From NCBI RefSeq assembly GCF_937870815.1, contig NZ_CALMZS010000212.1, positions 1-64,000 on the forward strand: DNA of 64,000 bases, read 5' to 3'. Within the stretch, counting starts at the first letter, position 1; the number at the start of each line of letters is the position of its first letter. The DNA is from an uncultured Brevundimonas sp. (GTDB taxonomy: Bacteria > Pseudomonadota > Alphaproteobacteria > Caulobacterales > Caulobacteraceae). The position numbers and the translations under genes are program-made. Shown here piece after piece: positions 1 to 64,000 of this stretch. The notes beneath the pieces were generated by a model that was not told the DNA's origin, did no database searches, and worked only from the letters and a program-made list of their open reading frames with translations.

Positions 1-291
1 CAGATCGACGGCATCGGCTTCGGCCTCAAGGACCCCACGGCCGCCGAGAACCAGGCGCGCCAGCTGGCGGTGCGCAACCTGCAGGCCAAGGCGGCGCTGT
101 ATTCCCAAGCCCTCGGCGTTCCGCTGGGCGGCATCCGCTCGCTGACCGAGGGCGGCGGCTACACGCCCCGGCCGCCGGTCCCGATGTACGCCCGCACTGA
201 AATGGCCATGGACGCCGGCTCGACTCCGGTGGCCGCCGGCGAACTGACGGTGCGGATCGACATCACCGGGGTGTACGATCTGGAGCGGTAG
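1..291 (+). CDS. SIMPL (DUF541) domain protein, C-terminal part
   Basis: The reading frame is open from the first base, so only the C-terminal 96 residues are present. The pattern of a helix ending in AALYSQALGVPLGGI followed by a proline-rich loop and a final strand VAAGELTVRIDITGVYDL is typical of the end of SIMPL/DUF541 proteins, which are usually exported periplasmic proteins of unclear function. The signal peptide would lie outside the window. The assignment is by remembered family pattern only. It converges on panD. Confidence 0.7.
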   Translation, partial: QIDGIGFGLKDPTAAENQARQLAVRNLQAKAALYSQALGVPLGGIRSLTEGGGYTPRPPVPMYARTEMAMDAGSTPVAAGELTVRIDITGVYDLER

Positions 292-312
292 GTCTTCAGT
301 TGCGTCAAGCCG

Positions 313-669
313 TCAGGCCGCGCGCCTGATCTCGTTGCGGTCGTCGAGCAGCACCACGGTGGGCGACCACTGGCGGGCCTCCTCCTGCGGCAGTTGGCCA
401 TAGGTCACGACGATGACCCTGTCGTTCTTCTGCACCAGTCGGGCGGCGGCGCCGTTGACGCCGATGACGCGCGAGCCGCGCGGGGCCTCGATGGCGTAGG
501 TGGTGAAGCGCTGGCCATTGGTGATGTTCAGCACATCGACCTGCTCGTGCGGCAGGATTCCGGCGGCGTCCAGCAGGTCGGCGTCGATGGCGATCGAGCC
601 TTCGTAGTCCAGGTCGGCCTGGGTCACCGTGGCGCGGTGCAGCTTGGCCTTCATCAGGGTGACCAGCAT
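313..669 (-). CDS. panD: Aspartate 1-decarboxylase
   Basis: PanD makes beta-alanine from L-aspartate for pantothenate and CoA synthesis in the cytoplasm. It is made as a pro-enzyme that self-cleaves at Gly24-Ser25 to give the pyruvoyl cofactor. With the start at 669 the motif YEGS puts Gly and Ser exactly at 24 and 25, which is why this start was preferred over the longer ORF (146 aa) in the track. The N-terminus [20 protein letters not shown] is family-typical and the 118 aa length is normal. It faces sppA across about 214 bp of shared upstream DNA. Confidence 0.95.
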
Positions 670-883
670 GGGAGGTGCGGTCCGGATGTGACGCGGGGCG
701 ATCGGCCCCCGCTCGCAGGCTGCTGATATAGGGGCAGGCGGGCGCGCCATCAATCATTCCTGCTGCAATGCAGCACCGGGCCGGGTTCGCGTGTTACGTG
801 ACGTTCATTTGACGGCAAACCCTGTCGCCCTATGGTCCGGATCGGCCAAAGCCCGGCCCGCGCCCCGGACCCCGACCCTCTCC

Positions 884-2665
884 ATGAAGCAATTCTTCCT
901 GACTTTGCTCGGCGTGTTCGCCGGCCTGGTGCTGTTCTTCGTCATCGTGCCGGTGGTGTTGATCACCGTGGCGGTCAGTTCGGCCTCGTCGAAGGCGCCG
1001 ACGCCCTCGAACACCGTGCTGGAGCTGGACCTGCGCGAGGGCGTGACCGACCAGCCCCCGACCAGTCCGTTGGCCCTGTTCGGCGGCCCGGGCCTGTCGA
1101 CCATGCAGATCGTCGACACCCTGGCCCAGGCCGAGGAGGACAAGCGCGTCAAGGCGCTGCTGATCCGGCTGCCGGAGGCCGGCATCACCCCCGCCGCCGC
1201 CGACGAGATCCGCCAGGCGGTGCGCCGCTTCCGCCGCTCGGGCAAGGTCGTCATCGCCCACGCCCAGGGCTTCCAGCCGGTCGGAACCGCGGTGTCCAGC
1301 TACATGATCGGGGCCTCGGCCTCGGAACTGTGGATGCAGAACACCTCCAGCTTCCAGCTGGCGGGCTTTTCGGCCGAGTCGGTCTTCCTCGGGCGGGCGC
1401 TGGAGAAATACGGCGTCAACGCCCAGTTCGAACAGCGCTACGAGTACAAGAACGCCGTCAACGAATTCACCGAGAGCGACTTCACCCCGGCCCACCGCGA
1501 GGCGATGAGCGCCTGGATGACCTCGATCTACACCTCGGCCCTGGCCAATGCCGCCCAGGACCGCAGGGTGACGCCGCAGGCCCTGCGCGCCACCATCGAG
1601 GCCGGCCCCTATTCGTCCGCCCAGGCGCTGCAGCGCCGGTTGATCGACAGGATCGGCCAGGTCGAGCAGGCCGAGGCCGAGGCCCGGCGCCGGGCCGGGC
1701 GGGGGGCCGAAATCCTCGAGTTCGGCGACTACGCCTCCTCCCGGGGCGAGCGCGCCGGGTCCGGCCGCAACGCCATCGCCATCGTCGGCGGCGAGGGGGC
1801 CATCATGACCGGGACCGGCGACAACGCCGATCCGTTCGGCGGCGGCTCGTCGATCCTGTCCGACGACCTCGCCCGGGCCCTCTACGACGCCATTGAGGAT
1901 AAATCGGTCAAGGCCATCGTGTTCCGGGTGTCGTCGCCCGGCGGCTCGCCCGACGCCTCTGAACAGATCCTGGCGGCGGTGCGCGCGGCCAAGGCCGCCG
2001 GCAAGCCGGTGGTGGTGTCGATGGGCGACTATGCGGCGTCCGGGGGCTACTGGATCAGCTCGGAGGCCGACTGGATCGTCGCCCAGCCGTCGACCCTGAC
2101 CGGCTCGATCGGGGTATTCGGCGGCAAGCTGGTGCTGGCCGAGGCGCTGGGCCGGTTCGGCGTCGACATGCGCAACCTGGCGGTCGGCGGCGATTACGCC
2201 GACGCCTTCTCGCCGTCCGAGCCGTTCGATCCCGCCGACCGGCGCGCCTTCGCGGCCTCCATCGACCGGACCTACGAGGAATTCATCGCCCGCGTCGCGC
2301 GCGGCCGCAACCTGCCGCCGGCCAGGGTGCGCGAGATCGCCCGCGGTCGCGTCTGGACCGGGGCCCAGGCGCGCTCGCTGGGCCTCGTCGACCAGCTGGG
2401 CGGCCTCGAGGAGGCCGTCGCCAAGGCCAGGCAGCTGGCCCGAATCCCCAACGACGAGTCGGTGCGCTTCAAACGCTATCCGGAGGTGAAGTCGCCGCTG
2501 GCCGCCCTGTCGGAGATGTTCGGGGTCTCGGGCGAGGCGGCGCGGGTGCTGGTCGGCGTCGGCGGGATCATCAACGATCCGCAGGCCGAGGCCGCCGTGC
2601 GACGGCTCCAGGCCGAACGGGCGCGGGCCGCCGGGGCCACGGTCCTGGCGGATCAGCCCTATTGA
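884..2665 (+). CDS. sppA: Signal peptide peptidase SppA, 67K type
   Basis: This membrane-bound serine protease degrades cleaved signal peptides. Start at 884 gives 593 aa that begin MKQFFLTLLGVFAGLVLFFV, a single N-terminal membrane anchor; the track ORF starts 31 codons earlier with no hydrophobic leader. The protein has the tandem S49 layout of the long E. coli form: the general-base lysine lies in the first repeat (YEYKNAVNEF, about K189) and the nucleophile serine in the second (DYAASGGYW, about S386). The neighbouring residues match the family. The last stretch after about residue 520 is a variable tail. Confidence 0.93.
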   Translation: MKQFFLTLLGVFAGLVLFFVIVPVVLITVAVSSASSKAPTPSNTVLELDLREGVTDQPPTSPLALFGGPGLSTMQIVDTLAQAEEDKRVKALLIRLPEAGITPAAADEIRQAVRRFRRSGKVVIAHAQGFQPVGTAVSSYMIGASASELWMQNTSSFQLAGFSAESVFLGRALEKYGVNAQFEQRYEYKNAVNEFTESDFTPAHREAMSAWMTSIYTSALANAAQDRRVTPQALRATIEAGPYSSAQALQRRLIDRIGQVEQAEAEARRRAGRGAEILEFGDYASSRGERAGSGRNAIAIVGGEGAIMTGTGDNADPFGGGSSILSDDLARALYDAIEDKSVKAIVFRVSSPGGSPDASEQILAAVRAAKAAGKPVVVSMGDYAASGGYWISSEADWIVAQPSTLTGSIGVFGGKLVLAEALGRFGVDMRNLAVGGDYADAFSPSEPFDPADRRAFAASIDRTYEEFIARVARGRNLPPARVREIARGRVWTGAQARSLGLVDQLGGLEEAVAKARQLARIPNDESVRFKRYPEVKSPLAALSEMFGVSGEAARVLVGVGGIINDPQAEAAVRRLQAERARAAGATVLADQPY

Positions 2666-2775
2666 GGCGGCGGCCCGCAGACACTCGCCTGTGAAGCGGC
2701 CCCTCATTGACCGTTCATCCCTATGGACCGACATTCAGAGTTCGGCGTTGTTCGCGACGTCCCGGAGATAAAGCC

Positions 2776-3099
2776 ATGACCCAGTCCGACCGCCTGATCT
2801 TCGGCTCCGGCCCGTCCGCCCCGCGTCCCGCCAACGGGCTGGTCGCGTCGGTGATGTGGCTCGGCGGGCTGATCGCCACCCTGGCGGCCATGGCCGTAGG
2901 CGCCGTGCTGGCGGTGTTCACCGCCGCCGCGGTGACGGTGATCGCGGTCTTCGCCGGGGCGCTGGTCTTCCTCGCCGGCCTCGCCCTGCGCGCCCGGCGC
3001 ACCCTGTCCGGGCGCCGCCGGCGCGGCGACGACGTCATCGAGGCGCACAAGGTCGACGGCACCTGGGTGGCCTACGGCTGGGAGCGCCCGGGCCGCTAG
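2776..3099 (+). CDS. Small two-helix membrane protein, function unknown
   Basis: I do not recognise this 107-aa protein. The start at 2776 follows a GGAG at about 2763 and removes 23 upstream codons present in the track ORF. A hydrophilic N-terminus is followed by about 55 mostly hydrophobic residues (two likely membrane helices around 25-75), an Arg-rich segment (RRTLSGRRRRGDD) and a short polar tail. It ends one base before the amidase start, so the two are probably cotranscribed. A TTGACC at 2707 is a possible -35 element, but its -10 partner is poor. Confidence 0.7.
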   Translation: MTQSDRLIFGSGPSAPRPANGLVASVMWLGGLIATLAAMAVGAVLAVFTAAAVTVIAVFAGALVFLAGLALRARRTLSGRRRRGDDVIEAHKVDGTWVAYGWERPGR

Positions 3100-3100
3100 G

Positions 3101-3862
3101 ATGCTGGTCGTCCGGGACGCGCCGTCGGCCAATTTCGACAGTCGCCGCGGCCCGCCCGACATGCTGGTGCTGCACTACACCGGCATGCGCACGGCCGACG
3201 AGGCGGTCGCCCGCCTGCGTGACCCTGCGGCAAAGGTGTCTGCCCACTATGTGGTCGACGAGGACGGCGCCATCCTGCGGCTGGTCGCCGAGGAGCACCG
3301 CGCCTGGCACGCCGGCCGCGGCGCCTGGCAGGGCGAGACCGACTGCAACGCCGCCTCGATCGGCATCGAGATCGTCAATCCGGGCCCCGAGTTCGGCTAC
3401 CGCGACTTCCCCGAGGCGCAGATCGACGCGGTGATCAGCCTGGTCAGCGACATCCGCACCCGCTGGACCATCCCCGACGCCCGCATCATCGGCCACTCCG
3501 ACCTGGCCCCCGAGCGCAAGCAGGATCCGGGCGAACGGTTTCCGTGGAAGCGGCTGGCGGCCGCCGGCCACGGCCTGTGGTTTGAACCGGCGCCGGAGCG
3601 GATCGCGGCGCTCGGCGCGCCGCTGGCCGTCGGCGACGGGGGGCTGGGCGTGGCGGTGCTGCGCGCCGGCCTGCACCGGCTCGGCTACGGCCTGCCGCCC
3701 GGCGGCGACTACGACGAGTCGACGAAGCTGACCGTCGCGGCCTTCCAGCGCCACTGGCGGCCGGCGCGGGTCGACGGCGTCGCCGACGGGGAGACGCGGG
3801 CGACGCTGATGGGGGTGCTCCAGCTGGCCACGGCGGAGAGCGTCACGGGGGTGCTGAGCTAG
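3101..3862 (+). CDS. N-acetylmuramoyl-L-alanine amidase (AmpD/AmiD type) with peptidoglycan-binding domain
   Basis: This amidase_2 family zinc enzyme cleaves the amide bond between muramic acid and the stem peptide. Ligand candidates are H25 (LHYTGM), H132 (IIGHSDLAPERK) and D142 (KQDPG), all in family-typical context. Residues about 170-245 (GVAVLRAGLHRLGYGL through DYDESTKLTVAAFQRHWRP to VDGVADGETRATL) form a PG_binding_1-like helical domain. No signal peptide is visible, which points to cytoplasmic anhydromuropeptide recycling as in AmpD, although AmiD-like enzymes share the domain layout. It sits one base after the small membrane gene. Confidence 0.88.
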   Translation: MLVVRDAPSANFDSRRGPPDMLVLHYTGMRTADEAVARLRDPAAKVSAHYVVDEDGAILRLVAEEHRAWHAGRGAWQGETDCNAASIGIEIVNPGPEFGYRDFPEAQIDAVISLVSDIRTRWTIPDARIIGHSDLAPERKQDPGERFPWKRLAAAGHGLWFEPAPERIAALGAPLAVGDGGLGVAVLRAGLHRLGYGLPPGGDYDESTKLTVAAFQRHWRPARVDGVADGETRATLMGVLQLATAESVTGVLS

Positions 3863-3919
3863 AGCGCGCTCGGTAAGGGGAGAACATTGACGCGCGGCTC
3901 CGTCGCGCCCATCTGTCCC

Positions 3920-4362
3920 CGGTCAGACGGTCGGGCGGTCGCCCTGCTTCGCCAAGGCTACGCAGGGCTTTGCCCTGAGAAGCGGAACGCGAAGCAGGGA
4001 GGAAAGTCCGGGCTCCACGGTGAAATGGCGGCGGATAATTTCCGCCCGGGGCGACCCGAGGGATAGCGCCACAGAAAGCAAACCTCCGGCCTTGCGAGGC
4101 CGGTAAGGGTGAAAGGGTGGGGTAAGAGCCCACCGCGTGCCTGGCAACAGGGACGGCATGGCAAGCCCCGCCTGGAGCAAGACCGAATAGGGACGTCGCG
4201 CGGCGCAGGATTCGTTCCCGGGCCGCAGGGTTCACCGCCCGAGGCGTCCGGGTAGGTCGCGAGAACCGGTCAGCAATGGCCGGTCCAGAGGAATGATCGT
4301 CGCCGCCCCAAGACTTTGGTTTCGGGGGCGGAACAGAACCCGGCTTACAGGCCGTCTGACAT
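3920..4362 (+). ncRNA. rnpB: RNase P RNA, bacterial type A
   Basis: The hallmark 5' region GAGGAAAGTCCGGGCTCC is present at about 4001, followed by the conserved blocks ACAGAAAG, GGTAAGGGTGAAA, GGTAAGAGCCCACCG and, near the 3' end, ACAGAACCCGGCTTA. The terminal helix P1 can be drawn from GTCAGACGG at 3922 and CCGTCTGAC at 4352. It is the catalytic RNA that matures tRNA 5' ends. The minus-strand ORFs listed across this interval are shadows. End coordinates are set by P1 and may be off by a few bases. Confidence 0.95.
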
Positions 4363-4383
4363 TACATTTCCTGGGGCGCTAAC

Positions 4384-4470
4384 GCTCGCGACGCGGTCGC
4401 TCGCTGCTTGAGCGCGGTTCGTCACCTCCGGCTTGACCGAGGGGTCGCGCCGCGGCCGCTCCCTGCTTGA
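4384..4470 (+). repeat. Degenerate direct repeat between rnpB and mraZ
   Basis: A 29-nt unit ending in the shared string CTGCTTGAG occurs at 4384-4412 and again at 4442-4470, with 25 of 29 positions equal and a period of 58 bp. It lies in the 370-bp non-coding stretch between rnpB and mraZ. I see no ORF with a ribosome site here. The remaining DNA up to 4615 is relatively AT-rich and presumably holds the mra promoter; TATACT at 4538 is one -10 candidate, without a convincing -35. Confidence 0.5.
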
Positions 4471-4616
4471 GGCGCCGTTCCCCCGCACGCCGCGTCGTCA
4501 ACCTTTTTGCAGCGCAACATTCATCCACAAGCCTGTCTATACTTTGGATGTTCCATGTATGTTCCGATATGTACAGCCTTCGCGCCTACGGCCGAGGTTA
4601 ACTTCCGTCAACTATT

Positions 4617-4650
4617 CCCATTGAGGCCCATTTCATCCCATGCTATCCCA
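4617..4650. promoter_or_regulatory. MraZ operator: four TGGGN boxes at 10-bp period
   Basis: On the plus strand CCCA occurs at 4617, 4627, 4637 and 4647, exactly 10 bp apart. Read on the minus strand this is TGGGA-N5-TGGGA-N5-TGGGC-N5-TGGGA, the TGGGN repeats with 5-nt spacers described for MraZ binding upstream of mraZ in E. coli. Four boxes in phase 84 to 117 bp before the mraZ start fit autoregulation of the whole dcw operon. Binding itself is inferred. Confidence 0.8.
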
Positions 4651-4733
4651 TAGACCTGAGTTGGGGTTCGGCGGGCGCGGGAATGCGCCCAGACGCAGAG
4701 GGGCGGATCGAAGGGTCCGAGTTGGGGCAGGGC

Positions 4734-5219
4734 GTGTTTCTCTCGACCTATGAGAAACAACTGGACAGCAAGCGCCGCCTGCTGATCCCGCAGGAGTTCC
4801 GCACCGCCGACAACGGCGCCGAACACGGCGTGTTCTGCTTCTTCTCGATCGAGTCCGACTGTCTCGAGGCCGGCGGCGACAAGCTGATGGCCGAATATGT
4901 CTCGATGATCGAGGAGCTGCCGTTCGGCGACGACGTGCGCACGGCCCTGGAGGAGACCTTCTACGCCGGTCAGCGGCCGCTGGCCTATGACGGCGGGGGA
5001 CGGATCACCCTGCCGGAACATCTCTGCCAGGACGCCGGGCTGGGCGAGGACGTGGTCATCGTCGGCCTCGGCTCGCGCTTCCAGGTCTGGGACCGGGCCC
5101 GCTGGAACGCGCGCCGCGACGAGCGCCGGGCCCTGGCCCGTCAGGCCGTGCGCGAGCGCGGCGAGGCCGGGCGCAAGGCGCTGCTGGCCGGGCGGCGTCC
5201 GGTCGGGGAGGGCGCATGA
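4734..5219 (+). CDS. mraZ: Transcriptional regulator MraZ
   Basis: MraZ is an AbrB-fold DNA-binding protein that represses its own dcw operon. The family N-terminus is (M/V)[22 protein letters not shown], so I chose the GTG at 4734 (161 aa), with GGGGCAGG just upstream, over the ATG at 4683, which adds 17 non-conserved residues. A second SpoVT/AbrB repeat is seen at [35 protein letters not shown]. The gene overlaps rsmH by 4 bases (ATGA), starting a chain of translationally coupled genes. The operator boxes lie about 85 bp upstream. Confidence 0.93.
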
Positions 5220-6181
5220 CCTCGCCCCACGCTCCGGTCCTTCTGGCCGAGGTGCTCGAGGCGCTGGCCCCCCGGGCCGGCGATGTGATCATCGACGCCA
5301 CCTTCGGGGCCGGCGGCTACAGCCGCGCCATCCTCGCCACCGGAGCGACGGTCATCGCCCTCGACCGCGACCCGACGGTGCGGCCGCACGCCGACGCCGT
5401 CGCCAATGACTTCCCCGGCAAATTCCGTCTGATCCGCACGCCCTTCTCGGGTCTGGCCGAAGCCTTCGCCGACAGCGGCGAGGCGCGGCTGGACGGGGTG
5501 GTGTTCGACATCGGCGTCTCGTCGATGCAGCTGGACCAGGCCGAGCGCGGCTTCTCCTTCATGCGCGACGGTCCGCTGGACATGCGCATGTCCGCCAATT
5601 CCGATCATGGCGGCGAGACCGCCGCCGACATCGTCAACAGCTGGGATCACGGGCCGCTGGCCCATATCTTCAAGCTCTACGGCGACGAGCGGCAGTCGGG
5701 CCGGGTGGCCACCGCCATCCTGCGCCGCCGGGCCGAGCGGCCGTTCACCCGCACGCTGGACCTGGCCGAGGTGGTCGAAAAGGCGCTGGGCGGCCGCCGC
5801 GGCGCGCCGATCCATCCGGCCACACGGGTGTTTCAGGCCCTGCGCATCGCCGTCAACGACGAGCTGGGAGAGCTGCGCGCCGGGCTGGAGGCGGCCGAGG
5901 CGACCTTGTCTTCCGGGGGCCGGCTGGCCGTGGTCACCTTCCATTCGCTGGAGGACCGCATCGTCAAGGCCTTCCTGACCGAGCGGACCGGCAATGCGCC
6001 CGGCGGCTCGCGCCACGCGCCGGTCGCCGCCGATCCACGCAAGCCCAGTTTCACCCTGCGTTTCAAGGGCGCGCGCGAGGCCTGCGAGGCGGAGCGCGCC
6101 GCCAATCCGCGCGCCCGCTCGGCCCGGCTGCGCGCCGCGGTGCGCACCGACGCCCCGGCCTGGGGGAGGATCGCGGCATGA
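5216..6181 (+). CDS. rsmH: 16S rRNA (cytosine(1402)-N(4))-methyltransferase RsmH (MraW)
   Basis: RsmH methylates N4 of C1402 in the 16S rRNA decoding centre using S-adenosylmethionine. The SAM-binding motif [14 protein letters not shown], the [11 protein letters not shown]-terminus, [19 protein letters not shown], the PLDMRM block and the C-terminal [13 protein letters not shown] are all present. At 321 aa the length is normal. The start overlaps the mraZ stop (ATGA) and its own stop overlaps ftsL in the same way. Confidence 0.96.
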
Positions 6182-6588
6182 GCGCCGCCGGAGCCCTGAA
6201 GCGGGTGTTCGACTGGAAGGTCCGCGGCGTCCGCTGGGTCGAGATCATCGGCGTGGCGCTGGTCGCCGCCATGATCTTCTCGGTCTATCTGGCCAAGGCG
6301 GCGGCGGCGAGCGAGAGCGCCCGCATCGCCAGCCTGGAGCGGCAGATCACCCAGAACGGCCAGCGCGTGCGCCTGCTGCGGGCCGAGGTCGCCCGGCTGG
6401 AGCAGCCTGGCCGTCTGGAAGCCCTGTCGCGGATGGCGGGCCTCGCGCCCGTGGATGTGCGCCGCCAGGCGACGGTGGCGCGCCTGCCCGAACTGGCCCC
6501 GATCCCCGATCCGGAACCGGTGGTCATCGTCGCGCCGACCATTCCGTCCGTCCCGATCGAGGCCGATCCCGCGGAGGTCGCGCAATGA
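6178..6588 (+). CDS. ftsL: Cell division protein FtsL
   Basis: FtsL is a small bitopic division protein that works with FtsB/FtsQ to activate FtsWI. The 136-aa product has a short cytoplasmic head, one membrane helix (about 22-42, [21 protein letters not shown]) and a periplasmic leucine-zipper-like heptad segment ([26 protein letters not shown]). The identification is mainly by position between rsmH and ftsI plus topology, because FtsL sequences diverge strongly. A Pro/Val-rich C-terminal tail ([19 protein letters not shown]) extends beyond the E. coli length. ATGA overlaps on both sides. Confidence 0.88.
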
Positions 6589-8324
6589 GCGTGCACGACG
6601 ACGCCTGGAACCGCCCCGCCCCCGGACGCCCGGGCGGCGGCGTCTCGATGCCGTCGTGGCGGTGGCTGACCGAGATCATGTGGCGGATCGAGCATTCGTT
6701 CGGCCGCGCCCGGGCCGACGCCCGGCCCGAGGAGGACACCCGGGTCCGCATCTTCGTCATCCTGTCGCTGTTCTCGGCCGTGTTCGTCTGCCTGGCCCTC
6801 GGCGCGGCCAATGCGGCGCTGCTGGCTCCCCGGGGCGGCGTCGGCTCGGCCAGCCATCCGAACGCGGTCGCGCGGGCCGACGTCGTCGACCGCAACGGCG
6901 CCCTGCTGGCCACCAACATCGTCCACTACGGCCTCTATATCGATCCGGCCGAGGTCTGGGACCGGCGCGCCGCCGCCCTGCAGATCAGGCGGGTCCTGCC
7001 GCGGATTCCGATGCGCCGGCTGAACCGGGTGCTGTCCGGCGACCGGCGGCTGATCGTCATGCCGGGCCTGACGCCGGCCGAGAAGGCCGGCGTGCACCGC
7101 CTCGCCCTGGGCGGGGTGAGCTTCGAGCCTGAGGACCGCCGGGTCTATCCGCTGGGCGCGACGGCCGCTCATCTGCTCGGCGTCGCCGACACAGGCGGCC
7201 AAGGCATCACCGGCGCCGAACTGGCCTTCAACCGCGAGATCCGCGAGGCCGGGGCCCGCGGCGAGTCGTTCCCCCTGTCGATCGATCTGCGCGTCCAGGG
7301 CGTGCTCGAGAACGAACTGGCCCAGGCCGTCGCCGACAGCCAGGCCAAGGGCGCCGTCGGCGTCATCGCCGACGTCCAGACCGGCGAGATTCTCGGCATG
7401 GCCAGCTGGCCGACCACCGACCGGCTCAACCGCGCGACCTCGGCCCATTACGAGATGGGTTCGGTGTTCAAGACCTTCACCGTCGCCGCCGGGCTCGATA
7501 CCGGCCGGGCCGACATCAACACCCGGTTCGACGCCTCCCAGGCCTTCATGATCGGCAAGCGCCGCATCACCGACTTCCACGCCACCAACCAGGTGCTGAC
7601 GCTGGAAGAAGTCTATCTGCACTCGTCCAACATCGGCACCTCCCGCCTCGCCGTCGAGATGGGGCCGGCGACCATGCGCGACTATTTCGGCCGCTTCGGC
7701 CTGCTCGACGCCGCCCCGATCGAACTGCATGAATCCGCCCGTCCGCGCCGCCCCGGCCAGTGGGACGATTCGACCCTGGCGTCGCTGTCGTTCGGCTATG
7801 GCATCATGATCACCCCGCTGCAGATGACGGCGGCCATGGGGGCCCTGACCAACGGCGGGCGGTTCATCCCGCTGACCCTGCGCAAGGGCGGCCGGCCGGA
7901 CGTCGGGGCTCGCCAGGTGGTCAGCCCGCAGACCTCCCTGACCCTTCTGGACCTGCTGCGCCGCAACGTGGTGCGCGGCTCGGGCGGGCGGGCCGAGGCT
8001 GCGGGCCTGCGCGTCGGCGGCAAGACCGGCTCGGCCAACAAGCTGGTCAACGGCCGCTACGACCCCACCCACGCGGTCGGCACCTTCGCCGCCGTCTTCC
8101 CGGCCGACGGACCGGTCGACGCGCGGCGCTATTCGATCCTGATCCTGATCGACGAGCCCGGGACCTATCCGCGCACCGGCGGCTTCGTGGCCGCCCCGGC
8201 GGCGGGCCGCATCGCCGACCGCATCGCCCCCTTCCTCGGGGTCGAGCGCCGCGCCGACCGGTACCGCACCGCCCTCGGCGAAACAATTCCGGCGCCCGAC
8301 GACGCCGGGGAGGACGGCCGATGA
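6585..8324 (+). CDS. ftsI: Septal peptidoglycan transpeptidase FtsI (PBP3)
   Basis: This class B penicillin-binding protein crosslinks septal peptidoglycan together with FtsW. The start at 6585 overlaps the ftsL stop; the longer ORF in the track is an upstream extension. The order is a cytoplasmic tail, a membrane helix at about 57-80 (FVILSLFSAVFVCLALGAANA), the PBP dimer domain, and a transpeptidase domain with SxxK as SVFK (about S293), SxN as SSN (LHSSNIGT) and KTG as GKTGSANK (about K480). At 579 aa the length is normal. ATGA overlap with murE. Confidence 0.96.
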   Translation: MSVHDDAWNRPAPGRPGGGVSMPSWRWLTEIMWRIEHSFGRARADARPEEDTRVRIFVILSLFSAVFVCLALGAANAALLAPRGGVGSASHPNAVARADVVDRNGALLATNIVHYGLYIDPAEVWDRRAAALQIRRVLPRIPMRRLNRVLSGDRRLIVMPGLTPAEKAGVHRLALGGVSFEPEDRRVYPLGATAAHLLGVADTGGQGITGAELAFNREIREAGARGESFPLSIDLRVQGVLENELAQAVADSQAKGAVGVIADVQTGEILGMASWPTTDRLNRATSAHYEMGSVFKTFTVAAGLDTGRADINTRFDASQAFMIGKRRITDFHATNQVLTLEEVYLHSSNIGTSRLAVEMGPATMRDYFGRFGLLDAAPIELHESARPRRPGQWDDSTLASLSFGYGIMITPLQMTAAMGALTNGGRFIPLTLRKGGRPDVGARQVVSPQTSLTLLDLLRRNVVRGSGGRAEAAGLRVGGKTGSANKLVNGRYDPTHAVGTFAAVFPADGPVDARRYSILILIDEPGTYPRTGGFVAAPAAGRIADRIAPFLGVERRADRYRTALGETIPAPDDAGEDGR

Positions 8325-9781
8325 GCCCCGCCTCGATCCGCCTGTCCGATCTGCTGCGCCGCGAGGTGCCGGCCGACCCCCTGATCACCGGGGTCACCGC
8401 CGACAGCCGCAAGGTTGCGCCGGGCAGCCTGTTCGTGGCCCTGCCCGGCAGTGCCGCGGACGGCCGGGCCTTCATCCCGCAGGCCCTGGCGAAGGGCGCG
8501 GCGGCGGTGCTGGCCCCGACCGACACCGACACGGCGGCGGCCCCGGTGCTGGTGACCTCGGGCGACGTGCGGCGCAGCTACGCGATCGCCGCCCGCGGCT
8601 TCTACGGCGCCCAGCCCGCGACCTGCGTCGCCATCACCGGCACCAACGGCAAGACCTCGGTGGCCGCCTTCTGCCGGCAGATCTGGGCCTCGCTCGGACT
8701 GTCCGCCGCAAGCATGGGGACGCTGGGGGTTTTGAAACAGACGGGTAACGTTAACCAGGTGTTGACCGGCCCCGGACTGACCAGCCCCGACGCCGCCGAC
8801 GCCGCCCGCCTGCTGGCCGAGCTGGCGGCCGGCGGGGTGACCCACCTGGCCCTGGAGGCCTCGTCGCACGGCATCGAACAGCGCCGGCTGGACGGGGTGT
8901 CGCTGAAGGCGGCGGCCTTCACCAACCTGACCCAGGATCATCTCGACTACCACGGCGATATGGAGGCCTATCGCGCCGCCAAGCTGCGCCTGTTCGAGAC
9001 CCTGCTGCCGCGCGGCCGGACAGCGGTGCTGAACGCCGACTCGGAGGCCTATTCCAGTTTCGCCGCCGCCTCGATCATGTCGGGCCTGGGGGTGATGGCC
9101 GTGGGCGAGCGGGGCCGCGACCTGACGCTGGTGGCCCGCCGGGCCGTGCCCGAGGGCCAGCGCCTCACCCTCGACGCGCGCGGCGCCCTGCATGAGGTGC
9201 TGCTGCCCCTGGCGGGCGCATTCCAGGCCTCCAACGCCCTCGTCGCCGCCGGCCTGTGCATCGCCGCCGGCGAGACGCCGGAGCGGGTGCTGGCCGGCCT
9301 CGAGCGGATCACCGGCGCGCAGGGGCGGCTGCAGCGCATCCCCGGCCCCGGACGCGGCGAGGTCTATGTCGACTACGCCCACACCCCCGACGGGCTGGAG
9401 ACGGTGCTGAAGGCCCTGCGCCCGCGCGCGACGGGGCGGCTGATCGTGGTCTTCGGCGCGGGCGGCGATCGCGACCGGGCCAAGCGTCCGCTGATGGGCG
9501 AGATCGCCGGGCGGCTGGCCGACGTGGCCATCGTCACCGACGACAATCCGCGCTCGGAAGACCCGGCCGCGATCCGCCGCGCGGTGCGCGAGGGCTGCCC
9601 CGACGCGCGGGAGATCGGCGACCGCCGCGCCGCCATCCGCCACGCCATCGAACAGATGCGCGACGGAGATGTGGTGATCATCGCCGGAAAAGGGCATGAG
9701 CAGGGACAGATCGTCGGCGCGGTGACCCACCCCTTCGACGACGCCGCCGAAGCCGCCGAAGCCCTGCGTATCCATGCCTGA
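8321..9781 (+). CDS. murE: UDP-MurNAc-L-Ala-D-Glu:meso-diaminopimelate ligase MurE
   Basis: MurE adds meso-diaminopimelate to UDP-MurNAc-dipeptide in the cytoplasm, using ATP. The P-loop ITGTNGKTSVA, the LEASSHGIEQ block, the FTNLTQDHLDYHG block and DDNPRSEDP are visible; the DNPR form is the mark of mDAP-specific rather than lysine-adding enzymes. The C-terminal domain carries VDYAHTPDGLE and IIAGKGHEQGQ. At 486 aa it is of normal length. The start at 8321 overlaps the ftsI stop, and the stop overlaps murF by 8 bases. Confidence 0.96.
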   Translation: MSPASIRLSDLLRREVPADPLITGVTADSRKVAPGSLFVALPGSAADGRAFIPQALAKGAAAVLAPTDTDTAAAPVLVTSGDVRRSYAIAARGFYGAQPATCVAITGTNGKTSVAAFCRQIWASLGLSAASMGTLGVLKQTGNVNQVLTGPGLTSPDAADAARLLAELAAGGVTHLALEASSHGIEQRRLDGVSLKAAAFTNLTQDHLDYHGDMEAYRAAKLRLFETLLPRGRTAVLNADSEAYSSFAAASIMSGLGVMAVGERGRDLTLVARRAVPEGQRLTLDARGALHEVLLPLAGAFQASNALVAAGLCIAAGETPERVLAGLERITGAQGRLQRIPGPGRGEVYVDYAHTPDGLETVLKALRPRATGRLIVVFGAGGDRDRAKRPLMGEIAGRLADVAIVTDDNPRSEDPAAIRRAVREGCPDAREIGDRRAAIRHAIEQMRDGDVVIIAGKGHEQGQIVGAVTHPFDDAAEAAEALRIHA

Positions 9782-11201
9782 GACCGCTCCCCTCTGGACC
9801 TCCTCCGAAATCGAGGCCGCGACGGGCGGGCGGCTGTCCGGCGACGGCTTCGAGGCGTCCGGTGTCGCCTACAACAGCCGCGAAATCGTGCCGGGCGATC
9901 TGTTCGTGGCGCTGAAGGGCGCCCGCGACGGTCATGACTTCGCGGTCGCCGCCTTCGCCGCCGGCGCCGCCGGAGCGATCACCGACCGGCCGGTCGAGGG
10001 CGGTCCCTCGGTCGTCGTCGCCGACACCCTGCAGGCGCTCGAGGCCCTCGGCGCGGCCGCGCGGGAGCGCAGCCCGCACGTCCGCCGCGGCGCCGTCACG
10101 GGCTCGGTCGGCAAGACCAGCGTGACCCAGGCGATCAAGGCCGGTCTCGACCTCGCGGGACCCGCCCACGCCTCGATCAAGAGCTACAACAACCATATCG
10201 GCGTGCCGCTGACCCTGGCGCGAATGCCGCGGACGGTCGAGCGGGCCGTGTTCGAGATCGGCATGAACGCCCCGGGCGAGATCGCCCCCCTGTCGAGGAT
10301 GGTGCGCCCGCACGCCGCCTGCGTGACCACGGTCGGTCCGGTGCATATCGAAGCCTTCGCCGACGGCGAGGCGGGCGTCGCCGCAGAGAAGGCGTCGATC
10401 TTCGAAGGCCTTGCGCCCGGCGGCGTGGCGGTTCTGAACGGCGACATCGGCTTCGCCGCCGTGCTGGACGCCGCCGCGCGCAAGGCCGGCGCCCGGCGGG
10501 TCACCTTCGGCGCCTCGGCCGGGCACGACGCCCGCCTGCTGGACTTCATCCCGGGCCCCGACGGCGCGCGGGTGAGGGCCGAGCTGTTCGGCGAGCCGCT
10601 GGACTTCCCGCTGCGCCAGTCGGGGTTCCACTGGGGCCTCAACAGCCTGTGCGTGCTGCTGATGCTCGACGCGCTCGGGGCGCCGCCCGAAATCGGCCTG
10701 GCCGCGCTGGCCGATTTCGAGCCGCTGGCCGGCCGGGGCCAGACGGCGGTGGTCCAGGCGCCGGGGGGCGCCTTCACCCTGATCGACGAGAGCTACAACG
10801 CCAATCCCCTGTCGATGGCGGCCGGCTTCCGCAGCCTCGGCGCCCGGCCGGTCGGGCCGGGGGCGCGCCGCATCGTGGTGCTGAGCGACATGCTGGAGCT
10901 CGGCGACCGGTCCCGCGCCCTGCACGAAGGCCTGGCCGCGCCCATCGCCGCCGCGGGCCTCGATCTGGTCCATACGGCGGGGCCCGAGATGAGGCGGCTC
11001 CACGATATACTGCCGCCTGAACGGCGGGGCCTGTGGCGCGAAACCGCCGCCGATCTCGCCGCCGAGGCCGCCGAACTGGTTGCGCCCGGCGACATCGTCA
11101 TGGTCAAGGGATCGAACGGGTCGAAGGCGTCGCTGGTCGCCCGGGCCCTCGCCGCGCTCGGCCTCCCCTCAAGCAGCGACGCGCCGCGCGCGGAGCGATA
11201 G
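9774..11201 (+). CDS. murF: UDP-MurNAc-tripeptide:D-alanyl-D-alanine ligase MurF
   Basis: MurF completes the UDP-MurNAc-pentapeptide by adding D-Ala-D-Ala. The P-loop [10 protein letters not shown], the region [18 protein letters not shown], the block [23 protein letters not shown] and the substrate-site [16 protein letters not shown] are family hallmarks. 475 aa, normal. It starts inside the last codons of murE and is separated from mraY by 10 bases. Confidence 0.95.
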
Positions 11202-11211
11202 GGAACGCAAG

Positions 11212-12321
11212 ATGTTCTACCTGCTGTATCTCCACTACGCCGACATCGCCCAGGACTATCCGCTGCTCAACCTGGTCCAGTACCAGACGGTGCGGGTCGC
11301 CCTGGCCATGGCCACGGCCATGATCGTCGCGGTGGCCATGGGCAGCCGTTTCATCGCCTGGATGCGGGTCAAGCAGGGCAAGGGCCAGCCGATCCGCGCC
11401 GACGGCCCGGTCTCCCACCTGTCCAAGGTCGGCACCCCGACCATGGGCGGGCTGATGATCCTCGCCGGCATCGCCGTGGCCGTTCTGCTGTGGGGCGACC
11501 TGACCAATCCCTACATCTGGATCGTCAGCCTGGTGACCGCCGCCTTCGGGGTGCTGGGCTTCATCGACGACTACGCCAAGGTGTCAAAACAGACCTCGGC
11601 CGGCCTGACCTCGAAACAGAAGCTGGTGGCCCAGGTCATCGTCTCGGTCATCGCCGGCGTCCTGACGGTGCTGTGGATGACGCAGTCGCCGACCTCGCCC
11701 AACCTCGAGACCTCGATCGCCTTCCCGTTCTTCAAGGCGGTGCTGCTGAACGTGGGCTGGTTCTATGTCCTGTTCGCCGCCTTCACCCTCGTCGGCTTCT
11801 CCAACGCCGTGAACCTGACCGACGGCCTGGACGGCCTGGCCATCGTGCCGGTGATGATGGCGGCGGCGGCCTTCGGGATCATCAGCTATCTCGTCGGCAA
11901 CTTCATCTTCTCCGACTATCTCGGCGTCCACCATGTGCCCGGCTCGGGCGAGCTGGCCATCTTCTGCGCCGCCATCATCGGCGGCGGCACCGGCTTCCTC
12001 TGGTACAACGCCCCGCCGGCCAAGATCTTCATGGGCGACACCGGCTCGCTGGCCCTGGGCGGCGCGCTCGGCGCCATCGCCGTGGCCACCAAGCACGAAC
12101 TGGTGCTGGGCATCGTCGGCGGCCTGTTCGTCGTCGAGGCGGCCTCGGTGATGATCCAGGTGGCCTATTTCAAGGCCACCAGGAAGCGCATCTTCCTGAT
12201 GGCTCCGATCCACCATCATTTCGAGAAGATGGGCTGGCCGGAGTCGACGGTGGTGATCCGCTTCTGGATCGTCGCGGCCATGCTGGCGCTGGCCGGCCTG
12301 GCCACGCTGAAGCTCAGATAG
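11212..12321 (+). CDS. mraY: Phospho-MurNAc-pentapeptide translocase MraY
   Basis: MraY transfers phospho-MurNAc-pentapeptide to undecaprenyl phosphate, giving lipid I at the inner membrane. The start [12 protein letters not shown] at 11212 (369 aa) replaces the longer track ORF that reads back into murF. The motifs [20 protein letters not shown] (Mg-binding Asp pair), [26 protein letters not shown] and the cytoplasmic HHHFEKMGW loop are all present, with about ten hydrophobic helices. The stop at 12321 is immediately followed by the murD ATG. Confidence 0.96.
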
Positions 12322-13713
12322 ATGATCCCGGTCCCCGGCTTCGAAGGGCGGCGGATCGCGGTCTTCGGCCTCGGCCGGTCGGGACTGACGGCGGCGCGGG
12401 CGCTGAAGGCCGGCGGGGCCCTGCCGGTGCTGTGGGACGACAGCGTCTCCAGCCGGATGCAGGCCGGGGCGGAAGGGTTCGCGCTCGAGGATCTGACCGC
12501 CGCCGACTGGTCCGGTTTTGCGGCCCTGGTGCTGTCGCCGGGCGCGCCGCTGACCCATCCGAAGCCGCACTGGACGGTCGGCAAGGCTCGCGAGGCGGGG
12601 ATCGAGATCATTGGCGACATCGAGCTGTTCGCCCGCGCCCTCGCCGCCCTGCCTGAAGCGGAGCGGCCCAAGGTTGTCGCCATCACCGGCACCAACGGCA
12701 AGTCGACCACCACCGCCCTGATCGGCTGGGTGCTGAAACAGGCCGGGATGACCGTCCACGTCGGCGGCAACATCGGCATCGGCGTGCTGGCCCTGCCGGC
12801 CCCCACGCCGGGCGCGGTCTATGTGATCGAGGTGTCGAGCTATCAGCTGGACCTGACGACGTCGTTCGCCCCGGACATCGCCGTGCTTACCAACATCACG
12901 CCCGACCATCTGGAGCGCCACGGCGGTATGGACGGTTACGTCGCGGCGAAGAAGCGGATATTTGCGCACGCGGGGCTATCGCTGGTGGGGGTGGATGAGG
13001 AATGGGGACGGCACATGCTCGCCGACCTCAGGGGCGGGAAGAGACCTGCAGTCGAGGTCACCACCCGCGTCCCTTCCCCCCTTGCGGGGGAAGGAAGGGT
13101 CCTTGTGACCGCCGGCTTGCTACAGGCCGACGGACAGGGAATTGACCTCACGAAAGCCCGCTCGCTGCCGGGACGGCACAACGCCCAGAACGCCGCCTTC
13201 GCCTACGCCGCCGCCCGCGCGCTCGACGTGCCGCATGAGGCCGCCGTCGAGGGCCTCCTGACCTTCCCCGGCCTCGCTCACCGGATGGAGCAAATCGGTC
13301 AATTGGGACGCGTCAAATTCGTCAATGACTCGAAAGCGACCAATTCCGACGCGGCGCGGCAGGCCCTGTCGTCCTACGAGCGCAGCTACTGGATCGCCGG
13401 CGGGCGGGCCAAGGCGGGCGGCATCGACGATCTCGAGGACCTGTTCCCGCGCGTCGCCGAAGCCTTCCTGATCGGCGAGGCGGCCGGGCCGTTCGCGGCG
13501 CGGCTGGGCGACACCCCGCACCGGATCAGCGGCGACATGGCCGCCGCCGTAAAGGCCGCCGCCGAGGCCGCCGCCGCCACCGGCCGCGACGAGGTGGTGC
13601 TGCTGTCGCCCGCCGCCGCCAGCTTCGACCAGTATCCCGACTTCGAGGCGCGGGGAGAGGCCTTCCGCGCCGCCGTCCTCGCCCTCGGCGCAACCCCGGC
13701 AGGCGCGTCATGA
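12322..13713 (+). CDS. murD: UDP-MurNAc-L-alanine:D-glutamate ligase MurD
   Basis: MurD adds D-glutamate to UDP-MurNAc-L-Ala. It shows the Rossmann start FGLGRSGLTAARAL, P-loop ITGTNGKSTTTALIG, VGGNIGIGVL, the strand VIEVSSYQLD, TNITPDHLERHGG and the C-terminal FVNDSKATNSDAA. At 463 aa it is about 25 residues longer than E. coli MurD. Part of the excess is a low-conservation segment at about residues 245-262 (TTRVPSPLAGEGRVLV) that is encoded by a palindromic DNA element, described separately. The stop overlaps the ftsW start. Confidence 0.95.
   Translation: MIPVPGFEGRRIAVFGLGRSGLTAARALKAGGALPVLWDDSVSSRMQAGAEGFALEDLTAADWSGFAALVLSPGAPLTHPKPHWTVGKAREAGIEIIGDIELFARALAALPEAERPKVVAITGTNGKSTTTALIGWVLKQAGMTVHVGGNIGIGVLALPAPTPGAVYVIEVSSYQLDLTTSFAPDIAVLTNITPDHLERHGGMDGYVAAKKRIFAHAGLSLVGVDEEWGRHMLADLRGGKRPAVEVTTRVPSPLAGEGRVLVTAGLLQADGQGIDLTKARSLPGRHNAQNAAFAYAAARALDVPHEAAVEGLLTFPGLAHRMEQIGQLGRVKFVNDSKATNSDAARQALSSYERSYWIAGGRAKAGGIDDLEDLFPRVAEAFLIGEAAGPFAARLGDTPHRISGDMAAAVKAAAEAAAATGRDEVVLLSPAAASFDQYPDFEARGEAFRAAVLALGATPAGAS
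13072..13094. repeat. Palindromic element inside murD
   Basis: CCTTCCCCC (13072-13080) and GGGGGAAGG (13086-13094) form a 9-bp perfect stem with a 5-nt loop. It is read in frame as the peptide PSPLAGEG, a string I recognise as a frequent translation product of intergenic palindromes in many proteobacteria. It does not interrupt the murD frame. Confidence 0.7.
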
Positions 13714-14888
13714 CCGAAGGCTACAGCCCCGCCTTCTCGCGCAACGACCAGAGCCCCATCGCCAAATGGTTCTGGACGGTCGACCGCGGCCTGCTGGCGG
13801 CGGCGTTTACGCTGATTGGGCTCGGCGTGGCGCTGAGCTTCGCCTCCAGCCCGGCCGCGATCAACGCCGACCAGTCGATCTCCGACCCCTTCCACTACGC
13901 ATGGAGGATGATGGTCTGGGCCTCGATGGGGCTGGCGATCATGCTCGGCGCCTCCCTGCTGTCGCCGCGCGGGGTGCGCCGCATCGCCGTGCTGGCCTTG
14001 CTGGGCGCCCTCGTCACCATGATGGCCCTGCCGTTCATCGGCGACGAGGTGAAGGGGGCGGCCCGCTGGATCAACCTAGGCCCGTTCAGCCTGCAGCCGT
14101 CCGAGTTCGCCAAGCCCGGGCTGATCGTCTTCGCCGCCTGGATGTTCGCCGAGGCCCAGAAGGGGCAGGGGGTGCCCGGCGTCAGCATCGCCTTCGGCTT
14201 CTGGGCCCTGACCGTCGGCCTGCTGCTGATCCAGCCCGACATCGGCCAGACCCTGCTGGTCACCACCACCTTCATGGCCGTCTTCTTCATGGCCGGGGTG
14301 CCGCTGAAATGGGTGGCGGTGATCGCGGCGGCGGGCATGGCCGGGCTGGTGTCGCTGTATTTCGCCTTCGGCCATATGCGCGACCGTCTGAGCCGCTTCC
14401 TGTCGCCGGAAAGCGCCGACACCCACCAGATCGACCGCGCCTCCGAGGCCATCCGCGCCGGCGGCCTGGTCGGGCGCGGGGTGGGCGAGGGGGTGATGAA
14501 GCGTCACGTCCCCGACCTGCACACCGACTTCATCTATTCGGTCGGGGCCGAGGAATTCGGCCTGGTGCTGTCGCTGGCCATGATCGGCCTCTACGCCTTC
14601 ATCGTCGTGCGCGGCATGAGGCGGGCGATGAAGCTGAACGACGCCTATGAGCAGACCGCCGCCGCCGGACTGTTCGTGCTGATCGGCCTGCAGGCCTGCA
14701 TCAACATCGCCGTGAACCTGAACCTGATCCCGACCAAGGGCATGACCCTGCCGTTCATCAGCTACGGCGGCTCGTCGATGCTGGCCATGGGCCTGACCAT
14801 GGGGCTCGCCCTGGCCCTGACCCGCCGCCGCCCGGGCGCCTATGAGCCGGGCGCCAGCCTGCCGCAGCGGCGGCGGATATTGCCGTAA
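13710..14888 (+). CDS. ftsW: Septal peptidoglycan glycosyltransferase FtsW
   Basis: FtsW is a SEDS-family polytopic membrane enzyme that polymerises lipid II at the division septum with FtsI. The 392-aa product has about ten membrane helices and the SEDS markers GAARWINLGPFSLQPSEFAKPGLI, IQPDIGQTLLV, the RASEAIRAGGLVGRGVGEGVMKRHVPDLHTDFIYSVGAEEFG loop and the C-terminal PFISYGGSSMLAMG. The start overlaps the murD stop (ATGA). A 141-bp spacer with a hairpin element separates it from murG. Confidence 0.96.
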   Translation: MTEGYSPAFSRNDQSPIAKWFWTVDRGLLAAAFTLIGLGVALSFASSPAAINADQSISDPFHYAWRMMVWASMGLAIMLGASLLSPRGVRRIAVLALLGALVTMMALPFIGDEVKGAARWINLGPFSLQPSEFAKPGLIVFAAWMFAEAQKGQGVPGVSIAFGFWALTVGLLLIQPDIGQTLLVTTTFMAVFFMAGVPLKWVAVIAAAGMAGLVSLYFAFGHMRDRLSRFLSPESADTHQIDRASEAIRAGGLVGRGVGEGVMKRHVPDLHTDFIYSVGAEEFGLVLSLAMIGLYAFIVVRGMRRAMKLNDAYEQTAAAGLFVLIGLQACINIAVNLNLIPTKGMTLPFISYGGSSMLAMGLTMGLALALTRRRPGAYEPGASLPQRRRILP

Positions 14889-14915
14889 GGCGGTGCGGGC
14901 CGGGGTGTTGGGTTC

Positions 14916-15005
14916 GGTGAGGAGTGCTAGTGAGCAAGGGGTGAGCCGCTGTGGCCGGCGCCGAGCTCCGTCCCGCTCACCTCTTGCTCACCAGCACTAT
15001 TCACC
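14916..15005. repeat. Hairpin element, copy 1 (ftsW-murG spacer)
   Basis: Two 31-nt arms (14916-14946 and 14975-15005) are inverted repeats with 27 of 31 positions complementary, around a 28-nt loop. The arms share the core AGTGAGCAAG/CTTGCTCAC with the second copy at 16867-16955. It fills most of the spacer between ftsW and murG, just before the murG ribosome site. Confidence 0.8.
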
Positions 15006-15028
15006 AGCACTCGATCCGGGAGCCACTC

Positions 15029-16129
15029 ATGAGATCCAGGGTCTGCGTCGTCGCCGCCGGGGGCACCGGCGGGCACATGTTCCCGGCCGAGGCCCTGGCG
15101 CGCGAGCTGGCGTCGCGAGGCTGGCGGATCGTGCTGGCCACCGACCACAGGGGCGAAGCGTACGCCCAGGCCTTTCCGGCCGAGGAGCGGATCGCACTGG
15201 ACGCCGCCACCGGGCGCGGGCCGATCGGAACGGCGAAGGCGGGCGTGGCCATCGCCCGCGGGGTGTTTCAGGCCCGGGCGGCGCTGAAGCGGCTGGACGC
15301 GGCGGTGGTGGTCGGCTTCGGCGGCTATCCCTCGGCCCCGGCCCTGCTGGCGGCGCTCAGCCAGGGGAGGCCGACCCTGGTGCATGAGCAGAATTCGGTG
15401 CTGGGCCGCACCAACCGGTGGCTCGCCCCCTGGGTCGGGGCGGTCGCCTCCTCCTTCCCCAACCTGCGGAAGGCGCCGCAGGGCGTCGGCGCGCGGGTCC
15501 GCCTGGTCGGCAATCCGGTGCGCTCCGACATCCGCGCCCTGTACGACCGACCCTATCTCGCGCCCGCGCCGGACGGCCCGATCCATGTCCTCGTCACCGG
15601 CGGCAGCCAGGGCGCGCGCATCCTGTCCGAGACCGCGCCGCGGGCGCTGGCGGCCCTGCCGGACGCCATCCGCTCGCGCCTGAAGGTGCAGCAGCAGTCC
15701 CGCCCCGAGACTCTGGAGGCGGCCCGCCGGATCTATCTGGACGCCGGCGTCGACGCCGAGGTCGCCCCCTTCTTCAACGACATGGCCCGGCGGCTGTCGG
15801 CGGCCCATCTGGTCATCGGCCGGGCCGGCGCCTCGACCTGTTCGGAACTGGCCGTGGCCGGCCTGCCGTCGATCCTGATCCCGCTGAAGATCGCCACGGA
15901 CGACCATCAGCGCTTCAACGCCGGCGGCCTCGCCGACGCCGGCGGGGCGCAGGTGTTGCTGGAAGACGAGGTCACGGTCGAGCGGCTGACCGGCGTGCTG
16001 GCCGCCATTCTCGGGGACCCGGCCCGGCTGGAGGCGATGAGCCGCGCCGCGCGCGCGGCGGCGCTGCCCGACGCCACCCGGTCGCTGGCGGACATGGTCG
16101 AGACGGCGGCCGTCGTAACCGCGCGTTGA
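15029..16129 (+). CDS. murG: UDP-GlcNAc:lipid I GlcNAc transferase MurG
   Basis: MurG converts lipid I to lipid II on the cytoplasmic membrane face. The start at 15029 has CGGGAG nine bases upstream and puts the family motif AAGGTGGHMFPAEALA near the N-terminus, so the 26-codon upstream extension in the track is rejected. GGFGGYPSAPAL, EQNSVLGRTNRWL, VTGGSQGARILSE and GRAGASTCSELAVAGLPSILIP are further GT28 motifs. 366 aa. It is the last recognisable dcw gene here; murC does not follow. Confidence 0.95.
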   Translation: MRSRVCVVAAGGTGGHMFPAEALARELASRGWRIVLATDHRGEAYAQAFPAEERIALDAATGRGPIGTAKAGVAIARGVFQARAALKRLDAAVVVGFGGYPSAPALLAALSQGRPTLVHEQNSVLGRTNRWLAPWVGAVASSFPNLRKAPQGVGARVRLVGNPVRSDIRALYDRPYLAPAPDGPIHVLVTGGSQGARILSETAPRALAALPDAIRSRLKVQQQSRPETLEAARRIYLDAGVDAEVAPFFNDMARRLSAAHLVIGRAGASTCSELAVAGLPSILIPLKIATDDHQRFNAGGLADAGGAQVLLEDEVTVERLTGVLAAILGDPARLEAMSRAARAAALPDATRSLADMVETAAVVTAR

Positions 16130-16153
16130 CCCGCGGGCGCGTAGGCTCCGGCG

Positions 16154-16870
16154 ATGACGCGCTTCATGACGCTGGACTTCGCCGATGGAGACCGGCCCGC
16201 CCTGCTGGCCCGGGTGGCCGCCATGGCGCGCGGTTCCTACGGCTATGTCGTCACCCCCAACGTCGACCACGTCATCAAGCTGATGGACGGCCGGCTTGAG
16301 GCCGGGATCTATGACGGCGCCGCCCTGAAGGTCTGCGACAGCCGCGTCCTCGCCCACCTGGCCCGGCTGCGCGGAAAGGCGCTGGCGGTCTATCCCGGCT
16401 CGGACCTGACCGCCGACCTGCTGGCCGCGGGCCACGACCTGACCATCGGCGTGTTCGGCCCCGACCGCGCCGCCTTCGACGACCTGGCCGCGCGCTATCC
16501 GGACCGTCGCCTGACCTTCATCGAGGCCCCGATGCTGAGTCCCGGAACCCCGGCCTGGGACGCCGCCGTCGACGCCGCCGCGGCGGCCGACTGGGACGTT
16601 CTGCTGGCCTGCGTCTCCTTCCCCAAGCAGGAGATGTTCGCCCACGCCCTGCGCGCCGCCGGCCGGGAGCAGGGCGTGGCCCTGTGCGTCGGCGCCTCGG
16701 TCGACTTCCTGACCGGCCGCCAGCGGCGCGCGCCGCGCATCTTCCAGCGGCTGTCGCTGGAATGGCTGCACCGCCTGCTGACCCAGCCCCGCCGCATGTT
16801 CCGCCGCTACGTCATCGAGGGGCCGGCCATCTTCGGCTGGTTCGTGCGGACGGAGGTGCTGAAGGGGTGA
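16154..16870 (+). CDS. WecG/TagA/CpsF-family glycosyltransferase
   Basis: The 238-aa protein belongs to GT26, whose members add N-acetyl-mannosaminuronic acid, ManNAc or other sugars to lipid-linked intermediates in envelope polysaccharide synthesis. Visible family blocks are YVVTPNVDHVIKLM near residue 35, the DGAALKVCDSRVLA block, and VCVSFPKQEMFAHAL followed by LCVGASVDFLTGRQRRAPRIFQRLSLEWLHRLLTQPRRMFRRY at the end. The donor sugar cannot be told from sequence. It lies 24 bp after murG, in the place where murC is often found, so it may share the dcw transcript. Confidence 0.85.
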   Translation: MTRFMTLDFADGDRPALLARVAAMARGSYGYVVTPNVDHVIKLMDGRLEAGIYDGAALKVCDSRVLAHLARLRGKALAVYPGSDLTADLLAAGHDLTIGVFGPDRAAFDDLAARYPDRRLTFIEAPMLSPGTPAWDAAVDAAAAADWDVLLACVSFPKQEMFAHALRAAGREQGVALCVGASVDFLTGRQRRAPRIFQRLSLEWLHRLLTQPRRMFRRYVIEGPAIFGWFVRTEVLKG

Positions 16871-16955
16871 AGAGTGCCAGTGAGCAAGAGGAGAGCCGAA
16901 TGCGGCGACCGCCAGCGCGTTCCTCGTTCACTCCTTGCTCACTGGCACTCTTCAC
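16867..16955. repeat. Hairpin element, copy 2 (convergent spacer)
   Basis: The left arm begins in the stop codon of the WecG-like gene, and the right arm ends 8 bp before the smc stop. GTGAAGAGTGCCAGTGAGCAAG (16867) is perfectly complementary over 22 nt to the end of the right arm (16934-16955), with weaker pairing inward. Its position between convergent genes would suit a two-way transcription stop, although there is no U-run. Confidence 0.8.
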
Positions 16956-16963
16956 TCACGACA

Positions 16964-20404
<3,441 letters not shown>

Positions 20405-20416
20405 CCCGCTATCAGG

Positions 20417-21055
20417 TCACCGGCCGTCGAGCAGCGGCTGGATCAGGGGCTCGAACGCGGCCACGTCGTGCGCAGCCATGGCGGCCGGCGCCGGCTCGCC
20501 GTTGATGAAGAAGCTGGGCGTCGCATTGACGCCGTCGGCCGAGGCCTGGCGGGCGCGGGCCTCGATCTCGGCGAAGGAGGCCTCGCTGGCGAAGCAGGCG
20601 TTCATCTGGTCCGGCGTCAGGCCGCCCGCCGCGCCCCCGGCCGCCAGCCAGCTGACCACCGTCTGCTGCGGCGGCGGTCCCGGCTGGGCGTGCAGCCGCG
20701 GCTGTCCGCGGAACAGGGCCTCGAGCACCTCTGCGTATTTCTCCTCCGGCGCGCAGCGGCTCATCACCGCGCCGGCGACGGCGACCTGTTGCGGCGGGGT
20801 CGGCAGGTCGCGGAACGCCACCCGCACCTGGCCGGTGTCGACGAACCGCGCCTTGAAGGCCGGGAAATCCCGCGTGTGCCAGTCGGCGCAGTGGCTGCAG
20901 GTCGTCGACAGATAGACCGTCAGCGTCACCGGGGCGGCGGCCGATCCCAGGGTCCGGTCGCCCGCGCGCACCGGCTCGACCGTCTGGGCGAACGCCGCCG
21001 CGGGCGCGGCGATCGCGACGATGACCGGCAGCAGGACCCGCGACAGCCGCGTCAC
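20417..21055 (-). CDS. DsbA-like periplasmic thiol oxidoreductase (thioredoxin_4 family)
   Basis: This 212-aa protein starts with a signal peptide (VLLPVIVAIAAPAAAFAQ). A thioredoxin fold with active site CSHC (TTCSHCADWH) follows, then an inserted helical domain and the cis-Pro loop GVNATPSFFINGE. The family is periplasmic disulfide oxidoreductases/isomerases of the DsbA/BdbD type. It shares order and pattern with the next gene (FRDLPTPP in this protein, FRELPTPP in the neighbour), so the two are tandem paralogues 7 bp apart. Specific substrates are unknown. Confidence 0.88.
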   Translation of the reverse strand: MTRLSRVLLPVIVAIAAPAAAFAQTVEPVRAGDRTLGSAAAPVTLTVYLSTTCSHCADWHTRDFPAFKARFVDTGQVRVAFRDLPTPPQQVAVAGAVMSRCAPEEKYAEVLEALFRGQPRLHAQPGPPPQQTVVSWLAAGGAAGGLTPDQMNACFASEASFAEIEARARQASADGVNATPSFFINGEPAPAAMAAHDVAAFEPLIQPLLDGR

Positions 21056-21062
21056 CGGACGA

Positions 21063-21713
21063 TCAGCCCTTGGCCAGCTCGGCGTCGATCGCCTTGGACA
21101 GGTCCTCGAGGCTCGCGCCCTCGCCGCCGGGAGTGATGACCTTGACGTCGTTCACGAAAAACGTCGGCGTGCCGGTGACGCCGGCGCTCATCGCCGCCTT
21201 CGCCCGCTCTTCCGAGGCCTGCAGGGCGGCCTCGTCGGTGATGCAGTCCTGGATCCGCTGCTGGTTCATGCCCAAGCCGTTGCCGACCCGGAACAGGGTG
21301 GTCCGCGGGTCCGTCACCAGATTGCGCTGGTCGGCCATCAGCTCGTGGATGACGTTGAAGTAGTTCTCGACCCCGCCGGCGCAGCGCGCCACCAGGAAGC
21401 CGGCCACGGCGACCTCGGTCGGCGGCGTCGGCAGTTCGCGGAAGACGAAGCGAACCTTGTTGGTGTCGACGTAGGCGGCCTTGAACGCCGGCCAGGTTTC
21501 TTCCTGCCAGGTGGCGCAATGGGGGCAGGTGACCGAGGCGTATTCGACCACGGTGACCTTGGCTCCCTCAGGGGCGCCCAGGGCCATGTCGCCCTCGGCC
21601 GCCTTGCCGGCGCCGCCGCCGTTGCAGCCGGACAGCGTGACCATGGCGGCCATCGCGGCGGCGGTCATCGCCGCGCGGCGGCTCATCGCGGCGTATTTGA
21701 TCGTGGCGCTCAT
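21063..21713 (-). CDS. DsbA-like thiol oxidoreductase, predicted lipoprotein
   Basis: The start at 21713 (216 aa) has GAGGAC upstream and drops 21 codons of the track ORF. An N-terminal hydrophobic segment ends in a lipobox-like TLSGC, so the protein is probably lipid-anchored in the periplasm, unlike its soluble paralogue downstream. The active site is CPHC (VTCPHCATW) and the cis-Pro loop is GVTGTPTFFVNDV. It is a paralogue of the 20417-21055 gene; the two may act on different substrates or locations. Redox role is inferred from the CxxC motif. Confidence 0.87.
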   Translation of the reverse strand: MSATIKYAAMSRRAAMTAAAMAAMVTLSGCNGGGAGKAAEGDMALGAPEGAKVTVVEYASVTCPHCATWQEETWPAFKAAYVDTNKVRFVFRELPTPPTEVAVAGFLVARCAGGVENYFNVIHELMADQRNLVTDPRTTLFRVGNGLGMNQQRIQDCITDEAALQASEERAKAAMSAGVTGTPTFFVNDVKVITPGGEGASLEDLSKAIDAELAKG

Positions 21714-21810
21714 GGAGTGGTCCTCACTGGCACGGGGATGAAGAGCATCGCGCGATTCCCCCGGAAATGCGCGCACAGGGGTTTTCGAGAACAGAAGCGG
21801 CGAAGTTTTG

Positions 21811-22377
21811 TCAATCGCCCGCGCGATCGCGCCCCTTCTGCGGATCGGACATCACGGCGCGGCCCAGCCGCTCCAGCGGGCCCTTGAGCGGATCGGGCGC
21901 CTCGGCGAGGGCGGCCTTGAGCTCGGCCTCCTGATGCGCGCTCAGGGGGCGCGGGCCGGCGCGGGAGCGGGGCGGCGGCGGCAGGCCGACCGGCGGCTTG
22001 ACCGGCCCTTGGGCGATCCGCAGCCGGTCGACGCTGCCGGGGCCGAGGAAGAGATTGACCCGCTGCAGGATCTCCTCCGACTGATGCTGGACCAGCAGGG
22101 CCGCGGGCCCGGCCACGCGCAGCTCCAGCGTTCCACCCGCGCCGCCGCGACCCTTGGTCAGCTTCTGCGGCCGGGTCACCCGGGCGAGGCGCTCGCCGAC
22201 GATCTCGGTCCAGCGCGGCTCCAGCGCCGAGGCCCCGCGGCCGAATTTCGCGTCCAGCTCCCGGATCAGCCCCTGCAGCGCCCGCCCGGCCTTCGGGGCC
22301 GGCCGCGGGGCGGGACGGGTGCGGCGGCGCGACAGGATTTCGCGGGCCTCGGCGTCTGTGGGCAGCGTGCGGCGCAT
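21811..22377 (-). CDS. DciA-like DUF721 protein
   Basis: The start at 22377 gives 188 aa beginning MRRTLPTDAEAREI; the 504-aa track ORF runs back through mutY. The segment LIRELDAKFGRGASALEPRWTEIVGERLARVTRPQKL followed by GTLELRVAGPAALLVQHQSEEILQRVNLFLG is the DUF721 pattern, the family of the DnaB-loading protein DciA that replaces DnaC/DnaI in most bacteria. The C-terminal tail is proline-rich and lacks clear domains. It diverges from mutY with only 21 bp between the start codons. Confidence 0.82.
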   Translation of the reverse strand: MRRTLPTDAEAREILSRRRTRPAPRPAPKAGRALQGLIRELDAKFGRGASALEPRWTEIVGERLARVTRPQKLTKGRGGAGGTLELRVAGPAALLVQHQSEEILQRVNLFLGPGSVDRLRIAQGPVKPPVGLPPPPRSRAGPRPLSAHQEAELKAALAEAPDPLKGPLERLGRAVMSDPQKGRDRAGD

Positions 22378-22398
22378 TTCCGGTTTATAGCGCGGGGA

Positions 22399-23454
22399 AT
22401 GCCGCCCGTCGCCTGCCAGCCGCCCGTCCAGGTCGCCCTCGACCGGTCCGCCCTCCGGGCGGCGCTGCTGGACTGGTACGATCGTCACCGCCGCGCCCTG
22501 GCCTGGCGGGCCGGGCCGGGGTCGGATCGCCCCGATCCGTACCGGGTCTGGCTGTCCGAGGTCATGCTGCAGCAGACCACCACGGCGCACGCCACCCCCT
22601 ATTTCCAGGCCTTCACCCGCCGCTGGCCGACCGTCTCGGACCTCGCCGCCGCCGCCGACGAAGATGTCATGGCGGCCTGGGCGGGGCTGGGCTACTACGC
22701 CCGCGCCCGCAACCTGCTGGCCTGCGCCCGCGCCGTCGCCCGTGAGCACGGCGGCGTCTTTCCGGCCGCCGAGGCGGAGCTTCTCGCCCTTCCGGGGGTC
22801 GGGCCCTACACCGCCGCCGCCGTCGTCGCCATCGCCTTCGATCAACCCGCCAATGTGGTCGACGGCAATGTCGAGCGGGTCATGGCGCGGCTGTTCGCGG
22901 TCGGGACGCCGCTGCCCGCCGCCAAACCGGAACTGAAGCGGCTGGCCGCCACGCTGGTGGCCGACGACCGTCCCGGCGACTGGGCCCAGGCCCTGATGGA
23001 TCTCGGGGCCACGGTCTGCCGGCCGGGCGCGCCGATCTGCGCCCGCTGCCCGCTGGCGGACGGCTGCCTCGGCGTCCGGTCGGGACGGCCGGAGCGCTAT
23101 CCGCTCAAGACCCCGAAGGCCGAACGCCCGCACCGGCGCGGCCTCGCCTGGGTTCTCCGCGACGACCACGGGCGTGTCGCCCTGGTGCGGCGGCCCGACC
23201 GGGGCCTGCTGGGCGGCATGCTGGGGCTGCCGACGTCCGACTGGGGCGCCGCGGCGGCGCAGACGGCTCCGCCGGCCCCCGGCGACTGGGTCGCCGTCGG
23301 CGCCGTCGAACATGTGTTCACCCATTTCGCCCTGACCCTGGAGGTCCGAACCGCCACGGGCCGCGGCGATTTCCTGTGGCGGCCGCCGGTCGAGGCCCGG
23401 CAGGCCCTTCCGACGGTGTTCCGCAAGGCGCTCGACCGGGCCCTGGCCGGCTAG
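22399..23454 (+). CDS. mutY: A/G-specific adenine DNA glycosylase MutY
   Basis: MutY removes adenine mispaired with 8-oxoguanine. The ATG at 22399 gives 351 aa. Seen in order: catalytic Glu in LSEVMLQQTT, helix-hairpin-helix LPGVGPYTAAAV, catalytic Asp in VVDGNVERVM, iron-sulfur ligands C-X6-C-X2-C-X5-C (CRPGAPICARCPLADGC), then a C-terminal Nudix-like domain that checks the opposite 8-oxoG. The upstream part of the track ORF is antisense to the DUF721 gene. A REP-like element lies directly after its stop. Confidence 0.95.
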   Translation: MPPVACQPPVQVALDRSALRAALLDWYDRHRRALAWRAGPGSDRPDPYRVWLSEVMLQQTTTAHATPYFQAFTRRWPTVSDLAAAADEDVMAAWAGLGYYARARNLLACARAVAREHGGVFPAAEAELLALPGVGPYTAAAVVAIAFDQPANVVDGNVERVMARLFAVGTPLPAAKPELKRLAATLVADDRPGDWAQALMDLGATVCRPGAPICARCPLADGCLGVRSGRPERYPLKTPKAERPHRRGLAWVLRDDHGRVALVRRPDRGLLGGMLGLPTSDWGAAAAQTAPPAPGDWVAVGAVEHVFTHFALTLEVRTATGRGDFLWRPPVEARQALPTVFRKALDRALAG

Positions 23455-23468
23455 GGCGAAATCGGTTT

Positions 23469-23530
23469 AGAGCCTGATTCACGGCATCGGCGGAATCGCG
23501 AAGCGATTCCTCCTCAACCGATCAGGCTCT
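23469..23530. repeat. REP-like element, copy 1
   Basis: AGAGCCTGAT (23469-23478) and ATCAGGCTCT (23521-23530) are a perfect 10-bp inverted repeat enclosing a second hairpin, GAATCGC-GAA-GCGATTC. The sequence recurs with few changes at 44610-44671, also beside a gene end, and GAAATCGGTTT precedes both copies. The right arm overlaps the stop codon of the minus-strand glucosidase gene. Confidence 0.85.
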
Positions 23531-25676
23531 AGCGGGTCAGGCGCACGCGAAGATCGCCGTCGCGTCGCCGGGGGGCCACCACCGTCTGTCCGTTGACGCG
23601 GTCGAAGGCGAGGTCGATCACGGCCTCCCCGACCTGCAGACGGGACAGGATCAGGTGCTCGATTCCCGCGGGCATCATCGGATTGTCGATCTCGATCACC
23701 CCGGTGATGGCGTCGATGCTGACCCCCAGGGCGGCCTGCATCATCATGAACACCGACCCCGCCGCCCAGGCCTGGGGCAGGCAGGCCACCGGATAGGCGA
23801 TCGGCGGCTCGCCGGGCAGTCGCTGGAACCCGCAGAACAGCTCGGGCAGGCGCAGTTCGAAATGCGTCGCCGCCTCGTAGATTTCGTTCAGCAGCATGGC
23901 CACGGCCCGTCGCTCGCCGTAGCGCGCCATGCCGGCGGCCGCCAAGGCCGTGTCGTGCGGCCAGACGGAGCCGTCGTGGTAGCTCATCGGATTGAAGCGG
24001 GGCTGGCCGGTGGCGAGGGTGCGGAGGCCCCATCCGGAGCGGAACTCGGCCGACAGCATCCGGCGGGTGACCGCCCGGGCCCGCTCGGGACTGGGCAGGC
24101 CGCTGAACAGCAGATGGCCGGCGTTCGAGGCGATGGCCCGGCAGGGCGCGCCGTCCCCGTCCAGCGCCACGGCGTAGAACTGCTCGTCCTCCAGCCAGAA
24201 CCGCTCCTCGACGAGCGCCCGCACGGATTCGGCCTGCGCCTCCCATTCGGACGCCCCGGCCTTGCCCAGCCGGAGGCCGAGGTCGGCCATCGCCCGCCAT
24301 GCCGAGAAGGCGTAGCCCTGCACCTCCAGCAGCGCCACCGGCCCCCGCGGAAAGCGTCCGTCGCTGTGGAAGATCGAGTCCTCCGAGTCCTTCCAGCCCT
24401 GGTTGGACAGTCCGGTCTCGGCGGCGCGCTGATAGGCGATCAGGCCGTTGCCCTGGATGTCGCCATGCTCGCGCATCCAGCCCGCCGCCGCCAGCAGGTT
24501 CGGCCACAGCCGCTGGATGGTGTCCAGATCGCCGGTGCGGCGGGCGTAGGCTCCGGCCAGGGCGACGAACAGGCAGGTGGTGTCGACCCCGCCGTAGTAG
24601 CGGCCGAACGGCACCTCGCCCAGCGCCGCCATTTCGCCGCGTCGGGTCTCGTGCATGATCTTGCCGGGCGCGGAATCCTCGAAGGCCGAGGTTTCGGTCG
24701 CCTGCCGCATGGCCAGATAGGTCAGCACCCCCTTGGCCAGGGACGGGTCCAGCCACAGCAGCTGCCAGGCCGTGATGATGCCGTCCCGGCCGAACGGCGT
24801 CGAGAACCACGGCGTGCCGGCGTAGGGATACGGTCCCGTCGGCAGTTCCGTGGTCAGCAGGGCCACGTCGGCGCGCGACTGTTCCAGCCAGTCGTTGAAC
24901 CGGGGACTGCGCGGCCCCCGCAGCGAGGCGCCCCGGCGGCGGCGGGCCCGCATCGCCAGCCGGGCCTGCACCGCGTGCACCCGCCAGCGCTCTTCCGACG
25001 GGGCGTCGCAGCGATCGGCCCCGCACTCGACGTACAGGTCCAGGGTCCGGCCGCGCGGCAGGCTGAACATGAACTCGGCCCGGGACGCGCTCATCCGGGC
25101 CGGCGGCTCGGAGAAGGCCACGCAGCCGCGCCGCTCGACCCCGTCCAGGCCCATGTAGCTGAAGTTGACCCGGCGGCCGTCCGTGGTCGGGGGGCGGATC
25201 TCCCCCTTGCGCTCCCGCCGGGTTCCCCGGACCTCGAAGATGTCGGCGAAATCGGCCCCGTAGTCGACCGACAGCGGCAGCAGCACGTCCTCGATCCCGT
25301 GGTTGGCGACGCGGATGCGCTCGAACATCCGCCGCTCCCACAGGAACCGCCGGCGCTCGAGGTGCAGCACCCCGGCCGGCGCCGACTTGCCGCCCATCGG
25401 CGGCAGCGGCCGGTTGGTGGCGTGGCAGGTGAAGAAGACGTTGTCGCGCGACACCCCCGAGCTCAGCCGCGAGGGCCGGGCCCGTCCGACGCGCAGCAGC
25501 AGGCGGGACAGAATGCGGGTGTCGTTGTCGAAAAGGCCCTCGGCCCCCTCCCGCAGATCGCCCCAGCCGTCGGCCACCAGGAAGCAATCGCCGGCTTTCA
25601 ACGCCTGAAGCTGCTCGGCCGTCTCGGCTTCGCCGGTCTCCAGCGCGGTGACCTTGACCGTGTAGGCGTCGTCCAT
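23529..25676 (-). CDS. Amylo-alpha-1,6-glucosidase / glycogen debranching-type enzyme
   Basis: The 715-aa protein has an N-terminal beta-sandwich glycogen-debranching domain (LVADGWGDLREGAEGLFDNDTRILSRL to about residue 260) and an (alpha/alpha)6 glucosidase domain with YPYAGTPWFSTPFGRDGIITAWQ, GEVPFGRYYGGVDTTCLFV and FNPMSYHDGSVWPHDTALAAAG. No signal peptide is visible. The start at 25676 has a strong AGGAG. It probably hydrolyses alpha-1,6 or other alpha-glucosidic bonds in a storage or stress glycan. It forms a unit with the GT4 gene 80 bp upstream, which carries a stress-type promoter. Confidence 0.87.
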   Translation of the reverse strand: MDDAYTVKVTALETGEAETAEQLQALKAGDCFLVADGWGDLREGAEGLFDNDTRILSRLLLRVGRARPSRLSSGVSRDNVFFTCHATNRPLPPMGGKSAPAGVLHLERRRFLWERRMFERIRVANHGIEDVLLPLSVDYGADFADIFEVRGTRRERKGEIRPPTTDGRRVNFSYMGLDGVERRGCVAFSEPPARMSASRAEFMFSLPRGRTLDLYVECGADRCDAPSEERWRVHAVQARLAMRARRRRGASLRGPRSPRFNDWLEQSRADVALLTTELPTGPYPYAGTPWFSTPFGRDGIITAWQLLWLDPSLAKGVLTYLAMRQATETSAFEDSAPGKIMHETRRGEMAALGEVPFGRYYGGVDTTCLFVALAGAYARRTGDLDTIQRLWPNLLAAAGWMREHGDIQGNGLIAYQRAAETGLSNQGWKDSEDSIFHSDGRFPRGPVALLEVQGYAFSAWRAMADLGLRLGKAGASEWEAQAESVRALVEERFWLEDEQFYAVALDGDGAPCRAIASNAGHLLFSGLPSPERARAVTRRMLSAEFRSGWGLRTLATGQPRFNPMSYHDGSVWPHDTALAAAGMARYGERRAVAMLLNEIYEAATHFELRLPELFCGFQRLPGEPPIAYPVACLPQAWAAGSVFMMMQAALGVSIDAITGVIEIDNPMMPAGIEHLILSRLQVGEAVIDLAFDRVNGQTVVAPRRRDGDLRVRLTR

Positions 25677-25756
25677 CGATCTCCTCGCGAGGCTTCAGGG
25701 ACGGGCGGGCGCCGGCGACCGCCTGCTTACGGTAATGGTCGAAACGGTCCGGCGGT

Positions 25757-26869
25757 TCAGGCCAGGCCGGCGAAACTCCGGCCCTCGTGCGGCCGCAGCG
25801 GCGTCACGACGTCGTCGAGCGGGGCTTCCGCGAACGGCCGCCGGGCCAGCAGGTCGCCGTAGACGTCCAGATAGCGCCGGGCCATGGCCGTGGCCGAGAA
25901 GCGCAGTTCGAAACGCGCCCGGACGGCCTCGCGGTCCAGCTGGTGGGCGTGTGCGGCGGCGGCGATGGCCTGCTCCACGGTGTCGACCAGATAGCCCGTG
26001 GCGCCGTCCTCGACGACCTCCGGCGTGGACCCGCAGCGGAAGGCCACCACCGGGGTTCCGCAGGCCATGGCCTCGATCATCACCAGGCCGAACGGCTCGG
26101 GCCAGTCGATCGGGAACAGCAGGGCCTCGGCCCCGCCGAGGAAGGCGGACTTCTGGTGGTCGCCGATCTCGCCGACGAATTCGACCAGCGGATTGCCCTC
26201 GACCATGGGGCGGATGAAGGTCTCCCAATAGACCTTGTCGGCGGCGTCGACCTTGGCCGCCATCTTCAGCGGCTTGTTCAGCCTGGTGGCGATCTCGATG
26301 GCCCGGTCCGGTCTCTTCTCGGGCGAGATCCGCCCGAGAAAGGCGAGATAGCCCTGCGGCGCCGGCGAGAAGCGGTACAGTTCCGCCGGCATGCCGTGAT
26401 GGACGGTCGCCCTCCAGTTGGCCAGCGGCAGCGGCCGGCGCTGGTCGTCCGAGATCGACACCAGCCCGAACTCGCCCCAGTGCTCGTAGACGCCCGGCAG
26501 ATCCTTCAGGTCCAGCCGGCCGTGCAGGGTGGTGACGGTCCGGTCGGCATGGCGGGCGAAGAAGGGGAAATGGATCATGTCCGTGTGGAAGTGGATCACG
26601 TCGAACTCGTCGACGCGCTCCAGCACCTCGGACAGCATGCTCATGTGCGCCGCCAGGTCGGACTTGAGAGCGGTCGGATCCAGCCGGATCGCCTGGTCGC
26701 GCACCGGGATCAGCCGCGCCCGGGTGGCGGCGTCGGCGGCCGCGAACAGCGTGACCTCGTGGCCCAGCTCGACGAGGGCGTCGGTCAGATGCGCCACCAC
26801 GCGTTCCGTGCCGCCGTACAGCTTCGGCGGGACGGCCTCATAGAGGGGCGTGACCTGGGCGATCTTCAT
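25757..26869 (-). CDS. Family 4 glycosyltransferase
   Basis: The 370-aa protein has the GT-B layout: N-terminal MKIAQVTPLYEAVPPKLYGGTERVV, and C-terminal LGRISPEKRPDRAIEIA, LLFPIDWPEPFGLVMIEAMACGTPVVAFRCGSTPEVVEDGATGYLVD, the GT4 E-x7-E nucleotide-sugar site. No membrane helix. Donor and acceptor are not predictable. The downstream glucosidase suggests a role in making or trimming an alpha-glucan-like polymer or compatible solute. The EcfG-type promoter upstream suggests induction in the general stress response. Confidence 0.87.
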   Translation of the reverse strand: MKIAQVTPLYEAVPPKLYGGTERVVAHLTDALVELGHEVTLFAAADAATRARLIPVRDQAIRLDPTALKSDLAAHMSMLSEVLERVDEFDVIHFHTDMIHFPFFARHADRTVTTLHGRLDLKDLPGVYEHWGEFGLVSISDDQRRPLPLANWRATVHHGMPAELYRFSPAPQGYLAFLGRISPEKRPDRAIEIATRLNKPLKMAAKVDAADKVYWETFIRPMVEGNPLVEFVGEIGDHQKSAFLGGAEALLFPIDWPEPFGLVMIEAMACGTPVVAFRCGSTPEVVEDGATGYLVDTVEQAIAAAAHAHQLDREAVRARFELRFSATAMARRYLDVYGDLLARRPFAEAPLDDVVTPLRPHEGRSFAGLA

Positions 26870-26908
26870 GGCGCGCGCTCTCGATGCCGGAAATCGGACA
26901 TCGGGAGT

Positions 26909-26933
26909 AACCTTCGCAGCTGCGAAGAGTTCC
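26909..26933 (-). promoter_or_regulatory. Candidate EcfG (sigma-T) general stress promoter
   Basis: Read on the minus strand: GGAAC (26933-26929), a 16-nt spacer, then GGTT (26912-26909). The alphaproteobacterial general stress sigma factor consensus is GGAAC-N16/17-CGTT, so only one base differs. The site ends 40 bp before the GT4 start codon. A perfect 16-bp palindrome CTTCGCAGCTGCGAAG (26912-26927) occupies the spacer and may be an operator. Confidence 0.6.
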
Positions 26934-26991
26934 TCGCATACGGCCGATTTTTCGGACGCTTCTACCGGGGTTTACAGCGTTACAGGAGCGG

Positions 26992-28526
<1,535 letters not shown>

Positions 28527-28530
<4 letters not shown>

Positions 28531-28856
28531 GCGCCATGAACTACAAGGGCTACAGCGCCCGCATCGAGTACGACGATGCGGACGAAATCTTCTTCGGCCG
28601 GATCGCGGGGATCACCGATGGCGTGAGTTTCCACGCCGACACCGTGAAGGATCTCAAGGCCGCCTTCCATGAGGCGGTGGACGACTACATCCGGACCTGC
28701 GCCGCGATCGGCAAACCGCCTCAGAAATCCTACTCGGGCCAGTTGATGCTCCGCGTCTCGCCCGAGGTTCACGCCGCCGCCGCCCGCGCCGCCGAACTCT
28801 CCGGCAAAAGCCTCAATGCCTGGGGCGAGGAAGCCCTGAAGCAGGCGGCGGCGTGA
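28527..28856 (+). CDS. hicB: HicB-family antitoxin
   Basis: The 109-aa protein begins MSAMNYKGYSARIEYDDADEIFFGRIAGITDGVSFHADTVKDLKAAFHEAVDDYI, the degenerate RNase H fold of HicB that covers the toxin. The C-terminal part (SGQLMLRVSPEVHAAAARAAELSGKSLNAWGEEAL) is a ribbon-helix-helix DNA-binding domain expected to repress the operon. The start at 28527 overlaps the hicA stop; the 219-aa track ORF is an unsupported extension through hicA. Confidence 0.9.
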
Positions 28857-28899
28857 ACCAGAGTTGACGGGTCCAGATCTATGAACCACAGTGGACGCT

Positions 28900-29208
28900 A
28901 TGGTCGAGGTGATCCGCAGTCGCGTGTTCGCCCGGTGGCTGGACGGGCTCAGGGACCGGCGGGCCGCCGCCCGCATCATCGTCCGGGTCGAGCGTCTCGG
29001 CCTCGGCCAACTCGGCGACCACAAATCGGTCGGCGGCGGCGTGACGGAACTGCGGATCGACTACGGCCCGGGCTATCGCGTCTATCTGCTCCGGCGCGGC
29101 GGTCGGCTGATCGTCCTGCTCGGCGGCGGCGACAAATCATCCCAGGCCAGGGACATCGCCGCGGCCCACGCCATGGCCGCGGCCTTCAAGGAGAATTACG
29201 ATGACTGA
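28900..29208 (+). CDS. RelE/ParE-type addiction module killer protein (HigB-like)
   Basis: The product of about 102 aa starts MVEVIRSRVFARWLDGLRDRRAAARIIVRVERL and continues with LGDHKSVGGGVTELRIDYGPGYRVYLLRRGGRLIVLLGGGDKSSQARDIAAA. This closely follows the TIGR02683 killer protein family, a RelE/ParE-fold toxin probably acting on translating mRNA. The ATG at 28900 was chosen over GTG 28891 because the family begins at MxEV; no strong ribosome site is visible for either. The start lies 43 bp after hicB, and the end overlaps the antitoxin gene by 8 bases. Confidence 0.85.
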   Translation: MVEVIRSRVFARWLDGLRDRRAAARIIVRVERLGLGQLGDHKSVGGGVTELRIDYGPGYRVYLLRRGGRLIVLLGGGDKSSQARDIAAAHAMAAAFKENYDD

Positions 29209-29494
29209 CTACGCCCCCTTCGACGCCGCCGAGCATCTGAAGACCGATCAGGACATCGCCACCTATCTGGAGGCGGTTCTGGCCGAGGTCGAGGCCACCG
29301 ACGACGTAAGCTATTTCGCCCATGCCCTCGGCGTGGTCGCCCGCACCCGCAACATGAGCCAGCTCGCGCGGGACGCCCGGATGTCGCGCGAAGGGCTCTA
29401 CAAGGCCCTGTCCAGCGACGGCAACCCCTCCTTCGCCTCGATCCTGAAGATCACCCGTTCGCTGGGCCTGCGCCTGACGTTCGAGCCGGCCTGA
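29201..29494 (+). CDS. Addiction module antidote protein (HigA-like, XRE-type)
   Basis: The 97-aa protein has the TIGR02684 antidote pattern: YAPFDAAEHLKTDQDIATYLEAVLAEVEATDDVSYFAHALGVVARTRNMSQLARDARMSREGLYKALSSDGNPSFASILKITRSLGLRLTF. The second half is a helix-turn-helix expected to bind the promoter. It partners the overlapping upstream toxin gene. With hicAB this makes two toxin-antitoxin modules in 1.2 kb between ccrM and ppdK. A 128-bp spacer without recognised features leads to ppdK. Confidence 0.87.
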   Translation: MTDYAPFDAAEHLKTDQDIATYLEAVLAEVEATDDVSYFAHALGVVARTRNMSQLARDARMSREGLYKALSSDGNPSFASILKITRSLGLRLTFEPA

Positions 29495-29622
29495 GATCGT
29501 CGGATCTTCCATCCGCGTCTTTCAGAAGAGCGACATCACGGTTTGTTACGACCCCGGCCTCGCCTTCGCGGGCGCAGCACGTTAGTCAGGCCGGACGAAA
29601 CGACAGGCTCAGGGGCTACGGG

Positions 29623-32313
<2,691 letters not shown>

Positions 32314-32460
32314 AAACCGGAGCGCCAAAATAAGGTCACGATGAAGTCATCATTGACGTAGCGGCGTCTGTGCCAGTCCGCGCACAGTCGACGGCAAGTC
32401 GAATTTCAGGTCTGGAACAGGAGGGCGCGAGGACCATTTGTGTTCACGCTGGGTGGGGCT

Positions 32461-32479
32461 GGTGACCGTAGAAGTCACC
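32461..32479 (+). other. Short hairpin in the leader of the barrel gene
   Basis: GGTGAC-CGTAGAA-GTCACC forms a 6-bp stem 23 bases before the start codon at 32502. It could stabilise the mRNA or modulate translation. The 188-bp spacer it belongs to shows no other clear signal; a TTGACG at about 32353 has no good -10 partner. Confidence 0.4.
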
Positions 32480-32501
32480 ACATCTAGAGGATGCAGACAC
32501 A

Positions 32502-33026
32502 ATGCGTAATGTTCTTCTCGCGACCGCTGTTCTTACTCTCGCCGCCGGGCCCGCCCTGGCCCAGGATCCCGGTCGGGTGACCGGCTCGCTCGGCTACACC
32601 CATCTGGAGGCCGACGACGCCAAGCTCGGGGCGATCACCGGCCGTCTCGGCTACGACTTCACCCGCAATTTCGGCGTCGAGGGCGAAGCCTCGGTCGGCG
32701 TCCGCGACGACGACGTCACCGTCGCCGGCGTCGACGGCTCGATCGAGCACGAGTACGACGCCGCCGTTTACGGCGTCGCCAAACTGCCCGTGTCCGAGAA
32801 CCTCGAACTGTTCGGCCGCGTCGGCTATGGCACGACCTCGGTCAAGGCCGACGTCGCCGGCTTTACGGCTGTGGAGGACGGCGAGAGCGTCAACTACGGG
32901 GCCGGCGCCAACTGGTATTTCGACGGCCGCAACGGCCTGCGCGCCGACTGGACCCGCCGCGACTTCCAGGACGACGGCGGCGCCGAGGTCGACACCTACG
33001 GCCTCAGCTACGTCCGCCGTTTCTAG
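32502..33026 (+). CDS. Outer membrane beta-barrel protein
   Basis: The 174-aa precursor has a signal peptide (MRNVLLATAVLTLAAGPALAQ) and then alternating strands such as GRVTGSLGYTHLEAD, ITGRLGYDFTRNFGVEGEASVGVRD, YDAAVYGVAKLPVSENLELFGRVGYGT and VNYGAGANWYFDGRNGLRADWTRRDFQ, ending in the C-terminal phenylalanine (SYVRRF) recognised by the BAM complex. This fits an eight-stranded OmpA-like porin-family barrel. The function is unknown. Its own leader hairpin and a strong terminator suggest a monocistronic gene. Confidence 0.86.
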   Translation: MRNVLLATAVLTLAAGPALAQDPGRVTGSLGYTHLEADDAKLGAITGRLGYDFTRNFGVEGEASVGVRDDDVTVAGVDGSIEHEYDAAVYGVAKLPVSENLELFGRVGYGTTSVKADVAGFTAVEDGESVNYGAGANWYFDGRNGLRADWTRRDFQDDGGAEVDTYGLSYVRRF

Positions 33027-33082
33027 AATCTGCCGCTGCAACCGTTAGATCGCGGTTGGACAACCGCCCTGTCCAGAACAGC

Positions 33083-33112
33083 AAGGCCCGCGACCCTCCG
33101 GTCGCGGGCCTT
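33083..33112 (+). terminator. Terminator of the barrel gene
   Basis: AAGGCCCGCGACC and GGTCGCGGGCCTT form a perfect 13-bp stem with a CTCC loop. There is no long U-run, only the TT that closes the stem, but the stem is very stable and sits 57 bp after the stop. Confidence 0.8.
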
Positions 33113-33140
33113 CGCCACGCCCCTCCCGGGGGGACTGCCG

Positions 33141-33404
33141 TCAGGCCACGCCGGGCTGCAGGGCCCAACGCATCGATCCCTCCCCGAACGGCCTGAAGAA
33201 CAGGTCGCGATATCGCTCGAACACCTCCACGATGCGGCTGGCGAGGTCCTGCGCGACCGTCTCGCCGCGCTGGCGTTTCATCGCCGCGACGCACTGGACC
33301 ACGTCCTTCTGGTGGGCGGAGCCGCCCATGCGTTTGAGCACGGCGGCGACATCCTGCGCCAGCGGATCAATCTGCATTGCCCATGGATTGGTGTTCTGAG
33401 TCAT
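33141..33404 (-). CDS. Hypothetical protein, 87 aa
   Basis: I do not recognise this protein. With the start at 33404 it reads MTQNTNPWAMQIDPLAQDVAAVLKRMGGSAHQKDVVQCVAAMKRQRGETVAQDLASRIVEVFERYRDLFFRPFGEGSMRWALQPGVA. It is soluble and helical; the middle (AAVLKRMGGSAHQKDVVQCVAAMKR) could be a winged-helix-like DNA-binding unit. The composition is that of a real protein rather than a shadow, and the gene sits between a terminator and a divergent lipoprotein gene. Confidence 0.65.
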   Translation of the reverse strand: MTQNTNPWAMQIDPLAQDVAAVLKRMGGSAHQKDVVQCVAAMKRQRGETVAQDLASRIVEVFERYRDLFFRPFGEGSMRWALQPGVA

Positions 33405-33533
33405 CCGGGACACCCCATTGTTTCTCGACACAGAAGAACGGGTCGCAAATACTGGCGAGGGATGCAAGCGTGGCCGCGAATTCGTGATCGGGGCGAGTGT
33501 GGAGCCAACGGACCGCGGCCGCGTTTCCCTTCC

Positions 33534-34013
33534 ATGACCCGGATCATCCCCTGCCTGCTCGCGGTCTTCGCTGTTTCGGCCTGCGATGCCGACAAACCGA
33601 ACCCGCCGACCGAGCCGGCCGAGGCGGTCGATACGCCGGAGGCCGAGGTTCCCCCGACCGTTCCTCCGCCGGGGGCGGGGTCGGCCCTGCCCGGCGCGGG
33701 TCCGCGCAGCTTCGTCGGCCGCTGGGCCGCCGATGTCTCCTGGTGCCCGAACACCACCGGTCCCGAGCGGCCGATCGAGATCACCACCACCCGCTTCGAG
33801 GGCTATGAGAACAGCTGCGCCATGGCTTCGATCGACCAGGTCGCCGACGGCTATGAGGCGGCGCTGACCTGCACCGGCGAAGGGATGGTCTCCAATGAAC
33901 GGGTGCGGATGGCGGTGTCCGGCCAGAGCATGCGCCTGACCTGGCTGAACCGCGACAACGCCGTCGTCGTGCTGACCAAATGCACGACGCTGGAGGATAC
34001 GCCCGCGGCCTGA
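33534..34013 (+). CDS. Predicted lipoprotein of unknown function
   Basis: The start at 33534 gives 159 aa: MTRIIPCLLAVFAVSACDAD is a lipoprotein signal with lipobox AVSAC. A Pro/Glu-rich linker (residues about 20-55) leads to a small domain (RSFVGRWAADVSWCPNTTGPERPIEITTTRFEGYENSCAM... VRMAVSGQSMRLTWLNRDNAVVVLTKCTTL) with cysteines that could pair. The strand pattern resembles small lipocalin-like or META-like beta folds, but I assign no function. It converges on ychF with a 2-bp gap. Confidence 0.78.
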   Translation: MTRIIPCLLAVFAVSACDADKPNPPTEPAEAVDTPEAEVPPTVPPPGAGSALPGAGPRSFVGRWAADVSWCPNTTGPERPIEITTTRFEGYENSCAMASIDQVADGYEAALTCTGEGMVSNERVRMAVSGQSMRLTWLNRDNAVVVLTKCTTLEDTPAA

Positions 34014-34015
34014 TC

Positions 34016-35110
34016 TCAGTTGAACAGGAAATGCATCACGTCGCCGTCCTTGACGACGTAGCTCTTGCCCTCGGCCCGCAGCTTGCCGGCCTCCCTGGCT
34101 CCCTGCTCGCCCTTGAGGGCGACGAAATCGGGGTAGGCGATGGTCTCGGCGCGGATGAAGCCCTTCTCGAAGTCGGTGTGGATCACCCCCGCCGCCTGCG
34201 GTGCGGTGGCGCCGATCGGGATCGTCCAGGCGCGGGCTTCCTTGGGCCCGACCGTGAAATAGGTCTGCAGGCCCAGCAGGGCGTAGGCCTCGCGGATAAG
34301 CCGGTTGAGGCCCGGCTCCTCCAGCCCCATGCTTTCGAGGAACTCGGCCTGTTCTTCCGGCGCCAGCACGGCGAGTTCGGAGTCGATCTTCGCCGAAATC
34401 ACCACCGACTTGGCGTGGTCGGCGGCGGCGCGCCGGGCCACCAGGTCCGACAGCTCATTGCCCTTGTCCGCCGAAGCCTCGTCGACGTTGGCGACGTAGA
34501 GGGCGGGCAGCGAGGTCAGCAGCTGCAGCATGCGCCACGCCTTCTCGTCCTCCCGGTCGACCTTCACCACGCGCGCGGGCTTGCCGGCGCGCAGGGGCGT
34601 CAGCGCCAGGTTGATCAGCCGCAGGGTCTGCTGGGCTTCCTTGTCGCCGCCCTTGGCCCGCTTCTCGACGTTGACGACCCTTTTCTCGAGGCTTTCGAGG
34701 TCGGCCAGCATCAGCTCGGTCTCGATGATCTCCAGATCCGAGATCGGGTCGATGCGGTTCTCGACATGGGTGATGTCGTCGTCGACGAAGCAGCGCGCCA
34801 CGAAGGCCACGGCGTCGCAGTCGCGGATATTGGCGAGGAACTGGTTGCCGAGCCCCTCGCCCTTCGAGGCGCCGCGCACCAGGCCGGCGATGTCGACGAA
34901 GGTGATGCGCGAGGGGATGATCTCCTTCGAACCGGCGATGGACGCCAGCACCTCGAGGCGCGGCTCGGGCACGGCGACATCGCCGGTGTTCGGCTCGATC
35001 GTGCAGAACGGGTAGTTGGCCGCCTGCGCCGCCGCCGTCTTCGTCAGGGCGTTGAACAGGGTGGACTTGCCGACGTTGGGCAGGCCGACGATCGCGACTT
35101 TCAGGGCCAT
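34016..35110 (-). CDS. ychF: Ribosome-binding ATPase YchF (OLA1 family)
   Basis: YchF is an Obg-related P-loop protein that prefers ATP and binds the ribosome. The 364-aa product has G1 GLPNVGKST, the G3 region ITFVDIAGLVRGASKGEGLGNQFLANIRDCDAV, the altered G4 YVANVDEAS in place of NKxD, and a C-terminal TGS-like domain (LQTYFTVGPKEARAWTIPIGATAPQAAGVIHTDFEKGFIRAETI). Normal length and order. Confidence 0.96.
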   Translation of the reverse strand: MALKVAIVGLPNVGKSTLFNALTKTAAAQAANYPFCTIEPNTGDVAVPEPRLEVLASIAGSKEIIPSRITFVDIAGLVRGASKGEGLGNQFLANIRDCDAVAFVARCFVDDDITHVENRIDPISDLEIIETELMLADLESLEKRVVNVEKRAKGGDKEAQQTLRLINLALTPLRAGKPARVVKVDREDEKAWRMLQLLTSLPALYVANVDEASADKGNELSDLVARRAAADHAKSVVISAKIDSELAVLAPEEQAEFLESMGLEEPGLNRLIREAYALLGLQTYFTVGPKEARAWTIPIGATAPQAAGVIHTDFEKGFIRAETIAYPDFVALKGEQGAREAGKLRAEGKSYVVKDGDVMHFLFN

Positions 35111-35184
35111 GGGGGCGGGCGTTTCCTTGGTGAGCGCGAGCCTTTAGCGGGTCGCGGCCGGTTTGTCAGGCCGAGGCGTCGGGG

Positions 35185-35649
35185 TCAGCGCGAGGCATGG
35201 CCCGAGTCGGTCAGGGCCGGCTGGCCGACGGCCGCAGTGATCTCGACGGGCGGGGCCGAAGCGAAGGCCAGGGTCAGCGGCACGGCGTCTCCGGCCTTCA
35301 GCGGCTCGGTCACGGCCAGCAGCATCAGGTGGCTGGCGCCCGGCTTCAGCTCCACGGCCTGGCCGGCGGGCAGGGGCAGGCCGTCGGTCAGCTGGCGCAT
35401 CATCATCATGTTGCTCTCCATCCGGCTCTCGTGGATTTCGATCCGGCCGGCGACCGGGCTGGAGACGCTGACGAGACGATCATCGGCGGCGGCGGTCAGG
35501 GTCAGATAGCAACCGGTGGCCTGGCGACCGACCGGCGTCGGGCGGCAGACGGCGTCCGCGACCCGGACCGTCGCCCCTGCCGCCGGAGGCGGAGTGGGCC
35601 CGCAGGCCGCCAGGAGCAGCAGCAGGACGGCGATCGGAGGGCGGGGCAT
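35185..35649 (-). CDS. PCuAC-family periplasmic copper chaperone, predicted lipoprotein
   Basis: The start at 35649 gives 154 aa with a lipoprotein signal (IAVLLLLLAACG). The PCuAC copper site H-Xn-M-Xn-HxM is recognisable in IEIHESRMESNMMMMRQL followed by LKPGASHLMLL. These proteins carry Cu(I) to cytochrome c oxidase in the periplasm. Two cysteines (AVCRPTPVGRQATGCYLTL) are an addition I do not associate with the family core. The first 42 codons of the track ORF are Arg-rich and rejected. Confidence 0.85.
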   Translation of the reverse strand: MPRPPIAVLLLLLAACGPTPPPAAGATVRVADAVCRPTPVGRQATGCYLTLTAAADDRLVSVSSPVAGRIEIHESRMESNMMMMRQLTDGLPLPAGQAVELKPGASHLMLLAVTEPLKAGDAVPLTLAFASAPPVEITAAVGQPALTDSGHASR

Positions 35650-35813
35650 GGCGTTCTCGGTCCCGGAAGGCGCGGGCGTGGGCCTTACCCCGCGCGGAGG
35701 GGCGGCGCAACGGTTCCGGCGCCGGCCCGTGCGGCGTCCTGCCGGCTTGACAGTCCGCCGTCCTCGGCCCCTCATCCGCCGGTCGCCCCCATAGCCGGAG
35801 CCGAGACCAGACC

Positions 35814-36167
35814 ATGAGAACGCTCCTGATCCTGAACGATCCTCCGTACGGCACGGAGCGAACCTACAACGCCCTGCGGCTGGCCCATGCCCTGCTGAAG
35901 CTCGAGCCGGCCGGCGGCCTCACCGTCTTCCTGATGGCCGACGCCGTCGTGGCCGCGCGGAAGGGGCAGAAGACCCCCGACGGCTACTACAACGTCGAAC
36001 GGATGCTGAAGCGGGTGTTGAGCGGAAACGGAAACGTCCTGTTGTGCGGCACGTGCATGGATGCCCGCGGCCTGCTGGCCGAGGAGGTGGTGGAGGGCGC
36101 GCGCCGGAGCACCATGGACGAACTCGCCGCCGAGACGGTCTCGGCCGACAAGGTGCTGGTGTTCTGA
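35814..36167 (+). CDS. DsrE/YchN-family protein
   Basis: The 117-aa protein has the DsrE fold pattern: MRTLLILNDPPYGTERTYNALRLAHALL, GGLTVFLMADAVVAARKGQ, then GNVLLCGTCMDARGL and the end strand ADKVLVF. The cysteines of LLCGTCMDARG sit where sulfur-relay members carry the active cysteine. Some relatives take part in sulfur transfer; the substrate here is unknown. It stands alone between divergent PCuAC and convergent pth. Confidence 0.85.
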   Translation: MRTLLILNDPPYGTERTYNALRLAHALLKLEPAGGLTVFLMADAVVAARKGQKTPDGYYNVERMLKRVLSGNGNVLLCGTCMDARGLLAEEVVEGARRSTMDELAAETVSADKVLVF

Positions 36168-36194
36168 TCCGGGCACTGTGGCGCCCGGACCCCT

Positions 36195-36836
36195 TCAGGA
36201 TCGGCCACCGCCCGCGGGATCGTCGCCGCGCGCCGCCTGCCGCGGGCTGAATTTCGGGGCCGGGGCCAGGCGCAGGACCTCGGCCTGGTAGCGGTCGTCG
36301 TCGCCGGCCAGGGCGAAGGGCAGGGCGTCGGCGCAGGCGTTCAGCATCGCCTCCAGCCACGGCTGGTCGGCCTTGTGGAAGTCGCTCAGCACATGGGCGT
36401 GCACCAGCTCCGGCCGCCCGGGGTGGCCCACGCCCATGCGGGCGCGGCGGAAGTCAGGACCCAGCTGGCTGATCAGGCTGCGCACCCCGTTCTGGCCGGC
36501 CGCGCCGCCGCCCTTCTTCATCCGGAAGCGCCCCGGCGCCAGGTCGATCTCGTCGTGGAAGACGACGATGTCGGCCGGCGGGACCTTGTAGAAGCGCGCC
36601 GCCTCGCCGACGGCGCGGCCGCTCTCGTTCATGTAGGTCTGCGGCTTCATCAGCAGGACCTTGACCCGGCCGTTCGGCGTCTCGACCTCGCCTTCGCGGA
36701 TCACCGACTGGAATTTGGCGCGTTCGGGCCCGAACGCCCAGCGGCGCGCGATCGCGTCGACCGCCATGAAGCCGATATTGTGTCGGTTCTTCTCGTATTT
36801 CGGGCCCGGATTGCCCAGGCCGGCGAGGATGATCAT
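36195..36836 (-). CDS. pth: Peptidyl-tRNA hydrolase
   Basis: Pth frees tRNA from prematurely released peptidyl-tRNA. The motifs GLGNPGPKYEKNRHNIGFMAVD (with catalytic His), LLMKPQTYMNESGRAV, IVVFHDEIDLAPGRFRMKKGGGAAGQNGVRSL and RARMGVGHPGRPE are all present. 213 aa; the last 20 residues are a variable tail. It follows rplY in the same direction, a common alphaproteobacterial pair. Confidence 0.96.
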   Translation of the reverse strand: MIILAGLGNPGPKYEKNRHNIGFMAVDAIARRWAFGPERAKFQSVIREGEVETPNGRVKVLLMKPQTYMNESGRAVGEAARFYKVPPADIVVFHDEIDLAPGRFRMKKGGGAAGQNGVRSLISQLGPDFRRARMGVGHPGRPELVHAHVLSDFHKADQPWLEAMLNACADALPFALAGDDDRYQAEVLRLAPAPKFSPRQAARGDDPAGGGRS

Positions 36837-36855
36837 GTCGGGTTCCGGAAAAGGA

Positions 36856-36886
36856 AACGGCCCCGTCCGTCGCCGGAGGGGCCGTT
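36856..36886 (-). terminator. Terminator or attenuator between rplY and pth
   Basis: On the minus strand AACGGCCCC pairs with GGGGCCGTT over 9 bp, followed by TCCTTTT. It lies in the 75-bp rplY-pth spacer, so it may terminate part of the rplY transcripts and lower pth expression. Confidence 0.65.
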
Positions 36887-36911
36887 CCAGTAGCAGCTTG
36901 TCGCGGGAGGA

Positions 36912-37601
36912 TCAGCCCTCGGCGGCGTCTTCGGCTTCGCCGGCGGCCTGTTCCGTGGCCGGAACCTCCTCGGCGGCGTCGGCCTCGGCGGCGGCGGCTT
37001 CGGCGTCCGCGGCCTCATCGGCGGCGGCGGAGATGGCGGCCGAAGAGGTCTTGATCGAGGCGATCACGAAGTCGCGGTCGGTGATGGTCGGCTCGACGTC
37101 CTTCGTGCCCTTCAGGTCGGTCCAGCGGATGGTGTCGCCCAGCTTGTGGCCGGTCAGGTCGACGATCAGGTCTTCCGGGATGTGGTCGGCGCGGACCTTG
37201 ACCTCGACCGAGTGGCGGACGACCTCGAGCGAACCGCCCTGGCGGAAGGCCTCGCACTGGTCCTGGTTGATGAAGTGCACCGGCACGTCGATCCTGATGG
37301 TCTGCTTCTCGTCGACCCGCATCAGGTCGAAATGCAGCGGACGGTCCGACACCGGGTCGAACTGCACGTCGCGGGCGATGACCGGCTGGGTATCGTCGCC
37401 GTACTTCAGCGTCACCAGGTGGCCCAGCAGCTTGCCGGTGTAGAGCGACTTGCGGAAGTCGCGCTCGTTCACGGCGATGGCGACGGGGGCCTTGTCGCCG
37501 CCGTACAGCACGCCCGGGACCATGCCCGCGCGGCGCGCGGCGCGGGCGCCGCCGGTGCCGACGCCGTCACGCACATCGACATTCAGAATGATCTCGGCCA
37601 T
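36912..37601 (-). CDS. rplY: 50S ribosomal protein L25 (Ctc form)
   Basis: L25/Ctc binds 5S rRNA. The 229-aa product has the N-terminal L25 domain (ILNVDVRDGVGTGGARAARRAGMVPGVLYGG to about 95), the C-terminal TL5 beta domain (DVPVHFINQDQCEAFRQGGSLEVVRHSVEVKVRADHIPEDLIVDLTGHKLGDTIRWTDL) and a long Ala/Glu tail (from about 185) that is usual in alphaproteobacteria. It is followed by a terminator-like stem and pth. The 145 bp upstream hold no obvious signal. Confidence 0.95.
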   Translation of the reverse strand: MAEIILNVDVRDGVGTGGARAARRAGMVPGVLYGGDKAPVAIAVNERDFRKSLYTGKLLGHLVTLKYGDDTQPVIARDVQFDPVSDRPLHFDLMRVDEKQTIRIDVPVHFINQDQCEAFRQGGSLEVVRHSVEVKVRADHIPEDLIVDLTGHKLGDTIRWTDLKGTKDVEPTITDRDFVIASIKTSSAAISAAADEAADAEAAAAEADAAEEVPATEQAAGEAEDAAEG

Positions 37602-37746
37602 CTGGCTCGCCTCAACAACAGAAACGCCGCGCTGACTGATCGCCCGCGCGGCAGGGTCCTCGAACCCTCGAATTCAGGAGCGCGGGCTATTACACGCAGA
37701 CGCCCGGGGACGCAACCGTCTGGACGCCCCCGAACGCGCCTTCGGA

Positions 37747-38832
37747 TCAGCCCTCGCCGTTCAGGGCCGCCGTCGCCGCCACCGAGGCCGAGGCGGCCGC
37801 GGCCGCCACGGGCGGCTGAACCGGCGTCGGGCCGGAACCCGCCACTTCGGTGGCGGGGGCGACGACGGGGGCGGGCTTGACGTTCTGGGCGGTGCAGGTG
37901 GCCAGATCACGCGCCACGTGCCGGCCGACGCAGAAGATGTCCTCATAGCTGGGGCGCGAGGCGGCCAGGCACTGGAACAGCATCAGCTTGGACATGTTCA
38001 GGCAGAATTCGCTGTTCTGCTCGATGGTCAGCGCCTCGGTGTTGGCGCGGGCGTCCTCTCCGCCGGCGCCCAGGGCGGCCAGGGCGGCGAGGGCGAGCGA
38101 CCGCACCACCGCCGGCGTATAGGGCGGAGCCGACCGGGCCGGGGTCACTTCGAGGCCAGAGCCGCTGTTGGCCGCCGCGAACAGGCGGGCCGATTCCTCG
38201 GCGGAAGGCAGCATCTGGACCGCCGACAGCGCCTTGGCGCCCTGCAGCCGGACGTCCCGATTGGCGATGTTGACCACCGCCCAGCGGCGGCGCGGGTCCG
38301 CGCGGCCCTGGATGGTGTAGGCGTCTTCCTCGACGGCGTCGGCGATGGCCAGCATGGCCGCCGAATCCCGTCCGATGGTCTCGACGATCAGCCCCGCCGC
38401 GGCCTCGGCGCCCGGAAGGGTGGCGGCGTAGGTAGGATCCGCGATGATGCGGGCGACCATTTCCTGGCGCACCGCCGGATCCGCCGCGAAGGTGCGGACG
38501 CCCTGCACGAACTCGGGGGATTGAAGGGCCAGGATCGAACCGTAGGCGATCATGCCGCGCGACAGTTGGGCGGGTTCGTACGAGGCCCCCTTGCGGATGG
38601 CCGCCTGGATCGATTCCGCGGTGTCGAAGCCGGCCCTGATCGTGCTCGCGTCACGCATGAAGGCGACGTAGATGGCGGCGGCCTGGGCCACCCCCTCGTT
38701 GAGGCTGACGGACGGCGGCGGGGGCGGCGGAGCGGGCTCCGGCTCCGGCTCCGGGGTGGCGCAGGCCGCGAGAACGCTCACGGCGGCGATGGCGGCCAGC
38801 GACAGACCGCGGCGAAAACGGGCCTCAAGCAT
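37747..38832 (-). CDS. Predicted lipoprotein, tandem paralogue A, family not recognised
   Basis: The start at 38832 gives 361 aa with a lipoprotein signal (LSLAAIAAVSVLAACATP) and a [14 protein letters not shown] linker. The body is alpha-helical (GVAQAAAIYVAFMRDASTIRAGFDTAESIQAAIRKGASYEPAQLSRGMIAYGSILALQSPEFVQGVR) and ends with a cysteine-bearing block (FCLNMSKLMLFQCLAASRPSYEDIFCVGRHVARDLATC), followed by an Ala/Pro-rich tail. It is clearly paralogous to the next gene, 131 bp away. I assign no function; periplasmic location is inferred from the lipobox. Confidence 0.85.
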   Translation of the reverse strand: MLEARFRRGLSLAAIAAVSVLAACATPEPEPEPAPPPPPPSVSLNEGVAQAAAIYVAFMRDASTIRAGFDTAESIQAAIRKGASYEPAQLSRGMIAYGSILALQSPEFVQGVRTFAADPAVRQEMVARIIADPTYAATLPGAEAAAGLIVETIGRDSAAMLAIADAVEEDAYTIQGRADPRRRWAVVNIANRDVRLQGAKALSAVQMLPSAEESARLFAAANSGSGLEVTPARSAPPYTPAVVRSLALAALAALGAGGEDARANTEALTIEQNSEFCLNMSKLMLFQCLAASRPSYEDIFCVGRHVARDLATCTAQNVKPAPVVAPATEVAGSGPTPVQPPVAAAAASASVAATAALNGEG

Positions 38833-38963
38833 ACGAAATCCCCACCCTGGACGCACGGCGCCGTCTCCCGGCGCCGGAAGTTCGGACCCCTTATAACGCC
38901 GACAAAACCATTCCACGAGCGTTAATGCGGGCCCATGGCGCCGCGCGTCGCCCGTGGACCCGG

Positions 38964-40139
38964 TCAGTCAGACGGGGCGCGGTCCGGCCCGGTGTTCAAT
39001 CTTTCCGTTATCGAGGGGGCCGGACGTGGGGCAGGCGGGGCCGCCGGCGCGCTCGGGCCGGCCGGCGCAGGGGGGGCGACCGTGATGACGACGGGCTCCG
39101 CCGGCGCGGCCTCGACAGGCACGACATCGGAAACGGTGACGATCGGGGCCGGCATCGCCGCCCCCCGCGAGCAGGTCGCCAGATCGCGCACGATGTGGCG
39201 GCCCAGGCAGAACATGTCCTCGTAATTGGGCCGCGAGGCGGCCAGGCACTGGAACAGGTTCAGTTTCGACATGGTCAGACAGCCCTGGCTGACGCGATCG
39301 AACTGGAGGGCGTCGGTGTTGGCGCGGGCGTTCTCTCCGGCGTAGCCGAGGGCCGCCAGCGCGGCCAGTGCAAGCCCGTTCACCACCGCCGGCGGATAGG
39401 GCGGCTTGCGGGGCGCGCCGCTGACCGGAAGGGCGCCGCCGCCACTGTGGGCGGCCTCGAAGAGCCGCGAGGCCTCGTCGGCCGCCGGCTGCATGATCTG
39501 GGCGGAGCGGACCTTGGCGACCTCCAGCCGGGCCTCGCGGCCCCAGACCTCGGCCACGCCCCAGGACCGGCGGGGATCATAGGGGGCCTGGATGGCGTAG
39601 GCGTCGTTCTCGATCGAGTTGGCGGCCCGGGCAAGGGCGTTGATGTCCGCCGACAGCGTGGCCATGACCAGGCCGGCCGCGGCGTCGGCGCCCGGCAGGG
39701 TCGAGGCGTGGCGGGGGTCGGCCACGATGCGGGCCACGAGCCCCTCCCGTGTCGCCTGGTCGTCGGCGAGAGACCGGACGCCGGAGACGAACTCGGGCGA
39801 CTGCAGGGCGAGGATGGACGCATAGGCGACCAGGCCCCGGGAAATCTGGCCCGGATCATAGGCGGCCCCGCGCCGCAGCGCGGCCTGGATCTGCTCCGGA
39901 TCGGTGAACCCTCCTTCAAGGGCGGCCATGTCACGGCTGAAGGCCATGTAGACGGCGGCGGCGTCGGCCACGCTTTGATTCAGTCGGATTCTCGGGGGCG
40001 TTCGGGCGGCGATTTCGGCGGCCACCCGGGCGGCCTCGATCTCGGCCTTGGTGGGGGCGTCGGAAACACAGCCGGCCAGGACGGCGACGGCGGCGAGGGC
40101 GGCGACGGACAGACCGCGGCGCAGGAAAACCGGACGCAT
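38964..40139 (-). CDS. Predicted lipoprotein, tandem paralogue B, family not recognised
   Basis: The start at 40139 gives 391 aa with lipobox AVLAGC. The body aligns along its length with the paralogue downstream: AAAVYMAFSRDMAALEGGFTDPEQIQAALRRGAAYDPGQISRGLVAYASILALQSPEFVSGVR and the end block CLTMSKLNLFQCLAASRPNYEDMFCLGRHIVRDLATC, including all four cysteines. The Pro/Ala-rich C-terminal tail (about 55 aa) differs. This points to a tandem duplication with divergence of linker and tail. No known domain is recognised. Confidence 0.85.
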   Translation of the reverse strand: MRPVFLRRGLSVAALAAVAVLAGCVSDAPTKAEIEAARVAAEIAARTPPRIRLNQSVADAAAVYMAFSRDMAALEGGFTDPEQIQAALRRGAAYDPGQISRGLVAYASILALQSPEFVSGVRSLADDQATREGLVARIVADPRHASTLPGADAAAGLVMATLSADINALARAANSIENDAYAIQAPYDPRRSWGVAEVWGREARLEVAKVRSAQIMQPAADEASRLFEAAHSGGGALPVSGAPRKPPYPPAVVNGLALAALAALGYAGENARANTDALQFDRVSQGCLTMSKLNLFQCLAASRPNYEDMFCLGRHIVRDLATCSRGAAMPAPIVTVSDVVPVEAAPAEPVVITVAPPAPAGPSAPAAPPAPRPAPSITERLNTGPDRAPSD

Positions 40140-40221
40140 CAGGACTCCTCGGACAACCGGCGCCCAGCTACGCCCAACCTGACGGCGCAAATGGGGCAGG
40201 ACCCGATCGGGTTCCGTGACC

Positions 40222-41157
<936 letters not shown>

Positions 41158-41362
41158 GTCCGGTCATCCTTTCGCCGTCATCGCCCGGCTGAAAATGCGG
41201 GCGTCGCGTTGGCGCGCTACATATCAGGGGACGGCCCAGCCACAAGCCGCGGGAGAGTCTTTTTGGCTGACTTCTTCCCGCATTGGCGCGGCGTTGCCGG
41301 CTGGTGTAGAGATCGCGTCTCGTTTCCGGGGGCGCCGACGGGTCGATGCCCGCCGGCCTGTC

Positions 41363-42223
41363 ATGTTGAGGTCGTCCTTGCCTGCTTCCAAGTTCCGCGC
41401 CGGTCTGATCCTGTCGGCCGTGGCCGTGTCGGCCCTGACGATGTCCGCCTGCGCCGGCCGCGGCGACCGCCCGCGCCTCGCCTATGAGGAGCGCCCGGTC
41501 GAGGCGCTTTACAACACCGGCTACCAGCGGCTCGAAAGCCGGCGCTGGGGCGACGCGATCGACTATTTCCAGGAGGTCGAGCGCCAGCATCCGTACTCGG
41601 AATGGTCGCGTCGCGCGATCCTGATGCAGATCTACGCCCACTATCAGAGCAATGACTACGCCGAGGCCATCGCGGCGGCGGACCGCTTCATCCAGCTGTT
41701 TCCGGGCAATCCCAGCGCGCCCTACGCCTTCTACATGAAGGCGCTGTGCAATTTCGAACAGATCACCGACGTCGGCCGCGACCAGGGCTACGCCCAGGCG
41801 GCGCTGGACGGCCTGCGCGACGTCGCCCGCCGCTATCCCGGAACCCCGTACGCCATCGACGCCACGGTCAAGATCGACATGGTCAACGACCAGCTCGCCG
41901 GCAAGGAAATGTCGATCGGCCGCTACTACCAGCGCGCCGGCCAGCCGCTGGCCGCGCTGAACCGCTACAAGGCGGTGATCGACAACGAGGCCTATCAGCG
42001 GACGTCGCACACCCCGGAGGCCCTGTACCGGCTGGTCGAGGTCAACCTGCAGCTCGGCCTCAAGGAAGAGGCGACCCGCAACGGGGCCGTGCTGGGCCAC
42101 AACTATCCGGGCAGCCCCTGGTACGCCGAGGCCTACGCCCTGCTGACCGAAGAGGGCCGCCGGCCCGACGTCGCCCCGACCGGCGAGCGCGAAAGCTGGC
42201 TGCGCCGGATCATCCCGGGCTGA
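41363..42223 (+). CDS. bamD: Outer membrane assembly lipoprotein BamD
   Basis: BamD is the essential lipoprotein partner of BamA in outer membrane protein insertion. The start at 41363 gives 286 aa with lipobox TMSAC and then TPR repeats: VEALYNTGYQRLESRRWGDAIDYFQEVERQHPYSEWSRRAILMQIYAHYQSNDYAEAIAAADRFIQLFPGNPSAPYAFYMKALCNFEQITDVGRDQ, with the conserved DQ and the DMVNDQLAGKEMSIGRYYQRAGQPLAALNRY block. The upstream 109 codons of the track ORF are antisense and intergenic sequence. Confidence 0.95.
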   Translation: MLRSSLPASKFRAGLILSAVAVSALTMSACAGRGDRPRLAYEERPVEALYNTGYQRLESRRWGDAIDYFQEVERQHPYSEWSRRAILMQIYAHYQSNDYAEAIAAADRFIQLFPGNPSAPYAFYMKALCNFEQITDVGRDQGYAQAALDGLRDVARRYPGTPYAIDATVKIDMVNDQLAGKEMSIGRYYQRAGQPLAALNRYKAVIDNEAYQRTSHTPEALYRLVEVNLQLGLKEEATRNGAVLGHNYPGSPWYAEAYALLTEEGRRPDVAPTGERESWLRRIIPG

Positions 42224-42239
42224 GTCGGCTTGACCTCGG

Positions 42240-42263
42240 TCATTTATGTAGCTACATAAATGA
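42240..42263. promoter_or_regulatory. 24-bp perfect palindrome over the brnT start
   Basis: TCATTTATGTAGCTACATAAATGA reads the same on both strands and includes the brnT ATG (42260). TTGACC (42230-42235) with TACATA (42253-42258) at 17-bp spacing would be a good sigma-70-type promoter inside it, but its predicted start would fall just after the ATG, so the true -10 may be TATGTA. The site fits an operator for the BrnTA complex. Confidence 0.75.
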
Positions 42264-42523
42264 TCGTCTTCGATCCGGAGAAGGACAGGGCCAACATCGC
42301 CAAACACGGGGTGTCCCTTCGGCTGGCCGAAGAGATGGACCTGGACACAGCGGTGATCGTGATCGACACCCGTCACGACTACAAGGAACTGAGACGTAAC
42401 GCCTATGGGCTGATCAACGGCGTCCTCCACGCACTCACCTACACGATGCGTGGCAGCGACATACGGGCGATCAGCTTGCGACGAGCGCGTGAGACGGAGG
42501 TTCTCAAATGGATAAGAAGGTGA
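42260..42523 (+). CDS. brnT: BrnT-family ribonuclease toxin
   Basis: The 87-aa protein begins MIVFDPEKDRANIAKHGVSLRLAEEMDLDTAVIVID and ends SDIRAISLRRARETEVLKWIRR, the BrnT (RelE-fold) pattern with its conserved DxxKxxxNxxKHGV start. BrnT cleaves mRNA to slow growth and is neutralised by BrnA. The ORF overlaps brnA by 16 bases. Its start codon lies in a perfect palindrome that is probably the autoregulatory operator. Confidence 0.9.
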   Translation: MIVFDPEKDRANIAKHGVSLRLAEEMDLDTAVIVIDTRHDYKELRRNAYGLINGVLHALTYTMRGSDIRAISLRRARETEVLKWIRR

Positions 42524-42786
42524 AATGGGACGAAGTCGAGCTTGATCAAGACGATGCTCCCGAATTGACAGAGGAAATCCTGGCTCGGGCGTGTCCCGCT
42601 CGGGAGGTGCTGCCGGGACATGTTATGGCGCAGTTCAGGCGTTCTCCAGGTCGCCCCAAGGCCGAAACGCCCAAACAACAGGTCACGCTGCGGCTGGACG
42701 CTGATGTGCTGGCGCACTGGCGCGCCAAGGGGGCAGGGTGGCAGTCGGGAATCAACGCGGCCCTGCGCCGGGCATCCGGCCTGTGA
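42508..42786 (+). CDS. brnA: BrnA-family antitoxin
   Basis: The 92-aa protein has an acidic toxin-binding N-terminus (KKVKWDEVELDQDDAPELTEEILARACPAREVLP) and a C-terminal ribbon-helix-helix domain (RPKAETPKQQVTLRLDADVLAHWRAKGAGWQSGINAALRRA), the BrnA layout. It should repress its own promoter through the upstream palindrome. It is separated from recN by 62 bp and may supply readthrough transcription to it. Confidence 0.9.
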   Translation: MDKKVKWDEVELDQDDAPELTEEILARACPAREVLPGHVMAQFRRSPGRPKAETPKQQVTLRLDADVLAHWRAKGAGWQSGINAALRRASGL

Positions 42787-42848
42787 AGTATCGCGTCGTC
42801 GGCTTGCGGCGAAGGTAGACTGACCGCAATGCCGAATCGCCGCCTTTC

Positions 42849-44549
42849 ATGCTGACCGCCCTCTCCATCCGCGACATCGTGCTGGTGGATGTGCTCGACC
42901 TCGAGGTCGAGGGCGGCCTGACGGTGCTGACCGGCGAGACCGGAGCCGGCAAGTCCATCATTCTCGATGCACTGGGCCTGGCGCTGGGCGCGCGGGCGGA
43001 CGCCGGGCTGGTCCGGGCGGGCGCCAAACAGGCCTCGGCCACCGCCGTCTTCACGGCGCCCGACGATCCGGCCCTGCTGGAGATGATCGCCGAGCGCGGC
43101 TTTGAAGTCTCGGCGGGCGGGGACCTGATCCTGCGCCGCACCCTGACGGCCGACGGCCGCAGCCGCGCCTTCGTCAACGATCAGCCCGCCGGGGTCGCCG
43201 CCCTGCGCGAGATCGGCCAGGCGCTGGTGGAGGTGCATGGCCAGCACGAGACCGTCGGCCTGCTGGACTGGAAGACCCATCGCGGTCTGCTGGACAACTA
43301 CGGCGGTCTGCAACCGCAACTCGCCGGGGTCGCCGCCGCCGCCGACCGGCTGAAGGCCGCCGAACGCGCCGTGGCCGACCTGAAGGCCGCCGCCGCCGAG
43401 GCCGCCGCCCATCGCGAAGAGCTGGAGCAAAATCTCGCCGATCTCGACGCACTCGATCCGCGCGCCGACGAGGAGACGGAACTGGCCGGGGAGCGCGCCC
43501 TGCTCGGCGCGGCGGAGAAGGCCATCGCCGACCTTTCGGACGCCCGCGCCTCGCTGGGCGGGGACAGGCTGTCGCGCAACCTCGCCGCCGCCCTGCGCGC
43601 CGTCGAGCACGCCCGCCAGCGGGCCGGGCAGGCCGGCGCGGATCCCGAACACCCGCTGCTGCAGAAGCTGGCCGCCGCGGCCGAGGCCATCGACCGCACC
43701 CTGGTCGAGGCCGAGGAGGCCATCGCCTGCGTCGACGCCGCCGCCGACGCCTTCGATTTCGAGCCGGGGCGCCTGGACAGGGCCGAGGAGCGGCTGTTCG
43801 CCCTGCGCGCCGCCGCCCGCAAGCTCAACGCCCCGGTCGAACTGCTGCCGACGCTGCGGCTCCGTTTTCGCGAACAGCTGCGGCTGATCGAGGACGGCGC
43901 CGAGGCGATCGTCGCCGCCGACCGCGCCGCCTCGGCCGCCCGCGAGGCCTATGACGTCGCCGCCATGCTGCTGACCTCGGCGAGGGAGGCGGCCGCGGAA
44001 CGCCTGACCACCGCCGTGATGGGCGAGCTCGGGCCATTGAAGCTGGACCGCGCCCGCTTCCGCGTGGCCTTCGAGCCGATGCCCGGGGGGCGGCGCGGAC
44101 CCTCGGGCGTCGAGACCGTGCGGTTCGAGATCGCCACCAACGCCGGAGCGGACTTCGGCCCGCTGGACGCCATCGCCTCGGGCGGCGAACTGGCCCGTTT
44201 CGCCCTCGCCATGAAGGCGGCGCTGGCCGGGCGAGAGGACCAGCGCCAGCCGGTGATGATCTTTGACGAGGTCGACCAGGGCGTCGGCGGCGCGGTGGCC
44301 GAGGCCGTGGGGACGCGGCTCCAGCGGCTGTCGCATGGGGGCCAGGTCCTGGTGGTGACCCACAGCCCCCAGGTCGCCGCCCGCGGTCACGCCCACTGGA
44401 AGGTCCGCAAGGCCGACCACGCCGGCCTGACCATCACCACTGTCGACGCGCTGGACGAAACGGCCCGCCGCGAGGAGATCGCCCGCATGCTGTCGGGGGC
44501 CACCATCACCGACGAGGCCCGGGCTGCGGCCCGGGCCCTGATCGGCTAG
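42849..44549 (+). CDS. recN: DNA repair protein RecN
   Basis: RecN is an SMC-like ATPase used in double-strand break repair. The 566-aa protein has MLTALSIRDIVLVDVLDLEVEGGLTVLTGETGAGKSIILDALGLALG (Walker A near 31), two short coiled coils rich in Ala/Glu, an ABC signature region IASGGELARFALAMKAAL and Walker B FDEVDQGVGG. Length and order are normal. I saw no GTTC-N7-GTTC LexA-type site upstream. It is followed by a palindrome, a REP-like element and an imperfect hairpin. Confidence 0.95.
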   Translation: MLTALSIRDIVLVDVLDLEVEGGLTVLTGETGAGKSIILDALGLALGARADAGLVRAGAKQASATAVFTAPDDPALLEMIAERGFEVSAGGDLILRRTLTADGRSRAFVNDQPAGVAALREIGQALVEVHGQHETVGLLDWKTHRGLLDNYGGLQPQLAGVAAAADRLKAAERAVADLKAAAAEAAAHREELEQNLADLDALDPRADEETELAGERALLGAAEKAIADLSDARASLGGDRLSRNLAAALRAVEHARQRAGQAGADPEHPLLQKLAAAAEAIDRTLVEAEEAIACVDAAADAFDFEPGRLDRAEERLFALRAAARKLNAPVELLPTLRLRFREQLRLIEDGAEAIVAADRAASAAREAYDVAAMLLTSAREAAAERLTTAVMGELGPLKLDRARFRVAFEPMPGGRRGPSGVETVRFEIATNAGADFGPLDAIASGGELARFALAMKAALAGREDQRQPVMIFDEVDQGVGGAVAEAVGTRLQRLSHGGQVLVVTHSPQVAARGHAHWKVRKADHAGLTITTVDALDETARREEIARMLSGATITDEARAAARALIG

Positions 44550-44560
44550 AGTGAAATCGG

Positions 44561-44582
44561 TTTGGACGCGATCGCGTCCAAA
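44561..44582. repeat. 22-bp perfect palindrome after recN
   Basis: TTTGGACGCGATCGCGTCCAAA is fully self-complementary and lies 11 bp after the recN stop. It stands between GAAATCGG and the second REP-like element, in a position where copy 1 has nothing, so it looks like an inserted or alternative module of the same composite repeat. It may act as part of a terminator. Confidence 0.7.
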
Positions 44583-44609
44583 CCCGGATCTTCGCTCCAG
44601 CCTTATACT

Positions 44610-44671
44610 GGAGCCTGATTCACGACATCGGCGGAAGCGCGAAGCGAGTCCTCCTCAACCGATCAGGCTCT
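44610..44671. repeat. REP-like element, copy 2
   Basis: GGAGCCTGAT and ATCAGGCTCT enclose the same ordered string as copy 1 (CACGACATCGGCGGAAGCGCGAAGCGAGTCCTCC against CACGGCATCGGCGGAATCGCGAAGCGATTCCTCC in copy 1). The outer stem is kept, while the inner hairpin has lost some pairing. It lies between convergent genes. Confidence 0.85.
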
Positions 44672-44702
44672 AGAGGGGCGGCCTGCTTTCACCAATGCCG
44701 GG

Positions 44703-44748
44703 AAAAGTGTCCATGTCCGCGATATTTCGCGGGACATTTGGGACATTT
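44703..44748. terminator. Imperfect long hairpin between convergent genes
   Basis: AAAAGTGTCCATGTCCGCGA and TCGCGGGACATTTGGGACATTT pair with a few bulges around TATT. The inner stem CCGCGA/TCGCGG is perfect. It ends in T-rich and A-rich flanks on the two strands, and lies between recN (+) and the next minus gene, so it may stop transcription from both sides. Confidence 0.55.
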
Positions 44749-44785
44749 CGGCGGGCCGACCGCCGGGTTGAAGCGGATGTGGGGA

Positions 44786-45718
44786 TCAGGCGCCGAGAAT
44801 CCAGCCCTCTTCCTGCTCGACCTTGGCGATCAGCGCCTCGTCGGCGCCCTTCGGCGGGGCGAAGGCCTTCGACAGCTCGCCGGCCTCGTCCATCCTGGCG
44901 AGCGCTTCGGCGGTGGCGCGGACCTGGGCCTGGTCCCTGAACTCGCCGGGATTGGGCTTGCCGTCGAACATCGACGGCCAGACCTCGACGACCAGGGCCG
45001 ACAGCGGCTCGAGGTCCGCGGCTTCGAGGGCGCGCCAGCCGGTGCCGAACGGCCAGACCGCGCCCGAGGGGCCGAGGCTCTCCAGCAGGCGGCGCACGGC
45101 CGGGATGCCGACCAGGGTCTGGCCGCCCACCGCCCCCGCCCCGTGCATCTGCCAGACGCTCTTGGGCTGCAGCCGTCCCTTGCGGACAGCGTCCTCCGTG
45201 GCGCGGAACTCGGGAATGTCCGCGCCGGCGCCGGCCGGCGGCTTGGTCGTGGTCAGCCAGCGCTGGGCCTGTTTGGCGGGCGCGCCCCACATCGGCCAGG
45301 CCTCGTCGGTCATCAGCCGGTTGACCTTGGCCGCGACCTGATAGCGGTTGTTGGTGTTGTCCGGCTTGTCGACGACGTTGGAGGCGATGAATTTCCACAT
45401 CGCCCGCCACGGGGTTCCGGTCAGCTTGAGGCGTTCGGCGGTGCCGGCGGGATAGCCGAAATTGAAGTCGAAGCCGACGAGGACCCGGTCGCCGCGCCTG
45501 CGGTGTTCGGCCAGCAGGGAGGCCAGAAGCGCCTCGCCCTCGGCGCGCGTCGCCACATTGTGGGTCTCGCTGTAGAGCCGGAAGCGGACGTCGCGCTTGG
45601 CCACGCCGATCCACACGGACTGGTCGCCGAGTTTCCTGCTCTCGGCGGCGGTCCAGTCGGCGATGATGTAGGCGTCGAACAGGCGGGCCACGGCGGGCGC
45701 TCCGGGTTGGTCGATCAC
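44786..45718 (-). CDS. Conserved-looking cytoplasmic protein, possibly RNase H-fold (DUF429-like)
   Basis: This 310-aa protein is not securely recognised. It begins FDAYIIADWTAAESRKLGDQSVWIGVAKRD, a strand with an Asp followed by W-T-A that recalls DUF429/RNase H-like proteins, and contains RVLVGFDFNFGYPAGTAERL and VVEVWPSMF, acidic residues that could bind a metal. Similar alphaproteobacterial proteins have been labelled molybdopterin-guanine dinucleotide related, which I regard as weak. No signal peptide or membrane helix. The 236 bp after recN hold the repeats listed separately. Confidence 0.75.
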   Translation of the reverse strand: MIDQPGAPAVARLFDAYIIADWTAAESRKLGDQSVWIGVAKRDVRFRLYSETHNVATRAEGEALLASLLAEHRRRGDRVLVGFDFNFGYPAGTAERLKLTGTPWRAMWKFIASNVVDKPDNTNNRYQVAAKVNRLMTDEAWPMWGAPAKQAQRWLTTTKPPAGAGADIPEFRATEDAVRKGRLQPKSVWQMHGAGAVGGQTLVGIPAVRRLLESLGPSGAVWPFGTGWRALEAADLEPLSALVVEVWPSMFDGKPNPGEFRDQAQVRATAEALARMDEAGELSKAFAPPKGADEALIAKVEQEEGWILGA

Positions 45719-45769
45719 AAGGGATGGAGGCTTCTAGCGTTCCGGGGGGAGGTGCGGAAGGGCGAAGGC

Positions 45770-46285
45770 TCACCCTCTCAGCAGCGCCTCGAGGTGCGAC
45801 AGCCAGCGGCGGCCCAGGCGCAGGGCCTCGCCGGGGGAGCTGGTCTGGACCGGCAGGGCGGCGTCCCACAGGGCCAGTTCGAATTCGGGATGCCGGGCGT
45901 CCCGGAACATCAGCCGCAATACGACCTGCTCGGCGTCGGGGGCCAGGATGTCGAGCGACTTGCGGGTCTCGCCGCGGCGCACGCGGGCGACGACATGGCC
46001 GTCGACGATGATCTCGCCGCCGTCGATCTCCTCGAAGGCGTAGACCAGGCCGGCCGCTCCCCGGCGCCACAGCACGGCGATCTGGCCGCCGTCGAAATCG
46101 AGCCCGGCGGCCCGTCCCTCGGCCGGGGACAGGGCCTCGGCTTCCGGCGCGGCTCCGAGGGACTTGAGCAGGGCCCGCCGCATCCGGCGCACCGGCTCCA
46201 TCCACCAGGCCAGCACCAGGGCGGCCGTGGTCAGGGCCGCCGCCGCCAGCGCCACGAGCAGGATGACCCGGAGCGCCTCGGCCAT
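45770..46285 (-). CDS. Membrane-anchored protein of unknown function
   Basis: The 171-aa protein has one N-terminal membrane helix (VILLVALAAAALTTAALVLAWWM) and a soluble domain (AAGLDFDGGQIAVLWRRGAAGLVYAFEEIDGGEIIVDGHVVARVRRGETRKSLDILAPDAEQVVLRLMFRDARHPEFELALWDAAL). I do not recognise the family. Its start is 2 bp from the xthA stop, so it is probably cotranscribed with the exonuclease. Confidence 0.75.
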   Translation of the reverse strand: MAEALRVILLVALAAAALTTAALVLAWWMEPVRRMRRALLKSLGAAPEAEALSPAEGRAAGLDFDGGQIAVLWRRGAAGLVYAFEEIDGGEIIVDGHVVARVRRGETRKSLDILAPDAEQVVLRLMFRDARHPEFELALWDAALPVQTSSPGEALRLGRRWLSHLEALLRG

Positions 46286-46287
46286 TC

Positions 46288-47085
46288 CTAGTCTTCCAGT
46301 TCGACCACGACCGGCACGTGGTCGGACGGCCTGTCCATGTCACGGGCGTCGCGGTGCGTCTCGACCGACCGGAAGCGGTCGGCGGCCTGGGGCGAGAGCA
46401 GATGGAAATCGATGCGGATGCCGTGGTCTCGCCGCCAGGCCCCGGCCTGGTAGTCCCAGAAGGTGTAGGTCCCCGGCGGCTGGCCGCCCAGCTCCCCGGC
46501 GTCGGAAAGTCCGAGATGGCGCAAAGCGTGGAAGGCCGCCCGGCTTCGGGGGTCGAACAGGGCGTCGCCGACCCAGGCCGCCGGGTTCTTCGCATCGGTC
46601 GGCGTCGGAATGACGTTGTAGTCGCCGCACAGGGAGAACGCCTCCTCCAGGGCCAGCAGATCGCGGGCATGGCGGTGCAGCCGGTCGAACCAGGCCAGCT
46701 TGTAGGCGAACTTGTCGGCGTCGACGGGATTGCCGTTGGGCAGATAGAGACAGCCGACCCGCACGGGGCGCGCCGACTCGACCACCGCCTCGATGTAGCG
46801 GGCCTGGCCGGCGTCGGTTTCGTGCCCGGAGTCGTCGACGCCGGGCAGGCCCCTACGGATGTCGGACAGCGGGCGCCTCGAAAGGATGGCGACGCCGTTG
46901 TAGCTCTTCTGGCCGTGCGTCTCGACGTTGTAGCCGAGGCTTTCGAAGGGCTCTCGCGGGAATTTCTCGTCGACGCATTTGATTTCCTGCAGGCAGGCCA
47001 CGTCGGGGGCCGCCGCCTCCAGCCAGGCGAGCACGGTCGGCAGGCGGGCGTTGACCGAGTTGACGTTCCAGGTGGCGATGCGCAT
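46288..47085 (-). CDS. xthA: Exodeoxyribonuclease III (AP endonuclease)
   Basis: XthA cuts at abasic sites and digests duplex DNA from 3' ends. The 265-aa protein has MRIATWNVNSVNARL, the metal-binding Glu in ACLQEIKCVDEKFP, YNGVAILSRRPL, the LCGDYNVIPTPTDAKNP block, and the ending RIDFHLLSP and DRPSDHVPVVVEL. Length and order match the ExoIII family. It is followed by the membrane protein gene. Confidence 0.95.
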   Translation of the reverse strand: MRIATWNVNSVNARLPTVLAWLEAAAPDVACLQEIKCVDEKFPREPFESLGYNVETHGQKSYNGVAILSRRPLSDIRRGLPGVDDSGHETDAGQARYIEAVVESARPVRVGCLYLPNGNPVDADKFAYKLAWFDRLHRHARDLLALEEAFSLCGDYNVIPTPTDAKNPAAWVGDALFDPRSRAAFHALRHLGLSDAGELGGQPPGTYTFWDYQAGAWRRDHGIRIDFHLLSPQAADRFRSVETHRDARDMDRPSDHVPVVVELED

Positions 47086-47143
47086 CGGTCATGATTACGG
47101 CGCGTCGGGGGCCCCTGTGAAGCGGCGATCGATCAAACGAAGA

Positions 47144-47168
47144 CGCCCCCGGGAATCCCCCGGGGGCG
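47144..47168 (-). terminator. Terminator after the Cys-rich repeat gene
   Basis: CGCCCCCGGG and CCCGGGGGCG form a 10-bp perfect stem with a 5-nt loop. On the minus strand it is followed by TCTTCGTTTG. It lies 25 bp after the stop of the minus-strand gene at 47193 and before xthA. Confidence 0.75.
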
Positions 47169-47192
47169 CTGCCGTTCGTCCCGGGAACGGGA

Positions 47193-48176
47193 TTACTGTT
47201 CGCTGGTCGGCGCCGCGGCGGTGGTGAGGGTGCAGCCGCCGGCGATCGTCGCCGCCTCGACGCAGGTGTGGACCCGCTCCGCGGTGAAGCGGCTTCCGAC
47301 GCGGGCGAAATAGCCGTCGCCGCCGCCGCACTTCACTTCATAGACCATCAGGCCCTGGGCGTCCCGGCCGACCCGGCGGGCCTGCCGCACGTCGCAGGCG
47401 GCGGCCTCGGTGCCGGCCAGGACGGTGCTCCAGGCCCCCAGGCTTTCGGCGGCGGTCGTATAGCGGCAGCTGTCCTGCCGCTGCAGCGTCAGGTCCCAGC
47501 AGGGGGTCGCCTTCCAGGTTCCCGCGGCGTTCTCGAGCCAGAATCCGTCGCGGTCGGCGCAGTCGATCTCGTAGATCAGATTGCCGGCGGGGCTCTTGCC
47601 GATGGCCGAGCCCCGCTCGACGGTGCAGTCGACGCCGGCGGCGCGGGCGTAGGTCGTCAGGACCGGCACGGGGTCGAGGTTCGCCGGCAGGGTGCACTGC
47701 TGGCCCACGTCGGCGGCGGGGTCGCGCAGCCGGCTGGTTTCGGCCTGACCGGCCAGTTCGAGGCAGCTGAAGGCCTGGGGCGGGGTGGAGCTGACGGCGA
47801 GGTAGCCCGGCCCCTCGCTGCAGATGACCTCATAGGTCGAATGTTGTTCGGGGGTGACGCCCAGAAGGCTGGCCTCGGACACCTGGCAGCCCACGCCGGC
47901 GGCGGTCAGCAGCGCCTGGGCGGCGGCCTTGTTCTCCTCGGGCGTGGCGACAGGGGCGCGATTCCTCTGCTGCGAGCGGTTGCGGCGGTCCCGGCGCTCG
48001 CGGGCGCCGTCGCTCGTCCGGCCGGGAAGAACCCGGTCTCCCCGGACGGCGCCGCTGGCGGAATCCGACGCCTCACTGGTCGTGGCGCCCGCTTCCTGGG
48101 CCAGGGCCGGCTGCGCCGAAAGCACGGTCAGGGCCAGCAGGGCGCCCGTCAGCGCGAGCAACTTCTTGTGGAACAC
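47193..48176 (-). CDS. Secreted Cys-rich protein with repeated domains, unknown function
   Basis: GTG at 48176 (327 aa) was chosen because CGGAG lies 7 nt upstream and the product then starts with a clean signal peptide (FHKKLLALTGALLALTVLSAQPALAQ); the ATG at 48200 has no ribosome site. After an Arg-rich low-complexity segment there are three similar units, each with a cysteine pair context such as GVGCQVSEASLLGVTPEQHSTYEVICSEGPGYLAV, GVDCTVERGSAIGKSPAGNLIYEIDCADRDGFWL and ACDVRQARRVGRDAQGLMVYEVKCGGGDGYF. Each unit is followed by another cysteine, suggesting disulfide-bonded periplasmic repeats. I do not know the family. Confidence 0.8.
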   Translation of the reverse strand: MFHKKLLALTGALLALTVLSAQPALAQEAGATTSEASDSASGAVRGDRVLPGRTSDGARERRDRRNRSQQRNRAPVATPEENKAAAQALLTAAGVGCQVSEASLLGVTPEQHSTYEVICSEGPGYLAVSSTPPQAFSCLELAGQAETSRLRDPAADVGQQCTLPANLDPVPVLTTYARAAGVDCTVERGSAIGKSPAGNLIYEIDCADRDGFWLENAAGTWKATPCWDLTLQRQDSCRYTTAAESLGAWSTVLAGTEAAACDVRQARRVGRDAQGLMVYEVKCGGGDGYFARVGSRFTAERVHTCVEAATIAGGCTLTTAAAPTSEQ

Positions 48177-48315
48177 GTTGGAACTCCGGAGCCGAAACAT
48201 CGTCGGGGAAATCCATGGCGGCGGCTTGTGGCAGGGTCAAGGCGGCGGATCGCCGATGCTGGACGCGCCTGCCGGCTTCAGCCTATTCTGCCCTAAGTTT
48301 CGATTGGAGACGGAC

Positions 48316-49407
48316 TTGGCTGACGGAGTCGCCCTGACGGACCTGGAGCCGCCCGCCCGCGAGGAGCGCGGGCTGAACTATCCGTTCGGGCGGCCTCCGG
48401 GCCCCGGCGAGGCGGTCGAGGTCGCGCCGGATGTGCTGTGGATGCGGCTGGCGATGCCGCTGGCGCTGGATCACATCAATGTCTACGCCGTCCGGGACGT
48501 CGGCGGCTGGACGCTGGTCGACACCGGCCTGAACCTGCCCGCCACCCGGGCGGAGTGGGACCGGCTGCTGGAGGGTCCGCTGGGCGGCGAGCCGGTCAGC
48601 CGTGTCGTCTGCACCCATATGCACCCCGACCACATCGGCCTGGCCGGCTGGCTGTGCGCGCGCTTCGGGGTCCCGTTGACGATGACCCGGCTGGAATATG
48701 TCACCGCCCGCATGCTGGTCGCCGACACCGGCCAGCCGGCACCGGAGGAGGGGGCGGTCTTCTACCGCGGGGCCGGCTGGACCGAGGAACAGGTCGCGGC
48801 CTACCGGACGGGCTTTGGCCAGTTCGGCCGGTGCGTCTCGCCGCTCCCGCCCGGCTACGTCCGGATGCGCGAGGGCGAGCGGCTGTCGATCGGCGGCCGC
48901 GCGTGGCGCGTCGTCGTGGGCGAGGGCCACAGCCCCGAGCACGCCTGTCTGTGGCGCGAGAGCGACGGCGTCGTGCTCGGCGGCGACCAGATCCTGCCGA
49001 AGATATCGTCGAATGTCTCGATCTGGCCGACCGAACCGGACGCGGATCCGCTGGGCGAGTGGCTCGAGTCCCTGCAGCGCATGAAGACGGTGTTTCCGGA
49101 GGATGTGCTGGTCCTGCCGTCGCACGGAGAGCCGTTCCGCGGCGTTCACACCCGCCTCGACGCCCTGATCCGCGGGCACCGGTCCGCCCTGAAGCGGCTG
49201 GAGCGGGCCCTGCGCACGCCGTCCCGGGCCGTCGATGTCTTTTCGGCCCTGTTCGCCCGCCCGGTGGACGACGGCGTGCGAGGCATGGCCACCGGCGAGA
49301 GCCTGGCGCATCTCAACCATCTGCTCCATCAGGGCCGGGCGTCGCGCCGCCGCGACGCCGCCGGCGTCGACTGGTGGAGCGCAACCAGACAGGAAACAGA
49401 GGCGTGA
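48316..49407 (+). CDS. MBL-fold metallo-hydrolase
   Basis: The metal-site motif is THMHPDHIGLAGWL, with further ligands in GEGHSPEHACLW and LGGDQILPKI and the late His in VLPSHGEPFRG. The C-terminal helical region after about residue 270 resembles the LACTB2/GloB-like BLACT winged-helix domain. The start is uncertain: TTG 48316, preceded by GGAGA and giving LADGVALTDLEPPAREERG, is preferred; ATG 48253 has no ribosome site. The last codons overlap the enoyl-CoA hydratase start, so the pair is coupled. The substrate is probably a thioester or similar, judged from the neighbour. Confidence 0.87.
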   Translation: MADGVALTDLEPPAREERGLNYPFGRPPGPGEAVEVAPDVLWMRLAMPLALDHINVYAVRDVGGWTLVDTGLNLPATRAEWDRLLEGPLGGEPVSRVVCTHMHPDHIGLAGWLCARFGVPLTMTRLEYVTARMLVADTGQPAPEEGAVFYRGAGWTEEQVAAYRTGFGQFGRCVSPLPPGYVRMREGERLSIGGRAWRVVVGEGHSPEHACLWRESDGVVLGGDQILPKISSNVSIWPTEPDADPLGEWLESLQRMKTVFPEDVLVLPSHGEPFRGVHTRLDALIRGHRSALKRLERALRTPSRAVDVFSALFARPVDDGVRGMATGESLAHLNHLLHQGRASRRRDAAGVDWWSATRQETEA

Positions 49408-50177
49408 CGGACCACATTCAGACCGGATGGGCCGACGGCGTGCTGACCGTGACGCTGGCGCGGCCCCGGAAAAAGAACGCCATCACCCAGGCGATGTACG
49501 CTGCGCTTTCCGACGCGGTCGAAACGGCGCGCCGGGACGACGCCGTCCGGGTGCTGCTGTTCCGTGGCGAGGGCGACAGCTTTTCGGCCGGCAACGACAT
49601 CGCCGACTTCATCGCGATCGGCTCCCGCGGCGAGCCGCCGCTGGACATGTCGGTGTTCCGCTTCCTCAAGGCGCTGGCCGATTTCGACAAGCCGGTGGTG
49701 GCGGCGGTGCGCGGGCGGGCGGTCGGCGTCGGCCTGACCCTGCTCCTGCACTGCGACATGGTGGTGGTGGCCGAGGACGCGCTGTTGTCCGCGCCGTTCG
49801 TCAACCTCGCCCTCGCGCCGGAGGCGGCCTCGTCGATGTTGTTGCCGGCGGCCATCGGCCACCGTCGGGCCTTCGAGATGTTCGCCCTGGGCGAGCCGAT
49901 CGACGGGCGGACGGCGGCGGCCTGGGGCCTGGCCAACCGGGCGGTCCCGGCCGGCCAGGTCGAGGCGGCGGCGGCCGATCTGGCGGCGAAGCTCGCCCTC
50001 CGGGCGCCCAATTCGATCCGCAAGACCAAGCGGCTGATGCGCGACGCGGAAGGCCTGTGGGCGCTGATGCAGCGGGAGGGCGAGGCCTTCGGCAGCCAGA
50101 TGTCCAGCCCGGAGGCCATGGAGGCCTTCCTGGCCTTCAGTCAGAAGCGCGCGCCGGATTTCTCCGGATCAGGCTGA
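49404..50177 (+). CDS. Enoyl-CoA hydratase/isomerase family protein
   Basis: The 257-aa crotonase-fold protein starts at GTG 49404, overlapping the previous stop (GTGA). The CoA-binding and oxyanion-hole segments FSAGNDIADF and VRGRAVGVGLTLLLHCDMVVVAEDA are present, followed by FVNLALAPEAASSMLLPAAIGHRRAFEMFALGEPIDGRTAAAWGLANRAV. The Glu in LAPEAASS could be catalytic. Coupling with an MBL hydrolase suggests a fatty acid or aromatic CoA pathway; the exact reaction cannot be told. Confidence 0.9.
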   Translation: MTDHIQTGWADGVLTVTLARPRKKNAITQAMYAALSDAVETARRDDAVRVLLFRGEGDSFSAGNDIADFIAIGSRGEPPLDMSVFRFLKALADFDKPVVAAVRGRAVGVGLTLLLHCDMVVVAEDALLSAPFVNLALAPEAASSMLLPAAIGHRRAFEMFALGEPIDGRTAAAWGLANRAVPAGQVEAAAADLAAKLALRAPNSIRKTKRLMRDAEGLWALMQREGEAFGSQMSSPEAMEAFLAFSQKRAPDFSGSG

Positions 50178-50224
50178 TCAATTCGGTTGATTCGGGACCG
50201 CCCGGCCCTTAGCTGCGCGCGCCC

Positions 50225-50734
50225 ATGACCGCCACGCCCGCCCTGCCCCCGCTTCCGCGCATCGACGTGGAGACTCCCGCCGACGCCGGCGCCGTCGAGG
50301 CGCTGGTGCTGGCCGCCTTCGGCCCGGGACGCTTCGCCAAGACGGCCGAGCGCCTGAGGGAGACGGCGGGGCTGTCGGCGGGGTTCGTGGCGCGCCTCGA
50401 CGGACGGATCATCGGGTCGGTGCGGCTCTGGGCGATCTGGATCGATGGCGCGCCGGCGCTGTTCCTGGGACCGATCGCCGTGGCGTTCGAGCACCGCAGC
50501 GCCGCCCTCGGAACCGAGCTGGTGTCGCGCTGCCTCGACCATGCGCGGACGAAGGATGTCGCCGGAATCCTGCTGGTCGGCGATCTCCCCTATTTCGGGC
50601 GTTTCGGCTTCGTCCCCGCGCCGGAGGTGCGGATGCCCGGGCCGGTGGATCAGCGGCGGGTTCTGTGGTGGGGCGACGATCTTCCGCGGGGGCCGGCCTC
50701 GCCCTTCGACAGGGGTTTGCCGCCGGGCGCGTGA
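50225..50734 (+). CDS. GNAT-family N-acetyltransferase
   Basis: The 169-aa protein begins with a typical GNAT helix (VETPADAGAVEALVLAAFGPGRFAKTAERLRE) and continues VARLDGRIIGSVRLWAIWI, ALFLGPIAVAFEHRSAALGTELVSRCLDHARTKDVAGILLVGDLPYFGRFGF. The last block (PYFGRFGF) is common in YhbS-like acetyltransferases. The acetyl-CoA loop (R/Q-x-x-G-x-G/A) is altered to EHRSAALGTEL, as in that group. Substrate unknown. Confidence 0.87.
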   Translation: MTATPALPPLPRIDVETPADAGAVEALVLAAFGPGRFAKTAERLRETAGLSAGFVARLDGRIIGSVRLWAIWIDGAPALFLGPIAVAFEHRSAALGTELVSRCLDHARTKDVAGILLVGDLPYFGRFGFVPAPEVRMPGPVDQRRVLWWGDDLPRGPASPFDRGLPPGA

Positions 50735-50751
50735 CGCCTAAGTCTGGGGGC

Positions 50752-51318
50752 ATGGCCGACCCCGCCGACAGCAAGACCGGACTGGCCGCCGTCGCCGAGG
50801 CGGCGGCGCAGGCCCCCGGCCGCGGCCTGCCCCCGGTGCATCTGTGGAATCCGCCGCACTGCGGCGAGATCGACATCCTGATCCGCCGCGACGGAACCTG
50901 GCTGCACGACAGCTCGCCGATCGGCCGGCCCGAACTGGTGCGGCTGTTCTCGACCGTCCTGCGCAAGGATCCGGACGGCTACTGCCTGGTCACGCCGGTC
51001 GAGAAGCTGGGCATCCGGGTCGAGGACCTGCCGTTCCGGGCCGTGGCGTTGACGGCGGAAGAGGACCTGCTGCGCTTCACCACCGACGTCGGGGACATGG
51101 TCGAGGCCGGGGCGGATCATCCGATCCGGGTGGACACCGATCCGGTCACCGGCGAACCGGGGCCGGCCCTGCACGTCCGCGCCGACCTGTGGGCGCGGAT
51201 CGTCCGTCCGGTGTTCTATGAGCTGGTCGAATTGGCCGCGGTGGAGGAGGGGCGGCTGGTGGTCCGCTCCGGCGGCCAGGCCTTTCCGCTGGGCCCGGTC
51301 GGGGCGGGTGTCGCATGA
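50752..51318 (+). CDS. DUF1285 family protein
   Basis: The start at 50752 gives 188 aa. PPVHLWNPPHCGEIDILIRRDGTWLHDSSPIGRPELVRLFSTVLRKDPDGYCLVTPVEKLGIRVEDLPFRAVAL is the DUF1285 signature, a family of uncharacterised proteins often placed before a Nudix CoA pyrophosphatase and the CCA enzyme, as here. It overlaps the Nudix gene by 4 bases. Confidence 0.88.
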   Translation: MADPADSKTGLAAVAEAAAQAPGRGLPPVHLWNPPHCGEIDILIRRDGTWLHDSSPIGRPELVRLFSTVLRKDPDGYCLVTPVEKLGIRVEDLPFRAVALTAEEDLLRFTTDVGDMVEAGADHPIRVDTDPVTGEPGPALHVRADLWARIVRPVFYELVELAAVEEGRLVVRSGGQAFPLGPVGAGVA

Positions 51319-51977
51319 GTCTTGCGTCGCTGCGCGAACGGCTGGTCGAACGGCTGGCGCCGGCCTCGGCCTGGCGGCCGGACAGTGCGCCGGCGCGATC
51401 CGACTTCGATCTCAATCCCGAGGCGCCCCGCCCCGGCCGCACCCTGCGCCCGGCCGCCGTGCTGGTGCCGGTCATCGCCCGGCCCGAAGGCGCGACGGTG
51501 CTGATGACCCGCCGTTCCGACAGGCTCGCCAGCCACACAGGCCAGATCGCCTTCCCCGGAGGTCGCCTCGACCCCGGCGAGACGGCCGCCCAGGCCGCCG
51601 TGCGCGAAGCCTGGGAGGAGGTGGCGCTTGATCCGGCCGCCGTCGAGATCCTCGGCGTCGGCGACGGCTACGAAACCGTCACCGGCTTCCTGGTCACGCC
51701 GGTGGTCGGCTGGCTGGCCGAGGCCCCGATGGTGTCTCCATCGCCCGAGGAGGTGGCCGAGGTGTTCGAGGCGCCGTGGGACTTCCTGATGGATCCGGCC
51801 AACCATCGGCGCGATTTCCATGAACCGGAGGGCGGCCCGAGGCGCTGGTACTGGGCCATGCCGTGGCGCGAACGCTATATCTGGGGGGCGACCGCCGCCA
51901 TCGTCCGCGCCTTGCACAGCCGGCTCTACGGCGATGAAGCCGAACCGGCGGCCGCTGTCGACGAGGACGCCGCATGA
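51315..51977 (+). CDS. Nudix hydrolase, CoA pyrophosphatase type
   Basis: The 220-aa protein carries a complete Nudix box, GGRLDPGETAAQAAVREAWEEV, preceded by VLMTRRSDRLASHTGQIAFP, the CoA-specific extension (UPF0035-like) seen in CoA pyrophosphatases. It probably cleaves CoA or oxidised CoA to 4'-phosphopantetheine and 3',5'-ADP. ATGA overlaps on both sides join it to DUF1285 and the CCA gene. Confidence 0.9.
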   Translation: MSLASLRERLVERLAPASAWRPDSAPARSDFDLNPEAPRPGRTLRPAAVLVPVIARPEGATVLMTRRSDRLASHTGQIAFPGGRLDPGETAAQAAVREAWEEVALDPAAVEILGVGDGYETVTGFLVTPVVGWLAEAPMVSPSPEEVAEVFEAPWDFLMDPANHRRDFHEPEGGPRRWYWAMPWRERYIWGATAAIVRALHSRLYGDEAEPAAAVDEDAA

Positions 51978-53194
51978 CTCCCCGTCTTTCCGATCAGCCG
52001 TGGCTGACCGCCCCGACGACCCGGGCGGTGATGGCCGCCCTGGAGGCGGCCGGCGGCCCCGACTGCGCGCGCTTCGTCGGCGGCTGCGTCCGCAACGCCC
52101 TGATCGGCCAGCCGGTGGCGGACATCGACATCGCCACCACGCTGAAGCCGGAGGCGACGGAGCGCGCCATCCGGGCCGCCGGGCTGAAGGCCGTGCCCAC
52201 CGGCGTCGCCCACGGCACCGTGACCGCCGTGGCCGACCGGCGGGCGTTCGAGATCACCACCTTGCGCCGCGACGTCTCGACCGACGGCCGCAACGCCACG
52301 GTCGCCTTCACCGACGACTGGGCCGAGGACGCCGCCCGCCGGGACTTCCGCCTCAACGCCCTCTATGCCGACGCCGCCGGCCGGGTGTTCGATCCGACCG
52401 GCGAGGGCGTAGCCGACGTCCTGGCGGGGCGCGTGGTGTTCGTCGGCGATCCCGTCACCCGCATCCGCGAGGACTTCCTGCGCATCCTGCGCTTCTTCCG
52501 TTTCCAGGCCTGGTACGGGCGCGCAGAGCCGGACGCCGCGGCGATCGCCGCCTGCCGCGCGGAGGCCCCAGGCATGGCTCGCCTGTCGGCCGAGCGGGTC
52601 TCCAGCGAACTGATGAAGCTGCTGGCGGCGCCCGACCCCCGGACCGCCATGGCCGTCATGGCCGAGGTCGGCGTGCTGGCCCAGGTCCTGCCCGAGGCGG
52701 ACCTGACGCCTCCGTTCAGCGAGGTGGTGGAGCAGGCCGGCGACCCGGTCGTGCGCCTGATGCTGCTGCTGCCGCCGGACGAGACCGTCGTCCGCCAGGC
52801 GGCCACCCGGCTGCGGTTCCCCAACAGCGTCCGCGACCGGCTGGCCTTCGCGGCCCGGGCGCTGCCCGCCGTCAGCCTGTCGATGAGCGATCACGAGGCG
52901 CGGGCGGCGCTCTACCGCCATGGGCGCCAGGCCGTCGCCGATGCGGTCGCCCGGCGGTGGGCCCAGGCCCCGGGGCGGAGCGCCGATGCGCGCCGTCTGC
53001 TGGACCTGGCCACGGGCTGGACCCGTCCCCGGCTGCCGGTGGGAGGCCGCGACCTCGCCCGTCTCGGGGTCGAGCCGGGGCCGGAGACGGGCCGCCTGCT
53101 GAAGGCCTTCGAGCAGGGCTGGATCGCCGACGATTTCCCCGCCGCCGGCCACGCCGAGCGGCTGCGCGCCCTGGTCAGGCCGCCGCGCGGGTGA
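51974..53194 (+). CDS. CCA tRNA nucleotidyltransferase / poly(A) polymerase family
   Basis: This class II nucleotidyltransferase adds or repairs the 3' CCA of tRNA. Seen are the GG motif FVGGCVRNALIG, catalytic DxD in VADIDIATTL, FEITTLRRDVSTDGR, the RRDFRLNALYAD block, DPVTRIREDFLRILRFFRFQ and the helical C-terminal body. At 406 aa it has the alphaproteobacterial length. Whether it adds both C and A alone is not decidable. Its last 20 bases overlap the convergent endonuclease-like gene. Confidence 0.92.
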   Translation: MTPRLSDQPWLTAPTTRAVMAALEAAGGPDCARFVGGCVRNALIGQPVADIDIATTLKPEATERAIRAAGLKAVPTGVAHGTVTAVADRRAFEITTLRRDVSTDGRNATVAFTDDWAEDAARRDFRLNALYADAAGRVFDPTGEGVADVLAGRVVFVGDPVTRIREDFLRILRFFRFQAWYGRAEPDAAAIAACRAEAPGMARLSAERVSSELMKLLAAPDPRTAMAVMAEVGVLAQVLPEADLTPPFSEVVEQAGDPVVRLMLLLPPDETVVRQAATRLRFPNSVRDRLAFAARALPAVSLSMSDHEARAALYRHGRQAVADAVARRWAQAPGRSADARRLLDLATGWTRPRLPVGGRDLARLGVEPGPETGRLLKAFEQGWIADDFPAAGHAERLRALVRPPRG

Positions 53195-54173
53195 ACTCGA
53201 CCACCACCGGGCGGTGGTCCGAACCGTTCGGCCGGCCCAGCCGGCGGCGCGCCAGGGCCAGATCCGGCGAGGCGTAGACCTGGTCGATGGTCACGGCGGC
53301 CGCCGCCGGCAAGGCGCTGGGCCAGGTTCCGGGGAAACCCGGCGCGGGCCTCAGCCCCGTCTCGGCCTGTAGCAGACGCCCGACGCGGGCGCTCGAGACG
53401 CTGTTGAAATCCCCCGCCACGATCGTCGGCCCTGTCAGGTCGGTGCGAATGGCTCCGATCGCCAGGGTCTGTTCGATCTGGCCCCACTGCTCCTGAAACG
53501 GCCACGGACGGGTCAGGTGAACGCCGAGGACGTGGACCGGCCCGGCCGGCGTCCGCACCGATGCGCCCACCGCATGCAGGCCGTCGGGGCGGTCCTCGAT
53601 GGCGACGAGCGGATAGCGCGAGGCGATGACCGAGCGCGCCGGGCCGCTGGGGCGTTCGATCCGCGGCGTGGCGACCCGGTGGGGGTAGCCGGCGAGGACC
53701 TCGTCCAGCCGCCCGGCCGGCCCGTCCCCCAGCTCGATCAGCACCACGATGTCCGCGTCGGCGTCCCGGATCGACGCCGTAATGGCTTCGACGTCGCGGT
53801 TCCGGGCCCACAGATTGGCGGAATACAGCCGCACGACCGGCGCGCCCGCCTCGGCCGCCGGCCCGCCGGGGAACCACTGCGGAAGCACGGCCATGAAAAG
53901 GGCGATACAGGCCACAAGGCCGTGCAGGGCGGCCAATTTCAACCGGGTCAGGGCCAGCAGGGCGGTCAGCGCCGCCGTGGCGACCAGCGTCGGGGCTGTG
54001 AACTGGGCGAGGAGATCCAACCAGCGGTGACCGATCCCGCTCAAGGCGACGAGCGCCACGCCGAGCGGAGCCGAGAGCGCCAGTCGCGCCAGCCCGTCGA
54101 GGAGGCCGCGCGGCCGCCACTCCCTCACCAGTCTGTCGCGAGCTTGTGTTTCAGGTTGAACAGGGGGCGTCAT
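53175..54173 (-). CDS. Membrane protein with endonuclease/exonuclease/phosphatase domain
   Basis: Three hydrophobic helices in residues about 25-105 (LARLALSAPLGVALVALSGIG, FTAPTLVATAALTALLALTR, AALHGLVACIALFMAVLPQWF) precede an EEP domain: VVRLYSANLWARNRDVEAITASIRDADADIVVLIELGD, VLGVHLTRPWPF, TIVAGDFNSV and SDHRPVVVEF. The layout matches the membrane-anchored EEP proteins of proteobacteria whose substrate is not known. The gene overlaps the CCA gene at its 3' end. Its start codon shares CATG with the first ATG of the divergent neighbour. Confidence 0.87.
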   Translation of the reverse strand: MTPPVQPETQARDRLVREWRPRGLLDGLARLALSAPLGVALVALSGIGHRWLDLLAQFTAPTLVATAALTALLALTRLKLAALHGLVACIALFMAVLPQWFPGGPAAEAGAPVVRLYSANLWARNRDVEAITASIRDADADIVVLIELGDGPAGRLDEVLAGYPHRVATPRIERPSGPARSVIASRYPLVAIEDRPDGLHAVGASVRTPAGPVHVLGVHLTRPWPFQEQWGQIEQTLAIGAIRTDLTGPTIVAGDFNSVSSARVGRLLQAETGLRPAPGFPGTWPSALPAAAAVTIDQVYASPDLALARRRLGRPNGSDHRPVVVEFTRAAA

Positions 54174-54204
54174 GGCGCGTTACGGTCTCGCTTCGGAGGA
54201 AGGC

Positions 54205-54684
54205 ATGGCCAGACGGACGATCGGCGATATCGAGAAAATCTGGAGCAATGTCGAGGGCGTCAAGAAACTCTCCGACCGGGCCGTCCGCATCGGGCCTTTC
54301 GGCATCGGCCTCGACGGCCTGCTGACCTGGGTGCCGGTGGTGGGCACGGTCTATTCGGTCGGCGCGGCCGGCTGGCTGCTCGTCCAGGCGGCGCGGGTGA
54401 AGGCGTCGCCGGTCACCGTGGCCCGCATGGTGGCCTATCTCGGCCTCGACAGCGTCACGACGGCTGTGGGCGAAATCCCCTTCCTCGACTTCGTGCCGAG
54501 CGTCGTCGACGTGCTGTTCCCGGGCCATCTGATGGCGGCCAAGGCCCTGCAAAGGGACATCGAGACGACGCATTGGGTCGAAGCCAGCGAGAGGGAGGCG
54601 CGCGCCTCGGGCGAGCATGACCGCCATGTCGCGGACATGCGGCGGAAGGGCGGATTGAGGCGTGTGGCCTACCTGTCTGACTGA
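54205..54684 (+). CDS. DUF4112-like membrane protein
   Basis: The ATG at 54205 is preferred to 54172 because GGAGGA lies 4 nt upstream; this gives 159 aa. The motif FGIGLDGLLTWVPVVGTVYSVGAAGWLLVQAARVKASPVTVARMVAYLGLDSVTTAVGEIPFLDFVPSVVDVLF has two or three membrane segments with Gly-Asp turns, as in DUF4112 proteins. The function is unknown. The C-terminus is charged and cytoplasmic-looking. Confidence 0.82.
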   Translation: MARRTIGDIEKIWSNVEGVKKLSDRAVRIGPFGIGLDGLLTWVPVVGTVYSVGAAGWLLVQAARVKASPVTVARMVAYLGLDSVTTAVGEIPFLDFVPSVVDVLFPGHLMAAKALQRDIETTHWVEASEREARASGEHDRHVADMRRKGGLRRVAYLSD

Positions 54685-54814
54685 ACGACGTTCGACAATG
54701 CTGGCCTTTCCGCTCCAGTCATCACACTTTCGCAATCTACGTCATTGATATCGAACGACATCGTCTCGTCGTCAGCGTCCTGAACGCGCCCTGGGAGCGG
54801 CCCGGCGCAGACTC

Positions 54815-54836
54815 GTCTCCGACAGTTTCCGGAGAC
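54815..54836 (+). promoter_or_regulatory. Hairpin that covers the ribosome site of the tail-fibre-like gene
   Basis: GTCTCCG and CGGAGAC pair over 7 bp with an 8-nt loop. The GGAG inside the right arm is the only good ribosome site for the ATG at 54843, so the fold would hide it. The 158-bp upstream region shows no other clear element apart from two GAACGAC strings. Confidence 0.55.
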
Positions 54837-54842
54837 TTCCTG

Positions 54843-56315
54843 ATGAGCGACGACCAGACCGCCCGCCTCGGCCTTCCCTATCTGGCCGCGGGCCAGATGC
54901 AGAAGCATGTGACGCTGAACGAGGCCCTGACCCGGCTCGACGCCGTGGTCCAGACGGCCGTGGTCAGCCGCACCGCGTCGGACCAGCCCGCGGCGCCGGC
55001 GGACGGAGCCCTGTACATCCTGCCCGCCGGCGCGACCGGACCGGTCTGGGCCGGGCAGCCGGCCGGGGCCCTGCTCCGCGCCGAGGCGGGCGGCTGGAGC
55101 GTGGTCGCGGCGCCGGAAGGGCTGATCGCCCTGGTCCTCGATGCCGGAGAAGTGGTCGTCCGCAGCGGCGGCGGTTGGCTGGCGTTGGGCGAACGACTCG
55201 ACGTTGTCCAGGAGTTGACGCGGTTCGGCTTCGGAACCACCGCGGACGCCGCCAATCCGTTCGCCGTGCGGGCCGGCAAGGTTCTCTGGACGGCGCCCGG
55301 ATCGGGCGGCGGCGGCGACCTGCGTCTGACCTTCAACAAGGAAGCGCCGGCCGATGTCCTCTCCCTGCTGTTTCAGAGCGCCTGGGGCGGGCGGGCGGAA
55401 ATCGGCCTGATCGGCGACGACGACCTGAGATTGAAGGTGAGCGCCGACGGGGCGGCGTGGCAGGAGGTCTGGTCGGTCGAGCGGGCGTCCGGCCGGATCC
55501 GCTTCGAACAGGGCGCGACGCGGCGTCTGGTGACGGCGCTGACGGCTGACGGAAGCTACGCCACCCCGCCCTGGGCCCGGACCATTGAGGCCGTCGCCGT
55601 GGGCGGCGGCGGGGGCGGCGGCGGCGGGGCCTTCGGCCCGACCGGGTCGCGGTTCGGCGGCGGCGGCGGCGGCGCGGGGGGCGTCAGCCGGGCGATCTGG
55701 CCCGCAGACCAGCTGGCGACGGGCCTGACCGTGGCGGTGGGGGTCGGCGGAGCCGGAGGGACTGCGGCCGCGGGGGCGGGGGGCGGCGGTTCGGTCGTCT
55801 ATCTCGGCTCGACCGCCCTCCTGATCGCCCCGGGCGGCGGCGGCGGCGGTCTGGGCGGGGCCACGGGCGGAGCGGCCGGCGTCGCCGGCGCGGGGGCGCC
55901 GAATTCCAATGGCGGCGGCGCATCCAGCGTCACCGCGGCGGGCGTGACCGGCAAGAGTTTCGATCGCCCGGACGCCCCGGGCGGCGGCGGCGGCGGCGGC
56001 GGACTCGACGGCTCCGCGACGGCGCGACCCGGCGGAGCCGGCGGCGACGGCGGCGCGCTGTCGGTCAAGGCGGCCGGAGGCGCGGGCGGAGACGGCGCTC
56101 CCGGTCTGGCCGGGACCGCTTCGCCCCTGCCGGCGCTGTACTGGGCGGGAGGCGGCGGCGGCGGCGGGAGCGCCTCGGCTTCGGGCCAGGGTCACGGCGG
56201 CGGCGCGGGCGGTGCGGCCGGCGGCGGCGGCGGCGGCGGAGGGGCGGGGGAGACCGCCGGAGGCGTGGGCGGCGCCGGCGCCAACGGTCGCGTGTGGCTG
56301 ATCGCCGAGGGATGA
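54843..56315 (+). CDS. DUF2793 / glycine-rich phage tail-fibre-like protein
   Basis: The 490-aa protein begins with RLGLPYLAAGQMQKHVTLNEALTRLDAVVQTAV, the DUF2793 signature found in phage and gene-transfer-agent tail proteins. Residues about 60-240 are a beta-rich middle. From about 254 to the end the chain is mostly glycine runs (VAVGGGGGGGGGAFG, APGGGGGGLGG, PGGGGGGGGLDG, WAGGGGGGGSAS) separated by short hydrophobic strands, the style of glycine-rich tail-fibre tips that pack as polyglycine II helices. This suggests receptor binding. It overlaps the next ORF by ATGA and heads the lysis cassette. Confidence 0.8.
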   Translation: MSDDQTARLGLPYLAAGQMQKHVTLNEALTRLDAVVQTAVVSRTASDQPAAPADGALYILPAGATGPVWAGQPAGALLRAEAGGWSVVAAPEGLIALVLDAGEVVVRSGGGWLALGERLDVVQELTRFGFGTTADAANPFAVRAGKVLWTAPGSGGGGDLRLTFNKEAPADVLSLLFQSAWGGRAEIGLIGDDDLRLKVSADGAAWQEVWSVERASGRIRFEQGATRRLVTALTADGSYATPPWARTIEAVAVGGGGGGGGGAFGPTGSRFGGGGGGAGGVSRAIWPADQLATGLTVAVGVGGAGGTAAAGAGGGGSVVYLGSTALLIAPGGGGGGLGGATGGAAGVAGAGAPNSNGGGASSVTAAGVTGKSFDRPDAPGGGGGGGGLDGSATARPGGAGGDGGALSVKAAGGAGGDGAPGLAGTASPLPALYWAGGGGGGGSASASGQGHGGGAGGAAGGGGGGGGAGETAGGVGGAGANGRVWLIAEG

Positions 56316-56476
56316 CCATCATGCCCCGATTCCACACCCCGCTCGCGCCCGTCCTGCTCGACGACGAGGTCCGGGACCTTCCGGGCCGGTTCTCGGAGGA
56401 GGACCTCTACGCCGAGGCGGGGAGCTCCCGCCGGCGCGGCGACCGGCCCTTCGACGAGCAGGAGGATGACCGATGA
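56312..56476 (+). CDS. Small ORF in the lysis cassette, 54 aa
   Basis: The ATG at 56312 overlaps the stop of the tail-fibre-like gene and the stop overlaps the holin-like start, both as ATGA, which supports translation. The product, MTIMPRFHTPLAPVLLDDEVRDLPGRFSEEDLYAEAGSSRRRGDRPFDEQEDDR, is soluble and charged with no recognised domain. It could be a cassette regulator or chaperone; that is a guess. Confidence 0.55.
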   Translation: MTIMPRFHTPLAPVLLDDEVRDLPGRFSEEDLYAEAGSSRRRGDRPFDEQEDDR

Positions 56477-56745
56477 TCGACGCCGTGGACGCTCCCGCCC
56501 CCCCGGCGCCGCTGGCGGAGGGGCGCTGGCTCTGGCGCCGGCTCTATGTCTTCGCCAGCACGGGGGCCGCGTGGCTGCTGCTCGACCGGCTGATCGCCCT
56601 GACGCCGCCGGCGGCGGCGCTTCCGCTGGCCCGGGGTCTGATGGCGCTGCTGGCCCTGACCATGGTCCTCTATCTGGTCGCTCCGACTGCCCAGCAGCTG
56701 ATCGCCAGCCTGCGGTCGCTGCGGCCGCCGCTGGGCGGGGACTGA
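56473..56745 (+). CDS. Holin-like small membrane protein
   Basis: The 90-aa protein has two membrane helices (about 27-45, VFASTGAAWLLLDRLIALT, and 52-74, ALPLARGLMALLALTMVLYLVA) and charged ends. Size, topology and position directly before an endolysin gene fit a class II type holin that would open the inner membrane. Sequence alone cannot separate a holin from another small membrane protein; context carries the call. Confidence 0.65.
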   Translation: MIDAVDAPAPPAPLAEGRWLWRRLYVFASTGAAWLLLDRLIALTPPAAALPLARGLMALLALTMVLYLVAPTAQQLIASLRSLRPPLGGD

Positions 56746-56749
56746 GCCG

Positions 56750-57133
56750 ATGGGCTTTCGACTCTCCACCCGTTCGCTCAGGCGCCTGGACGGCGTGCAT
56801 CCCCGGCTGGTCGCCCTGGCGCGCGAGGCCATCGCCCTCAGTCCGGTGGATTTCATGGTCACCGAAGGCCTGCGGACGCGGGCGCGGCAAGCCGCCCTTG
56901 TGCGCGCCGGGGCCAGCCGCACGAAGCATTCGCGCCATCTGACCGGCCACGCCATCGACGTCGCCGCCCTGATCGACGGCCAGGTGCGCTGGGACTGGCC
57001 GCTGTATCCGCGCATCGCCGCCGCCTTCAAGGCGGCCGCCGTCCGGCAGGGCACGGCCATCGTCTGGGGCGGCGACTGGCCGAACCTGCGCGACGGACCG
57101 CATTTCGAGCTCGACCGGACGGTGTTCCCGTGA
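56750..57133 (+). CDS. Endolysin, M15 L-alanyl-D-glutamate/VanY-type peptidase
   Basis: The 127-aa protein has the metallopeptidase motif SxHxxGxAxD as SRHLTGHAIDVAA and the third ligand region in WPNLRDGPHFELD, with FMVTEGLRTRARQAALVRAGASRTKHS before it. This is the pattern of phage T5-like endolysins and related peptidases that cut the peptide stem of peptidoglycan. No signal peptide is present, as expected for an enzyme released through a holin. It starts 5 bp after the holin-like gene. Confidence 0.88.
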   Translation: MGFRLSTRSLRRLDGVHPRLVALAREAIALSPVDFMVTEGLRTRARQAALVRAGASRTKHSRHLTGHAIDVAALIDGQVRWDWPLYPRIAAAFKAAAVRQGTAIVWGGDWPNLRDGPHFELDRTVFP

Positions 57134-57591
57134 GGACGCCGGCGCTCCTTCGAATCCTGACGCCCGCCGGCTGGACCGTGCTGGTCCTGGCGCTGGTCGC
57201 CGTCGCGGGCGTGGCCGGACGCGGCCTCGGCCTGAGCTGGGATCCGCTCGACCTGTCCGGGCGGCGTCTGCGGGCGGCGGAAGCGCGCGCCTCGGCCGCC
57301 GCCGCCGAGGCGGGCGCGCGCCGGCTCGAGACCGAAGCCATGGTCGATCAGGCCCGCCGCCTCGATCACGCCCATCAACAGACCGTCGCGGTCGAGCGGG
57401 TCACCGCCGTCGCCGCGGCCCAGGCCAGGAACGCACATGACGCCTCCCATCCGCTGGACCCGGCTCGCGCCGATCGGCTTCGCCGCCATGACCGCGAGCT
57501 GTGCCGCCTCTCTCCCGCCGTCTGCGGTCCCGCCAAGGCTGACCCTGCCGCCGGCGGCGGTCAGGCCGTGCCGGCTGGACCGGCTGGCTGA
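57130..57591 (+). CDS. Rz-like inner membrane spanin candidate
   Basis: The 153-aa protein has one N-terminal membrane helix (about 15-32, TVLVLALVAVAGVAGRGLG) and a long periplasmic helical stretch rich in Ala/Arg/Glu (RRLRAAEARASAAAAEAGARRLETEAMVDQARRLDHAHQQTVAVERVTAVAAAQARNAH), the layout of an i-spanin. The start overlaps the endolysin stop. A second frame inside it encodes the Rz1-like partner. The family is too divergent to recognise by residues alone. Confidence 0.68.
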   Translation: MRTPALLRILTPAGWTVLVLALVAVAGVAGRGLGLSWDPLDLSGRRLRAAEARASAAAAEAGARRLETEAMVDQARRLDHAHQQTVAVERVTAVAAAQARNAHDASHPLDPARADRLRRHDRELCRLSPAVCGPAKADPAAGGGQAVPAGPAG

Positions 57592-57760
57592 ATCGCCCAC
57601 CCAGGGCGACCTTGAGGCGGCCTATGTCGCCCGCGGAGCCGCCCTCGTGGCCTGCGAGGCGGCCCGCGAACTGGCCGTCGCGACGCTGCTGGCCGAGCGG
57701 GAGATCCAGGATCGCTGGCGCGAGGCCGGGACGCCGCGTCGCCGCCTCTGGCCGTGGTGA
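57437..57760 (+). CDS. Rz1-like outer membrane spanin candidate (overlapping frame)
   Basis: This 107-aa ORF starts inside the Rz-like gene in another frame and runs 169 bp past it. The N-terminus APIGFAAMTASCAASLPPSAVPP looks like a lipoprotein signal with a weak lipobox (TASC) followed by a proline-rich stretch, as in Rz1 o-spanins, then a helical tail (LEAAYVARGAALVACEAARELAVATLLAEREIQDRWREAG). An overlapping, frame-shifted lipoprotein ORF right after an i-spanin-like gene is the classic Rz/Rz1 arrangement. Confidence 0.62.
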   Translation: MTPPIRWTRLAPIGFAAMTASCAASLPPSAVPPRLTLPPAAVRPCRLDRLAESPTQGDLEAAYVARGAALVACEAARELAVATLLAEREIQDRWREAGTPRRRLWPW

Positions 57761-57814
57761 GCCGCCGCCCATGGCGCGGCGCGGGGGCTCCACTGCAACT
57801 GTTGCCGGGTCGGG

Positions 57815-57851
57815 CGGCAAATCCTGCCGGGCTCCCGGCAAAACCTGCCGG
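57815..57851. promoter_or_regulatory. Tandem ftr-like sites upstream of flagellin
   Basis: CGGCAAATCCTGCCGG (57815-57830) and CGGCAAAACCTGCCGG (57836-57851) are direct repeats with one mismatch, 21 bp apart (two helical turns), 74-110 bp before the sigma-54 promoter. They resemble the ftr elements bound by FlbD at Caulobacter flagellin promoters, as I remember that consensus. The rest of the 250-bp region shows no ORF I trust. Confidence 0.6.
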
Positions 57852-57924
57852 ACGGCTGACGTGCTTAACAGGAACTAACGCAGCAAAAACAACCGATCCC
57901 CGTCTGGCACGACCGATCCGCCGC

Positions 57925-57940
57925 TGGTCCCGTCCTTGCT
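57925..57940 (+). promoter_or_regulatory. Sigma-54 promoter of flagellin 1
   Basis: TGGTCCCGTCCTTGCT matches TGGCAC-N5-TTGCW, with GG and GC exactly 10 nt apart. It lies about 73 bp before the flagellin start. Caulobacter late flagellins use sigma-54 promoters of this form. Confidence 0.75.
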
Positions 57941-58012
57941 GCGCTCCGACCGGGCAAAATGCTCCCGGCAGCCAAAATGGCGTCGGACACCTTGAAAGAA
58001 GGACTACGTGCC

Positions 58013-58846
58013 ATGGCGCTGAACAGCGTTAACACGAACGTGGGCGCGATGATCGCCCTCCAGAACCTGCAGGTTACGAACAACGAACTCAGCACGGTTC
58101 AGAACCGCATCAACACCGGCCTGAAGGTGTCGTCCGCCAAGGACAACGGCGCCATCTGGGCCATCGCCCAGGGACAACGTGCTGAAATCGGCGCCCTGAA
58201 TGCCGTCAAGGACAGTCTGAACCGTGGCCAATCGGCCGTGGACGTCGCCCTCTCGGCCGGCGAGTCGGTCTCCGACCTGCTCACCCAGCTGAAGGAAAAG
58301 GCCCTCGCGGCCACCGACTCCAGCCTGACGACCTCGGCTCGGTCGGCCCTGAACGAAGACTTCAAGGCCATCCGCGACCAGATCGCCACCGTGGTGTCGA
58401 ACGCCAAGTTCAACGGGGTCAACCTGCTGGACAACTCGACCGGCACCGGCGGCTACAAGGCCCTGGCCAACACCACCGGAGCCACCATCAAAGCGGCGGG
58501 TGAAAACCTGTCGCTGGGCGGCGCCAATGTGACGGTCACGGCGACCACCGTCATCGGCACCGCGTCCCAGGCCACCGCCGCCCTGGGCCTGGTCAACGCT
58601 TCGATCGACAAGGTCTCGGCCTCCCTGGCTCGCCTGGGCACCGGCTCCAAGTCGTTCTCGACCCACCTGACCTTCGTCGGCAAGCTGCAGGACACCATCG
58701 AAGCCGGTGTCGGCAACCTGGTCGACGCCGACCTGGCCAAGGAAAGCGCCCGGCTGCAGTCCCTGCAAACCAAGCAACAGCTGGGTGTGCAGGCGCTGTC
58801 GATCGCCAACTCCTCGACCTCCATCCTGCTCGGACTGTTCCGCTAA
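58013..58846 (+). CDS. Flagellin 1
   Basis: The start at 58013, after AGAAGGA, gives 277 aa beginning MALNSVNTNVGAMIALQNLQVTNNELSTVQNRINTGLKVSSAKDNGAIWAIAQGQRAEIGAL, the D0/D1 region of short Caulobacter flagellins. The C-terminal D0/D1 is AGVGNLVDADLAKESARLQSLQTKQQLGVQALSIANSSTSILLGLFR. The variable middle is short. It is exported unprocessed by the flagellar type III system and polymerises into the filament. Sigma-54 and ftr-like elements lie upstream. Which Flj paralogue it matches cannot be told here. Confidence 0.95.
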   Translation: MALNSVNTNVGAMIALQNLQVTNNELSTVQNRINTGLKVSSAKDNGAIWAIAQGQRAEIGALNAVKDSLNRGQSAVDVALSAGESVSDLLTQLKEKALAATDSSLTTSARSALNEDFKAIRDQIATVVSNAKFNGVNLLDNSTGTGGYKALANTTGATIKAAGENLSLGGANVTVTATTVIGTASQATAALGLVNASIDKVSASLARLGTGSKSFSTHLTFVGKLQDTIEAGVGNLVDADLAKESARLQSLQTKQQLGVQALSIANSSTSILLGLFR

Positions 58847-58859
58847 GGATCGACCGGAA

Positions 58860-58883
58860 GGGCGGGGCCTCGCGGCTCCGCCC
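58860..58883 (+). terminator. Hairpin after flagellin 1
   Basis: GGGCGG-G-GCC, TCGC loop, GGC-T-CCGCCC form a 9-bp stem with one internal G-T opposition, 14 bp after the stop. There is no U-run, so it may stabilise the flagellin mRNA end rather than terminate. Confidence 0.45.
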
Positions 58884-58933
58884 GACCGTCCGCCCGCACA
58901 GCGCGCAACGCCGACTGATCGTCGGAGGGAGAG

Positions 58934-59221
58934 ATGGAGAACAATGCCAAGATAGATCCGATCGGCGCCGTCGCCGTCCAGCCCGCCGCCGCATCGACCG
59001 CGAGCGGCGATTTCCACGACTCCCGGTTCGCGCGGGAGGCCGAACGCGCCGCCCGCTACCGCCTGGTGATCGAGGAGGGGCCGCAATCCGGGTCCTTCAT
59101 CTACAAGACGCTCGACCGGATCACCGGCGAGGTCGTCAAGCAGCTGCCGCGCCAGCAGGTCGTCGACCTGATGCAGGCCGCCCGGTACAGCGCCGGCTCG
59201 GTGATCGACACCAGGGCCTGA
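58934..59221 (+). CDS. FlaG-like flagellar protein
   Basis: The 95-aa protein ends with RYRLVIEEGPQSGSFIYKTLDRITGEVVKQLPRQQVVDLMQAARY, the FlaG family pattern (TGEVVKQ-P motif); the first 35 residues are polar and variable. FlaG proteins influence filament length or flagellin handling. A ribosome site GGAGGGAGAG precedes the ATG. It sits between the two flagellin genes, which supports the call. Confidence 0.85.
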   Translation: MENNAKIDPIGAVAVQPAAASTASGDFHDSRFAREAERAARYRLVIEEGPQSGSFIYKTLDRITGEVVKQLPRQQVVDLMQAARYSAGSVIDTRA

Positions 59222-59280
59222 CGCGCCAGAGACCCCGCCCCATCCGCCGCGCAGGAGCGATCCGCGCGGTTAAAATGCGT

Positions 59281-59298
59281 GGTTATCGGCCGTTAACC
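59281..59298. promoter_or_regulatory. Imperfect palindrome upstream of flagellin 2
   Basis: GGTTATCGGCCGTTAACC is palindromic at 16 of 18 positions. It overlaps TTAACCAT, a CtrA half-site-like string. It is the main structured element in the 130 bp before flagellin 2, where no sigma-54 promoter is seen. Confidence 0.5.
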
Positions 59299-59351
59299 AT
59301 GTGTGCACGGTTATCCTCCTAGCCTTGGCCAAACCTGAAAGGCCGAGTCGG

Positions 59352-60188
59352 ATGACGAACAGCGTCCACACCAACACTTCCGCCGCCATCGCACTGCAGA
59401 ACCTGTCGCGCACAAATGACCGTCTCGGCGACGTCCAGGGCCGCATCTCGACCGGCCTGAAGGTGCAGGGCGCCAAGGACAACGCCGCCATCTGGGCCAT
59501 CGCCCAGCAACAGCGGGCCGACGTCGGCGCGCTCGGCGCCGTCAAGCAGAGCCTCGACCGGGCCACCTCCATCGCGGATGTGGCCCTCTCCGCCGGCGAG
59601 TCCGTCTCCGATCTCCTGAACCAGCTGAAGGAGAAGGTGGTCGCGGCGAAGGACACCTCGCTGAAGACCCAGTCCCGGGAGCTTCTGAACGCCGATTTCC
59701 AGGCTCTGCTCCGGGCCATCGGCTCGGCCGTCGAAAACGCCACCTTCGACGGCGGCAACATCCTCGACGGGTCGCTCAGCGCGGGCATCCGCTTCCTCGC
59801 CAACGCCGACGCGACCTCGTTCGTCACCCTGTCGGTCAAGGACCTCAGCCTCGGCGGGGCGATCATCGAACTGTCGACGTCGGACAGCCTGCTGACCCTC
59901 ACCGGCGCGACCCAGGCCCTGACCCGCCTCGACGACTCCATCACCCAGCTCAACGCCGCCCTCGGCGAGATCGGGGCGCAGGCGAAGCAGATCGAGGCGC
60001 ACAACAGCTTCGTCTCCAAGCTGGTCGATACGCTGGAGTCGGGGATCGGCAACCTGGTCGACGCCGATCTGGCCAAGGAGAGCGCGCGTTTGCAGGCCCT
60101 CCAGGTTCAGCAGCAGCTCGGCGCCCAGTCGCTGTCGATCGCCAACCAGGCGCCGCAGATCATCCTGTCGCTGTTCCGGGGCGGCTAG
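59352..60188 (+). CDS. Flagellin 2
   Basis: The start at 59352 gives 278 aa: MTNSVHTNTSAAIALQNLSRTNDRLGDVQGRISTGLKVQGAKDNAAIWAIAQQQRADVGALGAVKQSLDRATSIADVALSAGESVSDLLNQLKEKVVAAKD, with the C-terminal SGIGNLVDADLAKESARLQALQVQQQLGAQSLSIANQAPQIILSLFRGG. It is a paralogue of flagellin 1 with conserved D0/D1 and a diverged middle, and probably builds a different part of the filament. The 17 extra N-terminal codons in the track are upstream sequence. Its promoter looks different from that of flagellin 1. Confidence 0.95.
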   Translation: MTNSVHTNTSAAIALQNLSRTNDRLGDVQGRISTGLKVQGAKDNAAIWAIAQQQRADVGALGAVKQSLDRATSIADVALSAGESVSDLLNQLKEKVVAAKDTSLKTQSRELLNADFQALLRAIGSAVENATFDGGNILDGSLSAGIRFLANADATSFVTLSVKDLSLGGAIIELSTSDSLLTLTGATQALTRLDDSITQLNAALGEIGAQAKQIEAHNSFVSKLVDTLESGIGNLVDADLAKESARLQALQVQQQLGAQSLSIANQAPQIILSLFRGG

Positions 60189-60191
60189 ACT

Positions 60192-60311
60192 TCAGATCCG
60201 GCGGGCTCCCGAGCGGCCGATATAGACCGGAGCCGGTCGCCGCCTTGGGGCGCGGGGTCCGAACCCGTACAGGGAGAGCAACGATCTCAGGGTTTCGACG
60301 AAGGCGGACAT
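60192..60311 (-). CDS. Possible small protein, 39 aa
   Basis: Too short for the ORF track. Read on the minus strand it gives MSAFVETLRSLLSLYGFGPRAPRRRPAPVYIGRSGARRI, with AGGAG 9 nt before the ATG. The N-terminal half is an amphipathic helix and the C-terminal half is basic with a proline-rich turn. It ends 3 bp beyond the flagellin 2 stop, on the opposite strand. Coding is plausible from composition and ribosome site, but unproven. Confidence 0.4.
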   Translation of the reverse strand: MSAFVETLRSLLSLYGFGPRAPRRRPAPVYIGRSGARRI

Positions 60312-60404
60312 GACGCACGTCTCCTGCTCCAGCGGCGAGGCTCCAACCATCGCCGGCGGCCATTGTTCCCTGAGTCGCGTTCGGAGTCGCTCCGTGGGCG
60401 GACG

Positions 60405-60419
60405 TTAAGGCCTCGTTAC
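60405..60419 (+). promoter_or_regulatory. CtrA-like box upstream of the FlaEY-like gene
   Basis: TTAA-GGCCTCG-TTAC matches TTAA-N7-TTAA with one changed base and lies 34 bp before the GTG start at 60454. CtrA control of a flagellar gene is plausible in Caulobacterales. Function is inferred. Confidence 0.5.
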
Positions 60420-60453
60420 GCCCGCCCCGTCACACTGACGGCGGGAGTGCGGC

Positions 60454-63207
60454 GTGATCAACAACAGCTATCTTCTCGGTCTTTTCGGCGGCACGGCGCC
60501 GCTCGCGATGGACGCCACGACGTCTGCGAGCCTGAGACAGGCTGCCCGCAAACAGCCGACGCCGCCCTGGTCCACCGGCGTCGAACCGGCGAAGCCGGAC
60601 GCCCTCGTCCGGGCGGCCCTCGGGGGACGGAAATTCATCAATGAGGACGCGGCCCGGCTGGACGTAAAGACGGCGTCGGCGGACTATCGCAAGCTGTTCG
60701 CCCTTTATCAGGGGCTGGATACGCTCAACGCCCTGGTTAACCGGTCGGTGGTCAAGGGGATCGGCAGCCTCGAGCTGACGCAACTCGGCAAGCGCTTTTC
60801 GGCGGGGCTGAGCGAGATCGGATCGTGGCTGACCGCCGCCGAGTTCGAGTCGGTTCGCCTGGTCCAGGGCGCCTCCAGGACGACCAGCAAGACCACGGCC
60901 GCGGTGCCTCGTGACAGCGCCCGGTCGGTCACCGGCCCGATCCACGAGGGCCCGGTCGATTCGGTGGTCGCCGCCTTCCAGGGGGACGTCCGTTTCAACA
61001 TCACCATCACGCAGCCGGTCGGGGGCGGCGGCTCCCAGACCACGGCGACCCCGATCGACCTCGCCGACATGGGCGCGACGCCGCGCACGCTCGACAATGT
61101 GCTCGCCCACATCAACGGAAAGCTGGAGGCGGCGGGGTTCCAGACCCGCGTCGGGCGCGAGCAGATCAAGGCGGAGCCAAAGACGATCCAGGTCAACGGC
61201 AAGGCCGTGACCCTGCCGGCCGGCCCCGACCGGTGGGCCTTGGCGATTCGCGGGACATCGACGGAAACCGTCGGCTTCACGGCCCCGGATACGTCCGACG
61301 CCGTCTATGTGGTTCAGGCGGCCGGAACCAACGGGGCGGCGCAATTGCTGAAATTCCACGGCGGCGGCGGCGCGGCGGCGCAACCGGCCGGCGGCGGGAT
61401 CGGAGAAACCCGGTGGGTCGACGGCCGCCTGTCGCAGGACGCCCTTCCCGCCGGCGTGGATGATGTCCGGGCCAGCGCCGTCGGCCCTGACGGGTCGTTG
61501 TGGATGGTGGCCGACGTCGATGCCGGGTCCGGAACCCAGCCGATCAAGGGGATCCGCGACGTGGCCCTGATGAAATACGATTCGGCGGGGCGTCTGGTGG
61601 CGACGCGAACGCTCGGCGCGGCCTCGACCGCCAACGGCTACGCCATCGCCATCGCCGCCAATGGCGACGTCGCCGTGGCCGGTTCGGTGACCGGCGCGCT
61701 CAACACCAGCCCCACGGACGCCGGAAAGCCCGGCGAGGTCGCCGACGTCGCCGACAGCTTCGTCACGGTCTTCGACGGGGACGGTCAGGAGCTCTGGACG
61801 CAGAGACGCGGGGCGCGCGCCGCCGACGAGGCGACCTCGGTCGGCTTCGGCGCGGACGGGACGGTCTATGTCGGCGGACGGGCCAGATCGGCCATGACCG
61901 GCGCCGCCGCGGTCGGGGGCTGGGATGGCTACGTCCAGGCCTTCAAGGCGGAGGAGCCCTATCCGACGGCGGGCCTGGTCGTCGCCGCCACGGCGACGAC
62001 CCAGTTCGGCACGGCCGGGGACGACAGCGTCGACGCCATGACCATCGACGGTCCGAACCTCTATACGGCGGGGGTCGAGAACGGCCGCGCCGTCGTGCGC
62101 CATTTCACCCTCGACGCCGCGGGCGCGCCGACCCTGGCCTCGACCCGCGACCTCGGGACCATCGCCGGCGAGATCAGCGGCGTGGCCGTCTCGGCCGGCC
62201 AGGTGATTGTGACCGGCGCGAGCCGCGACAGCGGTCTTTCGGCCGGCGCCGTGACCACGGCCCATTCGGGCGCGAGGGACGTCTTCGTCGTGACGGTGTC
62301 CGCCGACCTGGCGGCCTCGGCCGGAGACCGCACGACCTGGTACGGCGGCCCCGGCGAAGACAGCGCCGCCGACGTGAAGGTCCACAACGGCAAGGTCTGG
62401 ATCACCGGCGTCGCCGATCGTGACCCGGCCGCCGCGGCCGCCGACCCCGCCCGCGGTTATCTGGCGCGCATCGACCCCCTGACCGGCGCCGTCGAATATG
62501 AGCGGACCTGGTCCGGCGACGGCGACCAAGCCCGGCCTCTCACGCTGGCGGTGGCGACCGGCGGTGCCAGCGTGCTGGATCGCCTGGGCCTGCCCCGGGG
62601 CGACATCGACCAGAGCGACTCCAAACGGCTGATCGACGCGACCTCGCTGCGCGTGGGCGACCGGTTCTACGTCAGCCCGGCCGACGGGGGCCGTTCGGTC
62701 CCGGTCACCATCGCCGCCAAGGACACGCTGGCCAGCCTGGCGCGCAAGATAGAGATCGCCTCCAACGGCAAGCTCAAGGTCACGGTCGCCTCCGAGGGCG
62801 GCTCGGTGACCGGCGGGAACGGCGAGGTCGCCACCACCACCGGCGGGTTCCAGCGCCTGTCGATCATGGCGCGCGACGGCAAGTCGGGCGCCGTCCTGAC
62901 GTCCGGAGAGACGGGACGGGACGCCCTGGCCGGACTGGGGCTGTCGTCAGGCTACATCGGGGCCGCGGCGGACGGGGACGGACCCAAGACCTTCGGTCTG
63001 GATCTGCCCGCCGGCCTGCGGATCGGCGACGCCGCCGCGGCCAAGACCGCGGGCGAGCGCATCCAGGCGGCGATGAAGGCCGTCCGCGACGCCTATCGCT
63101 CGCTCGATCCCGCGGCCAGCGCCTCCGCCGTCGGCGGTCCGGTTCCGGCCTATCTGACCAATCAGCTGGCCAATTATCAGGCCGCCCTGGCGCGGCTGGG
63201 CGGCTGA
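60454..63207 (+). CDS. FlaEY-like flagellar filament-associated protein
   Basis: The GTG start with GGGAG upstream gives 917 aa. Residues about 1-150 are helical and flagellin-like; about 175-260 is a beta domain (DVRFNITITQPVGGGGSQTT); about 300-690 is a beta-propeller of SBBP/YVTN-like strands (SLWMVADVDAG, GYAIAIAANGDVAVAGSVTG, VYVGGRARS, LYTAGVENGRAVV, VWITGVADRD); about 715-850 is another beta domain (KRLIDATSLRVGDRFYVSPADGG); and the end is helical (AGERIQAAMKAVRDAYRSL to the end). Size and location next to flagellins recall Caulobacter FlaEY, needed for normal filament assembly. The match is from memory and not tested. Confidence 0.75.
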   Translation: MINNSYLLGLFGGTAPLAMDATTSASLRQAARKQPTPPWSTGVEPAKPDALVRAALGGRKFINEDAARLDVKTASADYRKLFALYQGLDTLNALVNRSVVKGIGSLELTQLGKRFSAGLSEIGSWLTAAEFESVRLVQGASRTTSKTTAAVPRDSARSVTGPIHEGPVDSVVAAFQGDVRFNITITQPVGGGGSQTTATPIDLADMGATPRTLDNVLAHINGKLEAAGFQTRVGREQIKAEPKTIQVNGKAVTLPAGPDRWALAIRGTSTETVGFTAPDTSDAVYVVQAAGTNGAAQLLKFHGGGGAAAQPAGGGIGETRWVDGRLSQDALPAGVDDVRASAVGPDGSLWMVADVDAGSGTQPIKGIRDVALMKYDSAGRLVATRTLGAASTANGYAIAIAANGDVAVAGSVTGALNTSPTDAGKPGEVADVADSFVTVFDGDGQELWTQRRGARAADEATSVGFGADGTVYVGGRARSAMTGAAAVGGWDGYVQAFKAEEPYPTAGLVVAATATTQFGTAGDDSVDAMTIDGPNLYTAGVENGRAVVRHFTLDAAGAPTLASTRDLGTIAGEISGVAVSAGQVIVTGASRDSGLSAGAVTTAHSGARDVFVVTVSADLAASAGDRTTWYGGPGEDSAADVKVHNGKVWITGVADRDPAAAAADPARGYLARIDPLTGAVEYERTWSGDGDQARPLTLAVATGGASVLDRLGLPRGDIDQSDSKRLIDATSLRVGDRFYVSPADGGRSVPVTIAAKDTLASLARKIEIASNGKLKVTVASEGGSVTGGNGEVATTTGGFQRLSIMARDGKSGAVLTSGETGRDALAGLGLSSGYIGAAADGDGPKTFGLDLPAGLRIGDAAAAKTAGERIQAAMKAVRDAYRSLDPAASASAVGGPVPAYLTNQLANYQAALARLGG

Positions 63208-63301
63208 CGGAGCCGGGGCGACCGGAGAGGCCCGGGACGAAGGCCGTTGACGCGCCCTAGGCGGGCGGGGTTATTGGGCGCTCCAGCCGCGCGAGCTCTG
63301 C

Positions 63302-63967
63302 ATGCCCCAGGACAACCGCATCCTTATCGCCATCGGCGCCGGCCTGGCGATGCTGGCCGCCGTGGTGATCGCGCTGATTTTCTCCGGCGGACGGGACCGC
63401 GATCCCGGCCCGCCGCCGGCCGCCCAGGGAGGGCTGACCGTCGATGTCGCCGATGCGCCGGAGTTGAACACGACCCGGGAGCTGCGCTGTTACGTGGACG
63501 GACAGTTCGTCGGCATGGCGACGCTGGCCGACTGCGCGCGACGCAACGGCGTCGCCACTGAAGCGCTCGACGTCGGCGTCGACGAGACCGGGGCCCTGGT
63601 CGCGCTGCCGGCCGCGCCGGTGATCGAACCGCCCGTCGAGGTGATCGCCGGCGAACCCGCGCCGGCTCCCGGTGCGCTGGAGCCCGACCGGGCCGAAACG
63701 CCGCCGCTCCAGGCCGCCGCGGGGGCGCAATGCCTGCGCCATACCGGCTCCGACTGGCGCGCCGTCTCGGCCAACATGAGCCTTTCCGCCTGCGTGCAGG
63801 CGCTCTACGCTGGCGTCTGCGTCCGGCCGGGCGACGCCCTCTACGGCCGCTGGGGCAATACGACCCTGCGGCTGGTGCCGAGGCGGGTCGAGCAGTCCCC
63901 CGACAACAGTCGGTTCCGCACCCTGGCTGAACAGGACCGCGCCTGCCAGTTCCCGGACCTTCGTTGA
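63302..63967 (+). CDS. Membrane-anchored protein of unknown function
   Basis: The 221-aa protein has one N-terminal membrane helix (about 6-28, RILIAIGAGLAMLAAVVIALIF), then a Pro-rich periplasmic region with four or more cysteines (ELRCYVDG, ADCARRNG, QCLRHTGSDW, SACVQALYAGVCVRPGDALYGRWGNTTLRLVPRRVEQSPDNSRF). The end block CVRPGDALYGRWGNTTLRL is a compact domain I do not recognise. The stop overlaps the next ATG, so it is probably cotranscribed with the following gene. Confidence 0.78.
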   Translation: MPQDNRILIAIGAGLAMLAAVVIALIFSGGRDRDPGPPPAAQGGLTVDVADAPELNTTRELRCYVDGQFVGMATLADCARRNGVATEALDVGVDETGALVALPAAPVIEPPVEVIAGEPAPAPGALEPDRAETPPLQAAAGAQCLRHTGSDWRAVSANMSLSACVQALYAGVCVRPGDALYGRWGNTTLRLVPRRVEQSPDNSRFRTLAEQDRACQFPDLR

Positions 63968-64000
63968 TGACCCGCACCCCTCACATCCTGGCCCCCGGAC
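63967..64000 (+). CDS. Start of a gene cut by the window edge
   Basis: ATG at 63967 overlaps the previous stop (TGATGA), and reads MTRTPHILAPG to the window end with no stop. Only eleven codons are visible, so no function is proposed. Confidence 0.4.
   Translation, partial: MTRTPHILAPG

Follow-up and report, generated by a model that had tools for sequence, protein, structure and literature searches.

A tail-fibre and lysis operon of Brevundimonas as a likely accessory locus of its gene transfer agent

Gene content and setting of the cassette

The window analysed here, by which we mean the whole 64-kb stretch of contig C212 from an uncultured Brevundimonas sp., carries a cassette of tail-fibre and phage-type lysis genes at positions 54843-57760, all on the forward strand. 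A first-pass annotation had placed a fibre, a 54-aa open reading frame (ORF), a holin, an M15 endolysin and overlapping spanins in this interval, and all of these ORFs were found to be present. The genes are tightly coupled, and the junctions read from the sequence comprise two ATGA overlaps (fibre/54-aa ORF and 54-aa ORF/holin), one GTGA overlap (endolysin/i-spanin) and one 4-nt gap (holin/endolysin).

The first gene (54843..56315) encodes a 490-aa tail fibre with a DUF2793 domain (Pfam PF10983, E 3.8e-23) and a glycine-rich domain (PF21722, Gly_rich_2, E 2.2e-8). The 127-aa endolysin (56750..57133) is an M15 L-alanyl-D-glutamate endopeptidase that matched the PHROG family phrog_465 (E 2.6e-57), the Pfam family PF13539 and, in the PDB, the solved L-Ala-D-Glu peptidase ChiX (5OPZ, E 2.2e-36), and it carries the motifs SxHxxGxAxD and DxxHFEL. 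The 90-aa holin (56473..56745) was assigned by hydropathy, with hydrophobic segments consistent with two membrane spans, by the conserved LYLVAPTAQQL motif, by profile matches and by its position. No family in the library matched it, and a holin profile picked up weak homologues at the holin position of lysis cassettes in Caulobacter and g4 prophages. These prophage cassettes of the Caulobacterales resemble the Brevundimonas locus in having a distantly homologous holin followed by spanins, but lie inside prophages with other phage genes and use other endolysins. The Caulobacter matches were also considered as a hidden GTA lysis locus of that genus, a possibility rejected on the prophage-like appearance of their neighbourhoods.

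The i-spanin gene (Rz-like, 57130..57591) starts with GTG and encodes an N-terminal membrane span predicted by hydropathy (phrog_214, E 0.003). The o-spanin, an Rz1/LysC-like lipoprotein (57437..57760; phrog_456, E 1.9e-4; PF23793 LysC, E 8.6e-4; lipobox TASC), starts inside the i-spanin gene in the +1 frame and ends beyond it. Both spanins gave low-scoring but mutually consistent profile matches. Holin, endolysin, i-spanin and embedded o-spanin thus stand in the canonical phage order, with the holin and spanin assignments resting on weak scores plus position.

The 54-aa ORF (56312..56476), ATGA-coupled to the holin gene, encodes a real acidic protein conserved in Brevundimonas cassettes. An ORF ends at the holin start in 46 of 63 loci, and its C-terminus is strongly acidic in 39 of these 46; the shared pattern is LLDxEAWDxPxRLTxxDLF...WRR...DDPEDDR. 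No match was found beside the fibres of other genera. The function of the protein is unknown, and it remains only a candidate antiholin or a candidate chaperone or partner of the fibre.

The region upstream of the cassette (54685..54842, forward strand) contains, in relatives, the promoter segment that matches the GTA-core promoter in a fixed register. At its downstream end, an inverted repeat (CTCC...GGAG, from about 54817) overlaps the Shine-Dalgarno sequence. This hairpin was rejected as a structured RNA: 96% of cells pair, but neither covariation nor compensatory change was observed. No exact matches to the IHF and CtrA consensus sites were found upstream of the cassette.

Read by eye, the other likely genes of the 64-kb window resemble a chromosomal housekeeping set, with a mur/fts cluster, smc, ppdK, ychF, pth, prs, recN, cca and flagellin genes. 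This reading turned up no gene for a tail tube, sheath, baseplate or capsid, and whole-genome searches, which did not specifically cover integrases, gave no match on the window contig for the GTA marker DUF2460, for GTA_TIM or for a terminase. The initial claim that the window lacks other phage genes therefore held within the scope of these searches, with the integrase part not specifically addressed.

Conservation, selection and endolysin replacement in Brevundimonas

A scan of named genomes returned mainly Brevundimonas matches, at 67-92% identity. Among 112 genomes of the genus, the phrog_465 endolysin is present in 102, DUF2793 in 107 and the GTA marker DUF2460 in 96. Fibre and endolysin lie no more than 3 kb apart on one contig in 72 genomes; in many of the others, the two are separated by contig breaks within or close to the glycine-rich fibre gene. 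The gene order cca, endo/exonuclease (opposite strand), DUF4112, fibre, 54-aa ORF, holin, endolysin, spanins and flagellins is kept at about 50 named Brevundimonas loci. The i-spanin and o-spanin are retained in most Brevundimonas loci and were undetected at several, in genomes both with and without the GTA core.

Outside Brevundimonas, these lysis genes were absent beside the fibre at 20 Caulobacterales loci. At most examined Caulobacter loci, the genes after the fibre encode a UPF0016-like membrane protein and hydantoinase-like proteins (by-eye reading), and in other genera the phrog_465 matches lie on different contigs from the fibre. Among the genomes sampled, the union of a fibre and a full lysis set in one operon is therefore specific to Brevundimonas, and the synteny that the first-pass annotation proposed to look for across the Caulobacterales held in this genus and not order-wide. 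Two of the observations that it named as speaking against a GTA role, presence of the cassette in a single strain and location beside other prophage genes, were not made.

One explanation of such a locus is a tailocin or a recently inserted piece of a prophage, since such elements commonly end in a block of fibre and lysis genes. Against this, no tail tube, sheath, baseplate or capsid gene accompanies the cassette in the window as read, its position between cca/DUF4112 and the flagellin genes is conserved genus-wide, and its best phage matches are distant (45% of the fibre covered at about 40% identity, and at most 62% for the endolysin). Genus-wide synteny refutes a recent insertion, and we consider this explanation, whose tailocin-like form had been listed as an alternative from the start, all but excluded.

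The cassette genes are under purifying selection. The median pairwise dN/dS was 0.22 for the endolysin compared to 0.33 for the neighbouring cca, showing that the endolysin is under stronger constraint than cca; the corresponding values were 0.39 for the N-terminus of the fibre, 0.48 for the holin and 0.56-0.57 for the overlapping spanins. In two genomes the endolysin has been replaced by another cell-wall enzyme. A GH19-type endolysin lies between holin and spanins in G233 (phrog_181, E 1.8e-49; Pfam GH19, E 1.3e-8), and a CHAP/NlpC-like enzyme, with a tail-lysozyme family as its best PHROG match (E 7.6e-30), lies between fibre and spanins in G266. In both genomes, lipoprotein and membrane spanin-like ORFs follow the replacement enzyme. 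The exchange of one cell-wall enzyme for others in a single slot is difficult to account for if selection does not act on cell-wall cutting itself.

These data bear on a second explanation, in which the cassette is a leftover without present function that has persisted by chance from an earlier prophage or from the GTA ancestor. Partial deletions were observed in three congeners, namely of the endolysin in G242, of the fibre-to-endolysin segment in G222 and of the endolysin and spanins in G231, and the loci without detectable spanins could be read in the same way. However, the cassette keeps its synteny throughout the genus, dN/dS is low and the endolysin has been functionally replaced, which together show that the function of the cassette is maintained, and a remnant appears very unlikely.

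The GTA core and the cassette promoter

The first-pass annotation had suggested a satellite locus of a GTA whose capsid cluster would lie elsewhere in the genome of a Caulobacterales host. Such a cluster was found on contig C32. It is an RcGTA-type core with portal, prohead protease, HK97 capsid, connector, tail tube, NlpC and megatron genes, together with the Rcc01695-family distal tail protein (DUF2460/TIGR02217) and a shortened TIGR02218 hub; the megatron scored 1391 bits with NF048004 against a cut-off of 800. The satellite reading is supported at the sequence level, with Brevundimonas as the host. Core (C32) and DUF2793 fibre (C212) are unlinked in this assembly, and in relatives the distance between them is 45-94 kb (G007 and others) or over 1 Mb (G071 and G286).

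The core of the window species lacks a terminase at the usual slot between ykgJ and portal, as do those of G007, G071 and G027; the terminase is present at this slot in G219, G226, G186, G213, G254 and others. A stand-alone terminase gene, about 63% identical to the core terminases of relatives, was identified on contig C211 between genes read as rsmA and gmk. The missing terminase raises the possibility that the GTA of this species is altered or failing in packaging, which leaves the genus-level reading unaffected.

Within the genus, the endolysin is found in 90 of 96 genomes with DUF2460 compared to 12 of 16 without it (Fisher p = 0.035), a modest association that is uncorrected for phylogeny. 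The linked fibre and endolysin are retained in nine of the 16 congeners without DUF2460, and the megatron domain is still matched, from fragment to full, in five of the 16. Several congeners, including B. basaltis and the complete genome G294, have neither DUF2460 nor megatron and carry full-length cassette genes; the complete GTA-less genome G242 has its endolysin deleted, and G222 and G231 have lost the endolysin with the GTA marker present. Persistence of the cassette without a core may reflect recent loss of the core or a second use of the cassette. DUF6456, considered as a proxy for the GTA activator, was uninformative because it occurs in 110 of the 112 genomes, including those without GTA markers.

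The Brevundimonas core promoter contains the conserved element GCCTGAGGACGCTGGTCCGCTATGGTTTGGGCATG, recognisable in 29 genomes. It is homologous to its C. crescentus counterpart, which includes the GafZ element and -10, and the two have the CGCTGG-TAT element in common. For each genome, we slid the cassette promoter along that genome's own core promoter and scored identity at each lag. A single register stood out across 26 genomes, with a mean identity of 0.371 over 140 nt compared to 0.271 (sd 0.012) at 463 other lags (z = 8.3), and when 110 lags were considered the shared register ranked first in 20 of 27 genomes. Pairing promoters from the same genome was better than permuted pairing, a result matched in 0 of 2000 permutations; as the genomes are related, this count should not be taken as a formal probability for independent events. 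In the genome of the window itself, the two promoters resemble each other only weakly at this register (identity 0.31, rank 9 of 110 lags). The same comparison in Caulobacter, where just five related genomes had both promoters, gave no clear register.

The two Brevundimonas promoters resemble each other in their upstream part, and the similarity tails off at the -10 region, where they differ. The C. crescentus core promoter and about 18 accessory promoters are acted on upstream by GafY and IHF, and GafZ binds the core promoter only (PMC11150451). The cassette promoter thus looks as expected of an accessory GTA promoter, and binding of GafY to the Brevundimonas sites is inferred. The register common to most genomes tested is the basis for proposing shared regulation of cassette and core; in the absence of expression data, their co-expression is likewise an inference.

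Proposed role in particle release and comparison with known systems

We propose that the cassette is a Brevundimonas GTA accessory operon for the fibre and for particle release, a reading that we consider likely on sequence evidence. When the GTA is switched on, the operon would be transcribed from a promoter that shares its upstream activator region with the GTA-core promoter, and would supply the particle with its DUF2793 tail fibre and the cell with a canonical phage-type lysis set. Within this set, the holin would permeabilise the inner membrane, the M15 endopeptidase would cut the L-Ala-D-Glu bond of peptidoglycan, and the i-/o-spanin pair would join the inner to the outer membrane. As a result of these combined actions the producing cell would burst and release the particles. 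Both lysis of the producer and incorporation of the fibre into the particle are inferred.

The main rival to this proposal is a domesticated phage lysis cassette that serves non-lytic or altruistic protein release independently of the GTA, as in Type 10 secretion. In its favour, ChiX of the ChiWXYZ system (PMC5778951) is the nearest relative of the endolysin with a solved structure, an operon with a holin and a peptidoglycan hydrolase is present, and the cassette persists in several genomes without GTA core markers. The Type 10 cassette of Serratia marcescens likewise combines a holin and a homologous L-Ala-D-Glu endopeptidase in one operon, but has no fibre gene, occupies another genomic setting and exports chitinase rather than particles. 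In contrast, the first gene of the Brevundimonas operon belongs to the GTA fibre family and does not encode a secreted enzyme, its promoter register is common to the GTA core, the same endopeptidase family is common in ordinary phages, and no cargo gene linked to the cassette was recognised. Export itself would need experiment, and we regard this rival as unlikely.

The GTA accessory reading is in agreement with the arrangement known from Rhodobacter capsulatus, where DUF2793 is the RcGTA tail fibre and co-evolves with the GTA genes (PMC10883770), and where GafA binds both the GTA promoter and a separate lysis-cassette promoter (PMC6363796). RcGTA and the Brevundimonas GTA share the DUF2793 fibre family and the location of lysis genes outside the core. 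However, the RcGTA fibre locus and lysis cassette are separate from each other, both away from the core, whereas Brevundimonas unites the two in a single operon that includes a full spanin pair and has an M15 enzyme as its endolysin.

CcGTA of Caulobacter crescentus has a homologous core cluster and core promoter and, as in Brevundimonas, a fibre at a separate locus. The R. capsulatus lysis genes were reported by Gozzi et al. to have no homologues in C. crescentus (PMC9632790), and further published work found no holin or endolysin there and showed that LypABC is needed for lysis (PMC13236601). Release of CcGTA proceeds through the immune-like (CARD-NLR-like) LypABC, and the Caulobacter fibre loci have no adjoining lysis genes. 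The lypABC genes occur in just 4 of 11 GTA-bearing Caulobacter species (PMC13236601).

At the sequence level, an accessory operon that unites the fibre with a full lysis set is a new variant among known GTA accessory loci, and no description of it was found in the open-access literature searched on GTAs, DUF2793, Brevundimonas, spanins and endolysins. A bolder reading, toward which we lean by a narrow margin, is that sister genera release the same ancestral GTA by unrelated machines, the present operon in Brevundimonas and LypABC in some Caulobacter. With the enzyme exchanged at least twice in one slot, release would then be a replaceable plug-in whose promoter co-evolves with the core promoter inside each genome.

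How GTA particles exit the cell in the Caulobacterales is an open question, and the Brevundimonas operon offers a release system that can be tested directly. The obtained data suggest that lysis functions have been swapped in and out of GTAs while the core was kept, and co-evolving promoters may provide a route to further GTA accessory genes by sequence alone.

Placement of the GTA core, cassette and terminase

A core gene of the gene transfer agent (GTA) lies 45-94 kb from the cassette, in the same orientation, in genomes G007, G027, G047, G275, G032, G201, G217, G269, and G277, and the two are more than 1 Mb apart in other genomes (G071, G286). The complete Brevundimonas genome G282 has 84 kb of contig C1 between its fibre domain and its endolysin (positions 2469417 and 2553398), an arrangement that looks like a cassette possibly split through rearrangement or insertion.

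In the window genome (G000), the usual terminase slot of the GTA core (contig C32, 10860-11565; locus L002) contains no terminase. On contig C211, at 13274-15147 (8275-10148 of locus L208), a terminase stands alone between the apparent rsmA and gmk genes, with a small ORF upstream of it. A similar stand-alone copy is also present in G277, G269, and G230, and the copy in B. basaltis and G007 is split over two frames.

Endolysin and holin relatives

The endolysin slot is occupied by unrelated enzymes, with spanin-like ORFs retained, at loci L138 (genome G233; GH19-type) and L139 (G266; CHAP/NlpC-like). Endolysins 61-73% identical to that of the cassette were observed in Marichromatium and a Comamonadaceae bacterium, at loci without the remaining cassette genes (L114, L115, L116, L118). 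Prophages of Caulobacter and of the genus g4 carry distant relatives of the cassette's holin (L225-L232), which adjoin other endolysins and Rz/Rz1-like genes.

The 54-aa protein and the repeat preceding the fibre gene

The 54-aa acidic protein (window 56312-56476) represents a conserved, unnamed family confined to Brevundimonas cassettes among the loci examined; an antiholin or a fibre partner are possible roles, offered only as guesses. At the fibre gene, the ribosome-binding site overlaps an inverted repeat, CTCC...GGAG (window 54817-54842), and the same is true of nearly all relatives. No covariation was detected in the repeat among the relatives compared. The repeat might control translation.
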